From Arcobacter lacus (GTDB lineage: Bacteria; Campylobacterota; Campylobacteria; Campylobacterales; Arcobacteraceae): a DNA stretch of 64,000 nt. The stretch is from contig NZ_MUXF01000004.1 in NCBI RefSeq assembly GCF_003063295.1, forward strand, positions 1 to 64,000. The letters run 5' to 3'. The position numbers were made by a program, and so were the translations under genes. Below the pieces are notes generated by a model. It did not search any database, was not told the origin of the DNA, and saw nothing but the letters and a program-made list of their open reading frames with translations. Shown piece after piece: positions 1-64,000 of the stretch (position 1 is its first letter; the number at the start of each line of letters is the position of its first letter).

Positions 1-1034
1 GTAACTATTGAACCATCACTTAATGTTACTTTTATATCATGGTCTAATGCTTGACTTACATTTACTTTAAAGTTTCCTGTCTCATTCTCTTTTACATTAC
101 CGTCTGCACTTACCCATACTTTTACTTCATCTATTGTATCTGTAATAGTAACAACCGAGCTATCACTAGTATCTAAACTAACATAATTACCACCATCAGT
201 TCCCACAATAGTATAAGTTTCTGTACTATTATCTAGATATACATCTTCTGCATTTGGGTTTGTAAAAGTTGTACTACCAGTTGTTTCACCTGCCTTAATA
301 GTTATTTCTTCACCATTATTTAGTCTTATTATTAAATCTGTTTGTGGTGCATTATCTACTGTTGCAGTTATTGTAATCTCTTTACCTTCATCTACTGTTA
401 AATTATTTAAAGTAATCGATGAAGCTGGTACTCTTGTATCTACAGGTATTGTTGGAGTTGTCGGCTCTGTTGTAGTAGTTTGAGGATTTAATAATTCAGT
501 AGGTATTTCAACAGCATTATCACTTTCTGTGGTTTGAGTTCCAAAATCTGTTGCTTCTCTTAAATCACTATGAACATCAGTAGAAGAACCATCTCTTGCA
601 CTAAATCTAGCTGAAACTCTTCCTTCTTCAGTTGGTTCTTCTTGCCCAGCTTGCGTCTCTTGTTGTGTTGGATCGCCTGCAGCTGTTTCCATATCATCAC
701 TTATATCATCTGATGTATTATTCCATGCACTCAAATCTGCATTTTCAAATGTTGTATTTACATCACCTTTTGTAAAAATCACTTCTTCATTTCCAAAAGT
801 AACTTCATTTAAAGAAGAATCTATTAGCTGTTGTTGAGTCTGGTTTAAAACGATTATGTCATTTCCAGATAATTCCATTTCTACTTTTGCAGAAATTTGA
901 TTTGAATTATCACCAAAAACAACTTCATTTTCCGATATACTATCACCAATACTTAGTTCTCTGATATTCCCTGAAGAGTCTTTTGCATAAAATACTCCTC
1001 CATCTAAAGACTTAACTACTCCTACTTGTGCCAT
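1..1034 (-). CDS. LapA-type retention-module adhesin, N-terminal part (runs off the left edge)
   Basis: I translated this open frame from ATG at 1034 down to base 1 with no stop. The N-terminus (MAQVGVVKSLDGGVFYAKD) matches the retention module of LapA-type, type I-secreted giant adhesins, which stays in the outer membrane secretion pore and anchors the protein. Residues 117-120 read TAAG, the motif cut by LapG periplasmic proteases. An acidic, Thr/Pro-rich linker follows (about 110-200). From about residue 205 there are Ig-like beta-rich repeats (for example TITATVDNAPQTDLIIRL) typical of such adhesins. The ribosome site is AAGGAGA, 7 bases before ATG. A LapG homologue lies at 17214-17855. 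Total length, RTX C-terminus and secretion genes are outside the window. Family assignment is firm; the exact class of repeat is less certain. Confidence 0.85.
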   Translation of the reverse strand, partial: MAQVGVVKSLDGGVFYAKDSSGNIRELSIGDSISENEVVFGDNSNQISAKVEMELSGNDIIVLNQTQQQLIDSSLNEVTFGNEEVIFTKGDVNTTFENADLSAWNNTSDDISDDMETAAGDPTQQETQAGQEEPTEEGRVSARFSARDGSSTDVHSDLREATDFGTQTTESDNAVEIPTELLNPQTTTTEPTTPTIPVDTRVPASSITLNNLTVDEGKEITITATVDNAPQTDLIIRLNNGEEITIKAGETTGSTTFTNPNAEDVYLDNSTETYTIVGTDGGNYVSLDTSDSSVVTITDTIDEVKVWVSADGNVKENETGNFKVNVSQALDHDIKVTLSDGSIV

Positions 1035-1062
1035 AGATATCTCCTTATTATTTTATATATTG

Positions 1063-1091
1063 ATTATATAACTTTAAATTATCATTGTCTA
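1063..1091 (-). promoter_or_regulatory. Promoter of the adhesin gene
   Basis: On the minus strand, TAGACA (1086-1091) and a consensus TATAAT (1063-1068) are 17 bases apart, about 29 bases upstream of the adhesin start codon. This is a near-consensus sigma-70 promoter, so the adhesin is probably its own transcription unit rather than the tail of the cob operon. Confidence 0.65.
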
Positions 1092-1108
1092 TCACCCTTA
1101 GGGGTGAT
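1091..1108. promoter_or_regulatory. Inverted repeat upstream of the adhesin promoter
   Basis: ATCACCC (1091-1097) and GGGTGAT (1102-1108) form a perfect 7-base hairpin touching the adhesin -35 box. A T-run follows on the plus strand only. It could be a protein-binding site for the adhesin promoter or a terminator. For the minus-strand gene ending at 1133 it lacks the expected U-tract. Confidence 0.4.
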
Positions 1109-1132
1109 TTTTAATAAAATTAATAATTATTT

Positions 1133-1738
1133 TTAATTATATCTTAAATTATTTATAAGGAGTTTTTTATTTTTGAATGGGTCAATTATAGCTTCAATTT
1201 CATCAAGTTTATATTTTAAAGGGAATCCTATTTTTGAAAGAGTTGCTGTTGTTTCTAAAATATAAAATTTTTTATCATTTATATATAAAGCTTTTTTAGA
1301 AAGATTTATGCTATCAAGATTAATAATAACAAAAATATGTTCAGGAACAAGCACAAAATAAACTTCATAGCCAAGAACTTTCAAAAGAGAAATCAGCAAA
1401 TTGGACTTATCATCACAATCACCAAAATTTTGTTCAACGACTTGTTTTGGGCTTTTTGCAATACTTTCATTTATTTTATATGGAATTGTTGTAACAAAAT
1501 CCAATAAATTTTGAACTTCACAAAGTCTATCTTTATTACAATTTTTAGTAAGATATGAAGCTAATTTTATGGTATAGTCATCTTCTCTTACTTGATTTAC
1601 ATAAGTTGTATCACCTATATCTGTAAACTGATTTTTTACAATAAAAAAAGAAGAATATATCATATAAATCAAATTTATAACAAAAACTATTGAAATAAAA
1701 AAAGATAGATATTTTAAGAATTTATTATTTATTAACAT
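1133..1738 (-). CDS. Membrane-anchored transglutaminase-like cysteine protease
   Basis: 201 aa. One N-terminal membrane segment (residues about 9-33) is followed by a periplasmic transglutaminase-like domain. The catalytic Cys lies in NFGDCDDKS (C108), the His in VPEHIF (H134), and an acidic residue at E162 (YILETT) fits the third triad position. This fold covers peptidases and amidases; the substrate cannot be read from the sequence. The start ATG overlaps the cobS stop by one base (TAATG), so it is the translationally coupled last gene of the cobT operon. It is distinct from the LapG-type protein at 17214, which has different spacing and no such anchor. It might act on the adjacent adhesin, but nothing direct shows this. 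Confidence 0.65.
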   Translation of the reverse strand: MLINNKFLKYLSFFISIVFVINLIYMIYSSFFIVKNQFTDIGDTTYVNQVREDDYTIKLASYLTKNCNKDRLCEVQNLLDFVTTIPYKINESIAKSPKQVVEQNFGDCDDKSNLLISLLKVLGYEVYFVLVPEHIFVIINLDSINLSKKALYINDKKFYILETTATLSKIGFPLKYKLDEIEAIIDPFKNKKLLINNLRYN

Positions 1739-2484
1739 TACAAAATTAAAGCCAAACCAATATTCAAAACTATTAGTTCAGTATGTTCTAAAGTAAATCC
1801 TAAACAATCACCATTCACAAAACCAAACTTATTATTTAAAATCTTTAAAATAAAATAAAAACTCAAAAGTGATAAAACTAAAATAATAAAAATATTTTTA
1901 CCTATGAAAAAAGCAACAATAATATAAATTAAAGCATAGATTTTTAGTCTAAATATTCCCCCACTTTGAAAAGCCAAAGATAAAAAGCTATCTTTACTAA
2001 ATTTAAAATATTCAAGCAAATATAAAAGATTTAATCTTGAAAAAGTACAAACTATTAAAAATAAAACATACTCTTTTTGATATAAAACATAAGTGATAAT
2101 TCCAACTTTTAAAAGTACAAAAGAAAAGGCATACAAAGCTCCGATTGCTCCAATAGTTGACTCTTTCATAATCTTATAAGCATCTTTTCCACTATAAGAA
2201 GCAAACCAAGCATCAACAACATCAATTATTGCTTCTGTATGAATAAATCCATATAAAAATAAATAGATAACTGAAGAGACAAAAGCTGCATATATTGGTG
2301 AAAAAAATTGATTAAAAAAAAGATTAAAACATATAACTATTGAAGCCAAAATAGCTCCAATTAAAGGTAGTAATGCTAAGGTATATTTATATGTAATATT
2401 ATTTATTTCCATATTTTTTACAAAAACTGGAATAATTGAAAAATATGAAAGGGCAAAGAAAAAAGCGTTTAATAATTGTTTCAT
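1738..2484 (-). CDS. cobS: Adenosylcobinamide-GDP ribazoletransferase (cobalamin synthase)
   Basis: 248 aa, the usual length for CobS. It opens with the family pattern LNAFFFALSYFSIIPVF and has about six hydrophobic segments. It also has the conserved acidic stretch HTEAIIDVVDAWFASYSGK (about 82-100), the metal/substrate site of CobS. It joins adenosylcobinamide-GDP with alpha-ribazole(-phosphate) at the inner membrane in the last step of B12 assembly. It is one base from the SGNH gene upstream and overlaps the next gene, in an operon with cobT. CobU and CobC are not in the window. Confidence 0.92.
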   Translation of the reverse strand: MKQLLNAFFFALSYFSIIPVFVKNMEINNITYKYTLALLPLIGAILASIVICFNLFFNQFFSPIYAAFVSSVIYLFLYGFIHTEAIIDVVDAWFASYSGKDAYKIMKESTIGAIGALYAFSFVLLKVGIITYVLYQKEYVLFLIVCTFSRLNLLYLLEYFKFSKDSFLSLAFQSGGIFRLKIYALIYIIVAFFIGKNIFIILVLSLLSFYFILKILNNKFGFVNGDCLGFTLEHTELIVLNIGLALIL

Positions 2485-2485
2485 A

Positions 2486-3151
2486 TTAATCTATATATTT
2501 TTTTATCTCTTTTACCCAAAGAGTATAAGCTTTTCCATTTAGATGTAAATCATCAGTCGTAAACTCTGATTTTAATACTTTATTTGGTGCAAAAATTGGA
2601 TTTAAATCTATAAAATCAATATTATTGTTTTGAGCAAAATCTTTTAATTTTTCATTTAATTTTTCTATTTTAGGATTAAAATTTTGTTTTCTTGTTTCAC
2701 CAATATAAAGAGTTGATTGAATATGAACTTTTATATTTTTTTCTTCAAAAAATTTGATTATCTTTTTATAATTTTCAAAAACTTCATTTTCACTTTTTCC
2801 TCTCATTATGTCATTTACACCAATCATAATAAAAACTTGTTTTATACTAGGACTAACTGTTGATAATCTATCTAAAACTCCACTTGTTGTATCTCCACTT
2901 ATTCCTCTATTTTGAACTGTATTATTATTTAAAAGTTCATCCCATCTTCCCTCATCAGTTATTGAATCACCTAACATCATAGTTGTGTATTTACTATTAT
3001 TCATCAAAACCTCAAATTGACTTTTTTTATGTTTATAATATGGATCATTTTGTATTTTCCACTCTTCAACTTTTTGTATCTCTTTTGCTTCTAGATTATA
3101 ATTATTTAAAAATAGTAAACCACATAAAGCTGTTAATATTTTATTTTTCAT
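2486..3151 (-). CDS. Secreted SGNH/GDSL-family hydrolase
   Basis: 221 aa with an N-terminal signal peptide (about residues 1-22). The SGNH blocks are all present: LGDSITD (Ser63), RGISGDTT (Gly block), GVNDI (Asn113) and DDLHLNG (Asp199/His202). These enzymes are esterases, lipases or acyl-hydrolases that act in the periplasm. The gene sits between cobT and cobS with 1-base gaps, so it is co-transcribed with them. An export signal makes a direct role in cytoplasmic cobalamin assembly unlikely. The substrate is unknown; TesA/TAP-like or glycan O-deacetylase activity are both possible. Confidence 0.8.
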   Translation of the reverse strand: MKNKILTALCGLLFLNNYNLEAKEIQKVEEWKIQNDPYYKHKKSQFEVLMNNSKYTTMMLGDSITDEGRWDELLNNNTVQNRGISGDTTSGVLDRLSTVSPSIKQVFIMIGVNDIMRGKSENEVFENYKKIIKFFEEKNIKVHIQSTLYIGETRKQNFNPKIEKLNEKLKDFAQNNNIDFIDLNPIFAPNKVLKSEFTTDDLHLNGKAYTLWVKEIKKYID

Positions 3152-3152
3152 T

Positions 3153-4220
3153 TTACTCTCCTAAAAACTCTTCTATTTTTTTTGTAACTATCTGTTTTGA
3201 TAAACCATTTATTGAAGCATAACATAATGCGCCACCACAGCCAACCCCCTCTTTAGCTTCTCCTTCATCATATAGTTTTAAAGCTGGATGTGAAGATAAA
3301 CTAAAATCAAAATCACTTGAATAAGCATTTATAGGAAAATCAAGTTGTTCTAAAAGTGCTTTGATATTTGAATTTTTATCTTCTTCTATCCATTTTGTAG
3401 TAAAGAGTGCTATATTTGAAGAATCAAGAACTCCATCCATACTTCTTAAAATAGAATTCACAACAAGTAAAACACAAGCCATCTGTGTTCCACCAGCTAA
3501 TACAATCTTTTGATTTTTATTTTGACTACCTAAAATAAATCCTGCATAAAAAATTATCATATTATCACTAACTTTTGATAATTTATCAAATAAATCATCA
3601 TTTGAATCTATATTTGATAAAGCATTATTGATTGTTTTTTCTTTTATATCATTTGGATTATTTTTAAATGAACTTGAAAAATATCCATCACAATCATATC
3701 CCAAAGCTTTTGCTGTCGCATTAGCTGTTGTAGTTCCTGCTGGAATTGTTTCAGCTAAAATAATATAATCATCTTTTGTTTCATAGCTTTGCGCAAACTC
3801 TATTCCTTTTTGGAAAATCTCCATAGCAGGTATATTTGCATTTTTATCTATACTATCACTTGAGTTTATATCAAAATTATGTATTTTAAAATACTCTATT
3901 TGAGGAACTACTTCTAATCCCAAATTTAAAATTTCTATATTTGAAAAAGGTTTAACTTCATGAATTGCTCTAGTTATTATTGCAGGAGTTGGAACTCCTT
4001 TTGGAGTTTTTGCAATATCAGGTAAAGACTTTACTTGTTTTATACATAAAAACTCTGCATCTAAAGTTGGAGTAAGAAATAATTTTTGAGGAATTCCAGC
4101 TTGTGAAATATTTGGAATTTCACAAGTTTTTGTTACACTACAACCAAGCAAAAAAGTGGCTTTTTTACCTCTTAGAAACTCTATAAAATCAGCTTTTCCT
4201 AAAATTGTTTTAAAGTTCAT
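3153..4220 (-). CDS. cobT: Nicotinate-nucleotide--dimethylbenzimidazole phosphoribosyltransferase, TIGR00303 type
   Basis: 355 aa. The protein belongs to the CobT branch known from cyanobacteria, archaea and Campylobacterota rather than the Salmonella type. Conserved stretches include AETIPAGTTTANATAKALG (about 162-180), a glycine-rich VLAGGTQMACVLLV, and a C-terminal GVGCGGALCYA. It activates the lower-ligand base to alpha-ribazole 5'-phosphate for cobalamin. It is the first gene of a four-gene minus-strand operon. The 139-base divergent region upstream was checked for a B12-box (GCCACTG-like) and none was seen. Confidence 0.88.
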   Translation of the reverse strand: MNFKTILGKADFIEFLRGKKATFLLGCSVTKTCEIPNISQAGIPQKLFLTPTLDAEFLCIKQVKSLPDIAKTPKGVPTPAIITRAIHEVKPFSNIEILNLGLEVVPQIEYFKIHNFDINSSDSIDKNANIPAMEIFQKGIEFAQSYETKDDYIILAETIPAGTTTANATAKALGYDCDGYFSSSFKNNPNDIKEKTINNALSNIDSNDDLFDKLSKVSDNMIIFYAGFILGSQNKNQKIVLAGGTQMACVLLVVNSILRSMDGVLDSSNIALFTTKWIEEDKNSNIKALLEQLDFPINAYSSDFDFSLSSHPALKLYDEGEAKEGVGCGGALCYASINGLSKQIVTKKIEEFLGE

Positions 4221-4324
4221 TTGAAGCCTTTTATAAAAATAATTTTTGCGAAGTATAACAGATATTATATAAATTGATATATTTTTTAAATTTTTCTTAT
4301 ATTTATTTTGTAACTAAATTATAT

Positions 4325-4353
4325 TATAATATTCTCATGACTTTAAAAAGGAG
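4325..4353 (+). promoter_or_regulatory. Extended -10 and ribosome site for the DASS transporter
   Basis: A consensus TATAAT lies at 4325-4330, and a strong AAGGAG Shine-Dalgarno at 4348-4353, 6 bases before ATG 4360. No convincing -35 is visible, which is usual for promoters in this phylum. Confidence 0.5.
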
Positions 4354-4359
4354 CATAAC

Positions 4360-5766
4360 ATGTCAAAACAGACTTTAAAATTACTTATACCCATTGCAGT
4401 TTTAGTAATCTTATGGTTCATTCCAGCACCAGAAGGATTATCTCAAAATGCATGGCATTTTCTAGCAATATTTTTTGCTGTTGTAGTAGGGCTTATCATT
4501 GAGCCAGTTCCAGCTGCTCTTGTAGGTTTTACAGGAATTTCATTTGTTGCACTTTTAGGATTAATAGGTAATCCTAAAGAGAGTATTACTTGGGCATTAT
4601 CAGGATTCTCAAATAGTGTTATTTGGTTAATCTTTGCTGCATTTATGTTTGCACTTGGTTATAAAAAAACAGGTCTTGGAAAAAGAGTTTCTCTTATAAT
4701 GGTTAAATACATGGGAAAAAGTTCATTAGGTCTTGGTTATGCTGTTGCATTCTCTGATTTAGTTTTAGCACCATTTATGCCATCAAATACAGCAAGAAGT
4801 GGAGGTTCAGTATATCCTGTTGCTATTAATATTCCTCATATTTTTGATTCTTGGCCAGACAAAGATCCAAGAAAACTTGGAGCTTATATCTCTTGGGTTG
4901 CTATTGCGACTACTTGTGTAACAAGTTCTATGTTCTTAACTGCACTTGCACCAAATTTACTTGCAGTTGATTTAATTGCAAAAAGTACAGGTCATGCTAT
5001 TAGTTGGGGAGAATGGGCAAAAGTAATGATACCATTGATGGTTCCTCTGTTTTTATTAACTCCTTGGTTAGCGTATGTTATTTATCCACCAACACAAAAG
5101 AAATCTCCAGAAGCTCCAGCTTGGGCTAGTGAAGAATTAAAAAAATTAGGACCTGTAACTTTTAAAGAGTACTTAATGGCTTTTTTAGCGACTGTTGCCT
5201 TAGTTTTATGGATTTTTGGAAAAGAGTTTGGTGTTGATTCAACAACAGCTGCTATTTCAATTGTTGCTATAATGGTTTTAACAAATGTTATTACTTGGGA
5301 TGATTTAATTTCAAATAAAGCAGCATTTAACGTACTTATTTGGTTCTCAACTTTAGTTGCAATGGCAGCTGGTTTACAAAAAGTAGGTGTTTTAACTTGG
5401 ATTGGAGCAAATACTCAAACAATGTTAGCTGGTCTTCATCCAACAGCATTGATTTTGTCATTAATTGTTTTATTTTTCTTGTTACATTATTTCTTTGCTA
5501 GTGTTACTGCTCATGTTACTGCACTTGTTCCAGTATTTATGACTATTGCAGCAACTCTTTTAGCTCCTGAGCAAATTTTACCATTTACTATTATTTTAGC
5601 AGGAAGCCTTGGAGTAATGGGAATTATAACTCCTTATGGAACAGGACCATCGCCAATTTGGTATGGAGCTGGATATATTTCTCAAGCTAGATGGTGGGGA
5701 TTAGGTGCTATTTTTGGAACACTTTATCTTGCAGTTATTATTTTAGGTGCATTTATATTCATCTAA
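4360..5766 (+). CDS. DASS/SLC13-family anion (dicarboxylate or sulfate) transporter
   Basis: 468 aa polytopic inner-membrane protein with about 12 hydrophobic segments. Family signatures include the N-terminal IIEPVPAALVGFTGISF and the two DASS motifs with Ser-Asn-Thr: FMPSNTARSGG (about 138-148) and, in the second half, GVMGIITPYGTGPSPIWYG. It is closest in pattern to the CitT/TtdT group, which exchanges citrate, tartrate, succinate or malate. Sulfate cannot be excluded. It is a single-gene unit with its own promoter, and a strong bidirectional hairpin (5771-5800) follows. The convergent neighbour is a TauE/SafE-type exporter of small sulfur anions. Confidence 0.85.
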   Translation: MSKQTLKLLIPIAVLVILWFIPAPEGLSQNAWHFLAIFFAVVVGLIIEPVPAALVGFTGISFVALLGLIGNPKESITWALSGFSNSVIWLIFAAFMFALGYKKTGLGKRVSLIMVKYMGKSSLGLGYAVAFSDLVLAPFMPSNTARSGGSVYPVAINIPHIFDSWPDKDPRKLGAYISWVAIATTCVTSSMFLTALAPNLLAVDLIAKSTGHAISWGEWAKVMIPLMVPLFLLTPWLAYVIYPPTQKKSPEAPAWASEELKKLGPVTFKEYLMAFLATVALVLWIFGKEFGVDSTTAAISIVAIMVLTNVITWDDLISNKAAFNVLIWFSTLVAMAAGLQKVGVLTWIGANTQTMLAGLHPTALILSLIVLFFLLHYFFASVTAHVTALVPVFMTIAATLLAPEQILPFTIILAGSLGVMGIITPYGTGPSPIWYGAGYISQARWWGLGAIFGTLYLAVIILGAFIFI

Positions 5767-5770
5767 AAAC

Positions 5771-5800
5771 TTTAAAAGGAAGTTATAACTTCCTTTTAAA
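5771..5800. terminator. Bidirectional terminator between convergent transporter genes
   Basis: Perfect 13-base arms (5771-5783 and 5788-5800, TTTAAAAGGAAGT and its complement) flank a TATA loop. They are bordered by A- and T-rich stretches on both sides. It ends the DASS gene, overlaps the stop of the TauE/SafE gene, and can serve both strands. Confidence 0.85.
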
Positions 5801-6542
5801 AAATCGTTTGATAAATTAAAGCTATCGCCATCAAAAATAAAAATCCTTTTATAACTTTATTATAATTTTCTTGTGGAATTTTGTTCTTTATTTTAAGTCC
5901 AATAACCATTGCAACTACAACAAGTATTAAACTACTAAAAGAAATTGTTAACAACTCTTGTGTAAATGAACCATGAATTGCAAAAAGCATAATTTGAATA
6001 AGTTTTCCAAACAAAAAACATATATTTGAAGACTGAATTATCTCTTTTCTTGAATGTTTTGATTCTAAAGAATATATTATTAAAACCAAAGCCATAACAT
6101 TTGTTAAACCACCTATAATTCCTGCACTTAATCCAAATATAACAAGTGAAGTTTTAGGTTTATTTTTTACCCAAACCATTTCAAATTTGAATTTCTGAAT
6201 TAATAAATAAAAAATAATTGAGATTGCCAATAATAATTTAAAGATTTCAGAACTACTATAGATTAATATTTGTGTACCAATAGCACTTCCTATCATCGCA
6301 AAAATCGCTAAAGGATAAAATCTTTTTATAGCACTTAAAAAGTTTCCTTCACTAAAAATAGCTATCAAATTAATCAAAAGTGTAGGAATAGCAACATACA
6401 AAATAGCTGTTTTCATATCTGTAATCATTGCTAAAAGAGGAGTTGAGATTAAAGGAAAACCAAAACCAATACTTCCTTGAACCAAAGAAGAAAAAAATAA
6501 AATTATTGAAAAGATGATTAAAAAATCAATATTTAAGTCCAT
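5796..6542 (-). CDS. TSUP (TauE/SafE) family membrane transporter
   Basis: 248 aa with about eight hydrophobic segments. The family start (FFSSLVQGSIGFGFPLISTPLLA, about 17-39) and the mid-protein half-repeat GLSAGIIGGLTNVMALV fit the TauE/SafE fold of two inverted four-helix units. Members export sulfite, sulfoacetate or other small organosulfonates. The specific anion is not readable. The ATG at 6542 is followed upstream by a 43-base gap to dsbD, so it may be read through from that operon or have its own promoter. Confidence 0.8.
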   Translation of the reverse strand: MDLNIDFLIIFSIILFFSSLVQGSIGFGFPLISTPLLAMITDMKTAILYVAIPTLLINLIAIFSEGNFLSAIKRFYPLAIFAMIGSAIGTQILIYSSSEIFKLLLAISIIFYLLIQKFKFEMVWVKNKPKTSLVIFGLSAGIIGGLTNVMALVLIIYSLESKHSRKEIIQSSNICFLFGKLIQIMLFAIHGSFTQELLTISFSSLILVVVAMVIGLKIKNKIPQENYNKVIKGFLFLMAIALIYQTIF

Positions 6543-6585
6543 AATAAATCCTAAAAAAGAAGGATTTATTATATATGAATATCAT

Positions 6586-8307
6586 TTAATTTTGAAAATT
6601 TTTATTTACTATTTCCAAAAAATCCTTTGGATTTTTGTACCCAATAATTCTTGAAGCTTGAATTTCATTTTTATCTTTATCCCAAAATATTAAAGCAGGA
6701 GGTCCAACAACACTAAACTTTTTTTGTAAAGCTTTGTCTTCATCATTGTTTTCAGTTACATCAGCTTTTAATAAAGTAAATTCTTGAAGTTTATTTATAA
6801 CTTGTTCATCTTGAAAAGTAATCTCTTCTAACTCTTTACAAGAAACACACCATGATGCCCAAAAATCTAACATAACTGGTTTATTTGAGTTTTTAATTGC
6901 AAGTTCAAGTTCTTGAATATTTTTTATTTTTTTAAAAATCAACTTTTCATCAGAGACTTGTGTCATTTTTGATGAAGTGAATTCTTCTAAAGGATTTAAA
7001 GGATTTGTTGCACCACTAATTGCCCCTACGAATAAAATAACACCTAAAATAAAAATCACAACAGTAATCAACTGAGCCAAAATATGTTGATAAATTTTTA
7101 GATAAATAGCACTTCCTAAAAGTAATAATGCCCATAAATAGATAATCACAGTTGCATCTAAAACTCTATCTAAAAGCCAAATTGCAACACCTAACATTAC
7201 TATTCCAAAAATTTTTGTAATACTTTCCATCCAGCCACCAGGTTTTGGCATAAATTTTCCTGCACCTAAACCAATTAGAAGTAATGGAACTCCCATTCCT
7301 AAACTCATAACAAATAAAGCTAATCCACCAAGAATTGCATCACCTGTTTGTCCAATATAAACTAATGCTCCTGCAAGTGGAGGTGCAACACAAGGACCAA
7401 CGATAAGAGCTGATAAGAATCCCATAATTGCAATTCCTAGAAGTCCTTGAGTATCACTTTTTTTATTTAATTTTGATTGGAATGCTTGAGGAAGTTTTAT
7501 TTCAAAATATCCAAACATTGAAAAAGCAAGTAGTACGAAAATAAAAGAAAAAACTATTAAAACATAAGGATTTTGAAATGCTACTTGTAAATTTGCTCCC
7601 AAAATTCCTGCAATTACTCCAGCTATTGTATAAGCAATACTCATTGATAAAACATAAACTAAAGATAATAAAAATCCTTTGCTAGTGGTCATTTTTTCAG
7701 TTTTTGAAGCACCTACAATAATTGAAGATAAAATAGGAATCATTGGAAAAACGCAAGGAGTTAAAGATAAAAGTAATCCAAAGCCAAAAAATGTAAGTAA
7801 AACTAAAAGTATATTTTTGTCTTTTAAACTATTTGCAATAACATCTGTTTCATTTAAGTTTTCTAAATTTTTATTTTTATTTTCATTATTTATACCCAAT
7901 ATTAAAATATGTTTTTGACTCATTGGAGCATAACAAAGTCCAGCTTTTGAACATCCTTGAAATTTTAGCTCAATTTCAAACTCTTGTGATTCAACTTTTG
8001 ATTTTAAAAAATTATAAGGAATAGTTAAATTCAAATCATCAAAATGAACTACAAATTCTTCATAGTTGACAGGCTTTGGAATATTTAACTCTTCTGTAAT
8101 ATTTATTTTTTCAGGTTTTATAATATTTATTTGTAATTTATCGTGATATAAATATATATCTTTTCCTAATTCAAATTTGATATTTAAACTATCTTTATTT
8201 TCTATAAATTTTACTTGAAATGCCTCTTCTGGCTCTAAAACTTTATTCCCAAGTTCTAAAGAAAAAGAGTACATGAAAAGTATCAAAAGCAATAAAATCT
8301 TTTTCAT
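6586..8307 (-). CDS. dsbD: Thiol:disulfide interchange protein DsbD (protein-disulfide reductase)
   Basis: 573 aa, full three-domain architecture. A signal peptide (1-17) precedes the periplasmic alpha domain with its redox pair C119/C125 (CSKAGLC). An eight-helix membrane domain has C185 (SLTPCVFPMIP) and C306 (GPCVAPPLAG). The C-terminal thioredoxin domain has C487/C490 (WASWCVSC). The protein passes electrons from cytoplasmic thioredoxin to periplasmic Dsb/cytochrome-maturation proteins. All six cysteines are present, so it should be active. Its start codon overlaps the rimK stop region by one base, so it is downstream of rimB-rimK in one transcript. Confidence 0.95.
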   Translation of the reverse strand: MKKILLLLILFMYSFSLELGNKVLEPEEAFQVKFIENKDSLNIKFELGKDIYLYHDKLQINIIKPEKINITEELNIPKPVNYEEFVVHFDDLNLTIPYNFLKSKVESQEFEIELKFQGCSKAGLCYAPMSQKHILILGINNENKNKNLENLNETDVIANSLKDKNILLVLLTFFGFGLLLSLTPCVFPMIPILSSIIVGASKTEKMTTSKGFLLSLVYVLSMSIAYTIAGVIAGILGANLQVAFQNPYVLIVFSFIFVLLAFSMFGYFEIKLPQAFQSKLNKKSDTQGLLGIAIMGFLSALIVGPCVAPPLAGALVYIGQTGDAILGGLALFVMSLGMGVPLLLIGLGAGKFMPKPGGWMESITKIFGIVMLGVAIWLLDRVLDATVIIYLWALLLLGSAIYLKIYQHILAQLITVVIFILGVILFVGAISGATNPLNPLEEFTSSKMTQVSDEKLIFKKIKNIQELELAIKNSNKPVMLDFWASWCVSCKELEEITFQDEQVINKLQEFTLLKADVTENNDEDKALQKKFSVVGPPALIFWDKDKNEIQASRIIGYKNPKDFLEIVNKNFQN

Positions 8308-9236
8308 TAAGCACCTATACTATCTTTTTTTCTTTTTATTTTTTTAGTATTTGAAGATTTTGGTTTTATATTTTTTTCTATGTAATCCATTATTTTTTGA
8401 GCTATATTTATATTTGTTGATTTTTCTATTCCTTCAAGTCCTGGACTTGAATTTACTTCCATAACTAAAGGACCTCTTTTTGAAGGAATCATATCAACAC
8501 CACAAACCCCTAGTCCCATTGCCCTTGCAGCAGCTATTGCAGTTGCTTTTTCTTTTCTATTAAGCTTATAAGCTACTGCACTTCCACCTTGATGTAAGTT
8601 TGACCTAAAGTCTCCTTCTGCACCTTGTCTTTTCATTGCACCAACAACTTCATTATCTACAATAAAAGCTCGTATATCTGTACCATTTGCTTCTTCAATA
8701 TACTCTTGAACAAGTAAATTCACATCCATTCCATAAAAAGCATCAAGAACTGATTTAGCAGCTTTTTTACTATCAACTAAAACAACTCCAACACCTTGAG
8801 TTCCTTCTAAAATTTTTAAAACTAAAGGTGCTCCTCCACTTAAAGCAATAACATCTTTAGCATTTGATTTATTTGAAGCGAAAACTGTTCTTGGTAAATC
8901 CACATCATTTTTTGATAAAACTTGTAAACTTCTAAGTTTATCTCTACTTCTTGTAAGTGCTAGATTTCCTGTTGTACTAAATACATCTTGCATTTCAAAG
9001 TGTCTTACCATTGCTGCACCATAAAAAGTTTTACTTGCACCAATTCTAGGGATTATTGCATCAGGAATTGGTAATAATTTTCCTTCATAATTCACAAGTA
9101 ATTCACCTTTCATAATCTCAATTGTACATTTTAAATAGTCTATTACTTTTACTTCCCAACCTTTTGCAGTTGCCTCTTCTAATAATCTTTTTGTTGAATA
9201 CAAATTTTCATTTCTTGATAAGATATAGATTCGCAT
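8307..9236 (-). CDS. rimK: RimK-type ATP-grasp ligase (ribosomal protein S6--L-glutamate ligase)
   Basis: 309 aa. ATP-grasp family with the RimK order: N-terminal alpha/beta domain (IYILSRNENLYSTKRL), central ATP-binding part (PLVLKILEGTQGVGVVLVDS, about 146-165), and the metal/ATP site near VMEVNSSPGLEGIE (about 268-281). RimK adds glutamates to the C-terminus of S6; relatives modify other peptides. It lies 11 bases downstream of a RimB-type protease gene, the same pairing as the rim operon of Pseudomonas. A short basic C-terminal tail (KPKSSNTKKIKRKKDS) extends past the domain. Confidence 0.9.
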   Translation of the reverse strand: MRIYILSRNENLYSTKRLLEEATAKGWEVKVIDYLKCTIEIMKGELLVNYEGKLLPIPDAIIPRIGASKTFYGAAMVRHFEMQDVFSTTGNLALTRSRDKLRSLQVLSKNDVDLPRTVFASNKSNAKDVIALSGGAPLVLKILEGTQGVGVVLVDSKKAAKSVLDAFYGMDVNLLVQEYIEEANGTDIRAFIVDNEVVGAMKRQGAEGDFRSNLHQGGSAVAYKLNRKEKATAIAAARAMGLGVCGVDMIPSKRGPLVMEVNSSPGLEGIEKSTNINIAQKIMDYIEKNIKPKSSNTKKIKRKKDSIGA

Positions 9237-9247
9237 ATTATTACCTT

Positions 9248-9670
9248 TTAATTAACCTTTGATAAATACTCTTTTGAAACATCAACTAAAAAACGATTTG
9301 TTAAAAACTTTCTTCCAATTAACATCGGATATTTCATATCTGAACGATCTGTTAAAGATATAACTGTTTTATAATTTTTTCCAAAAAATGAAACCATAAC
9401 TTGAATTGACGCTCTTAATTGGATCACTCCATTTGAACTTTTAACTTTTTTTAATTTATAAAGAGGCATTTTTATTTTTTTACCATGGTAAGCTGGATGA
9501 ACTTCATCTAACAAAGAAAAGTGGACAAACTTTTCATCATCAATAAAAATATCATCACAATGTAGTGAATTTGAATCTGCACCAGTGTCTATTTTAGCAT
9601 CTAGTCCATAAAGTTCTAAATCTAAAATATCTATAACTTCTCTTCTTCCAATAACTTTCATTTGTGACAT
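9248..9670 (-). CDS. RimB-type retropepsin-like / ATP-dependent zinc protease family protein
   Basis: 140 aa. Contains the retropepsin-like DTGADSNSLHCDD motif (about 28-40) and ends with a conserved PMLIGRKFL segment, as in the RimB/'ATP-dependent zinc protease' family (formerly DUF785). These single-domain aspartyl-protease-like proteins are typically encoded beside rimK and in Pseudomonas tune RimK activity. Start chosen at ATG 9670, which has AGAGG upstream. It is co-oriented with rimK (11-base gap) and preceded 49 bases upstream by a 74-aa gene. Confidence 0.8.
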   Translation of the reverse strand: MSQMKVIGRREVIDILDLELYGLDAKIDTGADSNSLHCDDIFIDDEKFVHFSLLDEVHPAYHGKKIKMPLYKLKKVKSSNGVIQLRASIQVMVSFFGKNYKTVISLTDRSDMKYPMLIGRKFLTNRFLVDVSKEYLSKVN

Positions 9671-9719
9671 AATTTACCTCTTTAATAAAGGTTATTATAT
9701 CACAAAAGATTTTTTTAGG

Positions 9720-9944
9720 CTATTTCTTACTATCGCTAGCTTTTTGTAAAATAGCAATAACTTCTTCTAAATTTTCATAAGGAATATGTGCTTTCCATTG
9801 AACATCTATCCCATTTAATGAAACACCAATGCTTACGATATCTTCTGTATCTTTTCCATAAGGCTCTGTTACATTAGAGATTGTTATTTTTCCTTTTTTT
9901 GTACCCGCTAATGCTAATGTTCCAATTTCTGTAATAACTGACAT
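9720..9944 (-). CDS. Conserved-looking small protein, unknown function
   Basis: 74 aa, strong AGGAGAG ribosome site before ATG 9944. No signal peptide or membrane segment. The composition suggests a small beta-rich domain (ITEIGTLALAGTKKGKITIS) followed by one helix (YENLEEVIAILQKAS). It precedes the RimB/RimK pair in the same orientation with a 49-base gap. In Pseudomonas fluorescens a small protein (RimA) precedes RimB and RimK, but I see no sequence basis for homology and call it only a positional analogue. Confidence 0.6.
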   Translation of the reverse strand: MSVITEIGTLALAGTKKGKITISNVTEPYGKDTEDIVSIGVSLNGIDVQWKAHIPYENLEEVIAILQKASDSKK

Positions 9945-10005
9945 ATTTCTCTCCTTTAATAAATATTTTTAAATTGTACAAAAATAAGCTTTTGTTTAAT
10001 TAAAA

Positions 10006-11376
10006 CTATTCGATATTTAAAGAAGGTTCAGCTAAATAAAAACCTTGAAACTCATCAACGCCCATTTCCAAAAGTAAATCTAAGATCTCTTTTGAGTGTA
10101 CATATTCAGCAATAGTTTGAATATTTAATGCCTTAGAAAAAGCAATAATTGATTTTACAATTTCATAAGAATTTTTATCTATATCTATATGCTTTATTAA
10201 AGAACTATCAATTTTTAAATAATCAGGTCTTATTCTCATAATTCTTATAAAGTTTGAATAACCTGTTCCAAAATCATCAATTGCAATTTTTACACCATGC
10301 TTTTTATACTTTGAAATAAACTCTTCCAAATGTTCATAATCAGAAATATAATCACTTTCTAAAATTTCAAAGATTATTCTCTCTTTATCTTTTTTCTCTA
10401 ACTTATCCATTTTATTATCTAAAAACTCTATAAATTCATGATTTAAAATATCTTTAAAACTTATATTTAAAGATACTTGTTTCTTAGTTTTTGACAAATT
10501 ATCAAATGTTTTTGAAATGATTATATGAGATAACTGTAAATACTGTTTAGTTTTGAAAGATACTGATAAAAAAAGATTCGGTGTAAAATATATCACTTTA
10601 TCATTTTCATCTATATCTCTGATTCTCATCAAAGTTTCATATTTTACAATCTCTTGATTTCTATCAAAAATTGGTTGATAAAATGGTATTACATTGTTTT
10701 CTACAATAGCTTTTTGTATTTTTTCTCGCCAATAAATAGATTTTTTAACAACTTCTTTTGTATCAATTTCATTATTATAAACAAGAAATCTTTGATTCGT
10801 TTTTTTTGCTTTTTTTAGTGCAATTGCAGCTGTTCTAACTGGTTCTTCTTGAACAATAGAAATTCCTAGTGTCATACTAATTAAAACATCAATATCTAAT
10901 TTTTCAATATGAACTAATTTATTTTTAAATGTTAAAATCAAATCACTAATAAATGCTTCAAATTCAAAAAATGGCATATTATCTTTATCTAATAAACAAA
11001 AAATATCTCCACTTAATCTATAAGCACTTACATTATATTTTTTTTCAAAACCTTTTAAAATTTTTGCAATTTCAACTAAAACTAGTTCAGCAGAAACAAA
11101 TCCATAAAGTTCATTGATATCACCAAAAGAGTCTAAATCAAGTAAAACAATTGAGATAAATTCTCCATGCTTTACATCACTATCTAAAGCAACTCTGTTT
11201 TTTAAACCAGTTAATTTATCAACGCACAATTTATCTTCTATCTCTTTTACTTTAAGGACTATTTCTCTTTCATACCCTTTTCTAGTTTTTATTACTAAAT
11301 ATATGATAAAAGATAAAATTCCAAATAAAGCTATGAAAAAAATAAATATATTATAATTTTCCAATTCTTTGCCCAA
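10006..11376 (-). CDS. Membrane-anchored protein with degenerate GGDEF and probable active EAL domain
   Basis: 456 aa. One N-terminal membrane helix (about 10-30), a GGDEF-type domain (50-205) and an EAL domain (215-456). The GGDEF signature reads SGDIF (122-126), so cyclase activity is unlikely. In the EAL domain, EAL itself is ETL (247-249) but the catalytic Glu is kept. Other metal and substrate residues are visible: N304, E340, DDFGTGYSN (from 367), K388, a late Glu in AEYVHS, and Gln in FQGFYLAEP. It is therefore a likely c-di-GMP phosphodiesterase at the inner membrane. It lacks the periplasmic and HAMP domains expected of LapD. The start overlaps the end of psd by 26 bases. Confidence 0.85.
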   Translation of the reverse strand: MGKELENYNIFIFFIALFGILSFIIYLVIKTRKGYEREIVLKVKEIEDKLCVDKLTGLKNRVALDSDVKHGEFISIVLLDLDSFGDINELYGFVSAELVLVEIAKILKGFEKKYNVSAYRLSGDIFCLLDKDNMPFFEFEAFISDLILTFKNKLVHIEKLDIDVLISMTLGISIVQEEPVRTAAIALKKAKKTNQRFLVYNNEIDTKEVVKKSIYWREKIQKAIVENNVIPFYQPIFDRNQEIVKYETLMRIRDIDENDKVIYFTPNLFLSVSFKTKQYLQLSHIIISKTFDNLSKTKKQVSLNISFKDILNHEFIEFLDNKMDKLEKKDKERIIFEILESDYISDYEHLEEFISKYKKHGVKIAIDDFGTGYSNFIRIMRIRPDYLKIDSSLIKHIDIDKNSYEIVKSIIAFSKALNIQTIAEYVHSKEILDLLLEMGVDEFQGFYLAEPSLNIE

Positions 11377-12154
11377 ATTTTACATTTTGATTTAATAAAT
11401 CATCAATTTGAACACTATCTTTTTCCCAAATCATAACAACAGTTGAACCCATTTTAAAATATCCTAAACATTCACCTTTTGTTATTTCGATATTGTCATA
11501 ATTATAAACTTTTATCTCTTTAGCATCTTTATTTGTTTCTACTCTATTTTCAAATTCAAATACCATCTGTCCTACATTTAGTGCACCTACAAATACCATA
11601 TAAAAAAGTTTTCCGCTATTTTCACACTCTAATATAACTCTTTCATTTTGTACAAAAAGTTCAAATTCTTTGTTTAGATATTTTAAATTTACAGGATAAA
11701 GTTTACCTGGAACATGAATAAGTTTTTTTAGTTTAAAATCACAAGGGGCATGGTATCTATGATAATCTTTTGGTGATAGATAGAAATTCATAAAAGAACC
11801 ATTTTTAACTTTTTCAAAATTTTCACTACAGTAATAAGTCAGTAACTCTTCAACGCTATATTCCATTCCTTTAATTTGTAAAGCAATATCTTCTTTTAAA
11901 GTTCCACATTCTGTTATTAAACTATCTGTTGGAGAAATAATAGAATCTTTATTTTTATCTATTTCTCTTTTAATTATTAACTCTCTTGTAAATAATTCAT
12001 TTAAAGATTTATAATATCTAGGATGTTTAAACTCAATCATATTCAACTTCATTAGCTTTACGTAACTTAAATTTATAATTTTTTGGATAGGAGAAGGGAA
12101 CTCTTTTTTTGCAAATTTTCCAAAATATTGAGACATTAGATTTGAGATGTGCAT
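11351..12154 (-). CDS. psd: Phosphatidylserine decarboxylase proenzyme
   Basis: 267 aa. Family landmarks: FYLSPKDYHRYHAPCDF with catalytic Asp/His, FVGALNVGQM, and the autocleavage triplet in KMGSTVVMIW. Cleavage at Gly-Ser yields the beta chain and the pyruvoyl-capped alpha chain. The enzyme makes phosphatidylethanolamine from phosphatidylserine at the inner membrane. The motif is MGST rather than the usual LGST, but the Gly-Ser-Thr core is intact. It is the first gene before the EAL protein, with overlapping reading frames (26 bases). The divergent neighbour is a small Cys-rich protein. Confidence 0.92.
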   Translation of the reverse strand: MHISNLMSQYFGKFAKKEFPSPIQKIINLSYVKLMKLNMIEFKHPRYYKSLNELFTRELIIKREIDKNKDSIISPTDSLITECGTLKEDIALQIKGMEYSVEELLTYYCSENFEKVKNGSFMNFYLSPKDYHRYHAPCDFKLKKLIHVPGKLYPVNLKYLNKEFELFVQNERVILECENSGKLFYMVFVGALNVGQMVFEFENRVETNKDAKEIKVYNYDNIEITKGECLGYFKMGSTVVMIWEKDSVQIDDLLNQNVKFGQRIGKL

Positions 12155-12259
12155 TATCTGCCTTTTTAAAATTTATTAACTAATATTTTATCTTTTTTTA
12201 CTTCTTAAATTGCTTTAATAAATTTTTTGATACTCTTTGTTTTTTATTTAAGGATATTT

Positions 12260-12502
12260 ATGTATAAAATTGTTGTACAAGATAGATGCAGCTGTTTTCA
12301 GAAAAGTGATTTAAAAAATAATTTAGAATTTAATTCAAAAGATGACGCTTTACTAAAAGCTATTGAAATAAAAAATATTATGAATAGTAAATTTTGTAAA
12401 AAACATCATTTTGAAATCCAAGAAATGTTTAATAATTTTGTAATCAAATTTTATCAAGAAGAACAAAAAACTTACTGCTGTGGAAATGGTTGTTGTATGT
12501 AA
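12260..12502 (+). CDS. Small Cys-rich protein, unknown function
   Basis: 80 aa. I place the start at ATG 12260, 6 bases after AAGGAT, rather than at the upstream in-frame codon near 12227, which would add an implausible stretch. It has cysteines in an early CSC (about 9-11), a mid FCKKHH, and a tail CCGNGCCM. The clustered Cys plus HH resemble metal-binding or thiol-chemistry proteins, but no family is recognised. The last codons lie inside a perfect terminator hairpin (12484-12511). It is an independent gene between psd and mltA. Confidence 0.65.
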   Translation: MYKIVVQDRCSCFQKSDLKNNLEFNSKDDALLKAIEIKNIMNSKFCKKHHFEIQEMFNNFVIKFYQEEQKTYCCGNGCCM

Positions 12503-12511
12503 CAACCATTT
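12484..12511. terminator. Terminator overlapping the 3' end of the Cys-rich gene
   Basis: Perfect 11-base arms (12484-12494 AAATGGTTGTT, and 12501-12511) flank the loop GTATGT. The stop codon straddles the loop and right arm. TCTAATTTTT follows on the plus strand. It separates this gene from convergent mltA. Confidence 0.8.
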
Positions 12512-12512
12512 T

Positions 12513-13604
12513 CTAATTTTTAGGTAGAAGAATATACATTTTGCCTTTTTCTTTCATTCGTCCAGCATATTCGAAAGCATCTTTTCCAAATCCCCAAAAA
12601 AAGTCAGCTCTAATTTCACCTTTAATCGCTCCACCAACATCAGCTGCAACCATCATCTGATTTATTGGCTCTTTTGAAACTGGATTTTGTGTATTTAAAA
12701 ATACAGGTGTTCCTAAAGGAATATAACTTCTATCAACTGCAATATTTCTTTGTGCAGTTAATACTGTATTTAAAGCTCCTGTTGCACCTTGATTAGCAAC
12801 TTTAAAAAATATATAACTCTCATTTAGATTAAAAATATAGTCCATTTTTGAAGGATTTTTTATAAAAAATTGTTTCATTGATTGAACAGACATTTCATCT
12901 TTTGTCATAAGTCCTTGATTTATCAAATATCCACCAATACTTGTATATGCTCTTCCATTTTGCTCAGCATAAGCAACATTTATTAATTTCCCATTATCAA
13001 GCTGGATTTTTCCAGAACCTTGGATATGAAGGAAAAACAGATCAAATTTATCATCTACATAAGCTATAACTTCAAGATTTGGGTTATTTGGATTTGATTC
13101 TATCTCTTTTCTTGTATCATAAGGAACTATTTTTTTACCAACCATTTTTCCTCTAGATTTATAACCTTCTAAATTTGCACTATCCGATGTTATTAAATTT
13201 TTTGGTATTTTATAAACTGGATATTTATATCTAGCACTTTTTTTTAAACTACCATATAAAAGTGGTTCATAATATCCTGTAATTGTTCCTTCATCATGTG
13301 AATTACTATCATAAAGTTTGTATGGTTGAAAATTTACTATAAAAAATTTTCTTCCATCAGTCTCATATTGAGCTTTTTGGCATACATTTTTAAATTGTTC
13401 ATATTTTTTTGATTTTTGACAATCTTTTTTAAAAACTTCTAAAGCATAATTTAAATCATCTTCAAAAAAACCTTTTATCTGGGCAAAAGAAACTGGTTCC
13501 ATTCTATTTTTAACTTCTTTTTTTTCTTCTTCAAAAACCTCTTTTTTAGTAGAACATCCTGTAACCAAAAAAGTTAAAAATAGAATAAGTATTAAGCTTT
13601 TCAT
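12513..13604 (-). CDS. mltA: Membrane-bound lytic murein transglycosylase A (lipoprotein)
   Basis: 363 aa. A lipoprotein signal (FLTFLVTGCSTKK, Cys17) is followed by the MltA barrel. Landmarks: GTITGYYEPLLYGS (about 102-115), FLHIQGSGKIQL, and the C-terminal 3D-like part PVFLNTQ...MVAADVGGAIKGEIRADFFWG with the catalytic Asp in AADVGGAI. It cleaves peptidoglycan glycan strands with 1,6-anhydro-ring formation, anchored to the outer membrane. It is convergent with the Cys-rich gene and 63 bases downstream of dnaK. Confidence 0.92.
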   Translation of the reverse strand: MKSLILILFLTFLVTGCSTKKEVFEEEKKEVKNRMEPVSFAQIKGFFEDDLNYALEVFKKDCQKSKKYEQFKNVCQKAQYETDGRKFFIVNFQPYKLYDSNSHDEGTITGYYEPLLYGSLKKSARYKYPVYKIPKNLITSDSANLEGYKSRGKMVGKKIVPYDTRKEIESNPNNPNLEVIAYVDDKFDLFFLHIQGSGKIQLDNGKLINVAYAEQNGRAYTSIGGYLINQGLMTKDEMSVQSMKQFFIKNPSKMDYIFNLNESYIFFKVANQGATGALNTVLTAQRNIAVDRSYIPLGTPVFLNTQNPVSKEPINQMMVAADVGGAIKGEIRADFFWGFGKDAFEYAGRMKEKGKMYILLPKN

Positions 13605-13667
13605 AAAATATAACTAAGAAAAACAAAAATAAGTAAAATAAATATAGTTTGCATGAAGCAGAGTTCC

Positions 13668-15551
13668 TTACTCTACTTCAGCATCGATAACATCATCGTC
13701 ATCTTTTTTTGCTTTTTGGTTTGGTTGAGCTTCGCCTTGTCCTTGCTCTTTTTTATACATAGCTTCTGCTAATTTATGAGATTTATCAGTTAAAGTTTTT
13801 AATTTTTCTTCAATTTGTTCTTTTGTTGCATTTTCATCTTTTAAAGTCTCTTCTAAATCAGCTGCTGCATCAATAATAGCTTTTTTCTCATCTTCAGAAA
13901 TTGCATTTTCATTCTCTTCTAAAGTTTTTCTTGTACTATGTAATAGTGCATCTGCTTGATTTCTTACTTCAATAACTGCTTTTTTCTTAGCATCAGCTTC
14001 TTTGTTTGCTTCTGCTTCTGCAACCATTTTTTCAATTTCTGCATCACTTAGTCCTGATGAACCTGAAATTGTAATTTTGTTTTCTTTTCCAGTTCCTTTA
14101 TCTTTTGCACTTACATTTAAAACACCATTTGCATCAATATCAAATGTTACTTCAATTTGAGGAACTCCTCTTGGAGCTGCTGGAATATCAGAAAGTTCAA
14201 ACATACCTAAAGATTTATTATCTTTTGCAAACTCTCTTTCACCTTGGCACACATGAATAGAAACAGCAGGTTGATTATCGTCAGCTGTTGAGAAAACTTG
14301 TGATTTTTTAACAGGAATTGTTGTACCTTTATCAATAAGTTTTGTCATAACTCCACCTAAAGTTTCAATTCCAAGTGAAAGTGGTGTAACATCTAGTAAA
14401 AGAACATCTTTAACATCACCTCTTAAAACTCCAGCTTGAACTGCAGCACCAGCAGCTACAACTTCATCAGGATTTACACCTTTATTTAAATCTTTTCCAA
14501 AGAATTCTTTAACTATTTGATTTGCTTTTGGAAGTCTTGTACTTCCTCCAACCATGATAATTTCATCGATGTCACCTTTACTTAATCCTGCTTCTTTAAG
14601 AGCTATTTTAATATGGTCTAAAGTTTCATCAATTAGTTTTTCAGTCATAGATTCAAATTTTGCTCTAGTTAAAGATTTAACTAAGTGAATTGGTCCTGCA
14701 TTTCCCATAGAAATAAATGGTAAATTAATCTCTGTTGATTCAGCAGATGAAAGCTCTTTTTTAGCATTTTCAGCAGCATCTTTTAATCTTTGTAATGCCA
14801 TTTTGTCATTTTTAATATCAAAACCATTTTCATCTTTGAACTCTTTTGCTAACCAATCAATAATTGCGTTATCAAAATCATCTCCACCTAAGAATGCATT
14901 TCCATCAGTTGAAAGTACTTCAAATGTTCCATCACCAATTTCTAAAACAGTAACGTCAAAAGTTCCTCCACCTAAATCGTAAACTAAAACTTTTTCTTCA
15001 CCTTTTTTATCTAAACCATAAGCAAGTGAAGCTGCCGTTGGTTCATTGATAATTCTTAATACATTAAGACCTGCAATTGTTCCAGCTTCTTGAGTAGCTT
15101 TTCTTTGTGCATCATTAAAATATGCAGGAACAGTAATAACTGCATCTGTAACTTTATCACCTAAATACTCTTCCGCATCAGCTTTTAATTTTCCTAAAAT
15201 TTTTGCAGAAATTTCTTGAGGAGTGTAAACTTTTCCAGCGATTTCAACTGCTGCTGCACCGTTTCTATCAACAATTTTATAACCTACTTTTGATTGAGCT
15301 TCTTTTGCATTTGGCTCATTCATCATAAGTCCCATAATTCTTTTAATAGAATAAATAGTTTTTTCTGGGTTTGTTATTGCTTGTCTTTTAGCTGGATCAC
15401 CAACTAAAACTTCACCTTTATCTGTATATGCAACGATAGATGGAGTTGTATTTTTCCCCTCTTTATTTGGGATAATTTTTGCTTCACCATTTTCATAAAC
15501 AGCAACACAAGAGTTTGTTGTTCCTAAATCTATTCCAATTACTTTACTCAT
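13668..15551 (-). CDS. dnaK: Chaperone protein DnaK (Hsp70)
   Basis: 627 aa, normal length. N-terminal ATPase domain starts [16 protein letters not shown]. Further Hsp70 signatures are [15 protein letters not shown] (about 195-209) and [12 protein letters not shown]. The substrate-binding domain begins around 380 ([14 protein letters not shown]), followed by a helical lid. The acidic tail ends [11 protein letters not shown]. It works with GrpE and DnaJ; dnaJ is not in the window. A ribosome site AAGGAC precedes ATG 15551. The 188-base gap from grpE holds two RNA hairpins (15605-15665), unusual inside an otherwise tight operon. Heat-shock control comes from the CIRCE site upstream of hrcA unless dnaK also has its own promoter in that gap. 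Confidence 0.97.
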
Positions 15552-15604
15552 TTTTTAGTCCTTTATTTTATTTTATAAAATTAAGGAACCTTTCATCTTT
15601 ATAT

Positions 15605-15665
15605 GTTCTTTAGCGGTTGAATAAATCCAACCTAAGAACCAATCTAAAGCACAAGAGAACTTGTG
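15605..15665 (-). promoter_or_regulatory. Two-hairpin structured leader between grpE and dnaK
   Basis: Stem 1 pairs GTTCTT (15605-15610) with AAGAAC (15634-15639) and, after a small internal loop, GGTTG (15615-15619) with CAACC (15628-15632). Stem 2 pairs CACAAG (15650-15655) with CTTGTG (15660-15665) around a 4-base loop. Neither is followed by a U-tract in the transcribed direction, so it is not a standard terminator. An RNA processing site, stabiliser or translational control element are the alternatives. Confidence 0.45.
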
Positions 15666-15739
15666 TTGATTCCTCAAGTTTTGTTTCTTATTTTAATTTT
15701 CTATTTAAATTTATAGTTTAGTGACATTACGGTCATTTT

Positions 15740-16297
15740 TTAGTTTGCTATACTTACCATTGAAGGTCTTAATAACCTATCTTTTAATACATAACCTTTT
15801 TGTAACTCTTGAACAATTTGTCCAGAATTATGTTCTGCACTATCAACTTGCATTACAGCATTATGAACATTTGGATCAAACTCACCATCAGTTTCAACTT
15901 TTGTAATATTATGTTTTTCAAAAGTTGTTACAAAGTTTTTAAGTGTAAGCTCAATTCCTTCTTTTAGTTTTTCTAAAAGCTCATTTGCATCAACATCAGC
16001 TTTAGCTGAATTTAATGCCATTTCTAAAGTATCAAGAGGTGTTAATAAATCTTTTGCAAACTTTTCACTTGCATAATCTATTGCTTGATATTTCTCTTTT
16101 TCTAATCTTTTTTTCATATTTTCAAAATCAGCATAAGCTCTTAAGAATTTTTCTTCACTCTCTTTTAATTCACTTTCAAGTTTAGCAACTTTTTCTTCTA
16201 AACTTTCAGTTTTTTGCTCAGCTTCTTCTGTTTTTATTTCTTCTTTTGTTTCAACAGTTTCTTGTTCTAAAATTTCATCTTTTTTTTCTTCACTCAC
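15740..16297 (-). CDS. grpE: Nucleotide exchange factor GrpE
   Basis: 185 aa. A charged N-terminal coiled coil (about 15-75, rich in Glu/Lys) leads into the GrpE core FLRAYADFENMKKRLEKE (about 53-70). The C-terminal beta domain has the VETDGEFDPNVHNAV signature, ending RLLRPSMVSIAN. It releases ADP from DnaK. It lies 9 bases downstream of hrcA, so it is translated from the same heat-shock transcript. Confidence 0.95.
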   Translation of the reverse strand: MSEEKKDEILEQETVETKEEIKTEEAEQKTESLEEKVAKLESELKESEEKFLRAYADFENMKKRLEKEKYQAIDYASEKFAKDLLTPLDTLEMALNSAKADVDANELLEKLKEGIELTLKNFVTTFEKHNITKVETDGEFDPNVHNAVMQVDSAEHNSGQIVQELQKGYVLKDRLLRPSMVSIAN

Positions 16298-16306
16298 ATT
16301 TAACTC

Positions 16307-17098
16307 CTAAAAATTTGTAATTTTTTCATAAAAATCTTCATAATCTTTTGGTAATTCACCAATAACCAACATCTTTACATCTTCATTATCTATTTTACAA
16401 TAATTACATATTCCAATATAATCTGCTGGTAATAGTTTATCAAAATATAAACCTTCTTTTAAATCATCTAAAATTTGACCTTTTAGAAATCTATTTATTG
16501 TATATTCATCAAAACCATAATTTAATGCTATAGATAAAAACTCTTTATAATTAAAGATTTGAAAATCTGAAGCTTGTAAACTTTGATTTATTGAGTTATA
16601 AACTTCAAAAGCACCTACATCTTTTGATATTTTTAAAATATCTTTTATATGTAAATCCATCAAATCAACTAAAAATCTATAAAGCGCTTCACTATATCTA
16701 GCACTAATCGCAAATGAAGAAAACTCTAATATCATATATCTATTTTCAACATTTATAATATTTTTTAGCCTATCAGTTTTCTCTTTTTTTATAAAAACAC
16801 TCAGTCCAATTTTAGAGGCATAATATTCTAATGCTCGTAAATTTACACCATCAATTTTAAAGTTAAGTTTTGATTTCCAATACTGTTTTAAAGCTTCATT
16901 TGTAGGCGTTCGTCCACTGCTTATATGTTCTTGTGCAAGATATCCTTCATCTCCAAGTTTTTTAAAGTAACCTCTAATAGTTGCTGGAGAAAAAGTAATA
17001 TCATACATAGATTTAAGCTGTGTTGAACCTATTGGCTCTAAATGCTCTATGTAAGCTTTAATAATAGACTGTAATAAAAACTCTTTTTTATCTATCAT
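16307..17098 (-). CDS. hrcA: Heat-inducible transcription repressor HrcA
   Basis: 263 aa from ATG 17098. A GTG at 17125 would give 272 aa but lies inside the CIRCE operator, so ATG is preferred; neither has a strong ribosome site. The N-terminal winged helix has the HrcA pattern (YIEHLEPIGSTQL, then SPATIRGYFKKLGDEGYL and SSGRTPTNEAL). The C-terminal part is divergent and short compared with Firmicutes HrcA, as is common in Campylobacterota. It represses its own operon hrcA-grpE-dnaK by binding CIRCE, found here overlapping the transcription start. Confidence 0.88.
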   Translation of the reverse strand: MIDKKEFLLQSIIKAYIEHLEPIGSTQLKSMYDITFSPATIRGYFKKLGDEGYLAQEHISSGRTPTNEALKQYWKSKLNFKIDGVNLRALEYYASKIGLSVFIKKEKTDRLKNIINVENRYMILEFSSFAISARYSEALYRFLVDLMDLHIKDILKISKDVGAFEVYNSINQSLQASDFQIFNYKEFLSIALNYGFDEYTINRFLKGQILDDLKEGLYFDKLLPADYIGICNYCKIDNEDVKMLVIGELPKDYEDFYEKITNF

Positions 17099-17118
17099 AA
17101 AACGACCATTTTGTAAAT

Positions 17119-17145
17119 TTAGCACTCTATATCTTAAACTGCTAA
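17119..17145 (-). promoter_or_regulatory. CIRCE operator (HrcA binding site)
   Basis: TTAGCACTC (17119-17127), a 9-base spacer, then AACTGCTAA (17137-17145). The consensus is TTAGCACTC-N9-GAGTGCTAA: the left half is perfect and the right half matches 7 of 9. It lies between the hrcA promoter and start codon, covering the expected transcription start, which is the classical autoregulation layout. Confidence 0.88.
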
Positions 17146-17148
17146 AGA

Positions 17149-17178
17149 ATTATAACTTATTGAGTCTATATTTGTCAA
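17149..17178 (-). promoter_or_regulatory. Sigma-70 promoter of hrcA-grpE-dnaK
   Basis: On the minus strand TTGACA (17173-17178) and TATAAT (17149-17154), both perfect consensus, are separated by 18 bases. The CIRCE element starts just downstream. Perfect -35 boxes are rare in this phylum, so this should be a strong promoter held down by HrcA. Confidence 0.8.
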
Positions 17179-17213
17179 GTGTTTTTTATAAATAGTTTAA
17201 AAAAGCTATTTTT

Positions 17214-17855
17214 CTATTCATCTAACTTATAAACTCTATTTAATAGTTTTTCCCATTTATTTTCTTTTCCCCAATCAATATCTGCTTTTTGAAGAAACTT
17301 TTCTCTTGTTAAAGTATAAGAATCAATTTCATTAAAAGCAACTTTTGGTGTCAAATCTGTTCTTTTTGAAAATGGTAAAATTTTAAAACTAAGATTATCT
17401 AATACAAGTGGTGATTTATTTTTATCTTCTACATAGAGTAATACTAAGTGAAAACCTGGACTTCCTTTTACACTAACAATAGCAGGATACAAATTCTCTT
17501 TTTTTACCCCTAATTCTAAAAGAGTAAAATATTTTGCTATTACATAATCTTCACAATCACCATGACCTTTTATAAAAAACTCTTTGGGTGTCATCCAATA
17601 ATCATCAATTCCCATTGAAGCATTATCAAATTCAGCAAGACTTCCATTTATAAAAAGATTTATTTGAGTTAATTTTTTATTTATATCAAGATTTTTAGCT
17701 TTATTTTTTACTTCTTCATATTTTGCTAATCTCTTTAATATAAAAGATTTTTGAGTTGATTTTTCTATTAAGTTTTTATCTTTTTGGTTTAATTTAAACT
17801 CATAAGAAAAAGCATTTACTGATAAAAATATAATTATTAAGGCTAACTGTTTCAT
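17214..17855 (-). CDS. lapG: LapG-type periplasmic transglutaminase-like cysteine protease (BTLCP)
   Basis: 213 aa with a signal peptide (about 1-17). The BTLCP triad is clear: Cys101 in GHGDCEDY, His136 in SPGFHLVLL and Asp153 in PLVLDNL. The spacing (35 and 17) is close to that of Pseudomonas LapG. The acidic residues around the Cys fit the calcium site of the family. LapG cuts LapA-type adhesins after TAA in the N-terminal retention module, releasing the cell from the biofilm when c-di-GMP is low. A matching adhesin with TAAG lies at 1-1034. A LapD receptor is not present in the window. The symbol is by homology. Confidence 0.82.
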   Translation of the reverse strand: MKQLALIIIFLSVNAFSYEFKLNQKDKNLIEKSTQKSFILKRLAKYEEVKNKAKNLDINKKLTQINLFINGSLAEFDNASMGIDDYWMTPKEFFIKGHGDCEDYVIAKYFTLLELGVKKENLYPAIVSVKGSPGFHLVLLYVEDKNKSPLVLDNLSFKILPFSKRTDLTPKVAFNEIDSYTLTREKFLQKADIDWGKENKWEKLLNRVYKLDE

Positions 17856-17877
17856 AACTCATAATATCACAAATTTA

Positions 17878-18771
17878 TTAATTTTGCATTTTAAATGCTA
17901 AATTTAAAGCAGGAAATAACGCTTCAATATGTGTAGAGTTTTGAATATTAAAAGTTTTTATTTGCAAATTATCTTGAAAATTTAAATCAAATACAAATTG
18001 TTCGATATCAGAATTTTGTTGAACCAAAGATGTATTAAATCGTCTATCTTTATTTTCTATTTCACCTACACTTAACCATAATGTCGTAGGAGAATAAAAT
18101 TTAGGTTGTAATAATTTTATTTGTTTTAGTATATAAAAATCATTCCACCAAATTGATGGACTTGCTGCCATATAAAACTGGAAAGATTCAGGATGATTTA
18201 AAAAAGTATATAAAGTAAATAATCCTCCATAAGAGTGACCAAATAAAGTTTGTTGTTTTAAATCAATTTTGTATTTATCTGTAATAATTGGTTTTAATTC
18301 TTTTTCAATAAATTGATAAAATTGTTCTGCTCCACCTTGTGTATATGAGGAACTACCTCGATTATTTATCTGATGAAGTTCACCTTTATAAGGTGGTGTA
18401 TAATCAAAACTTCTTGCTTTTATATCAAAAAGTGATTCTGTTGCATAACCAATAGCGACAATTAAAGGAGGAACTTTATTTGTTCGTGAAAATGCTTCAT
18501 CCATTGCTTGTGCCATAATAGAAGCATATGGAAAAGTTGCATTCCCATCTAATAAATAAATTACAGAATAACCAGTTTCAGGAGGTGGTGTTTTAGGTTG
18601 ATATACTTGAATTAAATATTGTTGTTGATTAGATTCAGAAGAGAAAAAGAATTGTTGATTTTTTTCACCACCGACAAGTGAAATACCTTTTTGAATGGAA
18701 ATTTCAGATTGCGCACATAAAGAAATTTTTAAAAAAATCATATAAATGAACATTTGTACTAAAATTCTCAT
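17878..18771 (-). CDS. Secreted alpha/beta hydrolase, ferri-siderophore esterase-like
   Basis: 297 aa with a signal peptide (about 1-20). It shows the esterase D/Fes-IroE fold: VIYLLDGNATFPYAS (about 70-84), nucleophile Ser180 in FGHSYGGLFTLY, ASPSIWWND, and the catalytic His in the C-terminal STHIEALFP. This architecture is typical of periplasmic hydrolases of enterobactin/salmochelin or acyl-CoA-like esters (IroE, BesA). No siderophore uptake genes are nearby, so the substrate is uncertain. It lies 23 bases from lapG and 19 bases from truA, same strand. Confidence 0.78.
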   Translation of the reverse strand: MRILVQMFIYMIFLKISLCAQSEISIQKGISLVGGEKNQQFFFSSESNQQQYLIQVYQPKTPPPETGYSVIYLLDGNATFPYASIMAQAMDEAFSRTNKVPPLIVAIGYATESLFDIKARSFDYTPPYKGELHQINNRGSSSYTQGGAEQFYQFIEKELKPIITDKYKIDLKQQTLFGHSYGGLFTLYTFLNHPESFQFYMAASPSIWWNDFYILKQIKLLQPKFYSPTTLWLSVGEIENKDRRFNTSLVQQNSDIEQFVFDLNFQDNLQIKTFNIQNSTHIEALFPALNLAFKMQN

Positions 18772-18789
18772 TTTTTATTTATCTCCAAT

Positions 18790-19512
18790 TTAGTATTTAA
18801 TTTTTGCAAGATATAAACCATTTGGTTTTATAGGAGTTTTAAAAATACTTTTTTCACAATTTAGTTGTTTTTTTAAATCTTCAATAGTCAATTTTTTATC
18901 ATTTATTGCAAGTAAAAATCCAACCATAAGCCTAATTTGACTTCGTAAATATGAATTTGCAGTAAACTTAAAAACATAAATATCTTTATATTTATAAAAT
19001 TTTGTATCAAAAATTTCTCTATTTGTATTCTCTTTATCACTACCTGTTTTATGAAAATATTTAAAATCATGAACTCCAATAAACTCTCTTATAGCCTCTT
19101 TTAAAAGTTTTTCATCTACACTTTTTACATAAGTTATAAATTTATCATTAAAAGGTGTTGTCTCTTTTGTAGTAATTAAATATCTATAAACTCTTTTTTT
19201 TGCACTAAATCTTGAATGAAAACTTTCATCTACTTTTGATATTTTTTTTATTTTTATAGAAGTTGGAAGATTTTTATTTAAAATCTCTTTTAATTTAAAA
19301 AAATCTTCCCAATATGAAGGGATTTGACAATTAAAAACTTGTCCAGATGAGTGAACTTCTTTATCCGTTCTTCCACTTAAAACTATTTGAGTTTTAATAT
19401 TTATGTTTTCAAAAGCTTTTAAAAGTTCATTTTCAACTGTTTTTCCATTTGGTTGTTTTTGACTTCCTTGAAATAAACTTCCATCATAAGCAACAACAAA
19501 CTTTAAATTCAT
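18790..19512 (-). CDS. truA: tRNA pseudouridine(38-40) synthase
   Basis: 240 aa. The TruA signature LSGRTDKEVHSSGQVFNC is present with catalytic Asp50, as well as the conserved FHSRFSAKKRVYRYLI and the C-terminal SYLRSQIRLMVGFL. It modifies uridines 38-40 in the tRNA anticodon stem. It lies 6 bases downstream of the LptF/G permease gene, the arrangement common in this phylum. Confidence 0.95.
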   Translation of the reverse strand: MNLKFVVAYDGSLFQGSQKQPNGKTVENELLKAFENINIKTQIVLSGRTDKEVHSSGQVFNCQIPSYWEDFFKLKEILNKNLPTSIKIKKISKVDESFHSRFSAKKRVYRYLITTKETTPFNDKFITYVKSVDEKLLKEAIREFIGVHDFKYFHKTGSDKENTNREIFDTKFYKYKDIYVFKFTANSYLRSQIRLMVGFLLAINDKKLTIEDLKKQLNCEKSIFKTPIKPNGLYLAKIKY

Positions 19513-19518
19513 AGAGTT

Positions 19519-20535
19519 TTAGTACTCTTTTTTTATAGTTTTTGAATATAAAAAGTATGTTCCAGCAAGCCAAAGAACAGGAACAATATAAAGTGTATGT
19601 AAAAGAATTTTATCTCCTATTGATTTGATTAGAACATAATACAATACTATTGAAATCAATGAATACATAATTGCCCTATTTTTTTCATATCTAGGGTTAA
19701 AATATCCAAAAGTAATTACTAAAAATAAAGATATCAAAGGGAAAAAAGAAGTTAAAATAAAAAATGTTAATTCATCTAAATCAACTTTGTTTTTTATATT
19801 ATTTTTCCAATAATCATAAGTCGTTGTAAAAATTGTTGTTTTACCCGTTGAGATAGAATCATTTATATACATTGCTTCATAATCAATTTGATTAAAGTTT
19901 TCTTTATCAATCAAAAATGCTTTTCCTTCATCCAATCTAATACTTAAAATACCTTTGTCATTCTCTAAAATAGCATTTTTACTAATTACAAATTGATCTT
20001 TATCATTTTCAACTTTTAAAAGTTTTACATTTTCATATAGATTATCTTTTTTGTCATTTATAAAAATTAACCAATCACCAAATTTTTGACCAAATTCACC
20101 AGATTTTATATTGAAGTTCGCCTCATTTTTTTTAATATTCACAAATTGTTTTCTTTCAAAATCTGCTTTTGGAGTAAGTCCAACAGAAACTATTAAAAGT
20201 AAAAGTGTCAAAAGAGAAGCCAAAGGTAAAAAAATTTTTAAAATTTTAATAGGATCTAATCCAAATGAAGTAATAACTGTAAGTTCATATTCACTTGAAA
20301 GTTTTGATAAAGTTATAACCATAGATATAAAAAAAGATATTGGCATTGTGTAAAAAATAATATCAGGAATTGTATAACTAAAGATTCTAAATAATTCAAA
20401 AAAGTTTACAGTTATAATTGCTGTTAAAGCTGAAATCTTAACCAAAAAAATTACAGAAGTAATAAAAAATAATCCAAAAAATATAGGAAAAAAAGTGGTT
20501 GCTAATTGAGAATATAAATAATTTCGTAATTTCAA
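19519..20535 (-). CDS. LptF/LptG family LPS export permease
   Basis: 338 aa. Three N-terminal membrane segments, a periplasmic beta-jellyroll region (about 115-235) and three C-terminal segments fit the YjgP/YjgQ family. The coupling-helix region SSEYELTVITSFGLDPIKIL (about 76-95) is characteristic. It moves LPS from the inner membrane to the Lpt bridge together with LptB and its partner permease, neither of which is in the window. It cannot be assigned to F or G from sequence alone. It overlaps the prepilin peptidase by 4 bases. Confidence 0.88.
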   Translation of the reverse strand: MKLRNYLYSQLATTFFPIFFGLFFITSVIFLVKISALTAIITVNFFELFRIFSYTIPDIIFYTMPISFFISMVITLSKLSSEYELTVITSFGLDPIKILKIFLPLASLLTLLLLIVSVGLTPKADFERKQFVNIKKNEANFNIKSGEFGQKFGDWLIFINDKKDNLYENVKLLKVENDKDQFVISKNAILENDKGILSIRLDEGKAFLIDKENFNQIDYEAMYINDSISTGKTTIFTTTYDYWKNNIKNKVDLDELTFFILTSFFPLISLFLVITFGYFNPRYEKNRAIMYSLISIVLYYVLIKSIGDKILLHTLYIVPVLWLAGTYFLYSKTIKKEY

Positions 20536-21128
20536 TAAAAAGCCTTTATATAGTGTTCTAAACCAAAAAAATATTCAATGAAAAATCCTAAAACTAATGA
20601 TGGAATAAAGGGGATTTGAATATCTTTTTTTACAATATTTATGCTAATTGTATGTAAGATAGCAATAATTGCAGACAATAATATAGCATAAACTAACGAA
20701 TTTAATCCTAAAACAACAGCCATACTTGCAATTATAGGAATATCTCCTTCTCCTAAAGCCACTTGATTTTTTAAAGTTTCATCTTTTAAAATTTTTGATT
20801 TTACATTCTGAATGTAAAAAGTTACAATAAAATTCAATAAAAATATAGCTCCACTTGAAATAAAGGCATTTAAAAAACTATCTTCTAAAGAAAAATCTGT
20901 AATAAAAAATGATAAAACAAGTACAGCTAAAAGTAGATAATCAGGAACTGCTTTATACTTTAAATCAATAAAAGATAAAAAAACTAATAAATATGAAAAA
21001 ACACAAAAAGATAAAAAAGATAATGTAAAACCTAATTTAGAAAATAGAAATAAACTTAAAATAGTACAAATTACTATTTGTAAAAATCTAAATTCCACCA
21101 AATCTTCTCTCTCTATTTTTGTAATCAT
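20532..21128 (-). CDS. Prepilin peptidase, short A24 form
   Basis: 198 aa, about six hydrophobic segments. The two catalytic aspartates of aspartic A24 peptidases are visible in SFIDLKYKAVPDYLLL (about 52-67) and LGEGDIPIIA. The N-terminal methylase domain with its Cys tetrad is missing, so it is a leader peptidase only, as in short TadV/PilD-like forms. The start at ATG 21128 overlaps uppS by 41 bases. A GTG at 21098 would shorten the overlap to about 11 bases and is an alternative. Its pilin or pseudopilin substrates are not in the window. Confidence 0.8.
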   Translation of the reverse strand: MITKIEREDLVEFRFLQIVICTILSLFLFSKLGFTLSFLSFCVFSYLLVFLSFIDLKYKAVPDYLLLAVLVLSFFITDFSLEDSFLNAFISSGAIFLLNFIVTFYIQNVKSKILKDETLKNQVALGEGDIPIIASMAVVLGLNSLVYAILLSAIIAILHTISINIVKKDIQIPFIPSLVLGFFIEYFFGLEHYIKAFY

Positions 21129-21792
21129 CTAAAATTTTTTCTAACTCTTCTATATTAAAATCTGGCCAATAAGTTTTTGTAAAAAACATCTCTGCATAAG
21201 CATTTTGCCATAATAGATAATTAGAAAGTCTAACTTCTCCACTAGTTCGTATTAGCAAATCAACTGGACTCATACCTGCTGTATCAAGGCAAGATTCTAA
21301 ATTTTCTTCTGTTATTTCAAGGTTTTGTTCATTTAATTTTTTTATTGCACGAATTATTTCATCTTTTGAGCCATAATTTAAAGCTAAAACTTGAGTAAGT
21401 CCTGTACAACTTGAAGTCATATTTTCAGTGTTTTTTATAGTGTTTTGTAGAGATTTTGAGAATTTACTAAGATCTCCGATTGCCTTAAACCTAATATTAT
21501 TTTCTAAAAAAACCTCTAACTCATTTTTTAGATGTTTTTCTAAAAGTCTCATCAAATATTCAACTTCAAGTTTTGGTCTTGCCCAATTTTCAGTTGAAAA
21601 AGCATATAAAGTAAGATATTTTATTCCAATTTTTGCACAAAATTTTGTAATTTCTCTTACAACTTTTGCACCTTCTTCATGTCCAGCAGTTCTTTTTAAT
21701 CCTCTTTGTTTCGCCCATCTTCCATTTCCATCCATAATGATGGCAATATGAGAAGGAAAGCTTTTATCATCGTTCATATTATTTAAACTCAT
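21088..21792 (-). CDS. uppS: Undecaprenyl diphosphate synthase (cis-prenyltransferase)
   Basis: 234 aa. Cis-prenyltransferase landmarks: HIAIIMDGNGRWAKQRG with Asp21, the GHEEGAKVV block, LYAFSTENWARP and the C-terminal DLLIRTSGEVRLSNYLLWQ...E. It makes the C55 lipid carrier for peptidoglycan and O-antigen. It overlaps coaBC by 14 bases upstream and the prepilin peptidase by 41 bases downstream. Confidence 0.95.
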   Translation of the reverse strand: MSLNNMNDDKSFPSHIAIIMDGNGRWAKQRGLKRTAGHEEGAKVVREITKFCAKIGIKYLTLYAFSTENWARPKLEVEYLMRLLEKHLKNELEVFLENNIRFKAIGDLSKFSKSLQNTIKNTENMTSSCTGLTQVLALNYGSKDEIIRAIKKLNEQNLEITEENLESCLDTAGMSPVDLLIRTSGEVRLSNYLLWQNAYAEMFFTKTYWPDFNIEELEKILDDYKNRERRFGGI

Positions 21793-23002
21793 CTTGTAAT
21801 TTTTCTAAAATTTCTAAAGATATGTCTAATTTTGAACCTTTAAATGTAGAACTTTTATGCTTATTTTTTAAAATAAGTTCAATACTATTATTTTCACTTC
21901 CAAAACTATTTTCTTCGTTTAAAATATTTAAACAAACTGCATCAAGATTCTTTTTTTCTAGCATTTTTGTTGCATTCTCAACTGCACTTAATTCATCCAT
22001 TTCTGCTTTAAATCCAATAGAAATTATTTCACTTTTATCTAAAGAATTTAAAATATCAATATTTTGTTTTAACTCTAAATTCCAATGGATTCCTATTAAA
22101 TCTTTTTTTAACTTTCCTTCTTGAGGATATGATGGTAAATAATCACTAATAGCAGCCACCATAAATAAAAAACTCTGTTTTTTACTCTCTTTTTTTGCAA
22201 TTTCTAATGAACTTACTAAAGATTCGTACATTTCAAATGAACTTTGCACTTTTATTAAATGAATATCTTTTGGTAAATTTTCGTAACCACGAGAACTTAC
22301 TAAACAAACATCTGCACCTTTATAATATAGAGATTTTGCTAAGTTTGATGCCATTTTTCCAGATGAAAAGTTCGAAATATATCTTACATCATCTATCTTT
22401 TCTATTGTCCCACCGCCACTTAAAACAACTTTTCTATTTATCCAATACTCATCTTTTAAAAGTTCTTTACAAGTAGCATCAAAAATATCAGTTGGTTCTG
22501 CCATTGCTCCATCACCAGTATCTTTACAAACCAGTTCTTTTATTTGAGAAGAGACTACTTTATATTCAAGATGTTTTAATTTATCAAGACTCTGTTTTGT
22601 AATAGGATTATTTATCATATTTGTATTAGCTGCTGGCGCAATTAATTTAGTTTTTGTATAAGCTAAAGCCGTTTGAAGTAATAAATTATCAGCCAAACCG
22701 CAAGCTAATTTATTTATAGTATTAGCACTAGTTGGAGCAATCACAAAAATATCAGACCATTTTCCGATATCTATATGATTATAATCTTGACTTTTATCCC
22801 AGTTTTCACTACTTTCATCTAAAACTCTGTTTTGTGAAATAGCTTCAAATGTAATTGGATTTATAAACTTTTTTGCACCCTCAGTCATAATAACTCGCAC
22901 AATTGCACCAGCTTTTACATAAAGTCTAATCAAATCCAAAGCTTTATAAATAGCAATTGAGCCAGTAACTCCAACTAATATTTTTTTATTTTTTAAAAGC
23001 AT
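21779..23002 (-). CDS. coaBC: Bifunctional phosphopantothenoylcysteine decarboxylase / phosphopantothenate--cysteine ligase
   Basis: 407 aa. The N-terminal flavoprotein CoaC part starts KKILVGVTGSIAIYKALDL. It has the PAANTNM motif (about 123-129) and the substrate-lid Cys in a later loop. The CoaB part begins around 185 with the VVLSGGGTIEKIDDVRYISN nucleotide-binding region. It performs two consecutive steps of coenzyme A synthesis. It overlaps uppS and lies 2 bases after glmU. Confidence 0.94.
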   Translation of the reverse strand: MLLKNKKILVGVTGSIAIYKALDLIRLYVKAGAIVRVIMTEGAKKFINPITFEAISQNRVLDESSENWDKSQDYNHIDIGKWSDIFVIAPTSANTINKLACGLADNLLLQTALAYTKTKLIAPAANTNMINNPITKQSLDKLKHLEYKVVSSQIKELVCKDTGDGAMAEPTDIFDATCKELLKDEYWINRKVVLSGGGTIEKIDDVRYISNFSSGKMASNLAKSLYYKGADVCLVSSRGYENLPKDIHLIKVQSSFEMYESLVSSLEIAKKESKKQSFLFMVAAISDYLPSYPQEGKLKKDLIGIHWNLELKQNIDILNSLDKSEIISIGFKAEMDELSAVENATKMLEKKNLDAVCLNILNEENSFGSENNSIELILKNKHKSSTFKGSKLDISLEILEKLQDEFK

Positions 23003-23004
23003 TT

Positions 23005-24303
23005 TTATTTCTTTTTACTTGAAAAATGTTTGTAAAAGAAACCATCAATAATTTTTGCTTTTGCTCGCGTAAGATACAATTCACCTTTTTTGACATCACC
23101 AGTTACAGTTGAACCAGCTCCTATTAATACATCATCTTCAATATTTACAGGTGCAACAAATTGTGTATCACTTCCTACAAAAACATTTTTTCCTATAATT
23201 GTTTGATGTTTATTAACTCCATCATAGTTACAAGTAATTGTTCCACAACCTATATTTGTTCCTTCATCTATTGAACAATCTCCAAGATATGATAAATGCC
23301 CTGCTTTTACACCAGTTAAAATAGCTTTTTTTGTTTCTACAAAGTTTCCAATATGAGTATTTGTTAACTCACTTCCTGGTCTTACTCGTCCCATTGGTCC
23401 AACATCACTATCTTTAATCATTGAATCTTCAACAACAGAGTTTGTTTTAATATGAGAATTTATAATTTTTGCATTTCCAAGTAAACTTACACCATTTTCA
23501 ATGATACTTTCACCCTCAATTTCTACCCCCTCTTCTATATAGATAGTATCAGGTAACCTCATAATAACGCCAGCTTTCATAAACTCTTTTTTTATTCTAT
23601 TTTGGTGAATTACTTCAGCATCAGCAAGTTCTACTTTTGAATTAACACCTTTAAAATTCTCTTCATTTACAACTAAAGGTTTTAAAACTTTTCCTTGACT
23701 AATTGCCATTTCAACTAAATCAGTGATGTAGTACTCTTTTTGAGCATTGTTATTATCTAATTTTGGTAAGTTTTCAAGTAAAAATTTTGTTTCAAACTGA
23801 TAAATTCCAGCATTTGCAGTTGTGATTTTCAGTTCATCTTCTGAAGCATCTTTTTGTTCAACTATTTTTTTAACATTTCCATTTTCAATTATTACTCTTC
23901 CATAACCATCAGCACTTTCTAGCTCTAAAACTGACATAACGATTGTCGCATTTATTTCAAATTTTTCCAACTCACTTGCTTGAATTAAAGGCATATCGCC
24001 ATTTAAAACCAAAACTTTTTCATATTTTGGAGTGATTCCCATAACAGCCCCACCAGTTCCTGGATAGTTTTTATGGTCTTGAATTACAAAATTAATATTT
24101 GAAAAATATTTTTCAATTTCTGCTTTTACTTTTTCGAACTGATGATATAAAACAACTGTTATATCATCACTTAATTTTAAAGCCTCTTTTATAGAGTAAT
24201 AAAGCATAGGTTTACCAGAAATCTTATGTAATACTTTTGGAGTATCAGATTTCATTCTAGTACCTGCTCCTGCTGCTAAAATAATAATTGACTTTTTACC
24301 CAT
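23005..24303 (-). CDS. glmU: Bifunctional UDP-GlcNAc pyrophosphorylase / GlcN-1-P acetyltransferase
   Basis: 432 aa. The uridyltransferase domain opens [20 protein letters not shown] and has VLNGDMPLI. The C-terminal left-handed beta helix of hexapeptide repeats has [30 protein letters not shown] and [12 protein letters not shown]. It supplies UDP-GlcNAc for cell wall and LPS. It is slightly shorter than the E. coli enzyme but carries both active sites. It lies 2 bases from the ankyrin gene and coaBC. Confidence 0.95.
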
Positions 24304-24305
24304 TT

Positions 24306-26243
24306 TTAACCTTTTACTGCTTCACTTAGCTCTTTTTTTAAATTTTGAATTACTTCTATTAGAGCATTTTTCATTTTATAATCACTTATTTCACTTGTTA
24401 ATAACTTATCTAAATTTTTCTCTTTGCTTTTGAAAAATTCTGCAACTTTTTTATTTTTTGGATTTTTGTTATACATCAAAACTCCAGAATTTACCAACGT
24501 CACAACCAATTTTATATGTCCTAAAATTGTTGCATAATTTAATATATTAAAACCACTATTATCTGGTTGGTTCATATCAGCACCTGAAGCGATCAACCAT
24601 CTTGCAATTTGATAGTTTCCTTTCCATTGTGTGTGGTGAAGTGCTGTTCTTCCATAACTATCTTTTAAAGATAGATTTGCTTTTTTTGTCAAAAGTTTTT
24701 CAACTACCAATAAATCATCTGCAATTACAGCATTATGAATTACTGTTCTTCCATTGTTATCTTGAACATCAACATCTACTCTATATCTTAAAAAATTTAC
24801 CAATCTTTTGATAAAGTAAGCTTTGTCTAATTTTTCAGTAATTTGTAAACCTTCTTCAACCATACACATTAAAGCAGTTTTATTTTCTTTATCTGTAAGA
24901 TTCAAATTTATACCGTGATTTACAATAGTTTCCAAAGTTTCATAATCATTATACATAACCAAATCAAATAAAACATTTTTCCCATCTAATCTTTTTGCTT
25001 CTAAATTTGGCTTATATGATAAAACTTTTTTTAGTAAAATATCATATCTCTCTTTTTCATTTACATATGGGGCTAATGCTGGATTTGATTTTTTAAATCC
25101 TCTTGTAATAGCAATCAATTCTACAACATTGTCAACAACAGTTTTTTCATCTAAATCTCTTGCATCAATATTTGCACCTTTTGCAACCAATAAATCCATC
25201 ATTTTATAGTTTGAATAACCTTTTAACGCTTCAATATGAAATAAATTTCTATTGTATTCATCAACTATATTTAAATCAGCTCCACAATCTATTAAAAATT
25301 CTACATTTGCAAGATTTTTATTTTCTATCTCTTTTTGTAGAGTTGTTTTTCCCTCGGAATCAACAGTATCAACTTTTAGTCCATTTTTTATAAATAAAAG
25401 AGCAAGTGCTAAATAATCATTTTTTGGATTGATTAATTCATATCTTTTATCTTCAAATTTCAATTCATTTTTTTGTATATCTACGATATTTAAAAGTTCA
25501 TCAATTATATTTTTATAATTTTTATCTACTATGTTTATATCAATACGTTTTTCAATTAATTTTTCAATAATTGATATGTTTTTTGCACCTTTTAATATTG
25601 CATAAAAAAGTACATTTTGTCCATTTTTATCTACTATATTTACATCAATATTTTTTGATAAAAGATTTAATGCAATATTTATATCTTCTTTTAAAACTGC
25701 TTTAAAAAGTATTGTTTGCCCATTTTCATCTAGAATATTAAAGTCTTCAATATTTTCTAAAACATCATTGATAATATCAATATTTTCACTTTCAATTGCA
25801 TCAAATAAAACTGTTTTACCTGCATTATCTTTTGTATTAAAATCTGGTTCATACTTTGTTAGTAACTGGAATATTTTATATCCACCTAAAAGCACAGATT
25901 CTTGTAAAATAGTTCTTCCTTGACTATTTTTTCTATTTATATCAAAACCATTTTCAAGTAAAAATCTAACTGTCATAGAATCAGCTTTTTCTACTGCTTC
26001 ACTTAAAACTGTTTTTCCATCTTTATCTTCAATATTTGCTTCAATACCATTTTTTAATAATATTTTTATAGATTCAAATCTTTTTTTAGTTATTAATGAA
26101 AAAAGAATATTTCGACCTTTTTCATCCTTTTTATTTATATCTATGCCTTTATCGATATATCTTTGGATTTTTTTAAGGTCTATTTTGTCAGAAAAAAGCT
26201 CATTGTAAAAATCTTCTTCATCAACTTTGAAAAATTTAAACAC
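24306..26243 (-). CDS. Large ankyrin-repeat protein
   Basis: 645 aa, no signal peptide and no other recognised domain. Roughly fifteen ankyrin units run through most of the length. Typical cores are [35 protein letters not shown] and [20 protein letters not shown]. The last part (about 590-645) is a helical, lysine-rich tail. Ankyrin stacks are protein-binding scaffolds; the partner is unknown. Unlike effector ankyrins it lacks an export signal and sits in a housekeeping operon just upstream of glmU. It starts at ATG 26243, 41 bases after the SUV3-like helicase gene. Confidence 0.85.
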
Positions 26244-26284
26244 TATAAAGTATCCTTATAATTAATTATAAAATCTAATAAATT

Positions 26285-27877
26285 TTAAATTTTAGCTAAT
26301 TTTTTATTAAATTGTTTTTGTCTTCTCGGATTATAAGTCCTTTTTTTATCTTTCTCTTTATCATTTTTAGGGAATCTTCTTTTGTGAAAATCTTTTTCAA
26401 AACCACTCTCTTCGATTAAATTTCCTTTTAAAGATTTTTCAATAAAACTGTTAAAAGAGTTTCTCAAAATATATGCTTTATCATGGTCAGGGAAAAGTTC
26501 TGGAAGTTTATAAGAAAGCCAAAGATATAAAGAGATTTTTTTTACCTCATCTTCAACTAAAAGTAAATCTTTTTGAGTAATTGCCTTTTTAGGTAAGGTA
26601 ATTGAAGGTTTATAATGATTTACTCTTTTTTTTATCACACTTGCAATATATGAATCATATGCTTGTAAAATAATAGTTGATTTTGTAGTAATTGGAGCTT
26701 GAGCTAAAAGATATTTTTCTTCTAAACTCAAACCATTTTTATTATCAACTATTCTTGCTGCTTCTATCATAGAAGAGATATTTGCAGCTACAAAAGGTCC
26801 ATTAAAAGACATATTGTCTGCAAAAAATTTCAAAATCTTTGTCAATGAATTTGTTTTTATATGACTTGAAAGTGCTTCTAATTGATTGTTATTTATTTTT
26901 ACTTTAAAAGGCGGTTTTATTGTTTTTATTGGAGATTCAAACTCCTCTTTTATATAAGCTAAAATATCTCTTCTTGTTGCACCTAAATATCCAGCTTCAA
27001 AATGTCCAAATCGTCCTGCACGTCCTGCTATTTGAACTATTTCATTAACTGTTATTTTTCTTCTACTAACTCCATCAAATTTTGTATCTATTGTAAATAA
27101 AATTGTTTTAATTGGAAGATTTAAACCCATAGCAATTGCGTCTGTTGCTATTAAGATTTGACTCTTTTTCTCTCTAAATCTTTTTGCTTCATCACGTCTA
27201 ACTTCAGGAGATAAATTTCCATAGATAACTGAAACAACATATTTTTTTTGAAGTCTTTGTTTGAGTTTTAAAACATCACTTCTTGAAAAAGCTATCAAAG
27301 CTGTTCCATCTTCTAATTTTTCCAAAGAAGTCCATTTGTCAAGAATTTTCAACTCATTTTTTCTAGTATGTTTTATAACTTCTAAATCTTCATCTAAATA
27401 AGCAGCTATTTTTTTAACTGCATCAAGAGCATTTACACTTCCTGTCATAATGATTTTTTTTGCAGGACATCCTATAATTGCATTTACCCAAGCCCAACCT
27501 CTATCATCATCTTCAAGCATTTGAACTTCATCAATAACAGCAACATCAACATCTAAATCAAAATCTAACATTTCAATAGTTGAACAAACATGAGAAGCTT
27601 CAATATCTAAAATTTGTTCTTCTCCTGTTATTAAAGAAGCATTTATTTTTGATTCTTTTAAATCTTCATATCCTTCAAGAGCCAAAAGTCGCAAAGGTGC
27701 TAAATATAATCCACTATTTGCTTCTTTCAATTTTTGCATTGCGTTGTATGTTTTTCCACTATTTGTAGGACCTACATAAAATTCTAATTTTCTATTTATG
27801 CTTCTTGCTAAAGGATAAAGTGTTTTTAAATCGCACTTTAATAAGGTTTGTAGTTGTTCTTGCCAATTTTCTTTCAT
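26285..27877 (-). CDS. SUV3-like DExH RNA/DNA helicase
   Basis: 530 aa from ATG 27877. A TTG at 27919 in frame adds 14 residues but is less likely. Helicase motifs: FYVGPTNSGKTYNAM (motif I, about 37-51), DVAVIDEVQMLED (motif II, DEVQ), TGSVNAL (III), then IATDAIAMGLNLP (V) and QIAGRAGRFG (VI). This DEVQ-type pattern belongs to the Ski2-related SUV3 family, best known as the mitochondrial degradosome helicase. A basic C-terminal tail (about 500-530) could bind RNA. It faces trmA, with a divergent 65-base promoter region. Confidence 0.85.
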   Translation of the reverse strand: MKENWQEQLQTLLKCDLKTLYPLARSINRKLEFYVGPTNSGKTYNAMQKLKEANSGLYLAPLRLLALEGYEDLKESKINASLITGEEQILDIEASHVCSTIEMLDFDLDVDVAVIDEVQMLEDDDRGWAWVNAIIGCPAKKIIMTGSVNALDAVKKIAAYLDEDLEVIKHTRKNELKILDKWTSLEKLEDGTALIAFSRSDVLKLKQRLQKKYVVSVIYGNLSPEVRRDEAKRFREKKSQILIATDAIAMGLNLPIKTILFTIDTKFDGVSRRKITVNEIVQIAGRAGRFGHFEAGYLGATRRDILAYIKEEFESPIKTIKPPFKVKINNNQLEALSSHIKTNSLTKILKFFADNMSFNGPFVAANISSMIEAARIVDNKNGLSLEEKYLLAQAPITTKSTIILQAYDSYIASVIKKRVNHYKPSITLPKKAITQKDLLLVEDEVKKISLYLWLSYKLPELFPDHDKAYILRNSFNSFIEKSLKGNLIEESGFEKDFHKRRFPKNDKEKDKKRTYNPRRQKQFNKKLAKI

Positions 27878-27942
27878 AGGCGTATTATATACAATAGAAT
27901 ATAATACTAGATTAAACAAAAAATTTAGGGGAATCTAATTTA

Positions 27943-29070
27943 ATGAACTGTAACTATTTTGGAATTTGCGCATCTTGTACTCTTTTTGATAAAACTTATG
28001 AAGAACAATTAAACTATAAAATACAAAGAGAAAAAGAAAGATTCTCAAATTTTACAAATATAGATTTTGACATCATAAAAAGTAATGAATCAAACTTTAG
28101 AAATCGAGCTGAATTTAGAATTTGGTGGGAAAAAGGTGAAAATAATAAAGAGATTTTATCATATGCAATGAATGACTTTAAAAAAAATATTTTAAAAATA
28201 AATTCATGTGAGATGGTAAGTTTTCATATAAAAGAACTTATGCCAAAACTAATAGATGAACTTCAAAATGATTTAGAACTATCTTTTAAACTATTTGCTG
28301 TTGAATTTCTAGGAAGTAGCACAAAAGATATGCTTGTAACTTTGATTTATCATAAAAAGTTAGAAGAATCTTGGATACAAAAAGCAAAAGAGATTGAGAA
28401 AAGATTAGATATTAAAATCATTGGAAGAAGTAAAAAACAAAGACTTGTTTTAACAAATGACTATATAAATGAAACTTTAAATATCTCAAATCAGAATTTC
28501 TTTTTTGCTTATGAAGAAAATGGATTTACTCAACCAAATACAAATGTAAATGTTCAAATGATTGAATGGGTTTTAGAAAATACAAAAAATTCTTCAAAAG
28601 ATTTATGTGAGTTATACTGTGGTGGAGGAAATTTCACTATTCCACTTTCAACAAAATTTAGAAAAGTTTTAGCAACAGAGATTTCTAAAACATCTATAAA
28701 ATCAGCTTTAAGAAATTGTGACTTAAATAAAATAGAAAGTATTAGTTTTATTAGAATGAGTGCAGAAGATTTTGTACAAGCTTTAAATAAAGTGCGAGCT
28801 TTTAATAGACTAAAAGATATAAATCTTGATGATTATGAGTTTGATACTATTTTTATGGATCCACCAAGATCTGGACTTGATGATACGACTAGAAACTTAG
28901 CAAAAGATTTTGAAAATATAATATATATTTCATGTAATCCTGAAACTTTACATAGAGATTTGGATGAACTAACTAAAACTCATGAGATTGAAAATTTTGC
29001 TTTATTTGACCAATTTGCATTTACAAATCATATAGAAAGTGGTGTAATCTTAAGAAAATTAAAAAATTAA
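27943..29070 (+). CDS. trmA: tRNA (uracil-5-)-methyltransferase TrmA
   Basis: 375 aa. Class I methyltransferase with the TrmA/RlmD signatures ELYCGGGNFTIPL (motif I), DPPRSGLDD (motif IV) and ISCNPETLHRDL with the catalytic Cys. The NRAEFRIWWE segment is characteristic of TrmA rather than RlmC/RlmD. It makes T54 in tRNA. The N-terminus has extra cysteines (C3, C9, C12; NCNYFGICASC) of unclear role, reminiscent of the Fe-S cluster in RlmD. A 34-base palindrome ends the gene. Confidence 0.92.
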   Translation: MNCNYFGICASCTLFDKTYEEQLNYKIQREKERFSNFTNIDFDIIKSNESNFRNRAEFRIWWEKGENNKEILSYAMNDFKKNILKINSCEMVSFHIKELMPKLIDELQNDLELSFKLFAVEFLGSSTKDMLVTLIYHKKLEESWIQKAKEIEKRLDIKIIGRSKKQRLVLTNDYINETLNISNQNFFFAYEENGFTQPNTNVNVQMIEWVLENTKNSSKDLCELYCGGGNFTIPLSTKFRKVLATEISKTSIKSALRNCDLNKIESISFIRMSAEDFVQALNKVRAFNRLKDINLDDYEFDTIFMDPPRSGLDDTTRNLAKDFENIIYISCNPETLHRDLDELTKTHEIENFALFDQFAFTNHIESGVILRKLKN

Positions 29071-29085
29071 TTTTTTAATTTTCTT
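29052..29085. terminator. 34-base perfect palindrome terminator
   Basis: The two 17-base arms (29052-29068 and 29069-29085) are exactly complementary and cover both convergent stop codons, of trmA and of the Nudix gene. It is A/T-rich with T-runs on both strands, so probably bidirectional. Confidence 0.75.
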
Positions 29086-29662
29086 CAGTAATTCCCATTT
29101 TTTCATAAAAGCCTTTTTTGAATTTAGCTTTTTTATCTATATCTTCTTCAGCTTTTTCTTTTATAAGAAAATACAAAAAATTTCCTTTAGCAACTTTTCC
29201 TATTATCATCAAAGATAGAAGAAAAACTAACATTACTATTGATGTATATGCAACAATTCTTTTTATTTTTTTATGACTTTTTGATTCAATTTTTAAAAAT
29301 ATATTATCTATTTGCTCTTTTAAATCTTTTAAAATATTTTTAGGAAGATTATTTATATCAAAAAATTCTACTCTTTCATCTTCTAAACCTTGAGCTTTTT
29401 TCAACTCTTCTTCTTCTATAACTGTAAAAAAATATGTTAAATCTACCCCACTTTGCAAAGGAATTGTTTCTATCTCACTCCAATTTGAAATTTCCAATCC
29501 AACTTCTTTTTGACATCCTCTTTTTATAGCTTCCAATGGTGTTTCATCTAAATCAACTTTCCCACCAACTCCATTATATAAGCCTTTTTGCCAATCAGGA
29601 TTGTTTTTTCTTAATAATAAAATTTTACTTCCATCAGTTATAATGCCAACAACATAATTCAT
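29075..29662 (-). CDS. Nudix-fold protein with eroded catalytic box and C-terminal membrane helix
   Basis: 195 aa from ATG 29662; a TTG at 29668 is an alternative. The Nudix domain spans about 1-125. The box keeps G34, E40, R48, E53, G55 and L56. Two of the three catalytic glutamates are replaced: G49 in the RE position and K52 in the first E of EE. A membrane helix (about 139-160) and a charged tail follow. It may therefore bind rather than hydrolyse nucleotides, or use a modified mechanism. The start sits at the end of a 32-base copy of the mnmG 3' end, suggesting that it once followed mnmG directly. Confidence 0.75.
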   Translation of the reverse strand: MNYVVGIITDGSKILLLRKNNPDWQKGLYNGVGGKVDLDETPLEAIKRGCQKEVGLEISNWSEIETIPLQSGVDLTYFFTVIEEEELKKAQGLEDERVEFFDINNLPKNILKDLKEQIDNIFLKIESKSHKKIKRIVAYTSIVMLVFLLSLMIIGKVAKGNFLYFLIKEKAEEDIDKKAKFKKGFYEKMGITEEN

Positions 29663-29691
29663 TATCAATCTTTATTGTTTTTTACAAATAT
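29660..29691. repeat. Copy of the mnmG 3' end next to the Nudix gene (left direct repeat)
   Basis: Matches 43187-43218 at 30 of 32 bases in the same orientation. It includes the last codons and TGA of mnmG plus the ATAATG that is the Nudix start. The first 18 bases (29660-29677) are identical. It lies 97 bases outside the Tn7-like left end. Confidence 0.85.
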
Positions 29692-29788
29692 TGTGAGATT
29701 CAGAATAATTTGATAATAGATTTTTCATAATATAAGTTCCTTTTTTAAAGCATTTTATAATAGTTTTTATTAAAATTTACTCCATTAA

Positions 29789-29832
29789 TGTAAAATAAAA
29801 ATTGATAATATGTAAAATGAAATAATTGTAAA
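29789..29832 (+). repeat. Left end of the Tn7-like element (TIR and sub-terminal repeat)
   Basis: 29789-29809 begins TGTAAAATAAAAA and matches, inverted, 43145-43165 with one mismatch in 21. A second TGTAAAAT starts at 29811, exactly 22 bases further in, and TGTAAATGC follows at 29827. Tandem ~22-base units that start with TGT are how TnsB sites are arranged in Tn7 ends. Confidence 0.75.
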
Positions 29833-29844
29833 TGCTATATACAA

Positions 29845-30447
29845 TTAAACTAGTAAATTTTCAATGGTATCTTTTAAATATTCTCTTTGTTTTTTTGTCA
29901 TATATAAGGGATGTTTAATATAAGGAAAATCATTTTTAAGAGGTATAAATACAGCTTTTTTTGAAAGCATTTCATAATTTTCTTCTATAATATCTTCCAA
30001 TTCAGTTGTTAGTTTTGTACCCCATGCAAGCCAAATAAAAGGAGATTCTAATACTATCTTATTTAATTTCTGAATATCATAAAACAGAAATTTTTTAACT
30101 TCAGAATTATTTTTAATTTTATTCAAGGTAATTATCGCTTCCTTTAGGTTTTCATTTCTTAAATTAAATAAATTAATTATATTGAAAAAACCGTTTACAT
30201 TTTGCCCATAATGAAAATAAATCATATTTTTTACACTATGCATTGTTTGATCTAAATGTACTTCAATATTATTAACAGTAATATTTTCGGAAATAAAAAC
30301 ATCCTTATCTATAGGTAAAGCACTTCCTGGATTAAGCATAAAAACTGTTCCTAAGCAAGTTGAATAGGTATCACCAAAGAACATTTTTGTATTGTATCGA
30401 AAAGAATAATCTTCAAGTTGTGTAAAAGTTGCAGTAACTTTTATCAT
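29845..30447 (-). CDS. DUF1643-like protein, third gene of the HD/radical SAM cassette
   Basis: 200 aa, cytoplasmic. It shares the DUF1643 pattern: a VFMLNPGSALPIDKD segment (about 35-49) corresponding to the family's MLNPS motif, FFNIINLFNLRNENLKEA in place of VVNLFALRATDP, and FIWLAWGTK for the WG motif. DUF1643 has no proven function and recurs in phage and accessory loci. Its ATG overlaps the radical SAM stop (ATGA), so it is translationally coupled. It ends 56 bases from the left transposon end. Confidence 0.65.
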   Translation of the reverse strand: MIKVTATFTQLEDYSFRYNTKMFFGDTYSTCLGTVFMLNPGSALPIDKDVFISENITVNNIEVHLDQTMHSVKNMIYFHYGQNVNGFFNIINLFNLRNENLKEAIITLNKIKNNSEVKKFLFYDIQKLNKIVLESPFIWLAWGTKLTTELEDIIEENYEMLSKKAVFIPLKNDFPYIKHPLYMTKKQREYLKDTIENLLV

Positions 30448-31253
30448 TGTGCTAAATACCTAAATTTTCTACCAGAAATTTCTTTATATGGAATAGAAAT
30501 ATAATATTCATCCATACCAGCAGAGTACTTACTTTTTAATATACCATCTACTTTTATATCAAAAAGTTTACTAACAATAATATCAATTAATTGTTTATAT
30601 TTGTTCGTCAATATACAAAGTGTTTGAATAAACTCATTTTCTTCTAACGGAGTCATAATTATGTGACTATTTTCTATTAATCGACCTTGCATAATTGCTT
30701 TTTGTATATTAATAGTTTTTATATTGTTTTCTATGCAATAAATAATAATATTCTCAAGATCTTTATAGTTACTTGAAAATGGCACGAAATTTATCTCTAC
30801 ATTAATTCCTGCATCTATAAAATTTGAAACAGAATTTTTCAATAAATATAATGATTTTTTTGTTTTAGTTATATTTTCATGAACATTTTCATTCATACTA
30901 TATATGCTAAAGGCGATTGTATCTAATCCATTAAACTTGAGACTATTGCAATAACTACTATCTACAGATATTAACCCTTTACTACCAAAAATAACTCCAG
31001 ATGAGTATATAGCAGTTTTAATATTAGCATTTTTAAGATTTTTGATCATATCTGGTAAATAAGGACTTAACAATGGTTCTCCACCACTCAAATAAACAAT
31101 TTCAAGTTTTTGAGAAATAAACGTTTGAACCAATCTTTCTGTTTCTCCTTTATTATAAAAAAGATGTTTATTCGGTAAAGCATTAGTACTACAATGTAAA
31201 CATTTTAGTGGACATTGATTTGATAGTTCAATACATACTGATTTAATATTCAT
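30444..31253 (-). CDS. Radical SAM protein of the HD/DUF1643 cassette
   Basis: 269 aa. N-terminal CX3CX2C cluster C14/C18/C21 (QCPLKCLHC) for the 4Fe-4S centre. SAM-binding GGEP is at 57-60 (YLSGGEPLLSP), followed by a TIM-barrel-like pattern up to about 200. No SPASM/Twitch Cys cluster is visible at the C-terminus. It resembles small organising radical SAM enzymes that modify peptides or nucleotides, but the substrate is unknown. It is coupled by 4-base ATGA overlaps to both neighbours. Confidence 0.8.
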   Translation of the reverse strand: MNIKSVCIELSNQCPLKCLHCSTNALPNKHLFYNKGETERLVQTFISQKLEIVYLSGGEPLLSPYLPDMIKNLKNANIKTAIYSSGVIFGSKGLISVDSSYCNSLKFNGLDTIAFSIYSMNENVHENITKTKKSLYLLKNSVSNFIDAGINVEINFVPFSSNYKDLENIIIYCIENNIKTINIQKAIMQGRLIENSHIIMTPLEENEFIQTLCILTNKYKQLIDIIVSKLFDIKVDGILKSKYSAGMDEYYISIPYKEISGRKFRYLAQ

Positions 31254-32809
31254 TTTATAGTTATCTCTTTAACTTCTCTAATTTTTTTTGAATCTTTAGG
31301 TGTTTTTTCTAAGAAAAATTTTTCTGTGTTTAAATTATCAAAAATTTCTTTTTTGATTGATTCAGAAAGGTCATCTAGACCAACAGTAAATAGTGCTTGT
31401 TCATCTTTTACTATTGTAAATTGAACAGATATAGTTTTACCTTTTTCTGTTGATAGTTTAAATCTTTTTTTGAAATTAAATGTTCTGTTTTGAGTATCAA
31501 GACCATCTCTAAAAATTGTTCTATAAGAAATAAATTGATATTCATAAATTTGTTGAATTATTTTTGCGAATTCTTTTTCTTGAAATTGTTTTTCAAATAT
31601 TTCTTCAATTTCAATATTATAAACATCGTTGTTTTTTTCAAATTTTTCAATAGTAATTTTTTTATCATTAAGTGTATGTGTATACATACTATTCCAGTCT
31701 CGTCTTCCCCATTCTTGTAAATCATCACAAAATGTTAATAAAAAAGAAAAAGTATTAGCATTTAAATAATAAATATCTTTTGTTGTATGAGAGCTTATTG
31801 CTCTTAGTATTTCTCGACGAATTAAATATTGTATTGCATCCATATAAGTAAATTTATAATTTACATTTGTACTAAATTCTGACTCCATAAAATAAAGTAG
31901 AATTTTATAAAGTATTATTGAACTAATCAATCCATGTGAATTCTTTTCGAAAGATTTGAGAAATTTCATATAGTATTTTGGTTGTATTATTGCCGTATAC
32001 AATTCATCTTTTTTATCATCATCTTTTTTGACTTTTTCGGGAACAATTTTAGAACTAGCCATTTCAATGATTATTTGATTCATTTTATCTTGCGTATCCG
32101 TAAATTTTATATCAGATAATATTTGTGGGTTGGCGACAAAGTATTTTAGCATGCCGGTTGTTTTATCTAATATTTTTTGTGCTTTTTCAAGAGGATATCC
32201 TAAATCATGACATAAAGAAATAAGTGTCCAAATACTAATTTTCTCAAGAGGAGTTAAAACAAACTTTTCATCACTATGTTTTACACCATCAAGACATAAA
32301 TTGTCAAAATATTCTTTTTGATCAATAAAAATATTCATACCAATCAACCATGTTTTAAAAACATGAACTATGTGATCTCTATAGTTAGGTGTTGCATAAA
32401 GTAGTTTTTCGTATTCTTGATAGCTTTTCATAAAATCTCGCAACTCTGATAATCCATAAGGGCTAGGATTCTTATTTTCAAATTCTAAATAAGGTTCTCT
32501 AAGATCACATATCCTCAATAAAACGAGAGATTTTCTTATTAGTAAAGTCCATATATCAAGGACTTTATCTATATTCTTATATAAAACATCAGGATCATTT
32601 TCTTTTATTAGTTTTTCAATTTCTTTTAATTCCTTAACTGATTCCTCATCTAAAGGATTGTTAACGATAAGTTTTTTTTTGAAGTCTATAAGTCCTTCTT
32701 CTTTGGTTGATCTTTTTTTTAAAATATTACATGATTTTTCAGTCCAATCTTCTATGTCATAATCAGTTATATTTTTAAGTAAACTTTTATCTGTAATTGT
32801 AGTTGCCAT
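31250..32809 (-). CDS. HD-domain phosphohydrolase-like protein, first gene of the cassette
   Basis: About 519 aa from ATG 32809, chosen because AGGGA lies upstream. ATG 32824 adds five residues. In 524-aa numbering the HD metal ligands are complete: H151/H154 (RDHIVHVF), H206-D207 (CHDLGYPLEKA), H297 (NSHGLISS), H346 (SSHTTKD) and D367/D368 (CDDLQEWGR). Such a full set suggests an active phosphohydrolase, either nucleotidase/dNTPase or cyclic-nucleotide type. N-terminal (1-110) and C-terminal (400-524) parts are not recognised. It leads a coupled HD-radical SAM-DUF1643 operon. Confidence 0.72.
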   Translation of the reverse strand: MATTITDKSLLKNITDYDIEDWTEKSCNILKKRSTKEEGLIDFKKKLIVNNPLDEESVKELKEIEKLIKENDPDVLYKNIDKVLDIWTLLIRKSLVLLRICDLREPYLEFENKNPSPYGLSELRDFMKSYQEYEKLLYATPNYRDHIVHVFKTWLIGMNIFIDQKEYFDNLCLDGVKHSDEKFVLTPLEKISIWTLISLCHDLGYPLEKAQKILDKTTGMLKYFVANPQILSDIKFTDTQDKMNQIIIEMASSKIVPEKVKKDDDKKDELYTAIIQPKYYMKFLKSFEKNSHGLISSIILYKILLYFMESEFSTNVNYKFTYMDAIQYLIRREILRAISSHTTKDIYYLNANTFSFLLTFCDDLQEWGRRDWNSMYTHTLNDKKITIEKFEKNNDVYNIEIEEIFEKQFQEKEFAKIIQQIYEYQFISYRTIFRDGLDTQNRTFNFKKRFKLSTEKGKTISVQFTIVKDEQALFTVGLDDLSESIKKEIFDNLNTEKFFLEKTPKDSKKIREVKEITIK

Positions 32810-32865
32810 TTTTTCCCTAATCATTAGTATAATATGAAGATGATTTAATATTATTAGCTATATAT

Positions 32866-32901
32866 TTTATTGTATGCATAAACCTCATATTATACAATAA
32901 A
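32866..32901. promoter_or_regulatory. Inverted repeat in the divergent region between HD cassette and tnsA
   Basis: TTTATTGTAT (32866-32875) and ATACAATAAA (32892-32901) are perfect 10-base arms with a 16-base loop. The right arm contains ACAATAAAG, which is also the core of TnsB sites in Tn7. It lies 57-92 bases upstream of the HD start and 148-183 upstream of tnsA. It could be an operator or an internal TnsB site. Confidence 0.5.
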
Positions 32902-33048
32902 GAATTTAATTTTCTATAATTATTTACAAATAACAAATTTTTTTATATTTAATATACTAATAAATTAATAATACGCAGAAATATTTCAGAATAAATATAA
33001 GTAAAATTGCTATACAATTAAAGTAATAAAATTATTTGGAAAATAACT

Positions 33049-33717
33049 ATGGAAGATTTGCCTATAAAGTTTTCTCAGCGTAAAATCAAGAAGAACTATC
33101 GTTCAATTACTGGATATTTCCCAAGTATTAAAAACAATACTTCAATTGGTTTTGAATCAAAACTTGAAAAAGCTCATTTCTTAGCTTTAGAATTTGACAA
33201 TAAAGTAATCTCCTATCAAGAACAACCTCAAATAGAAATTTTTTTTAATGGTAAAAATCAAATTTATAGTGCAGATTGTTATATTAAAAGAGTTAAAAAC
33301 TCATCAAAAAAAGATAGTATTGTTGAAGTTAAATACACAAATGAAATTGAAAAAAAGAAAAAATATTTTGAAAAAAGATTTGAATCTGCAAAAGTCTCTT
33401 CAAATAAATTAAATTTAGATTTTGAAGTTTATACTGAACAAAATCACAGTGAAATATATTTGGATAACTTAGATTTTCTTTATAGATATAAGTTATATCC
33501 CATTGAGAACAAATATGAAAATCAAATTATAAATTTAGTTAAGCAAAATAAAAGAGTAACTGCTTTTGAAATAGCAAATTTAATCTCACAAAATCTTAAA
33601 GATTATCCAACTATATCAAATTGTATTTGGGATTTAGTATGCAAAGAAAAGCTAAAAAGTGATTTACAATCAGCCAAGGTTACTATGAATTCATTTGTTG
33701 AGTTAGCTTATGAGTAA
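33049..33717 (+). CDS. tnsA: TnsA endonuclease subunit of the Tn7-like transposase
   Basis: 222 aa, close to the N-terminal catalytic plus C-terminal winged-helix size of TnsA. Restriction-endonuclease-like residues are E40 (SKLEKAHF), D76 (YSADCYI) and E93-x-K95 (VEVKYT, where Tn7 has QVK). TnsA cuts the non-transferred 5' strands so that the element moves by cut-and-paste. The gene starts a plus-strand operon, tnsA-tnsB-tnsC-tniQ, overlapping tnsB by 8 bases. A probable -10 (TATACAAT) lies about 35 bases upstream. Confidence 0.93.
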   Translation: MEDLPIKFSQRKIKKNYRSITGYFPSIKNNTSIGFESKLEKAHFLALEFDNKVISYQEQPQIEIFFNGKNQIYSADCYIKRVKNSSKKDSIVEVKYTNEIEKKKKYFEKRFESAKVSSNKLNLDFEVYTEQNHSEIYLDNLDFLYRYKLYPIENKYENQIINLVKQNKRVTAFEIANLISQNLKDYPTISNCIWDLVCKEKLKSDLQSAKVTMNSFVELAYE

Positions 33718-35596
33718 TGTAATAAAATTTGAAATAAACTCAAAAATATTTTATAAAGATTTAGAGTATGTGGTTAAAAGTTATCCTTCTTTTGATGAAG
33801 TGTTGATAAAAAGAGATGTCACTCCCTTTTATGAAAAAATAGTAAAAGTAAAAGATTTAATAACTGAACCAAAAAATATAAAAGAAGATATTAAAACTTT
33901 AGTTGATTTAGAACAAAAAGATTTTGATAAAGCAACTGAAAGATATGAAATCATCAAAACCTTGTTAGATAAAAAAGACAAAACTACAAAAGATGTTTTA
34001 AAAGTTGCAAAAAAACATAAAAAAGGAATTGCTACTATTTATCGTTGGTTAAATACTTATGAACAGTATGGAAATATAAGTTCTTTATCTTCAAAAAGAG
34101 AGTTTTGTGGTGCAAAAGGTAAAAGTAGATTAAATGAATCAGTCGATACTGTAATAAATAGTGTAATTGAAGAATACTATTTAAATAAACAAAAATATCC
34201 TTTACAAATGATTTATGAAGAGATACTTTATAAGTGTAAGAATATGGAACTAAAAGCTCCCACAAAAAATACAGTAAGAAGCAGAATTAACAACTTACAT
34301 CCAAAAATCATTGCAAAAAATAGGAAGGGATTAAAAGTTGATGAGACAAGAGGAATGCCAGGACATTTTCCTGAAGTAAAAATGCCTTTAGATATTATTC
34401 AAATTGATCATACAAAAGTTGATGTTATTTTGGTAGATGAGGAAACTAGAAAACCAATAGGAAGACCATTTATAACAGTTGCAATTGATGTTTTTAGCAG
34501 GATGATTTTTGGATTTTATATTTCTCTTGAAGCTCCAAGTTATTTTAGTGTTGGACAATGTTTGTTAAATGCCATCTTACCAAAAGATAATTTTATGAAA
34601 AAGAATGGAATTGAAGGTGAATGGGTGATTTATGGACTACCTAAAAAAGTCCATATGGACAATGGAAAAGATCTAAGGTCGGCTAGTTTACAAAACTTTT
34701 GTAAAGAATATAGAATCGAAGATATTTATCGCCCAGTTGCAAGACCTGCCTTTGGAGGAGCTATTGAAAGATTAATTGGTACTTGTATGAAAAAAGTTCA
34801 TCTCTTACCAGGTACTACTTTTTCAAGTATTCTTGAAAAAAGTACTTATGATTCAGAAGGAAATGCAATTATGACTATAGATGAATTAGAAAAATGGTAT
34901 TTAAACTTTGTAGTGAATATTTATCATAAAACAGAACATTCATCTTTAGGAATGAGTCCAGAAGAAAAGTTTTATCAAGGATTATATGGAGTAGGAGAAG
35001 ATAAATCAATTCCATTTTTACCTGTTGTTCCAGCTGATACTTTAAAACTTAGAATGGCTTTATTACCTGCTATAAATAGAACAGTTCAGAAAAATGGAAT
35101 AACAATTGACTATATCACTTATTTTAGTGAAACTCTTAGAAAATGGATAATTCCAACTCAATACAAAAAGCTAAAACCAGATTTAGAAAATAGTGTAGTT
35201 TGTAGACGAGACCCAAGAGATATCAGTAAACTTTATGTTTATGATGAAGATATAAAAGATTATATAACTGTTCCCTATGCAGATATACGAAGACCAAAAA
35301 TGAATCTCTCAGAATTAAGAAGTGCAATAGCAGATGCAAGATCAAAAATAAAGGGAAGAGAATTAGAACCTCATGATATTTTTGAAGCTCATGAGAGATT
35401 ACATTCTTATGTTGCTCAAGCAAAAAAAGAAAAAAAATCTATAAGAAGAAAAGATAGCTCTAAAAAACATCAAGAAAAAACTTTGCAAAATGATAAAGAA
35501 AGAATTGATTATAAAGAAAATCAACCTTTTTATGTTTCAAAAACTCCAAAAAATGAAGAAGATGATAATGATTATGAAATTTATCCAATAGGCTAA
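33710..35596 (+). CDS. tnsB: TnsB/TniA-type DDE transposase
   Basis: 628 aa. N-terminal helix-turn-helix region (about 95-200, GIATIYRWLNTYEQYG), an integrase core, and a C-terminal basic tail. The DDE triad is D233 (IIQIDHTKV), D317 (HMDNGKD) and E353 (GAIERLIG), with 35 residues between D and E. It joins transposon 3' ends to target DNA and binds the end repeats found at 29789 and 43165. The Lys-rich tail (about 575-628) matches where TnsB contacts TnsC. Confidence 0.94.
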   Translation: MSNVIKFEINSKIFYKDLEYVVKSYPSFDEVLIKRDVTPFYEKIVKVKDLITEPKNIKEDIKTLVDLEQKDFDKATERYEIIKTLLDKKDKTTKDVLKVAKKHKKGIATIYRWLNTYEQYGNISSLSSKREFCGAKGKSRLNESVDTVINSVIEEYYLNKQKYPLQMIYEEILYKCKNMELKAPTKNTVRSRINNLHPKIIAKNRKGLKVDETRGMPGHFPEVKMPLDIIQIDHTKVDVILVDEETRKPIGRPFITVAIDVFSRMIFGFYISLEAPSYFSVGQCLLNAILPKDNFMKKNGIEGEWVIYGLPKKVHMDNGKDLRSASLQNFCKEYRIEDIYRPVARPAFGGAIERLIGTCMKKVHLLPGTTFSSILEKSTYDSEGNAIMTIDELEKWYLNFVVNIYHKTEHSSLGMSPEEKFYQGLYGVGEDKSIPFLPVVPADTLKLRMALLPAINRTVQKNGITIDYITYFSETLRKWIIPTQYKKLKPDLENSVVCRRDPRDISKLYVYDEDIKDYITVPYADIRRPKMNLSELRSAIADARSKIKGRELEPHDIFEAHERLHSYVAQAKKEKKSIRRKDSSKKHQEKTLQNDKERIDYKENQPFYVSKTPKNEEDDNDYEIYPIG

Positions 35597-35599
35597 TTT

Positions 35600-36469
35600 A
35601 TGAATGATAGAAATTTAACGAAAGAAGCTTTTGAATATTTAAGTAAAAGTGATGAAGAAAGAATTATATATTGTAAAAAAGACCATTGGATAGGATATGG
35701 CTCAGCTGTAAAACTAATAGAAATTTTAGAAGATAAATTTTTAGACCCACCTCAAATGAGACATGAAGGATTACTAGTTTATGGTGATTCCAATAATGGT
35801 AAAACAGCAATTCTAAAAAGAATGTATGATTTACATAAAACAAAACTTGATTATGTCACAAAAGATGGTGAAGCAATTTATGAAATACCAATAATTTATT
35901 TCCAAGCACCAACAGTTCCTGATGAAAGTAGATTATATAGTCTTATTTTAGATGAGTTATGTGTACCTCAAAATAGGATTGAAAAAGTTGCCGTAAAAGC
36001 AAATCTTGCAAAACACTATTTAAATAAACTAGGCACAAGAATGATTTTAATTGATGAAATACATAGTTCATTAAGAGGAAATTTAAATAAACAAAGAACT
36101 TTTATAGATGATTTAAAACAGTTAAGTAATAGTTTATCTCTAACAATTGTTTTAGCAGGTACAAGAGAAGCATATTCAGCTTTATCAATAGGAAATGAAA
36201 CAAGTACAAGATTTCCTGCACTTGAGCTTCCTAGATGGAATAATGATAAAAAATTTAGATCATTTGTGGCAACTTATGAGAGATGTTTACCTCTAAAAAA
36301 AGCTTCAAATATGGCTGAAAATCATGAACTCATTAATAAGTTATTTTATAATTCTGAAGGCTTAATTGGGAAAACTGTAAATTTATTAAAAAAGGCTTCT
36401 ATAAAAGCAATTAAATCTAAAAGAGAATATATCACTGTTGATGATATAGAATATTTACCAAAGTTGTAA
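35600..36469 (+). CDS. tnsC: TnsC/TniB AAA ATPase regulator
   Basis: 289 aa, short like TniB rather than the 555 aa of Tn7 TnsC. Walker A is GDSNNGKT (62-69) and Walker B MILIDE (148-153), followed by IHSSLRG and a sensor region TIVLAGTREAY. It polymerises on DNA and bridges the target selector to TnsAB. It lies 3 bases after tnsB and 1 base before tniQ. The short form together with a TnsA resembles the Tn6022-like group more than canonical Tn7. Confidence 0.92.
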   Translation: MNDRNLTKEAFEYLSKSDEERIIYCKKDHWIGYGSAVKLIEILEDKFLDPPQMRHEGLLVYGDSNNGKTAILKRMYDLHKTKLDYVTKDGEAIYEIPIIYFQAPTVPDESRLYSLILDELCVPQNRIEKVAVKANLAKHYLNKLGTRMILIDEIHSSLRGNLNKQRTFIDDLKQLSNSLSLTIVLAGTREAYSALSIGNETSTRFPALELPRWNNDKKFRSFVATYERCLPLKKASNMAENHELINKLFYNSEGLIGKTVNLLKKASIKAIKSKREYITVDDIEYLPKL

Positions 36470-36470
36470 T

Positions 36471-37646
36471 ATGGCAAAGAAAAAAAGAAATAATGCTTGG
36501 GTTCAAGACTATTTCTTTTTAATAGTGCCACAACCTTTTAAAGATGAACTTTTAAGCTCTTGGCTTACAAGAGTTGCTATTGAACATAAGAGACAGCTTC
36601 CAATTTTTTTAACTCTTTTTGTAAAAAAAGAAGGAAATCAAATTTCAAGGATAGATATAGATTTTTTATATGATGAAAAATTATTTGAATCTTTATCAAA
36701 TAAAAGTAACTTGACTAAAGAAGATATTTTTAAAATGTCCTTGCGAAGTGAAGAAGGATACCTATTTTCTTGCAATAATTGTTTATATCCACCTCTACAA
36801 ATTAGAAAATTGACTGATAAAAGAACACATAATGGTTTGATGTATTGTCCAAAATGTTTAGTTGAAGATAAAATTCCATATTTTAGAAAAAAATGGAGAT
36901 ATGAATTTTATAATGCTTGCCCTAAACATAAAGTTTTTTTAACTGATAGATGTTGGAGATGTTATGAAAAAATTAATTTTTCAAAAATAAAACATTTTAA
37001 AGAAATTTGTATTTGTCATAAGTGTGAGAAAGATTTTAGAGAAAATCTTGTTATAAAAATAAATTCAAACTTTGAATATGGATTAAATGCAATTACTTGG
37101 TTTGAGAATGGTCTTAATGATGGCTATTTTATTATTGATGGTGAAAAAATAAATTCACTTTTTGTATTTGAAAGTTTTACCGCATTAAGAAGTTTAGTTG
37201 ATAGAAAAAATGACTTAAATTTAAAAGATTTTCCATTAATTGAAGAGTATAAAACTATTTGTAAAAAACTTGAAAAATACAATTCAAAAAAAGCCTTATC
37301 TATTCAAAAAGAGTTTTTATTAACTTCTTTAGTTTTTTATCTTTTTGAAAAATTTCCAGATAATTTTCAAAAATTTATTGTTGAAAATAAATTAACACAT
37401 AGAGATTTTATCCATGGGTTTAAAGATATACCTTTTTGGTATAAAAAAATGATTGATAAACTTATTCCAATAGAAAATAAAATAGGTAGAGAAATAAATG
37501 AAAATGAAGTTATTGGATCTATAAAATATTTAGAAAGTATTGGTGAACGAGTAAATATTATAAATGTTGCAGAAATTGTTGGTTGCCACCCTAGTATTCA
37601 TAAAGAATTTAATAAAATTTATAAAAAACTAAATAAAATACTATAA
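36471..37646 (+). CDS. tniQ: TniQ/TnsD-family target selection protein
   Basis: 391 aa. N-terminal TniQ segment (PQPFKDELLSSWLTRVAIEH, about 21-40). Several zinc-binding Cys pairs follow: CNNC, CPKC, CPKH, CWRC and CHKCEKDF (about 100-190). A helical C-terminal part of about 200 residues ends in a possible HTH (NVAEIVGCHPSIHKEFNKIY). TniQ/TnsD proteins recognise the attachment site and recruit TnsC. It is shorter than TnsD of Tn7 (508 aa) but longer than the TniQ of CRISPR-guided elements. The likely target is the mnmG 3' region next to the element. Confidence 0.9.
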   Translation: MAKKKRNNAWVQDYFFLIVPQPFKDELLSSWLTRVAIEHKRQLPIFLTLFVKKEGNQISRIDIDFLYDEKLFESLSNKSNLTKEDIFKMSLRSEEGYLFSCNNCLYPPLQIRKLTDKRTHNGLMYCPKCLVEDKIPYFRKKWRYEFYNACPKHKVFLTDRCWRCYEKINFSKIKHFKEICICHKCEKDFRENLVIKINSNFEYGLNAITWFENGLNDGYFIIDGEKINSLFVFESFTALRSLVDRKNDLNLKDFPLIEEYKTICKKLEKYNSKKALSIQKEFLLTSLVFYLFEKFPDNFQKFIVENKLTHRDFIHGFKDIPFWYKKMIDKLIPIENKIGREINENEVIGSIKYLESIGERVNIINVAEIVGCHPSIHKEFNKIYKKLNKIL

Positions 37647-37686
37647 TTATTATTTAATTATATTAATAATCTAAGGAATTCATAGA

Positions 37687-38817
37687 ATGATAGAAAGTCA
37701 AGAACATTTTTTAACAAATAAAAAACAACATACTGAAATTAAACATAAAATTTTTCATGATACATTTAGGTCCATATTAGGTATTTCTGCAAAGTTTTCC
37801 AAAAATAATAGCTTTACTTATCTTGATTTATATGCAGGACAAGGAAAATTTAATGATGATAGTTTTGGATCACCTATGCTTGCTTTAAATACAATATTAG
37901 AATCTGAAGTAATAAATTCTTTTCATCAATTGAAATGTTTTTTTTCAGAAATTGATAAAACTAGTTATTCTGAATTAGAAAAAAATATATCTTATTTAAA
38001 ATCAAGTAAAAAATTAAATCCTAAAGTGTCAACACACTTACATAATGGAAATTGGCACGAAAAAAACGATGATATAGAGAATCTTTTAAAATTTTCAAAA
38101 TGGGGATTTATTTTTGTTGATCCATTTTCAAATGAAGTTAATTTAAACAATTTAATTGAATTATTACAAAAATATGCAAAATTACAAGATTTTATGATTT
38201 TTATAAATTTTCAATCATTAAAAAGAATTATTGGAAGATATCCCGAACATGAAAATACAGCAAAATTTTTAGGAATTGAAAAAAAAGAATTGAAAAATTT
38301 ATTACTATCAAATGATTTAATTAATGAATGTATTAGAACTAGGTTCTCAGCAATATCAAAAGATTACATTATAAATATCTCTATTCCAACAACTAGAGAA
38401 GGGAAAATAGTTGAAAAAGACAACTTTCAACTATTATTAGGAACTAATAGTATTGGGGTATCAGATGCCTTTCTAAATTCTTATTTTGAATCTTTAGAAG
38501 AGTATAAAGAGAATTTTATAACAAGCTTATTTGATAATATTGGTGATGATATTATCAAAATAATAAAACATAAAAAAACGATTTCTTTAAATAATATAAT
38601 ACAAGAATTATATACAAATACCAACTCTTGGAAATATGCAGAAAAAAACAATATACCTACATCTGATAATATACACCGTTCTATTAATGATTTACTTAAA
38701 AGTAAGCGAATTAAAATAGTAAATATTCCAGATGAATTTCTAATTAAAAAAAATAAAACTATTCATAAGAAAGCTTATTCAAGAAATAAATACATGAGAG
38801 AGATTATACTAGAATAA
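37687..38817 (+). CDS. TcmP-like (three-Cys-motif partner) protein, copy 1
   Basis: 376 aa. TcmP pattern: a methyltransferase-like glycine loop YLDLYAGQGKF (about 45-55) followed by GSPMLAL, and FIFVDPFSNEVN (about 131-143). The C-terminal half has a winged-helix-like segment (NIPTSDNIHRSINDLLKSKRI). TcmP proteins are encoded beside DUF5131 three-Cys-motif proteins and are suspected of a nucleic-acid or defence role. It follows tniQ by 40 bases, with its own ribosome site AAGGAA. Its stop overlaps that of copy 2 by 9 bases, convergent. Confidence 0.78.
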   Translation: MIESQEHFLTNKKQHTEIKHKIFHDTFRSILGISAKFSKNNSFTYLDLYAGQGKFNDDSFGSPMLALNTILESEVINSFHQLKCFFSEIDKTSYSELEKNISYLKSSKKLNPKVSTHLHNGNWHEKNDDIENLLKFSKWGFIFVDPFSNEVNLNNLIELLQKYAKLQDFMIFINFQSLKRIIGRYPEHENTAKFLGIEKKELKNLLLSNDLINECIRTRFSAISKDYIINISIPTTREGKIVEKDNFQLLLGTNSIGVSDAFLNSYFESLEEYKENFITSLFDNIGDDIIKIIKHKKTISLNNIIQELYTNTNSWKYAEKNNIPTSDNIHRSINDLLKSKRIKIVNIPDEFLIKKNKTIHKKAYSRNKYMREIILE

Positions 38818-40056
38818 AAAGCTTATTTGCCTTTGCTTTGTCCATTTTATAATATCTTTATCTTGAATAGTAGTATATTTTCTTCTAATTTGACTATTAT
38901 CTTTTGAAATAATTTTTATTTCACCTGATTCTATAGAATTTGCCAATGATTCTCTTATTATATCTCTTGTAACTGGAGTTTCATTTGCTATTAAATTGTT
39001 TAAAGCATTGAAATCTAAACATTCTCTTTCTTGTATTATCTTTGGTAATTCACAACTCAATAGCTGAATACTTTTTTGTTTAGATAAGTCATCAAAAGTA
39101 TAATTAGAATGATTAAATAAATTATCTTTACAGTTAGAATTATATCCTAGAAACATGTTTAATCCTGCACCTGCATGATGAATAAAAGTATTTTGATTTT
39201 TCCAATGAATTTTCATCATTTCATCTCTTGCAATAGCATGAGTAGAAAAATGAAATAGCCAATAAGCACGAGAAGAAACATCACTTTTTATAAAAAATGG
39301 CGTATAAAATGGTGCATTTACTGTATTTACTATTGTTTTATATAATAAAGGTTGAATCTTTGTTCTTGAAAAATCATTATCTTCTTTTACATCATAAATT
39401 TGTTCACAATCTTCTTTTGATAATCCCATATTATAAAGAACTTGAGGTTTTTCACTTGAAAGATAATCAATTAAACTGTCAACAGAAAAAGTTAATATAA
39501 CTTCTGCTTTTGGTAATTGTTCAAAAATCTTTTTTATAACAGGGATAGGTGCATCAGCATAACCATATTGGTCAAGAATAAAAATACATCTATTAGCTCG
39601 GCTTCGATTTTTTATATTTTCTATAATTGCATCTAAATAAGAAATAAATTTGCCATTTAAACAATTTGTGTCTTCAGATAAATAACTATAATCATTTAAT
39701 GTTTTTTTTAAGAATAAAAATGTATTTTTATTCTTCTCAATAAAGGTATACTTAATATCAAAAATTACCGTTTTGCAATTACTTGCTTCTTTTTCAAAAT
39801 TAATGATTTTTTTTGTTTTTTCAATAGTTTCTTTTATTCTTATTGGGCTTCCAGTTGTTCCATCACTATAAATTCCACCACCGCAAAAGCCATCAATAAT
39901 ATCAAGTTTTAATGAACTTACTTTAAAACCTTTAGTCAAATATCTTAAATATATTTCTAAATAATTTTCAATAATATCTAGCTTTACCTTACTATGGTCT
40001 TCAATAGTTGGTAACTCTTCTCCTATACACCAATTATATTTATTAACTTTAGCCAA
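38809..40056 (-). CDS. TcmP-like (three-Cys-motif partner) protein, copy 2
   Basis: 415 aa. It has the TcmP signatures DGFCGGGIYSDGTTGSPI (about 55-72) and CIFILDQYGYADAPIPVI (about 152-169), and a C-terminal winged-helix-like part. It is only distantly similar to copy 1 in the motif regions. Its ATG overlaps the DUF5131 stop by 8 bases, so copy 2 and DUF5131 form the canonical pair while copy 1 is an extra member on the other strand. The molecular function is unproven. Confidence 0.82.
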   Translation of the reverse strand: MAKVNKYNWCIGEELPTIEDHSKVKLDIIENYLEIYLRYLTKGFKVSSLKLDIIDGFCGGGIYSDGTTGSPIRIKETIEKTKKIINFEKEASNCKTVIFDIKYTFIEKNKNTFLFLKKTLNDYSYLSEDTNCLNGKFISYLDAIIENIKNRSRANRCIFILDQYGYADAPIPVIKKIFEQLPKAEVILTFSVDSLIDYLSSEKPQVLYNMGLSKEDCEQIYDVKEDNDFSRTKIQPLLYKTIVNTVNAPFYTPFFIKSDVSSRAYWLFHFSTHAIARDEMMKIHWKNQNTFIHHAGAGLNMFLGYNSNCKDNLFNHSNYTFDDLSKQKSIQLLSCELPKIIQERECLDFNALNNLIANETPVTRDIIRESLANSIESGEIKIISKDNSQIRRKYTTIQDKDIIKWTKQRQISFLF

Positions 40057-40777
40057 ATATACCCTCTGTTATTTTTTTAGGCATTTCATCATATGTATTA
40101 TTATCTAAAAGTCTTCCTGCTTTCTTCTTATTTTTACCACCCCATTGTTTAAAAAAGAAAGGAACATCTTGAGTATTACATTGATTTTTTATATCTACTA
40201 CCCACTCTTTTAACATAGGCCTAGCCTTTGCTCCACTTTCACCACCAACAATTACCCAGTCAATATTTTTTAAATTTAAATTATTTATTGGAGTTAATAG
40301 TGGTTCTATAGAAAGAAACTTGATATAAGCACCTGATTCTCTCAAATAATTTATTCTATGTGTAACTTTTTGACTTTCAACTGTTGTACCTAACCATATA
40401 TTTTTAGTCCAAGTAATTAAATCATTAAGTTCTTTAATTCTTTCTGCTCGTTTAGTTAAAACTTGAAAAGTGTGCCAATGAGCTTTATTCATAACTTCAA
40501 ATAACTTTAGAATAAATTCATCAGGTACATCTTTATGAAATATATCACTCATAGAACATACAAATATTGTTTGAGGTTTTTTCATAAATAGTGGGTCTTC
40601 AATATTTTTATAATGCAATGTTAAATTAAATGCATTTTCATATTTTTTTAAACCCATATTTTTTAATCTGTTAGCCATTTTTTCAGCATAACAATTTGTA
40701 CAACCATCACTGTACTTAGTACACCCAGTTATTGGATTCCAAGTAGAACCAGTCCATTCAATTTTTGATTTACTCAT
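40049..40777 (-). CDS. DUF5131 (phage Gp37/Gp68-like) three-Cys-motif protein
   Basis: 242 aa. The N-terminal motif NPITGCTKYSDGCTNCYAE gives C19, C26 and C29 (CX6CX2C), the three-Cys motif. Other family landmarks are FVCSMSDIFH, FQVLTKRAERI, NIWLGTTVESQ and VIVGGESGAKARPM. It is distantly radical-SAM-like; activity is not established. It is encoded directly before TcmP copy 2 with an 8-base overlap, as in many phages and islands. Upstream is a 123-base gap to the IS200-derived open frame on the other strand. Confidence 0.88.
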   Translation of the reverse strand: MSKSKIEWTGSTWNPITGCTKYSDGCTNCYAEKMANRLKNMGLKKYENAFNLTLHYKNIEDPLFMKKPQTIFVCSMSDIFHKDVPDEFILKLFEVMNKAHWHTFQVLTKRAERIKELNDLITWTKNIWLGTTVESQKVTHRINYLRESGAYIKFLSIEPLLTPINNLNLKNIDWVIVGGESGAKARPMLKEWVVDIKNQCNTQDVPFFFKQWGGKNKKKAGRLLDNNTYDEMPKKITEGIFG

Positions 40778-40975
40778 AGTAGTCCCTTATCTAGTGATGA
40801 TTATATCTTTTCTAAATTAACCATACAAATTTATCTTTTTTTCCTAAATTACTGTCAATCAATTAATTACAAAAGTGTAAATTCTATTATAGTTATTTAT
40901 TTGACTTTTACAAAATTATCTATTATAATTCTATCAAAAAATCAATTAGTTGTCAAATTAGTAAAAAAGAATAAA

Positions 40976-41329
40976 ATGCCTAAAGATATAGATTATAAGA
41001 TATTTAAACACTCAAATTACAATTTAGTTTTTACATTACTTATTTCAACTCTAATGAATGAAGAAACTATTTCAAAAGATATAGAAATTGAACTCACAAA
41101 AATCATTTATAATATTTTTGAAAATTATAATAGTTGTGTTGTAAGAAATATACATATTAAAGATAATTCTACTTTAATAATATCTTTTGAATCAACACCT
41201 AATATTCTATTATCAAGGCTTATTAATAATTTCAAAACAGTTTCAAGTAGACTTATAAGAAGAAAATTTAATTTATATAACAATTTCTGGGAACAGAAAT
41301 ACTACTTATATACAAATAGCGTGATCTAA
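40976..41329 (+). CDS. IS200 (Y1) transposase-derived protein without catalytic residues
   Basis: 117 aa from ATG 40976. A TTG at 40901 would add 25 residues. The TnpA fold pattern is clear: KHSNYNLVF at the start, IHIKDNSTLIISFES where TnpA has the HUH motif in KDHVHLLIS, then LSRLINNFKTVSSRLIRR, FWEQKYYLYT. Both HUH histidines are gone (Asn and Thr), and the protein ends before the helix that bears the catalytic Tyr. It is therefore a domesticated or decayed Y1 protein that may still bind DNA. The frame is intact, arguing against simple decay. Nearest neighbours are DUF5131 and the TnsE-like gene. Confidence 0.65.
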   Translation: MPKDIDYKIFKHSNYNLVFTLLISTLMNEETISKDIEIELTKIIYNIFENYNSCVVRNIHIKDNSTLIISFESTPNILLSRLINNFKTVSSRLIRRKFNLYNNFWEQKYYLYTNSVI

Positions 41330-41420
41330 CTAGAATTAAATAATATTATAAAAAAGTAGTTGTTAGGGAAACTAAATCCATTATAAAAGATATAAATTTA
41401 ATATTATTTTAAAAAAGCAA

Positions 41421-43127
41421 TTAAACAATTTTTTCTAATAACCCAGTATACCAATTAGCAAGCTGGATTTCATTTAAATTTTCATTTCTCTCATGGTTCT
41501 TTTTAGTAAATTTAGGATTAGTTTTAGAATGTTTTTTTAATATATTATCTATTCCTATATCTTTTTTAAAATATAGATTCATAAAAAATTCAAAATGCTC
41601 AGTTTCAATTGGTTTATTAGAAATTATCACCCATGTAGAATTTCCAGAAGATGGATTATTTTCTAATTCTAATAATCCCACATAAGAATTTTCATATTTA
41701 AATGTTGTTGTTAAGTATTGTCTAGGTCTTTTTTTAATTTTACATTTCGGATTTACTTTTTCTTCACCATCATCATTTTCAAGTATATATTGAGGTAATT
41801 CTTTTTTCTCATTTAAATGAAAATCTTTTATGTCAGGACGTTCTTGCAAAAAATTTATATATTGATTGAAAACTACAAAATTATCTATTTCGGTTAAAGG
41901 CTTAGATGAAGATTCTTTTACAAACTCACTTGAAATAACAACTTTTCTAATAGTTTTATTCCCTTTAGAAGATGACTCAGTTAAACTTTGATCAGTTATA
42001 TCATCCGTTTGTTGCTCTTTATAAATTTTTAGTAAATCTTCTATAATATTTCTAGTTGAAGATTCTTCATCTATTGGAATATCTTTTAAACTACCACAAC
42101 TTTTTTTTCTATTCTTTTGATGACTAGTTTTTGTATTCTTTTTGCTTGCATGCGTTATTTTTAATACTTCAGATGTTTCATTAGGAATATCTTTTTCAAC
42201 TTTTGGAAGATTATCTAAATCTCCTAAATTTAAAATGACTTTATTCTTTTCTATAATTTTTGTTAGTTTTTCAAAACCTATATCTGAATAATCATTTATG
42301 ATTTCATGAATAAAGTAATACTTTTCATTTGTTTTTTTATTTGTAACAAGAGAACTTCTTGTATCAATTTGGAACTCTTCTTTTGTTGGGAAATTAAACT
42401 TCAAATGCATTTTATATATATCATCATCTAAATTATTTTCTTGCATATATTTTAGATAATTATGTATATAGTTAGATACATTATCAAACTCTCTTTTTGC
42501 AATCTCTTGACAAGCATATCTATGTATAAAAGCTGCATCTTCATCAGTTTTATATTTTGGTAAAACTATTTTTGCATCAGTTTTATTATTATCACACAAG
42601 ACATATAATTCTTCTAATGTAGAATCAAAAACGGCTTCTCTTAATTCTGAAAATCTAAAATAATAGTATATTCCAATTGCAAATTGAGGAATAATTATCT
42701 TAATATCGTCTTGTTCTACTACATAACAATTAATATTCTTTGCATCTGATAAATATTTATAACTCCAACCTAATAAAGTTCCAATACTTTTATCATCTAA
42801 AATATCTTTTAGTTTCTTTTCATTATTTCTATTAATAAATTTTGTATCAATTTTAAAACTTTTTTCTTCAACAGATTCATTCTTGTATTTATCTACTTTT
42901 TTACCATTTTGATAATACTCTAAAAATTGATAATGCGAAAACAATAATTCAGGTGATACATTATATTTAAATAGTTGTTTTTTAGATATATTTTCTATAA
43001 CGATTTCATAGTGGCTATTACTAAATTTATCTTCATCAAGTACTATTTTAAGGGGAAATAAGAACTGAAAAATATCATCAGGATTATCTTTCATAAACTC
43101 TGGAATGATATTTTTCTTAGTTGACAT
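41421..43127 (-). CDS. TnsE-like protein, distal and inverted relative to tnsABC
   Basis: 568 aa, close to the 538 aa of Tn7 TnsE. Segment order agrees with TnsE: a beta-rich N-terminus, IPQFAIGIYYYFRFSELREA (about 153-172), and a mid stretch IDTRSSLVTNKKTNEKYYF. A long low-complexity acidic/Ser linker follows (about 310-400), then a C-terminal domain from about 405. There FVVFNQYINFLQ, YVGLLELENN, WVIISNKPI and a final LANWYTGLLEKIV match the layout of the TnsE C-terminal domain. TnsE directs Tn7 to lagging strands of mobile plasmids. The gene starts only 18 bases inside the TIR and is transcribed away from mnmG. The assignment rests on pattern recall, not alignment. Confidence 0.58.
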   Translation of the reverse strand: MSTKKNIIPEFMKDNPDDIFQFLFPLKIVLDEDKFSNSHYEIVIENISKKQLFKYNVSPELLFSHYQFLEYYQNGKKVDKYKNESVEEKSFKIDTKFINRNNEKKLKDILDDKSIGTLLGWSYKYLSDAKNINCYVVEQDDIKIIIPQFAIGIYYYFRFSELREAVFDSTLEELYVLCDNNKTDAKIVLPKYKTDEDAAFIHRYACQEIAKREFDNVSNYIHNYLKYMQENNLDDDIYKMHLKFNFPTKEEFQIDTRSSLVTNKKTNEKYYFIHEIINDYSDIGFEKLTKIIEKNKVILNLGDLDNLPKVEKDIPNETSEVLKITHASKKNTKTSHQKNRKKSCGSLKDIPIDEESSTRNIIEDLLKIYKEQQTDDITDQSLTESSSKGNKTIRKVVISSEFVKESSSKPLTEIDNFVVFNQYINFLQERPDIKDFHLNEKKELPQYILENDDGEEKVNPKCKIKKRPRQYLTTTFKYENSYVGLLELENNPSSGNSTWVIISNKPIETEHFEFFMNLYFKKDIGIDNILKKHSKTNPKFTKKNHERNENLNEIQLANWYTGLLEKIV

Positions 43128-43144
43128 AGCTAGATTAATCTCTC

Positions 43145-43187
43145 ATTATCATTTTTTATTTTACATATTATCAATTTATATTGAACC
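43145..43187 (-). repeat. Right end of the Tn7-like element (TIR and possible outer unit)
   Basis: 43145-43165 on the minus strand begins TGTAAAATAAAAA and matches the left TIR in 20 of 21. The 22 bases outside it (43166-43187) match the left terminal unit in 18 of 22, but start GGT instead of TGT. Either the true end is 43165, or it is 43187 with a mutated first base. Confidence 0.7.
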
Positions 43188-43218
43188 ATTATCAATCTTT
43201 ATTGCTTTTGACAAATAT
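43187..43218. repeat. mnmG 3' end, right copy of the direct repeat
   Basis: Covers the last codons and stop of the intact mnmG and 30 of 32 bases are repeated at 29660-29691. This is the presumed attachment region for the island. Confidence 0.85.
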
Positions 43219-45069
43219 ATTTAAGTTCAAATGTATGATATCCAAAGCTGCAGGTGTAATACCAGATATGAGACTAGCATTGAAAATTGTAGGCGGTCTA
43301 TGTTTTTCAAGCTTTTCTACAACTTCATTTGAAAGACCAGGAAGTCCTTTATAACTAAAATCTTCTGGAATAGTTGCTTTTAACATTTTTTTCATTTTTT
43401 CTATTTGTTTTTGCTGTTTTTGTATATATCTATAATATTTTGCTTCAATAATTATCTGTTCTTTCAAATAATTATCAAGATGTGCAAAGCTTGGAACAAG
43501 TTTTTCAAATTTGAAAATATCAATACTATTTCTTCCAATCAAATCTACAAGTAAAACTCTATCATTGATTTTTTCTTCACCAATACTTTCAAGAAGTTCC
43601 AATGTTTCTTTTTTAGAAGTCATCCATTCATTTGCCATAAATTCAATAGCTTCTTCCAATGTTTTTCTTTTGTTTTCAACTTTTTTTATAGTTTCATCAT
43701 CTATTAATCCAAGATTATATCCATATTGAGATAATCTTAAATCAGCATTTTCTTCTCTTAAAAGAAGTCTATATTCAGCCCTACTAGTAAACATTCTATA
43801 TGGTTCATTTGTACCTTTTGTTACTAAATCATCAATTAAAACTCCTAGATAAGCTTCATCACGTCTAAGAATAAATGGTTCTTTTTCATCAATTGCAAGT
43901 GCAGCATTAATTCCTGCTATTAATCCTTGAGATGCTGCTTCTTCATAACCTGTTGTAGCATTGATTTGTCCAGCATGATATAGATTTTTTACTTTTTTTG
44001 TTTCAAGTGTATGTTTTAATTCAGTTGGATCAACATAGTCATATTCAATAGCATATCCATATCTGATTATTCTTGCATTTTCCAAACCTTTTACAGAATG
44101 AATCATTTGTTTTTGAACATCAATTGGAAGAGAGCTTGACATACCATTTATATAGTATTCTGTACACATTGCAGTTTGTGGTTCTAAGAATAATTGATGT
44201 CTATCTCGTTCAGCAAATCTATTTACTTTATCTTCAATACTTGGACAATATCTTGGTCCCAATCCTTCAATTTGACCAGTAAAAAGTGGCGCTCTATAAA
44301 AGTTTGAAGAGATTATTTCGTGAGTTTTTTCATTTGTGTAAGTTATATAACAAGGGTATTGAGTTGGTGAGAATGTTGATTTATCTGTTCTAAATGAAAA
44401 TGGAGCAGGATTTACATCACCTCCGTGCATATCCATTACTGAAAAATCAATAGAGTTAGCATCAAGACGAGAAGGTGTTCCTGTTTTTAATCTTCCAACT
44501 CTTAAACCTAACTCTTTTAGTTGAGTTGATAAAGTAGTTGATGGTAATTCCCAAGCACGACCAGCTTCATATTTATTTTCACCAATATGAACAAGCCCTC
44601 TCATAAATGTACCTGTTGTTAAAATAACTTTTTTTGCAATAAATTCTTCAGTTAATTTTGTTTTTACTCCACAAACTTCATTACCATTTTTTACTAAAAG
44701 TGCTGTTACTTCATCTTGATAAACTTCTAAATTAGGAGTATTATGACAAACTTTTCTCATATACTCTCTATATCTATCCATATCAATTTGAGCACGACTA
44801 CCTTGAACAGCAGCACCCTTAGAAGCATTTAATATTCTAAATTGAATACCTGCATTATCAGTACAAAGTCCCATTTCTCCACCGATAGCATCAAGTTCTC
44901 TAACTAAATGCCCTTTTGCTAAACCTCCAATTGCAGGGTTGCAACTTGCTGCTCCTATTTGCTCTACTAACATCGTAATTAATAGAGTTTTTTTACCCAT
45001 TCTTGCACTTGCTAATGATGCTTCAATACCTGCATGACCACCACCAACAACAATTACATCGTAATTCAT
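43192..45069 (-). CDS. mnmG: tRNA uridine-5-carboxymethylaminomethyl modification enzyme MnmG (GidA)
   Basis: 625 aa, full length. FAD-binding start [19 protein letters not shown], then [31 protein letters not shown], and the [24 protein letters not shown] motif. The C-terminal helical domain ends [20 protein letters not shown]. With MnmE it modifies the wobble uridine of tRNA. The 3' end lies directly against the Tn7-like element but is uninterrupted. Divergent from ribE. Confidence 0.96.
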
Positions 45070-45172
45070 TTTATTCCTTTTGAATAAGAGAAAATTTGTT
45101 TGAATTTTTTATAAATCAACTGTTTCTTTATAAGATTTTATTTAAGTAAGTTAAAATTAGCTTCTTAACAAT

Positions 45173-45193
45173 TTTTGGATATTATATCCAAAA
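45173..45193. promoter_or_regulatory. Palindrome upstream of ribE
   Basis: TTTTGGATAT and ATATCCAAAA, perfect 10-base arms around a single T, end 20 bases before the ribE start codon. It may be an operator or leader hairpin. It is too short for an FMN riboswitch. Confidence 0.4.
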
Positions 45194-45213
45194 TTTGAAA
45201 AAAGGTTTTTTAA

Positions 45214-45825
45214 GTGTTTACTGGACTTATAAGAGAAATGGCAAAAGTTGTTAGTTTTAAAAACAATTTTTTAACTTTAAAAGCAAAATATCATCCAAAA
45301 ATTGGAGATTCTATTGCAATAAATGGAGCTTGTTTAACAGTTGTAAAAATTACAAATGATACTTTTACTGTTGAACTTTCACCTGAATCTCAAAAGATTT
45401 TAGCAATGGAAAATTATAAGAATGAAGTTCATATGGAACCAGCTATGATGATGGGTGATAGATTTGAAGGACATATCGTACAAGGTCACGTTGATTGCTT
45501 AGGAACAATTAAATCAATCAAACAAAATGGAAATTCAACAGATTTTTTTGTTAGTTTACCAAATGAATATTCAAAATACATTATTCCAAAAGGTAGTATT
45601 ACTATTGATGGAGTTTCACTTACAGTAAATGAAGTTTTAAAAGATGAATTTAGACTTACAATTATTCCACATACAATACAAAATACACTTTTTAAAAACT
45701 ATAAAATAGGAACAAAAGTAAATCTTGAAACTGACATGTTCGCTAGATATATTTATAATATGTTTAAAAATAAAAAAGATAATCTTTCTTGGGGAGATGT
45801 TGATAGAATAATGGCTAGCTATTGA
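45214..45825 (+). CDS. ribE: Riboflavin synthase
   Basis: 203 aa from GTG 45214, with an AAAAGG ribosome site 8 bases upstream; MFTGLIREM is the family start. Two tandem lumazine-binding barrels: the first has GACLTVVK and HIVQGHVDCLG, the second KGSITIDGVSLTVNE and IIPHTIQNTLF. It converts two 6,7-dimethyl-8-ribityllumazine to riboflavin. It is a lone gene, ending in a 7-base overlap with convergent mreC. Confidence 0.93.
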   Translation: MFTGLIREMAKVVSFKNNFLTLKAKYHPKIGDSIAINGACLTVVKITNDTFTVELSPESQKILAMENYKNEVHMEPAMMMGDRFEGHIVQGHVDCLGTIKSIKQNGNSTDFFVSLPNEYSKYIIPKGSITIDGVSLTVNEVLKDEFRLTIIPHTIQNTLFKNYKIGTKVNLETDMFARYIYNMFKNKKDNLSWGDVDRIMASY

Positions 45826-46625
45826 ATTTTTTGATGATTTTCCATCATTAATTGCTCTTCTTGATAATTATCATTGTATATATAAAAGTATTTCTTTTTT
45901 AGTGCATTTACATATGGTTTTATTGTTGCTATTTTCATACTAGCTTGCTCAGATACTTCCAATACTTTTCCAACTTTTAAACCTTCAAAAAAGATATTAT
46001 CCATTCCAGAAGTTACAACTTCATCACCTTTATTGATATCTGACCAAATTGGGATAAATTTAACTTCTAATTCATCAGTATTTTCTCCAGCACTAGTAAC
46101 AATTCCTGGACTTTTACTTTCTCCTATAAAAACTGCATAAGTACAATCTTTATTTCCATTTAATAATCCAACAGATTTTCCATTTTTATTTACAGCTATT
46201 CCTGCTGCAAAATTTTCAGAAATTAATCCTAAAATTTTTTCATTTTGAGGTGTTTTATCCAACCAAACTCTTGTAAAATCATTATAATCTACATAAGAAA
46301 GAACTTTCACTAGTTCTATTTGTGGTTTAATTTCTGGAATTTCCACATGAATTAAAAAATCTTTTAAAGTATTTAATTGTGTTTCTACAGTGTTGTAAAG
46401 GATTTTGTATTCTTTTAGTTCTAAATTTTCTGTCTCTAATTCTTTAATCTTTTTTTCATGCTCAAAATGCTTTTTAAAAAATTCAGAAGCTTCGATATAT
46501 TTTTCAACATACATGCTTTTTAAATTTGAAAAAAATGTAAAATGTTTAACCAAAAGCTCATCTACCCTAAAAAGGTAAGATAAACTTAAAGCTACAAAAA
46601 GAATAACGAATAGAAGATGTTTCAT
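45819..46625 (-). CDS. mreC: Rod shape-determining protein MreC
   Basis: 268 aa. An N-terminal membrane segment (about 4-18), a coiled coil (about 50-90) and a periplasmic beta domain are present. Recognisable parts are VWLDKTPQNEKILG, NKNGKSVGLLNGN, and the end of the beta domain IWSDINKGDEVVTSGMDNIFFEGLKVG. It organises the elongasome. It lies 4 bases downstream of mreB. Confidence 0.9.
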   Translation of the reverse strand: MKHLLFVILFVALSLSYLFRVDELLVKHFTFFSNLKSMYVEKYIEASEFFKKHFEHEKKIKELETENLELKEYKILYNTVETQLNTLKDFLIHVEIPEIKPQIELVKVLSYVDYNDFTRVWLDKTPQNEKILGLISENFAAGIAVNKNGKSVGLLNGNKDCTYAVFIGESKSPGIVTSAGENTDELEVKFIPIWSDINKGDEVVTSGMDNIFFEGLKVGKVLEVSEQASMKIATIKPYVNALKKKYFYIYNDNYQEEQLMMENHQKIQ

Positions 46626-46629
46626 TTAA

Positions 46630-47673
46630 TTATTGAGAATTTTTCATATCATTAATTACTTTCAATAACTCTGGTTCATCAAGAACTTGACTTGTTCCAT
46701 AAGCTACTGATAATAAAGGCTCATCTGCAATTTTTACTGGAATTTTTACAATTTCTGCTAAATATGTATCAATTCCTCTAATTAATGCTCCACCACCAGT
46801 TATAATAATTCCATTGTCAACAATATCTCCTGCTAAATCTGGTGGCATATTTTCTAAAACACTTCTAATAGCTGAAGCTATCTCTTTTAAAGGCTCTTTT
46901 ATAGCGATTCTAACACCTTCACTTCCAAGTTCAATAGTTGATAAGAATCCAGAGTGATCTCTTCCTTTTACTTTCATTTTTAATTCAGTATCAAGTTTAA
47001 CCGCTGTTCCAATTTCAATTTTTATAGTTTCAGCTGCTCTTTCTCCAATAAATAGATTATAATTTTGTCTTACATATTCAACTATTGATCTATCTATTTT
47101 ATCTCCAGCAACTTTTATTGATTTACATAAAACAAGTCCACCTAAAGAAGTAACTCCAATCTCAGTTGTTCCTCCACCGATGTCAACAACTACATAACCA
47201 GCAGGATCAGAAACAGGAATTCCTGCACCAATTGCTGCTGCCATTGGTTCTTCAACTAAAAATACTTCTCTTGCTCCTGCACTCATAGCTGATTCTTCAA
47301 CAGCTTTTTTCTCAACTTGAGTAATTCCATAAGGAATACAAATAATTACTCTTGGTCTAACAAAAGATTTTCTAGAGTGTGCTTTTTCAATAAAATATCT
47401 AATCATTCTTTCAGTCATTTCAAAATCTGCAATAACCCCATCTTGCATAGGACGAACTGCTTGGATATTTAAAGGAGTTTTACCAATCATTTGTTTTGCT
47501 TCTTGACCAACTGCTAAAATTCTATCTTTACCTTGTCTATCAGTTTGTACTGCAACTACCGATGGTTCATTTATAATGATACCTTTTCCTTTTATTGAAA
47601 CTATCGTATTTGCCGTTCCTAAATCTATTGCCATATCATTTGAAAAAAGACCTATTATTTTATCTAAAATCAT
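46630..47673 (-). CDS. mreB: Rod shape-determining protein MreB (bacterial actin)
   Basis: 347 aa. Actin fold with phosphate-1 motif DLGTANTIVSIKG, VVDIGGGTTEIGVTSLGG (phosphate 2) and the adenosine motif GIIITGGGALIRGID. It polymerises under the membrane and directs side-wall peptidoglycan synthesis. It lies 4 bases before mreC and 3 bases after clpX. Confidence 0.97.
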   Translation of the reverse strand: MILDKIIGLFSNDMAIDLGTANTIVSIKGKGIIINEPSVVAVQTDRQGKDRILAVGQEAKQMIGKTPLNIQAVRPMQDGVIADFEMTERMIRYFIEKAHSRKSFVRPRVIICIPYGITQVEKKAVEESAMSAGAREVFLVEEPMAAAIGAGIPVSDPAGYVVVDIGGGTTEIGVTSLGGLVLCKSIKVAGDKIDRSIVEYVRQNYNLFIGERAAETIKIEIGTAVKLDTELKMKVKGRDHSGFLSTIELGSEGVRIAIKEPLKEIASAIRSVLENMPPDLAGDIVDNGIIITGGGALIRGIDTYLAEIVKIPVKIADEPLLSVAYGTSQVLDEPELLKVINDMKNSQ

Positions 47674-47676
47674 TTT

Positions 47677-48897
47677 CTATCCTTTGTTTACTATTTTTGG
47701 TTCTTGAGTTTTTTCAACAACCTCTTTTGTGATTATTACTTTTTTATTTTTATATTTTGGAAGATTAAACATAATATCAAGCATAATATCTTCTAAAATT
47801 GATCTCAATCCTCTTGCACCTGTTTTTCTAACAATTGCAAGTCTTGCTAACTCTTTTAAAGCATCTTTTTCGAATTCTAAAACAACATTATCTAATTCAA
47901 AAAGCTTTATATATTGTTTAATTAAAGCATTTTTTGGTTCAGTTAAAATATGAACCATGTCATCTTCAGTTATTTCATTTAAAGTAGCAATCATATGTAA
48001 TCTTCCAATTAATTCTGGAATTAGACCATATTTTACTAAATCATCTGTTTCTACTTTTGAAATTAGTTTATCTTCAGTATTTTTTGATTTTTTATCTTGA
48101 TTAAATCCAAGAACATTTGAACCTTGTTTTTTCTTAATAATATCTTCAAGTCCATCAAATGCTCCACCACAAATAAATAAAATATTTGTTGTATCAACTT
48201 GAAGAGCATCTTGTCCTGGATGTTTTCTTCCACCTTTTGGTGGTACATTTACAACTGAACCTTCAACTATTTTAAGAAGTGCTTGCTGAACACCTTCTCC
48301 TGAAACATCTCTAGTAATACTTCTATTTTCACTCATTCTAGCAATTTTATCAACTTCATCGATAAAAATTATTCCTCGTTCAGCTTTTTTTATATCACCA
48401 TTTGCAGCTTGAACAAGTCTTGTTACTACATTTTCAACATCATCACCAACATAACCAGCTTCTGTTAAACTTGTAGCATCTGCAATTGCTAAAGGAACAT
48501 CTAAATATTTTGAAATAGTTTGTGCTAAAAGAGTTTTTCCAGAACCTGTTGGTCCTATTAATAAAACATTTGATTTATTTAATTCAATATCATCATTAAT
48601 TTCATTTTGTCTAAAAATTCTTTTATAATGATTATAAACAGCAACAGATAAAACTTTTTTTGCTCTTTCTTGACCAATTACATATTCATCTAAAATATTT
48701 TTTAGTTCTTGTGGAGTTTTTATTTTTATCTCTTTTAACTCTTCGTCTTTTTTATCATTCTCAGTAATAATATTACCATTCATTATATCGTGAGCTGCAT
48801 TTACGCAAGATTTACATATACAAGCATTATCACCAGTAATTACTGGATTATCTTTTGTATCTGTTGCTCCACAAAAATCACATATTAATTTACTCAT
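47677..48897 (-). CDS. clpX: ATP-dependent Clp protease ATP-binding subunit ClpX
   Basis: 406 aa. N-terminal zinc finger C6/C9/C28/C31; Walker [15 protein letters not shown] (about 112-125); Walker [13 protein letters not shown]; a pore loop with GYVGDD; and the C-terminal [14 protein letters not shown] sensor. It unfolds substrates for ClpP, which is not in the window. The ATG follows lpxA by 10 bases. Confidence 0.97.
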
Positions 48898-48907
48898 TTT
48901 TTATTAT

Positions 48908-49690
48908 CTACTTTCTATTAAAAGGAATTCCTCTTTTTGTATTTAATACAAAACTAGCTAATTCTTTTACATATTTATTTTTATCATTATCAAGTAGTTC
49001 ACGTGCTACATCTTGTAAAGGTTTTCCTACTTCAAAAAGTTCTCTATAGGCATGTTTTATAGCATCAATATCTTCTCTATTATCAAATCTTCTTCTAAGC
49101 CCTGTCAAATTTAAGCCTCTAAGAACTGCTTTATTTCCTTCTGCTAAACAAAATGGTGGTATATCTTGAGCAACAGCACTTGCTCCTCCAATCATTACTT
49201 GCGTTCCAATTTTACAAAATTGATGAATAGGAGTTAATCCACCAACAACTACAAAATCATCGCACTCAACATGACCAGCTAAAGTTGCACCATTTGCAAA
49301 AATACAATTATCTCCAATTATACAATCGTGTGCAACATGAACATAACCCATAAATAAGTTATTACTTCCAATTTTTGTTACACTTCCCCCACCGATTGTT
49401 CCTGGATTAAATAAAGTATATTCTCTAATTTTATTATTATCTCCAATGATTAATTCAACATCTTCGCCATCAAATTTTAAATCTTGAGGAATTGTTCCGA
49501 TACTTGCATGAGAAAAAATGTGATTATTTTTACCAATAGTTGTTTTTCCATCAATTAGTGTATGAGAATCAATTACTGTTCCGTCACCAATTTTTACATT
49601 TTTACCAATAATCGTAAATGCACCAATAGTGATATTATCACCTAAAATTGCACCTTCTTCAATTATTGCTGTTTTGTGAATATTGTTCAT
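48908..49690 (-). CDS. lpxA: Acyl-[ACP]--UDP-N-acetylglucosamine O-acyltransferase
   Basis: 260 aa. Left-handed beta helix of hexapeptide repeats (IGKNVKIGDGTVIDSHTLIDG), the catalytic His in MGYVHVAHDCIIGDN, and the C-terminal helix with GLNLTGLRRRFDNREDIDA. First step of lipid A synthesis. It is in the order fabZ-lpxA-clpX. Confidence 0.95.
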   Translation of the reverse strand: MNNIHKTAIIEEGAILGDNITIGAFTIIGKNVKIGDGTVIDSHTLIDGKTTIGKNNHIFSHASIGTIPQDLKFDGEDVELIIGDNNKIREYTLFNPGTIGGGSVTKIGSNNLFMGYVHVAHDCIIGDNCIFANGATLAGHVECDDFVVVGGLTPIHQFCKIGTQVMIGGASAVAQDIPPFCLAEGNKAVLRGLNLTGLRRRFDNREDIDAIKHAYRELFEVGKPLQDVARELLDNDKNKYVKELASFVLNTKRGIPFNRK

Positions 49691-49699
49691 TTATTTAGC

Positions 49700-50143
49700 C
49701 TATTTATCTACTATCATAGCTTTAAATTCGGCTTCTGCTGTAAGTTTCCCATCAACATAAGCTTTTCCTTCAAGTACCATCAATGTACTTTTCATTTTAA
49801 CCGCTGTTAATTCATAATCTAATCTATCTCCTGGACGAACTGGATTTCTAAATTTTGCATTATCTATGCTCATAAAATAGATTACTTTATTTTTCATCTC
49901 TTCGTCTGTTAAATCAGAACTTTTTAGAGCTAAAACACCACCACATTGAGCCATTCCTTCTAAAATTAAAACACCAGGATAAATTGGATGTCCAGGAAAA
50001 TGTCCTTGAAAAGCTGGTTCTGAAATAGAAATATTTTTAAAACCTTTAATAGATTTTTTTACTTCCATATCTGTAATTCTATCCACAAGTAGTAACGGGT
50101 ATCTATGAGGTAGAATCTCTTGAATTTGCATAATATCTAACAT
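49700..50143 (-). CDS. fabZ: 3-hydroxyacyl-[ACP] dehydratase FabZ
   Basis: 147 aa. Hot-dog fold with His52 ([10 protein letters not shown]) and Glu62 (ILEGMAQ) as the catalytic pair; starts [13 protein letters not shown]. It dehydrates acyl intermediates and feeds the hydroxyacyl-ACP pool shared with LpxA, 9 bases downstream. Confidence 0.96.
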
Positions 50144-50239
50144 ACAATAATTCCTTTTTCAATTGTTCTTACTAAAAAGAACTATATTATTATTTAACTA
50201 TATTTTATTAAAATGGTAGTTATTATATCTAAAAAAGTA

Positions 50240-51283
50240 TTAGTTTTTTATAATCTGCGCCATATTTTGTGAGCTTCCATTTTTTAAATACTCTCTTAAA
50301 AGTTTAGAATTGTTGAAAAATTGTTCTTTATTGAGAGTATTATAATCATTAAATAGATTCTCTACAGTAACGTTTTCTTGCAAAAATTCACTATGTAGTG
50401 GCTCTTTACCCATTTTTTCAAAAAATATATTTGCAAGTCCAACAAAATTTAGTTTTACAAATAATTTACCTATAAAAAAATCAAATCTTTTTGCAATATA
50501 TGAAAGAGTAAATGGTGTTCCAATAAGTGCAGCTTCTAAAGTTGCTGTTCCACTACAAATAAAAGCATATTCCGCTTCTAATAAACTTTTATGTGCATTT
50601 CTTGAAATTGAAAATTCACTAATATCTCCATAAATCCTTTTGATATATTCATCATCAAATTTTGATGGAATTATCAAAATATACTCTTTATTTGGGATTT
50701 TTTTGATTAGTTCTTTGAAAATAGGAAGTAAATTTGTAATTTCTGTTTTTCTACTTCCTGGCATAAAGGCTATTTTATTTGTTTCTATAAATGTTGTTTT
50801 GAACTCTTTTATTTCATCTAAAAGCGGATGTCCTACATAAGTGATTTTATTTTTATCATTATAAATTTCACTCTCAAAAGGGATGATTGAGCAAAGTTTT
50901 GAACAATAAGCTTCAAGTTTTTTTACTCTTCCTTTTTTCCAAGCCCAAGCTTGAGGTAAGATGTAGTAGATAATCTCTTTATTTGGATAAGTTTCTCTTA
51001 ATTTTTTAGCTAAGGGTAGATTAAACCCTGAACTATCCATCAATAAGACTTTATCACAATCACGAGCAAGTTCAACTAACTCATCACGAAGACGGAAAAA
51101 AAATCTTAATTTCTTTAAAGCATCAACAAATCCCATAATTGCCAAAGTTGTCAAATCATAAAGTGGATTTCCAAGTTCTTTATCAAAAACTCCAACAAGT
51201 TCAATATCATCATCTAAATATTTTTTTAGCTCTTTTAAATGAATATTTGATGAAGCTTCCATAGCACAAACTAATAGTTTCAT
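50240..51283 (-). CDS. lpxB: Lipid A disaccharide synthase
   Basis: 347 aa. GT19 family: KLLVCAMEASSNIHL (with ASS in place of GE), VLLMDSSGFNLPLA, YYILPQAWAWKKGRVKKLE, FMPGSRKTEI and SGTATLEAAL. It condenses UDP-diacylglucosamine with lipid X. The gene overlaps queH by 4 bases and is separated from fabZ by 96 bases. Confidence 0.93.
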   Translation of the reverse strand: MKLLVCAMEASSNIHLKELKKYLDDDIELVGVFDKELGNPLYDLTTLAIMGFVDALKKLRFFFRLRDELVELARDCDKVLLMDSSGFNLPLAKKLRETYPNKEIIYYILPQAWAWKKGRVKKLEAYCSKLCSIIPFESEIYNDKNKITYVGHPLLDEIKEFKTTFIETNKIAFMPGSRKTEITNLLPIFKELIKKIPNKEYILIIPSKFDDEYIKRIYGDISEFSISRNAHKSLLEAEYAFICSGTATLEAALIGTPFTLSYIAKRFDFFIGKLFVKLNFVGLANIFFEKMGKEPLHSEFLQENVTVENLFNDYNTLNKEQFFNNSKLLREYLKNGSSQNMAQIIKN

Positions 51284-52353
51284 ATGATTTCTTCCTTTAT
51301 ATCTTCGTAAGTTTGTGAATCTATTTCTATTTCATATTTTTCATCAATTATTTCATCAAGAACTATTACAGTACTCAAATCGTATGAATTTTTAACTATT
51401 TTATTTCTAATTTCTAACTCTTTTTCAAAACTTAAAGGTTTGTATAAAAGTTCTAAAACATTTTTAAAATTGCTATTTGAAAGTGAATTAAAAGTTTGAA
51501 TATTGATTATTTTTACTTCATCACGATTTAGATAATTTATTCCATCTTTTTCATATTCTACTCTTCCATTTGTAGCTTTTTTACTTAAAGTTGAATAACA
51601 CATAATATATGAAGGAACAACTTTTTTTGCAACACTTACTTTAGCACTTAAAAGTCTATAGTTTAAAAATCTTTGTTTTATAAGTTTATACTTTTCTCCT
51701 GCATCTTCTAAATCATTTCTTCTTTGATAAAGTTCAAGTCTTTCTTCTATTGATTCTGGCATTATTTGATTTGAAATTGGATTGAACATCTCATCCATAA
51801 TCTTTTTTTGAATCTCTCTTTGAGCACTTAAACCAAACAAACAACCACAATAATTTTGTCTATATAAAGAGTTTTCCTTTACACGTTCTCCTTGAACGAC
51901 TCCACCATTTCCACTTCTATAATCTCTAAATATAAAATTTACACCCGTTTCTTGTGTCAATTTCTCACCAATTTTTTCTAATTTTTCTTGAGATTTTTTT
52001 GGAGAAATTAAAAGCGAAGTTGTAAATTTATCATGTCCAAGTTCTATTGCTTTTTGAACGCTAACATCAAGTCTATCATCATAACAAACAGTACATCTAT
52101 CACCTTTTTCAGGAAGATGTTCCATTCCTTTTACTTTTTTTAACCACTCTTCAAGGTTATATGGACCTTCAAGTAATGGAATTCCTAACTTTTTACATGA
52201 GTATTCTACATCTAAATATCTAAGTCTATATTCACTATAAGGATGAATATTAGGGTCATAAAAGTAACCAACTAATTCTTCATTGGGAAATTCTTCTTGT
52301 ATTTTTTCTAAAAAATAGTGACTATCAACTGCACAACAAATATGTACTAACAA
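51280..52353 (-). CDS. queH: Epoxyqueuosine reductase QueH with C-terminal extension
   Basis: 357 aa. DUF208/QueH Cys sets: C6-C7 (HICCA), C87/C90 (CTVC) and C169/C171 (YCGC), which bind iron-sulfur and iron. It reduces epoxyqueuosine to queuosine in tRNA. The domain covers about 1-185. The remaining about 170 residues form an unassigned C-terminal extension, longer than the minimal family. It overlaps lpxB by 4 bases. Confidence 0.9.
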   Translation of the reverse strand: MLVHICCAVDSHYFLEKIQEEFPNEELVGYFYDPNIHPYSEYRLRYLDVEYSCKKLGIPLLEGPYNLEEWLKKVKGMEHLPEKGDRCTVCYDDRLDVSVQKAIELGHDKFTTSLLISPKKSQEKLEKIGEKLTQETGVNFIFRDYRSGNGGVVQGERVKENSLYRQNYCGCLFGLSAQREIQKKIMDEMFNPISNQIMPESIEERLELYQRRNDLEDAGEKYKLIKQRFLNYRLLSAKVSVAKKVVPSYIMCYSTLSKKATNGRVEYEKDGINYLNRDEVKIINIQTFNSLSNSNFKNVLELLYKPLSFEKELEIRNKIVKNSYDLSTVIVLDEIIDEKYEIEIDSQTYEDIKEEII

Positions 52354-52426
52354 AAATTTTTCCTTTTAAATATATTTTTATTTTAGTTATAATTATAGTC
52401 AAAAGTTTTAAAACAAAGGATTAGCT

Positions 52427-52813
52427 ATCAAAAGTTTATATATTACAATTATTTCTATATTTTTATTTACAGGTTGTTTTAGTACAAATGAGCCACAACT
52501 CACTTCAAGTGCTACTATTTTATTTAAAACTCCACAAATGAAGTTTTATGATAAAGGGTTTATTTTTAAATACAATGATTACACACAAGTTCAAGTTTTT
52601 AGTGCAGGAACTGCTATTTTAGATATGAAAATATATGATGATAAAGTTTGTAGAAGTACTTTTAAATGTCAAGATTTAAAAACATTTAATAAAGAAAATT
52701 TATCAGCTACTTATCCTGATAATTTCTTAAAAGAGTTATTTGAAAGAAATGAAAAAGAGGTTGTTTTTAGAGATAAAGCAAATGATATTTTAATAAAAAT
52801 ATTAAGGGATTGA
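52427..52813 (+). CDS. Small lipoprotein with a non-canonical start codon
   Basis: 128 aa if read from ATC 52427. The next in-frame ATG (52538) would remove the signal peptide. From 52427 the protein reads (M)KSLYITIISIFLFTGC with lipobox and Cys17, followed by STNEPQLTSS. AAAGGA at 52415-52420 is 6 bases before ATC. No ATG, GTG or TTG lies between the in-frame stop at 52409 and the signal peptide. The mature part (about 110 aa) is hypothetical, with IYDDKVCRSTFKCQDLK and Cys pairs. It is either a true ATC start or a mutated start. Confidence 0.6.
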   Translation: MKSLYITIISIFLFTGCFSTNEPQLTSSATILFKTPQMKFYDKGFIFKYNDYTQVQVFSAGTAILDMKIYDDKVCRSTFKCQDLKTFNKENLSATYPDNFLKELFERNEKEVVFRDKANDILIKILRD

Positions 52814-52816
52814 TGT

Positions 52817-52840
52817 AAAACCTAGAGTCTTCTAAGTTTT
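52817..52840. terminator. Terminator between the lipoprotein and ndh
   Basis: AAAACCTAGA and TCTAAGTTTT are 10-base arms with one wobble, around GTCT. The hairpin follows the lipoprotein stop (52811-52813) and overlaps the ndh stop (52822-52824). Confidence 0.6.
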
Positions 52841-54024
52841 GCATAACCTTTTTTAATCAATTTTATAAGTGGTGCTCTATAAGAACTAAATACATATTTT
52901 TTAATCTCATAAGCCAATCTTCCTTTAACTGTTAATATCCCATAAATATCACCAGCAGCATATTGTCCACCAAGAGCAATTAAAATTCCATCAAGTTTTG
53001 GATCACATTTTTCTAAAGATTTATTTGCAATCATATTTAAAACATTTCTTCCAGCATTTGTACCGCTAATTCTTGCAATTGTTACATTTGGAGGCATAAT
53101 CTCACCTTTTAAATTTTTAACCTCAGCCATATCACCAATAGCAAAAATATTTTCATATTTATCAGTTTGCATAAATTCATTTACTACAATTTGACCTTTT
53201 GCATTTTTCGAAACATCTTCTAATTCTGAAGTTATTGTTGAGGCTTCAACTCCTCCTGTAAAAATTACAAAAGAGTGGCTTACTTTTGTTCCATTTGAAA
53301 AATAGCAATACCCATCTTCAACTTTTTGAAGTTTTGTATTTGTAATAATATTTATTCCTAAATCCTTCAATCTTTGTTGAGAAATATTTATTAGATCTTG
53401 TTTTAAACCAGGAAGAATAGAAACTGAACTACTAATTAAAGAAATTTTTAGATTATCACAACTGAAATTTCCTCTTTTGAAAAATTTATTTGAATAATAT
53501 GCCATTTCAGCTGCTATTTCAACTCCTGAAAGTCCAGCTCCTACAACTACAATATGTGTATCTGCACACTCTTTTGCTTCATTTTTTATTTTTTCAAAAA
53601 GTTGTCTTTCAAAACTTTGTTTAAAAGTGATTGCTCTATGAAGCTTTTTTATATCATCTGCGTTATTAAGTCCTGGAATAGTTGGAGGGAAAAAAGTTCT
53701 TGTTCCTGCTGCCATAATCAAATAATCAAATTCAACTATTTCTTGTTCTTCTGTGTAAATCTTTTTTGCACGTTGGTCTATTTTTCTCACTTTTAGATTT
53801 TTAAACTCTAAATAATTATGATTAAATCCTCTACATAAAGTTGTTAAATCGATAGTTACATCAGCAAACGTAGATTTATTTGCTATTAAATCATAAACTT
53901 CTGGTTGTAAGTTATGATAAGTATGTTTATCAATCAAAGTTATTTTAATATTTTTATTTTTTATTAATTCTCTTAATGCGTAAATTCCCGCATATCCACC
54001 ACCAATAATTACTACTTTTTCCAT
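52822..54024 (-). CDS. Type II NADH dehydrogenase-like FAD oxidoreductase
   Basis: 400 aa from ATG 54024, with AAGG 9 bases upstream; a TTG directly before it was not used. Two dinucleotide folds: KVVIIGGGYAGIYALREL (FAD) and HIVVVGAGLSGVEIAAEMAY (NAD(P)H). The ASTITSELEDV and NIFAIGDMAEV segments complete the NDH-2 pattern. The C-terminal region is amphipathic (SSYRAPLIKLIKKGYAKL), fitting membrane association. It probably oxidises NADH with quinone; other pyridine nucleotide:quinone reductases share this fold. Confidence 0.82.
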   Translation of the reverse strand: MEKVVIIGGGYAGIYALRELIKNKNIKITLIDKHTYHNLQPEVYDLIANKSTFADVTIDLTTLCRGFNHNYLEFKNLKVRKIDQRAKKIYTEEQEIVEFDYLIMAAGTRTFFPPTIPGLNNADDIKKLHRAITFKQSFERQLFEKIKNEAKECADTHIVVVGAGLSGVEIAAEMAYYSNKFFKRGNFSCDNLKISLISSSVSILPGLKQDLINISQQRLKDLGINIITNTKLQKVEDGYCYFSNGTKVSHSFVIFTGGVEASTITSELEDVSKNAKGQIVVNEFMQTDKYENIFAIGDMAEVKNLKGEIMPPNVTIARISGTNAGRNVLNMIANKSLEKCDPKLDGILIALGGQYAAGDIYGILTVKGRLAYEIKKYVFSSYRAPLIKLIKKGYAKLRRL

Positions 54025-54230
54025 CAAAGTTGACCTTTTGTAAATATATATATTTTTTACAATAAAATTTTATGTATTGTTTTAAATAGTAATTCTATAC
54101 TTAGCCATTTTAGGATAATATAAAAATTTCAAAAATATGTAAGAAAAAATCTACAAATGTTTATAAATGTTACTTTTAAATAAGATAATAAAAATTTATA
54201 AAAATAAACTCACAAATAATAGGAAATATA

Positions 54231-55073
54231 ATGAAATATGTAGGAGCTCATGTAAGTGCAAGTGGTGGAGTTTTTAATGCTCCAATAAATGCTACTCAAA
54301 TAGGAGCAAAAGCTTTTGCTCTTTTTACAAAAAACCAAAGACAATGGAGTGCAAAAGCACTTGATAATAAAACAATAGATTTGTGGTTTAAAGAATTAGA
54401 AAAATCAAAAATAGAACCAAAACATATTTTACCTCATGACTCATATTTGATAAACTTAGGGCATCCAGATAGTGATGCAAGAGAAAAATCTATTGAAAGT
54501 TTTTTAGATGAAGTACAAAGATGTGAAATTTTAGCTTTAGATAGACTAAATTTTCATCCAGGAAGTCACTTACGAAAAATAAGTGAAGAAGAGTGTTTAG
54601 ATAATATTGCCGAGTCAATGAATAGAGTAATAGATAAAACAAGTGCTGTAAAACTTGTGATTGAAAATACAGCAGGTCAAGGAAGTAATCTTGGATATAA
54701 ATTTGAACATTTAGCTTATATTATAGATAAAATTGAAGATAAAGCCAGAGTTGGAGTATGTATTGATACCTGTCATATGTTCACTGCTGGTTATGATATT
54801 AGAACACGTGAAGCTTATGATAAAACTTGGAATGAATTTGAAAAAATCGTAGGATTTAAATACTTAAGTGGAATGCATATAAATGACTCAAAACCAGAAC
54901 TTGGTAGTCGTGTTGATAGACATGATAGTTTAGGCTGTGGAAAAATTGGTTGGGATGCTTTTGAATTTATAATGAATGATAAAAGAATGGATGATATTCC
55001 TCTAGTTTTAGAAACAATTGATGAATCTATTTGGGCAGAAGAGATAAAAACTTTATATAATTTTATTAAATAA
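54231..55073 (+). CDS. nfo: Endonuclease IV
   Basis: 280 aa, standard length. AP endonuclease family 2 TIM barrel with three-zinc ligands: HFHPGSHL-like NFHPGS (about 103-108), ENTAGQG (about 144-150), [11 protein letters not shown] (about 178-188), MHINDSK and LETID. It cuts at abasic sites during base excision repair. The ribosome site is weak (AGGAAAT). The gene is divergent from ndh with a 203-base gap in which I see only A/T-rich sequence. Confidence 0.95.
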
Positions 55074-55098
55074 TATACAATTATTTAGGAGTTATAAA

Positions 55099-55638
55099 TT
55101 GAGTACAAAAAATAAGATTGATAAAAATCATTTAATAAAAGTTATTGAAGAAATAATTCTAGATGAAGGAATCTCTGGTTTAAGTATTAGAAAGGTTGCT
55201 ACAAAAGCAAATATTTCAATAGGTGGTGTTCAATATATTTTTGGAAATAAAGATGGAATGATAAAAGCAGTTGCACATAAAAATGAAGATGATTATAATC
55301 AACAAATAGAGCTTTTATCAAAAAATGACAGTTCTAATTATGCTAAATTAAAAGCACATATTCAATATATCTCAAATTACAATAGTACAGAAGAATTTAA
55401 TAAAATGTCAAAAATGATAAATATACTTTTGCAAAATGAAGTTATTTTAAAAGAATTTCAAGAATGGTATAGTGACTCTTTAAAATCTATTGATACAAAT
55501 ACACAGGAAGGTAAAAAATTAAGATTAGCATTTCTATTGTCAGAAGGTTTATTTTCTCTCTTATCTTTAAAATATATAAACCTATCAGACAAAGAACAAA
55601 AAGAGATTTTTGAAGATTTAAAAACTTTCCTACTATAA
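55099..55638 (+). CDS. TetR-family transcriptional regulator
   Basis: 179 aa from TTG 55099, with AGGAG 6 bases upstream. N-terminal HTH LSIRKVATKANISIGGVQYIFGNKD (about 24-48) is the AcrR/TetR type. The C-terminal ligand domain has about six helices. It lies directly upstream of an MFS efflux gene and likely represses it through the perfect 24-base palindrome at 55671-55694. Confidence 0.88.
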   Translation: MSTKNKIDKNHLIKVIEEIILDEGISGLSIRKVATKANISIGGVQYIFGNKDGMIKAVAHKNEDDYNQQIELLSKNDSSNYAKLKAHIQYISNYNSTEEFNKMSKMINILLQNEVILKEFQEWYSDSLKSIDTNTQEGKKLRLAFLLSEGLFSLLSLKYINLSDKEQKEIFEDLKTFLL

Positions 55639-55670
55639 AGCTATCTTAATTTATTTTTTGATAAAGTTCA

Positions 55671-55694
55671 ATTTCAATACACTTGTATTGAAAT
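55671..55694. promoter_or_regulatory. Palindromic operator between tetR and the MFS gene
   Basis: ATTTCAATACA and TGTATTGAAAT (11-base perfect arms) around CT. It ends 18 bases before ATG of the MFS gene. Size and symmetry fit a TetR-dimer site. Confidence 0.75.
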
Positions 55695-55712
55695 ATATTT
55701 TGAAAGAATTTT

Positions 55713-56912
55713 ATGAAAAAAAGATTAATTAATTTTAAATTTATTCTTACTATTGCTCTAATAGAAGTACTTTGTTATATGGCAATTGATATGTATTTAG
55801 CATCTATGCCAAATATTGCATCATATTTTGGAACTTCTTATTCTAAAGTACAATTAACCCTTACTTTTTATCTATTTTCAATGGGAATTGGTCAACTATT
55901 TTTTGGTCCAATAATAGATTATTTTGGAAGAAAAATACCTTTGATATTAGGAGTTCTACTCTACTCTTTATGTTCGATTTTAATTACATTTTCAACAAAT
56001 ATTGAACTATTTTTACTTTTTAGAATTATTCAAGGTTTAAGTGTTGCTTTAATATATGTTTCTATTATAAGTATGGTAAGAGATGTATCAAAAGGAAGAG
56101 TTGCAGCAAATATCTTTGCAATATTAATTACTATTGGAGCAATAACTCCTATTTTAGCTCCAACTTTTGGAGGATATATAGAACAAGAGTTTGGATGGAA
56201 AACTGTATTTTATACACTGTTTTCATTAGCAATCCTTTTATCAATAATGTCTTTTTTTACACTACAAGAGACTTTAAAAGAGGAAAAGAAAGTAAAAATA
56301 AATTTTAAAAATATTTTTATTATCTATTTCAAAATTATAAAAGACAGAAAATTTTTAACTCCTGCTATTACAGCTTGTTTGATGTATATGTTTGTATTTG
56401 CATATATTGCAGGAGCTAGTTTTGCTTATCAAGAAATTTATAAACTTGATTCAAAAACATTTGGTTTGATATTTGGAGCAACAGGAAGTGCACTTTTGTT
56501 TGGAGCACTACTTTCTACTAGGCTATTAAAAGTATTTAATATGAAACAACTATCTATTTCGGGAGCTTTTATTTTAGTTATTGGCTCAATTATTAGTTTT
56601 TTTAGTGCAAATATTACTTTTATTGGTTTTGATGGAATAGTTGCAGGATTTTTTATCTCATTTTTTGGTTTAGGACTTTGTGAAGCAAGTCTATTTTCTA
56701 TGGCTATGTCTTCTCAAGAAAAATCAGTAGGAGCAACTGCTGCACTTTTAGGTTCATTACAACTTTTACTTCCAGCAAGTGCAACTTTGGTAGCGGGATA
56801 TTTAGTAGAAATATCGATTATTTATTGGTTAGGAATTATTCTTTTTTTAGGAATTTTATCTTTCTTATTTACTTATATAGTTTTTAATAATAAAAAAACT
56901 TTAAGCAATTAA
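55713..56912 (+). CDS. MFS multidrug efflux transporter, Bcr/CflA type
   Basis: 399 aa with 12 hydrophobic segments. Drug:H+ antiporter landmarks: IDMYLASMPNIASYFGTS (about 26-43), GQLFFGPIIDYFGRKIPL (motif A, about 60-77), RIIQGLSVALI and GAITPILAPTFGGYIEQ (motif C). Bcr/CflA proteins export chloramphenicol, bicyclomycin and sulfonamides. Regulated by the adjacent TetR gene. A hairpin (56895-56918) ends it, and its stop overlaps that of the SulP gene. Confidence 0.88.
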   Translation: MKKRLINFKFILTIALIEVLCYMAIDMYLASMPNIASYFGTSYSKVQLTLTFYLFSMGIGQLFFGPIIDYFGRKIPLILGVLLYSLCSILITFSTNIELFLLFRIIQGLSVALIYVSIISMVRDVSKGRVAANIFAILITIGAITPILAPTFGGYIEQEFGWKTVFYTLFSLAILLSIMSFFTLQETLKEEKKVKINFKNIFIIYFKIIKDRKFLTPAITACLMYMFVFAYIAGASFAYQEIYKLDSKTFGLIFGATGSALLFGALLSTRLLKVFNMKQLSISGAFILVIGSIISFFSANITFIGFDGIVAGFFISFFGLGLCEASLFSMAMSSQEKSVGATAALLGSLQLLLPASATLVAGYLVEISIIYWLGIILFLGILSFLFTYIVFNNKKTLSN

Positions 56913-56918
56913 GGTTTT
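56895..56918 (+). terminator. Terminator of the MFS gene
   Basis: AAAACTTTAA and TTAAGGTTTT pair (one U-G wobble) around GCAA, followed by TATTTTT. It overlaps the stop of the convergent SulP gene. Confidence 0.65.
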
Positions 56919-58534
56919 ATTTTTCCAAGTTGTTTTGAATATTTTATAGCATCTTCAAGATTTGAAAAACTTGTTACATAACTTAATTTTGTTCTTTCAA
57001 GTTTTTTTAAAATCCTTGAATTTAAACCACTAAAAATCAACTTCTTATTTTTATTTTCAAAATTCTCAATAATTGACTTAAGTGCAACTATAGCAGTCAT
57101 ATCAATCATAGATACATTTTTCATATTTAAAATTACTACTGTTGTTTTTTCATTTGTATTTAAAAGAGTTTTTAAAGCATTTTGGGCAGCACCAAAAAAC
57201 ATTGGACCATTAATATCATAAATAGAAATAGTCTCTGGAATATCTGGATGAACTGATAAATCACTATTTACCAATTCAATTGAATACAAATCAATTGTTC
57301 TTTTTATAAATAGTATAGAAGCAAGTCCAATTCCCACAGCAACTGCTATTTGCATATCTATTAAAACTGTTAAAAAAAAGCAAGTTAACAATACATATAT
57401 ATCGTCTTTTGGCGCAACTTTTAAAATATTTATAAAATGTTTAACTTCTGACATATTCCAAGCAACCATAAGCAAAAGGGCAGAAAGTGAAGCCATAGGC
57501 AAATATGAAAGATATTTTGCTAAAAATGTAATTGAAACTAAAATAAACAAAGAGTGAACAATTGAAGATAACTTTGAAGTTCCACCTGATTTTATATTTA
57601 CAACTGTTCTTGCAATTGCGGCAGTTGCAGGAATTCCTCCAAAAAATGGAACAACTATGTTTGCAATTCCTTGTCCAATTAACTCTTTATTTGGATTAGT
57701 TTTATTTCCAGTCATACCATCACTTATAACAGCACATAAAAGAGATTCTAAAGCTCCTAAAATTGCAATTGCAATTGCATGAGGAAGAAGTTTATAAATT
57801 AATTCAACATTTATATCTTTTGGCTCTAAAAAAGACCAAGGTAAAGAAAATTGTAAAGGAACAGGAGGAATTCCTGTTCCCTCTAAATCTCCTATCTTAT
57901 AAGTAAAAGTTGAATTTATAGTTGAAATATCAAGATTAAAATAGATATTTAAAAAAGCGACTACAATAGTTGTAATAGATAAAGCTATTAAAGCTGATGG
58001 AATTTTATTTTTTGTTTTAGACCAAAAAATAAGTAAAAAAAGTGTTAATGCACCTATAAAAAATTCGTAAATATTAAACGTGTGAAAAGAGTTAAAAATT
58101 AAATAAATTTTATCTAAATAACTTCCCTCAAAATTTGGAATTGTTAATCCAAAAAAATCTTTTATTTGAAAAGTTGCAATCACAACTGCAATTCCAGAAG
58201 TAAAACCTACAGTTACAGGATATGGAATTAACTCAATTAAAGTTCCAAGTTTTAAAACTCCAATTAAAACTAAAATAATTCCAGATAATAAACCACAAAG
58301 AAGCAATCCAGTAATTCCAAACTCTTGAACAATAGGAATTAAGATTACTATAAATGCAGCAGTTGGTCCAGAGATATTTATTTTGCTACTTCCAAAAACT
58401 GCTGCAAATATCCCTGCAATAATTGCTGTATAAAGACCAAGTTCAGGTGGAACACCAGTTGCAATTGCTAAAGCCATAGATAAAGGAAGAGCAATTATTC
58501 CAACTGTTAAACCCGATAAAATATTATCTTTCAT
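56909..58534 (-). CDS. SulP-family anion transporter with C-terminal STAS domain
   Basis: 541 aa. About 11-14 hydrophobic segments with the SulP signatures ISGPTAAFIVILIPIVQE (about 52-69), VGFTSGIAVVIATFQIKDFFG, FFGGIPATAAIARTVVNIKSGG and LSALLLMVAWNM. A cytoplasmic STAS domain starts near 440 (HPDIPETISIYDINGPMFFGA) and ends with a Rossmann-like MIDMTAIVALKSII. Bacterial members transport bicarbonate, sulfate, C4-acids or other anions; the substrate is not fixed by sequence. Single gene. Confidence 0.9.
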   Translation of the reverse strand: MKDNILSGLTVGIIALPLSMALAIATGVPPELGLYTAIIAGIFAAVFGSSKINISGPTAAFIVILIPIVQEFGITGLLLCGLLSGIILVLIGVLKLGTLIELIPYPVTVGFTSGIAVVIATFQIKDFFGLTIPNFEGSYLDKIYLIFNSFHTFNIYEFFIGALTLFLLIFWSKTKNKIPSALIALSITTIVVAFLNIYFNLDISTINSTFTYKIGDLEGTGIPPVPLQFSLPWSFLEPKDINVELIYKLLPHAIAIAILGALESLLCAVISDGMTGNKTNPNKELIGQGIANIVVPFFGGIPATAAIARTVVNIKSGGTSKLSSIVHSLFILVSITFLAKYLSYLPMASLSALLLMVAWNMSEVKHFINILKVAPKDDIYVLLTCFFLTVLIDMQIAVAVGIGLASILFIKRTIDLYSIELVNSDLSVHPDIPETISIYDINGPMFFGAAQNALKTLLNTNEKTTVVILNMKNVSMIDMTAIVALKSIIENFENKNKKLIFSGLNSRILKKLERTKLSYVTSFSNLEDAIKYSKQLGKIKP

Positions 58535-58592
58535 TTTATACCCGCTTAGAATAAAATTATAATTTGCGACCTAAACATAAGTATAAATTTTT

Positions 58593-59240
58593 TTATAAGA
58601 TATAAATTTTACGATTTATATCCTCTTTATTTTCTTTTATTTTCTTTTGCCAGAAATCAACTTTTACTTGATCTCTTGGTTGTTTAAAAAGTCCATTTTT
58701 ATATGTATTTACTAACATTTTTTGTGCTTCTAAAACACCTTGTGAAGCTGCAAATTCAAGTAGTTCAACACCTTTTTCATTATCAATTTTTGTATTTATT
58801 CCTTGAAGATAAAATCTTGAAAGTTGATAAGCAGATGTTGGATCAACATCACTAGATTTTTCCAATAATTCAAAAGATTTATTTAAATCTTTTTCTACCC
58901 CTTCACCTTTATAATACAAAAAAGACAAAGGTAAATTTGCATAGATATTGTCATTGTTTTTAGCTTGATTTAGATATTTTAAAGCTGATTTATAATCTTT
59001 TTTATCAGCCCAATAAGTTCCTAATCTAATTTGTGCAAAAGAGTTAGTATTTTCTATTTTTTTATAGCAATCCAATTTTGTAGCTTCATTTTCTAATTCT
59101 TGGCATTTATTCGCTTCATCCAAAAGTGCTGTGTAATCAGTCGAACCAAAAAAATCAAAACTTAAAAATGATGGCATTTTAAATGAACAAGCCGTAAATA
59201 AAAATAGAGTTACTATTGAGAGTAAAATTTGTTTTATCAT
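58593..59240 (-). CDS. Sel1/TPR-repeat lipoprotein, second of a tandem pair
   Basis: 215 aa. Lipobox LFLFTACSFK (Cys18). Sel1-like repeats include YANLPLSFLYYKGEGVEKDL and SAYQLSRFYLQGINTKIDNEKG. It shares NSFAQIRLG, a preceding CYK and VDPTSAY with the upstream gene, so the two are ancient tandem paralogues. It begins 1 base after the first. Function unknown; Sel1 lipoproteins usually scaffold envelope complexes. Confidence 0.78.
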   Translation of the reverse strand: MIKQILLSIVTLFLFTACSFKMPSFLSFDFFGSTDYTALLDEANKCQELENEATKLDCYKKIENTNSFAQIRLGTYWADKKDYKSALKYLNQAKNNDNIYANLPLSFLYYKGEGVEKDLNKSFELLEKSSDVDPTSAYQLSRFYLQGINTKIDNEKGVELLEFAASQGVLEAQKMLVNTYKNGLFKQPRDQVKVDFWQKKIKENKEDINRKIYIL

Positions 59241-59864
59241 CTATCTTCCATAAATTTTTTTCATAAAATCATCATTGTTCTCTTCATATTGAAGAGTCCA
59301 AAATTCACTTTTTTCTAAATCTGGCTCAATATATTGCCCATTTGAATAAAGAATACTTAATTCATTTTGTGCAGTTTTTACGCCATTTTCTCCAGCAAGA
59401 GTTAAATATTTAACTCCATCTACATAATTTCCTTGTGAAAAATAAAAATACGATATTTTATACGCAGCTATAGGATCGATATCTTTCGTACTTTTTAAAA
59501 GATTAAATGCTTTTTTATCGTCCATATCAACACCCAAACCATTGCTATATAAATCAGCAATCAAAGATATTGCATAAAAATTACCTTGTTCTTTAGCCAA
59601 AGTATATCTTTTTAGTGATTCTTCAAATAAACCTCTATTTTGAGCATCTAATCCAAGTCTTAGTTGGGCAAAAGAGTTTTTATATGAAATCAAATCATAA
59701 CAATCTCTTTCAAATGTTATATTCATATCTCTACATTGTTCTGCAATTGCAAGTTCATTTGATAAAACATCTGCATTTTTACCATAATTTGAACATCCAC
59801 TTAAAATAAAAAATGGTAAAACAGGTAAAAATAACTTTGTAAAAAATGTAGCAATTTTAATCAT
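59241..59864 (-). CDS. Sel1/TPR-repeat lipoprotein, first of a tandem pair
   Basis: 207 aa. Lipobox FFILSGCSNYG (Cys24). Sel1 units YAISLIADLYSNGLGVDMDD and AAYKISYFYFSQGNYVDGVK. The motif NSFAQLRLG and DPIAAYK are shared with the next gene. The ribosome site AAGGAG sits 6 bases before ATG 59864. It is divergent from the small membrane gene at 59962. Confidence 0.78.
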   Translation of the reverse strand: MIKIATFFTKLFLPVLPFFILSGCSNYGKNADVLSNELAIAEQCRDMNITFERDCYDLISYKNSFAQLRLGLDAQNRGLFEESLKRYTLAKEQGNFYAISLIADLYSNGLGVDMDDKKAFNLLKSTKDIDPIAAYKISYFYFSQGNYVDGVKYLTLAGENGVKTAQNELSILYSNGQYIEPDLEKSEFWTLQYEENNDDFMKKIYGR

Positions 59865-59961
59865 ATAACTCCTTTTTTATAAAATGCTCATATTTTAGCA
59901 TTTTTTTATTCATTTGTAGTTAAGAGATATTGAGATATGATAATAATTTTTAAAGGAATTT

Positions 59962-60336
59962 ATGATGATTTTCATTGGGCTATTTTTTGGAATTATTACA
60001 ATTGTAATCTCTTTAAATGTTTATAACCATATAAATTTAGACAAAATTGAAGATTATTTAAAAACTATTAATTGTAAAGATTTTATCTATTCAAAAGGTT
60101 CATATAAAGCTTTTTGTGAAAACAATATTATTGAAATAAAAAACAGTTTTATCATAGATTTAAAAAACAATCAAATTTTAGAAATAGCTTATAAAGATAT
60201 CAAAAAATTAGAAGAAAGAAATGAAAACTTATATATTTCAACAATAAACAAAGACTATAAAATCGAATTTAAAGAAAAAAATGATTTGAAAAAATTTAGA
60301 GAAAAATTAGATAATAAAACTATAGGAGAGAAATGA
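59962..60336 (+). CDS. Small membrane-anchored protein, unknown
   Basis: 124 aa, AAGGA 4 bases upstream of ATG. One N-terminal membrane helix (about 1-20) followed by a charged domain with two Cys (NCKDFIY, AFCENN). The stop overlaps the start of the AAA ATPase by 4 bases, so it is translationally coupled to it. No family recognised. Confidence 0.65.
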   Translation: MMIFIGLFFGIITIVISLNVYNHINLDKIEDYLKTINCKDFIYSKGSYKAFCENNIIEIKNSFIIDLKNNQILEIAYKDIKKLEERNENLYISTINKDYKIEFKEKNDLKKFREKLDNKTIGEK

Positions 60337-62066
60337 AAGAGGTAATAAATTTTATAAAAGCAAAAAATATAGAAGAAACAACTTTTTTTGCCCAATTAAA
60401 ATGTTCAGTTGAAGAAGCTAAAATATTACAATTTATGTCAAAAGAGTTTGTAAATGGAAGAGATACTCTTTGTGTAATTGATATATTAACTGAATTTTAT
60501 GATACGAAAAACTATGAGCATTTAGAAAAATTGGATTTAATAAAATCTCTTTTAGAATTTGGTTGGTTAATACAAGTTTCTTTTGATCAAGTAAAACTAA
60601 GTGAAGCTTCAAAACTTGAGCTAATCAACTCAAATGTATCTTTATCAAGTGCTTATTTAAAAATGTTAGAAAATGGAAGTAGTGATTTTGTATTACCAGA
60701 AATCAAAAATTATTCAGATCATTTGGAATATTTACAAGACCAATTTTTTAGAATAGATTTAGCTCAGCAACTAAATGTAGTTAAGAAAAACTTTGATGTA
60801 AATAGTCCTAGTTCAAATAGACTAAAATCAAAACTTTTACTTTTAGAAAATAGAATAAAAGAGAGAATAAAAGTTACTTCTAACTCAATTATGCTTGAAG
60901 ATTTTTTTAAAGAAAATAATCTAAATGAACAAGAACAAACTCTATTTTTAGCACTTTTAAAAGAGGAATATTCTGGAGGAGATGGAAGTTTAAGAGATAT
61001 GAATTCTTTAATTGAATTAATCTCAAGTGATGATTATGAAAAAATTAAATATAGAAGTTTACTTGAAGAGAGTTCAACTTTAGTTTCAAAATCACTTATT
61101 GATTATGATGAAGTTTTAACTCCTTTTGGTGGAATAAATAGAAATTTTTATATTCCAGATGAAGTTTTATACAAAATTTCTCATCCTACTAAAAAAAGTA
61201 CAGCTGTTGGAAAAATCAAACTTGATACTGTTATTAAAGAACAAGATATGTTTGAACTGATTTCTACAACAAAAAATTTAGATGATGTAATTTTAAATGA
61301 AAAAACAAAAGAGACTTTAGATTTACTTTTAAAACAAGTTGATAAAGATGTAATAAATAGATTGAAACAGTGGGGAATAAAAGATAAAAAAAGAGGAATT
61401 GAAGCAAAAATAATCTTTTATGGAGTTGCTGGAACTGGAAAAACTTTAACAGCACTTGCTTTAGCAAAATCTTTGAAAAAAGAGGTTTTAAGCTTTGACT
61501 GTTCAAAAATCTTATCAATGTATATTGGTGAGAGTGAAAAAAATGTTAGAAGTATTTTTGATAAATATTATGAACTAAGAAGCCAAACAAAAAGTGAGCC
61601 AATTTTACTTTTAAATGAAGCTGATCAATTTTTAAGTGCAAGAAGTAGTGGAAATGCAAGTAGCAGTGACAAAATGCATAATCAAATGCAAAATATCTTT
61701 TTAGAACAAATTGAAAGATTTGATGGAATATTAATTGCAACTACAAACTTGCTTGAAAACTTAGATAAAGCATTTTCAAGAAGATTCAACTACAAAATTG
61801 AGTTTGTAAAACCAAATAAAAATCAAAGAATTGCTCTTTGGAAAAAACTTCTTCCTTCTAATTTACCTTTAGAAGAAAGTTTTGATATAGAAGAGTTAGC
61901 AAAATACGAACTTACTGGTGGGCAAATAGAACTTGTTATAAAAAATACAGCATATAAAATAGCAGTAAATGACAATCCTATTTTTAAACTTGAAGATTTT
62001 AAAGAACAAATAACTAAAGAACAAAAAGGTCAATTTGATAGTGAAACTAAAGTTGGATTTTTTTAA
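60333..62066 (+). CDS. AAA-family ATPase
   Basis: 577 aa. N-terminal 300 residues are helical and unassigned. The AAA core has Walker A GVAGTGKT (364-371), Walker B LLLNEAD (425-431; Asn in place of the usual Asp before Glu), a pore-like MYIGESEKNVRSIFD, and ATTNLLENLDKAFSRRF with arginine fingers. The pattern is like ATPases of the classic AAA group that remodel proteins. It forms an operon with a small membrane protein before it and a NuoG-like fragment after it. Role unknown. Confidence 0.82.
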   Translation: MKEVINFIKAKNIEETTFFAQLKCSVEEAKILQFMSKEFVNGRDTLCVIDILTEFYDTKNYEHLEKLDLIKSLLEFGWLIQVSFDQVKLSEASKLELINSNVSLSSAYLKMLENGSSDFVLPEIKNYSDHLEYLQDQFFRIDLAQQLNVVKKNFDVNSPSSNRLKSKLLLLENRIKERIKVTSNSIMLEDFFKENNLNEQEQTLFLALLKEEYSGGDGSLRDMNSLIELISSDDYEKIKYRSLLEESSTLVSKSLIDYDEVLTPFGGINRNFYIPDEVLYKISHPTKKSTAVGKIKLDTVIKEQDMFELISTTKNLDDVILNEKTKETLDLLLKQVDKDVINRLKQWGIKDKKRGIEAKIIFYGVAGTGKTLTALALAKSLKKEVLSFDCSKILSMYIGESEKNVRSIFDKYYELRSQTKSEPILLLNEADQFLSARSSGNASSSDKMHNQMQNIFLEQIERFDGILIATTNLLENLDKAFSRRFNYKIEFVKPNKNQRIALWKKLLPSNLPLEESFDIEELAKYELTGGQIELVIKNTAYKIAVNDNPIFKLEDFKEQITKEQKGQFDSETKVGFF

Positions 62067-62081
62067 TAAAGGGAAATGAAA

Positions 62082-62867
62082 ATGAATAAATTTGAAAATA
62101 TAAAAACAAGTGATTTTATCATATCTTTTGGAACATTTTTTGAAAATAATCTTGAATTAAAAGATGAAGTTTTAAAAAGTATAGAAAAAAATCAAACAAA
62201 ATTTGTATATATGTTTCCTATTGATAATGCAAATTTAAAACCTTTTTACACTCAATTTATAAAGTATGAAGTTGGAAGTGAAGAAGGAATTTGTGCCCTA
62301 CTTCTTGATACTTTTGCAAAAAATTATGATGAAAAAACAAAAAAGTTTATAAATAATCTTGATTTAGGATATATTTCAGCAGAAAGTAGCGCTGGGGAAG
62401 AAGAGTTTGAAGAAGCATTTGAAGATTATAAAAATTCAAATTCTAAAATTTTGATTATTGGTGAAGATATAAAAAATCACGAAAGAGTTGATAATATCAT
62501 CAAATTATTAGCAACTATAAAAAAATATTCAGATTTTGATTTTCTCATTTTAGATGAAGATTTAGAAAATAAAATAAACTCTTGCAAAAATTTTGATTTA
62601 GAAGAGATTGAAGAGTTAAAATCTTTTAATGGAACTTTAGTTTATTCTTTAGTTGGAGTTGATTTACCTGTATTACAAGCGAGTCAAACATTTGCAAATA
62701 TAGCAAAAGTAAAAGATGGTGAAAATATACAAATTATCTCTAAAAATGAAAAGATAAACAAAATTCTAAAAATAGATGAAAAACTAACAGGAACAGTTGC
62801 TATTTTAAATGTAAAGAATAGTCCAAATGAATACAAATATAAACAAGTAAAGATTGAAAAGGAGTAA
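62082..62867 (+). CDS. Protein resembling a NuoG/molybdopterin-oxidoreductase segment
   Basis: 261 aa from ATG 62082 (AAGGG 8 bases upstream; ATG 62076 is too close). SDFIISFGTFFENNLELKDE and the FIKYEVGSEEGICALLLDTF region recall the C-terminal domain of NuoG in Campylobacterota. No Fe-S Cys motifs and no molybdopterin-binding part are present. It is therefore at best a detached, cofactor-free domain. It is 3 bases before mqnD. Assignment by memory of sequence texture only. Confidence 0.5.
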   Translation: MNKFENIKTSDFIISFGTFFENNLELKDEVLKSIEKNQTKFVYMFPIDNANLKPFYTQFIKYEVGSEEGICALLLDTFAKNYDEKTKKFINNLDLGYISAESSAGEEEFEEAFEDYKNSNSKILIIGEDIKNHERVDNIIKLLATIKKYSDFDFLILDEDLENKINSCKNFDLEEIEELKSFNGTLVYSLVGVDLPVLQASQTFANIAKVKDGENIQIISKNEKINKILKIDEKLTGTVAILNVKNSPNEYKYKQVKIEKE

Positions 62868-62870
62868 TAT

Positions 62871-63740
62871 ATGAGCAAAATTATTAGTGTAGGTCATTCA
62901 CCTGATGCCGATGATATATTTATGTATTATGCTATTAAATTTGGCTGGGTAAGTTTAGATGACACAAAATTTGAAAATATTGCTTTAGATATAGAGACTT
63001 TAAATCAAGCAACACTAAAAGGCATTTATGATATTTGTGCTATTTCATTTGCTTTATATCCATTTGTAAAAGATGATTATGCTTTACTTAAAACTGCTGT
63101 TTCATTTGGACAAGGTTATGGACCAAAACTTATAAAGAAAAAAGGAACTACTTTAAAAAGAAACTTCAAAGTAGCACTTAGTGGCGAATTTACAACAAAT
63201 GCCCTTTTATTTAAAATTGCTTATCCAGATGCAAGAATTACTTACATGAACTTTTTAGATATAGAAAAAGCAGTTCTTGATGGAACTGTTGATGCTGGAG
63301 TTCTAATCCATGAATCTATTTTAACTTATGATAAAGAGTTAGAAGTTGAACGAGAAATTTGGGATATTTGGGTTGAATTATGTGAAGGAGAAGATTTACC
63401 TCTTCCACTTGGTGGAATGTGTTTAAGACGTTCTATTCCACTTCATGATGCTATAAAATATGAAAATGCTTTAATAAAAGCTGTTGATGTTGCAAATAAA
63501 AATAGAAAAACTTTAGCTCCAATGTTACTTGAAAAAGGTCTTATCAGAGTTGATGCATCAACTTTAGATAAATATTTAGACCTTTATGCAAATGATACTT
63601 CAGTAAAAATGAGTGAAATCCAATATAAAGCCTTGGATAAACTTTTTAGTTTAGGTTATAAACATGGGCACTATCAAAATTTGATAAAAGCAGAAGATTT
63701 TTTAATTCCAAGCGAATATGAAGAGTTAAGAAGTAGATGA
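62871..63740 (+). CDS. mqnD: 1,4-dihydroxy-6-naphthoate synthase (futalosine menaquinone pathway)
   Basis: 289 aa. Periplasmic-binding-protein-like MqnD family: GHSPDADDIFMYYAI (about 7-21), ALSGEFTTNALLF, DAGVLIHESILTYDKE and LPLGGMCLRRSI. It converts cyclic dehypoxanthine futalosine to 1,4-dihydroxy-6-naphthoate. Its presence fits Campylobacterota, which lack the classical Men pathway. The murB start overlaps its stop by 4 bases. Confidence 0.93.
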   Translation: MSKIISVGHSPDADDIFMYYAIKFGWVSLDDTKFENIALDIETLNQATLKGIYDICAISFALYPFVKDDYALLKTAVSFGQGYGPKLIKKKGTTLKRNFKVALSGEFTTNALLFKIAYPDARITYMNFLDIEKAVLDGTVDAGVLIHESILTYDKELEVEREIWDIWVELCEGEDLPLPLGGMCLRRSIPLHDAIKYENALIKAVDVANKNRKTLAPMLLEKGLIRVDASTLDKYLDLYANDTSVKMSEIQYKALDKLFSLGYKHGHYQNLIKAEDFLIPSEYEELRSR

Positions 63741-64000
63741 ATAGTGTAAAAATAGTTGACTTTAAAAGATACTCTTCTATTCATATAGGACCTTTAAAAG
63801 AAGTTTTAGTTATAAATGAAATAGGTGATTATAAAGATTATCAAATAATTGGAAGAGCAAATAATCTACTTGTTTCTCCAAATTGTGAAAAAAATTTTGC
63901 CGTTTTAGGTGAAGAATTTGATTATATAAAAGAAGATGAAAAATTTTTATATGTAGGTTGCGCAACAACAAGTGGAAAACTTCTAACATATACAAGAAAA
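63737..64000 (+). CDS. murB: UDP-N-acetylenolpyruvoylglucosamine reductase MurB, N-terminal part (truncated by the window)
   Basis: 88 codons are visible from ATG 63737 with no stop to base 64000. The start MNSVKIVDFKRYSSIHIGPL and QIIGRANNLLVSP, then the FLYVGCATTSGKLLTYTRK stretch, agree with the FAD-binding start of the short Campylobacterota MurB. It is coupled to mqnD by ATGA. Completes UDP-MurNAc synthesis for peptidoglycan. Confidence 0.8.
   Translation, partial: MNSVKIVDFKRYSSIHIGPLKEVLVINEIGDYKDYQIIGRANNLLVSPNCEKNFAVLGEEFDYIKEDEKFLYVGCATTSGKLLTYTRK

Follow-up and report, generated by a model that had tools for sequence, protein, structure and literature searches.

A stretch of 64,000 nucleotides from Arcobacter lacus (contig NZ_MUXF01000004.1, positions 1 to 64,000), called the window below, contains a Tn7-like element in which one open reading frame lies alone beyond the cargo. 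From its length and segment order, the first-pass annotation had taken the product for a TnsE-like protein, possibly a transferable targeting module, in an arrangement differing from the tnsABCDE order. It had proposed profile comparison and structure prediction as checks, with a fold unrelated to TnsE as the outcome that would count against the idea. The locus raises two questions: is the protein TnsE, and what would it do at this end of the element?

The features of the element are collected in Table 1. ORF calls and domain matches confirmed the arrangement described in the first pass: an intact frame, with an ATG start and no internal stops, cut off from tnsABC by cargo and on the opposite strand. 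The gene is carried in an element together with TnsA, TnsB, TnsC and a TniQ/TnsD protein. The element is bounded by inverted ends, each with more than one TnsB-type repeat, and by a 5-bp target-site duplication (TSD); it is inserted within the last codons of mnmG. Its left terminus reads TGTGAGATTC... and its right terminus ...TTTTGACA; the left end, which the pattern used in the terminus search missed, was read directly from the sequence. A specific 17-mer of the TnsB-type repeat, allowing up to two mismatches, matched four times in the window, where 0.2 matches were expected; one of the four is a relic copy at 29661, beyond the element. The degenerate 17-mer, allowing up to three mismatches, matched 47 times against 24 expected. 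The tnsE frame is the first gene inside the mnmG-proximal end, with its ATG 17 bp inside the innermost of the three TnsB-type repeats and 86 bp from the terminus, which was read by eye. The earlier placement of the start, 18 bases inside the terminal inverted repeat, had to be revised in this respect.

Table 1. Features of the Tn7-like element and its surroundings in the window.
Feature	Position	Strand	Basis
Whole Tn7-like element, 13,522 bp, TGTG... to ...GACA	29692..43213	.	Termini and TSD by eye; terminal repeats
TSD AATAT, left copy	29687..29691	.	Read by eye
TSD AATAT, right copy	43214..43218	.	Read by eye
Probable remnant of an older right end, 5 bp (AATAT) from the present element	29660..29686	+	
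TnsB-type repeats, two (29701, 29793), widely spaced, L-like end, inverted	29701..29809	-	
Cargo on the far side of tnsA: DUF1643, a radical SAM protein with a weak match to a viperin model, an unknown 524-aa protein	29845..32824	-	
tnsA (PF08722)	33049..33717	+	Pfam
tnsB (Mu-transpos_C; rve slightly under its cut-off)	33710..35596	+	Pfam
tnsC (TniB, PF05621)	35600..36469	+	Pfam
tniQ, 391 aa (PF06527), putative mnmG homing selector	36471..37646	+	Pfam; tracks homing site
Cargo: TcmP-like gene pair plus DUF5131 gene, candidate defence (PADLOC PDC-M30/M41)	37687..40777	.	
IS200-like (Y1) transposase, cargo	40901..41329	+	
tnsE homologue (P0001), 568 aa	41421..43127	-	ORF call; TnsE via hhalign and fold
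TnsB-type repeats, three (43145, 43167, 43188), mnmG-proximal dense R-like end	43145..43204	+	
mnmG (gidA), homing gene; last codons and stop inside element end	43192..45069	-	

Some further observations concern the element and its surroundings. Just outside the left end, positions 29660–29691 hold another sequence that resembles a right end and carries the same AATAT; it is probably what remains of a previous element at the mnmG site. In G005, a genome of the same genus, an element end and the first 35 TnsE codons remain beside mnmG. The TcmP-like pair with DUF5131 matches candidate defence systems in PADLOC and is probable anti-phage cargo.

Taken alone, the window protein (P0001) gave no match in searches of Pfam, NCBIfam and PDB sequences. 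The Pfam model for the TnsE C-terminal domain (PF18623, TnsE_C) gave it no score, and a PF18623 scan of its own genome was empty, as were the controls. Relatives gathered from whole genomes were aligned into a family of 22 sequences including P0001. PF18623 matched six of the 22 at E-values up to 5 (best 3.7e-4), and the three members whose bit scores were read all fell under the TnsE_C cut-off of 26.7. When the family was compared by hhalign with a canonical set of nine TnsE proteins from plasmids (the R721 copy and eight others), it matched over 421 columns spanning both halves of the protein, with a probability of 97.1, an E-value of 5.1e-11 and 12% identity; against one canonical TnsE alone, the same profile reached a probability of 0.8. 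Since the family profile does match canonical TnsE, the single-sequence misses were not read as absence, and a selector of this kind can escape single-sequence annotation.

A bridging TnsE lineage within the Campylobacterota lies between the two groups. Two of its three scanned members score above the TnsE_C cut-off (33.9 and 28.9) and the third, L103, below it (23.7); the P0001-family profile matched L103 with a probability of 99.0 and an E-value of 3.6e-18. The gene upstream is comM in two of the three. Conserved letters also pair up, with E487/E489, S497-T498, H545 and W559 of P0001 corresponding to E450/D452, S461-T462, H510 and W527 of TnsE. At the motif near P121 of Tn7 TnsE, which we take to be the sliding-clamp contact, the proline is kept here and the E-L-A-R letters are not.

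The predicted structure of whole P0001 (pLDDT 78) has the C-terminal domain fold seen in 5d16, 5d17 and 9d5l. In a Foldseek search with this model, the first seven rows were all TnsE C-terminal domains, at E-values of 4.6e-3 to 2.8e-2, none below 0.001. VIA-align 2 gave a Z-score of 13.8 to DNA-bound TnsE (9d5l; rmsd 3.2, 145 residues aligned) and of 12.5 to the TnsE C-terminal domain (5d17), against 5.7 for the next unrelated chain, so the unrelated fold that would have counted against the proposal was not what we found. The N-terminal half modelled by itself had a pLDDT of 92.5, and its best Foldseek rows were unrelated proteins at E-values of 0.21 and worse. Its VIA rows were all weak (Z 2.1–3.3), and 10 of the 14 were single-stranded DNA-binding proteins by title (SsbA, RPA, Teb1, LEF-3); PriB (4fdb) aligned to the whole P0001 model at Z 3.6. 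The available text of PMC10293859 describes PriB-like domains in TnsE, and these weak matches of the predicted model may be compatible with such domains, which they fit but do not prove. On the basis of the profile comparison, the bridging lineage and the fold, the window protein is a real, intact and divergent TnsE, as the first pass had supposed.

The position of the gene is not peculiar to the window. Among 36 merged loci, 24 had tnsB, tnsC and tniQ together with tnsE, whether full or broken, and G210 was added to make 25. The other 11 (G011, G005, G203, G192 twice, G284, G297, G068, G149, G110 and G259) were left out because they lacked a tnsE match or a core within the searched DNA, or had an incomplete set or a set in two blocks; additional flanking DNA likewise yielded no core genes for G011, G149 and G297. 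tnsE faces the core (tnsB, tnsC, tniQ) in 24 of the 25 loci, the exception being G156 with tnsE and core on one strand, and an inverted tnsE at the far end is therefore the normal anatomy of this group. The departure from tnsABCDE order holds against Tn7; beyond that it is no novelty, being the norm in the group and having a precedent in Tn6022, where tnsE is described as near one end, on the opposite strand and far from the core (available text of PMC10293859).

We then looked at where these elements reside. TnsE-profile matches were found in 40 of the 397 sampled genomes of the phylum; by family, in overlapping samples, they occurred in 24/104 genomes of the window's family and in 35/228 and 6/44 of two others. 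A flanking locus was retrieved for 73 TnsE places, a count that includes partial copies and excludes matches with no locus. The gene upstream of tnsE on the same strand was mnmG in 35, argJ in 13, dprA in 9 and comM in 4, which makes 61 of the 73. ArgJ and DprA, like the sulfate transporter mentioned below, were named by their Pfam domains, and comM by Mg-chelatase/ChlI domains. For 55 of these 61, no more than 153 bp separates the matched ends of the homing gene and tnsE; in the remaining six the TnsE match begins inside the protein. The other 12 places are G000 C3, G228 C49, the flhF copy of G468, two G192 fragments, G476, G259, G367, G513, G688, G650 and G592. For G688 and G650 the upstream sequence was too short or absent from the test, and in G592 the element sits after a sulfate-permease gene. 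Matches covering less than 85% of the TnsE query make up 32 of the 73, a number that is not a count of broken genes because relics, broken genes, contig ends and full-length distant members are mixed in it.

Elements at mnmG end at nearly the same position in its last codons, giving the gene new terminal codons (21 mnmG-adjacent sequences, compared by eye; the 22nd row of that comparison, G228 C49, is not adjacent to mnmG). Matching 5-bp TSDs at both ends were seen in nine more elements picked by eye from the terminus search (G017, G010, G007, G020, G036, G222, G156, G499 and G228 C49). Terminus candidates for G051, G188, G284 and G160 were set aside by eye as chance, as were additional candidates for G017, G007 and G499.

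Several other loci deserve mention. TnsE elements lie inside dprA in several of L024, L029, L089, L096, L099, L183 and L184, and others lie in comM, so that two natural-transformation genes are repeated homing targets. In G192 (L035, L036, L095), fragments from the N-terminal part of tnsE lie roughly 16 and 26 kb behind the mnmG-proximal copy, perhaps from repeated insertion at one site. A 4.2-kb contig labelled as uncultured Bacilli (L015) encodes a TnsE 75% identical to P0001 and is probably misbinned. The window's own genome has another Tn7-like element, distinct from the first and encoding a TnsE of its own (G000 C3, L046:12250-18534); a phosphoesterase gene directly precedes this tnsE, and no clear end was found beside it.

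Identity matrices were calculated for 22 elements; G011, G192, G203, G284, G476, G210 and the second G468 copy are among those left out, for lack of a usable gene, late retrieval or, for G468, an identical copy. The mnmG-type elements fall into two TnsB/TnsC lineages, with 42–48% identity in TnsB and 39–46% in TnsC between them. TnsE splits along the same two lineages, at 21–28% identity, and TniQ is 45–55% identical between them, compared with 23–31% to six elements at other sites. This fits a TniQ that follows the homing site and a TnsE that would follow the TnsB/TnsC core at depth, as a correlation among sequences to which unequal rates of change could contribute. Rank correlations of TnsE over all pairs (0.92 with TnsC, 0.90 with TnsB, 0.87 with TniQ) are no proof of such tracking, because the three values are similar.

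The reading that we favor, with a probability of roughly 0.8, is that the window encodes a divergent TnsE acting as a second target selector in an element where TnsA and TnsB would be the transposase and TnsC the regulator. We infer that TniQ would direct homing, with the 3' end of mnmG as its target, and that TnsE, by analogy with Tn7, would select replicating or transferring DNA. It may sense lagging-strand-type replication intermediates through putative N-terminal OB-like domains and its DNA-binding C-terminal domain and hand such a replication-type target on to TnsC, and the element could thereby move from mnmG to plasmids in transfer or to other mobile DNA. Tn7 TnsE is described in the available text of PMC5371812 as binding recessed-3'-end substrates and the sliding clamp and as inserting into plasmids undergoing transfer.

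Two copies away from homing sites bear on this proposal. G228 has an mnmG element on contig C71 and a second, different element of the mnmG family, with TSD CTATG, inserted in a mobile-element-like contig, C49 (28.5 kb), which carries a tyrosine integrase, a Lin1244-type protein and replication-like genes. The RepB-primase-like protein of C49 matches below the Pfam cut-off and has no relative on plasmids. A 315-residue protein with no Pfam match aligns over 62% of its length, at 29% identity, with ORFs on 2.4-kb Pseudomonas plasmids; its three plasmid relatives are on small Pseudomonas plasmids typed as non-mobilizable. Given these results for the two proteins, we do not call C49 a plasmid. 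In G468, a 17,627-bp element is present in two identical copies, of which the first follows argJ and the other, with TSD GTATG, lies inside a chromosomal SRP54-type GTPase gene, which we take to be flhF from this domain and the gene order. Both cases fit a second, non-homing pathway; TnsE as its driver is not proven, and TniQ-directed or untargeted insertion could also have caused them. Against a second selector stand the location of most copies at homing sites, the chromosomal location of the flhF copy, and the lack of relatives on 72,556 plasmids (four TnsE queries) and in viral contigs (one scan). A third candidate, G476 beside an efflux gene, was dropped as a plasmid-type jump, since its tnsE is broken and no matching TSD was seen.

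We considered whether TnsE might instead work with TniQ at the homing site, as a DNA-binding co-factor for mnmG comparable to TnsF for comM. The homing gene directly upstream of tnsE in 61 of the 73 places would agree with this, as would the short TniQ of the window (391 residues), since Faure et al. tie short TniQ proteins to extra selectors (available text of PMC10293859). However, at the same mnmG position the two TnsE lineages share only 21–28% identity while their TniQ proteins share 45–55%, so the site seems to follow TniQ and not TnsE, and tnsE keeps the same place in the element at unrelated sites. We consider such a co-factor unlikely, and TnsE as the mnmG homing factor itself was set aside.

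It is less likely still that tnsE is a passenger or decaying gene with no present targeting role. Broken copies are indeed common, with stops or frameshifts in G203, G192, G284 and G476, and many places retain just the first 35–120 TnsE residues; relic elements, however, are expected to hold broken copies. Pairwise dN/dS was 0.16–0.32 in all 15 pairs of six tnsE homologues, which shows that the frame evolves under purifying selection, and the position of tnsE is fixed while the cargo varies. That P0001 is some other DNA-binding protein with a similar C-terminal fold is very improbable. It would explain why P0001 has no direct Pfam match and its N-terminal half only weak structural matches, but not the profile match over both halves, the bridging lineage partly above the Pfam cut-off or the corresponding conserved letters.

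Whether the second selector proposed here is also transferable was addressed by comparing TnsE with TnsB. The TnsB of G017 is 97% identical to that of G020 and 65% to that of the window; its TnsE shares 83–86% identity with those of the window, G010 and G007, compared with 56% for that of G020. The TnsB tree joins G017 and G020 (100/100) and rejects a group of the window, G017, G010 and G007 (p-AU 1.6e-10), whereas TnsE rejects G017 with G020 (p-AU 1.8e-34) and does not reject the four-member group (p-AU 0.25). The groups were picked after the identity table had been seen, which makes these p values optimistic. In the best TnsE tree, G019 stands beside the window. The end of G017 is 87% identical to that of G020, compared with 79% for the window and 80% for G010, over an end that measures no more than some 86 bp. 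The opening 150 bp of its tnsE match G010 at 93% identity and G020 at 73%. From these values, an exchange break seems to fall after the TnsB-binding end and before the start of tnsE. The end of G011 does not discriminate (78% and 79%).

TnsC is 90–96% identical among the six Aliarcobacter-group elements compared. It is conceivable, at somewhat less than even odds, that tnsE is an exchangeable cassette in the window's genus, swapped across differing TnsB proteins (65%) and ends while TnsC is kept. The "transferable targeting module" of the first pass holds to this extent, between close elements; at depth, TnsE follows TnsB and TnsC. From their sequences, these natural chimaeras suggest that TnsE may need a matching TnsC and not matching TnsAB, and if true they offer a route to the TnsE–TnsC contact. 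TnsE is called the sole known non-TniQ selector family in the available part of a 2024 review (Faure et al.). A divergent lineage in another phylum, residing at mnmG, argJ and dprA, natural tnsE swaps and one element in mobile-type DNA provide material for mapping its contacts.

Among the matches listed in the literature search, we recognized no published description of TnsE elements at mnmG, argJ or dprA. The available text of PMC10293859 does not mention mnmG, gidA, Campylobacter or Arcobacter, that of PMC11406308 has no mnm and no Campylobacter, and that of PMC8649781 no mnmG, dprA or Campylobacter. What is new is apparently the host group, the homing sites and the evidence of separate tnsE exchange, the layout being already known from Tn6022.

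Compared with known systems, the window protein shares with the Tn7 TnsE set (R721 and eight others) its length class (568 versus 538 residues), the C-terminal fold, homology over 421 columns and an element with TnsABC and a TniQ/TnsD protein, and differs in the 12% identity. In R721, tnsE follows tnsABCD on one strand, whereas in the window it stands alone beyond the cargo and is convergent. The likeness to Tn6022, the comM-targeting AbaR backbone, is one of layout, as described in the available text of PMC10293859. There, TnsF is in an operon with TniQ for comM, while in the window TcmP-like genes directly follow tniQ and the site is mnmG. Within the Campylobacterota, elements at comM, dprA and argJ match the same TnsE profile and have tnsE adjoining the homing gene, and differ from the window in the homing gene itself and in a TniQ with 23–31% identity to the mnmG type in the six compared.
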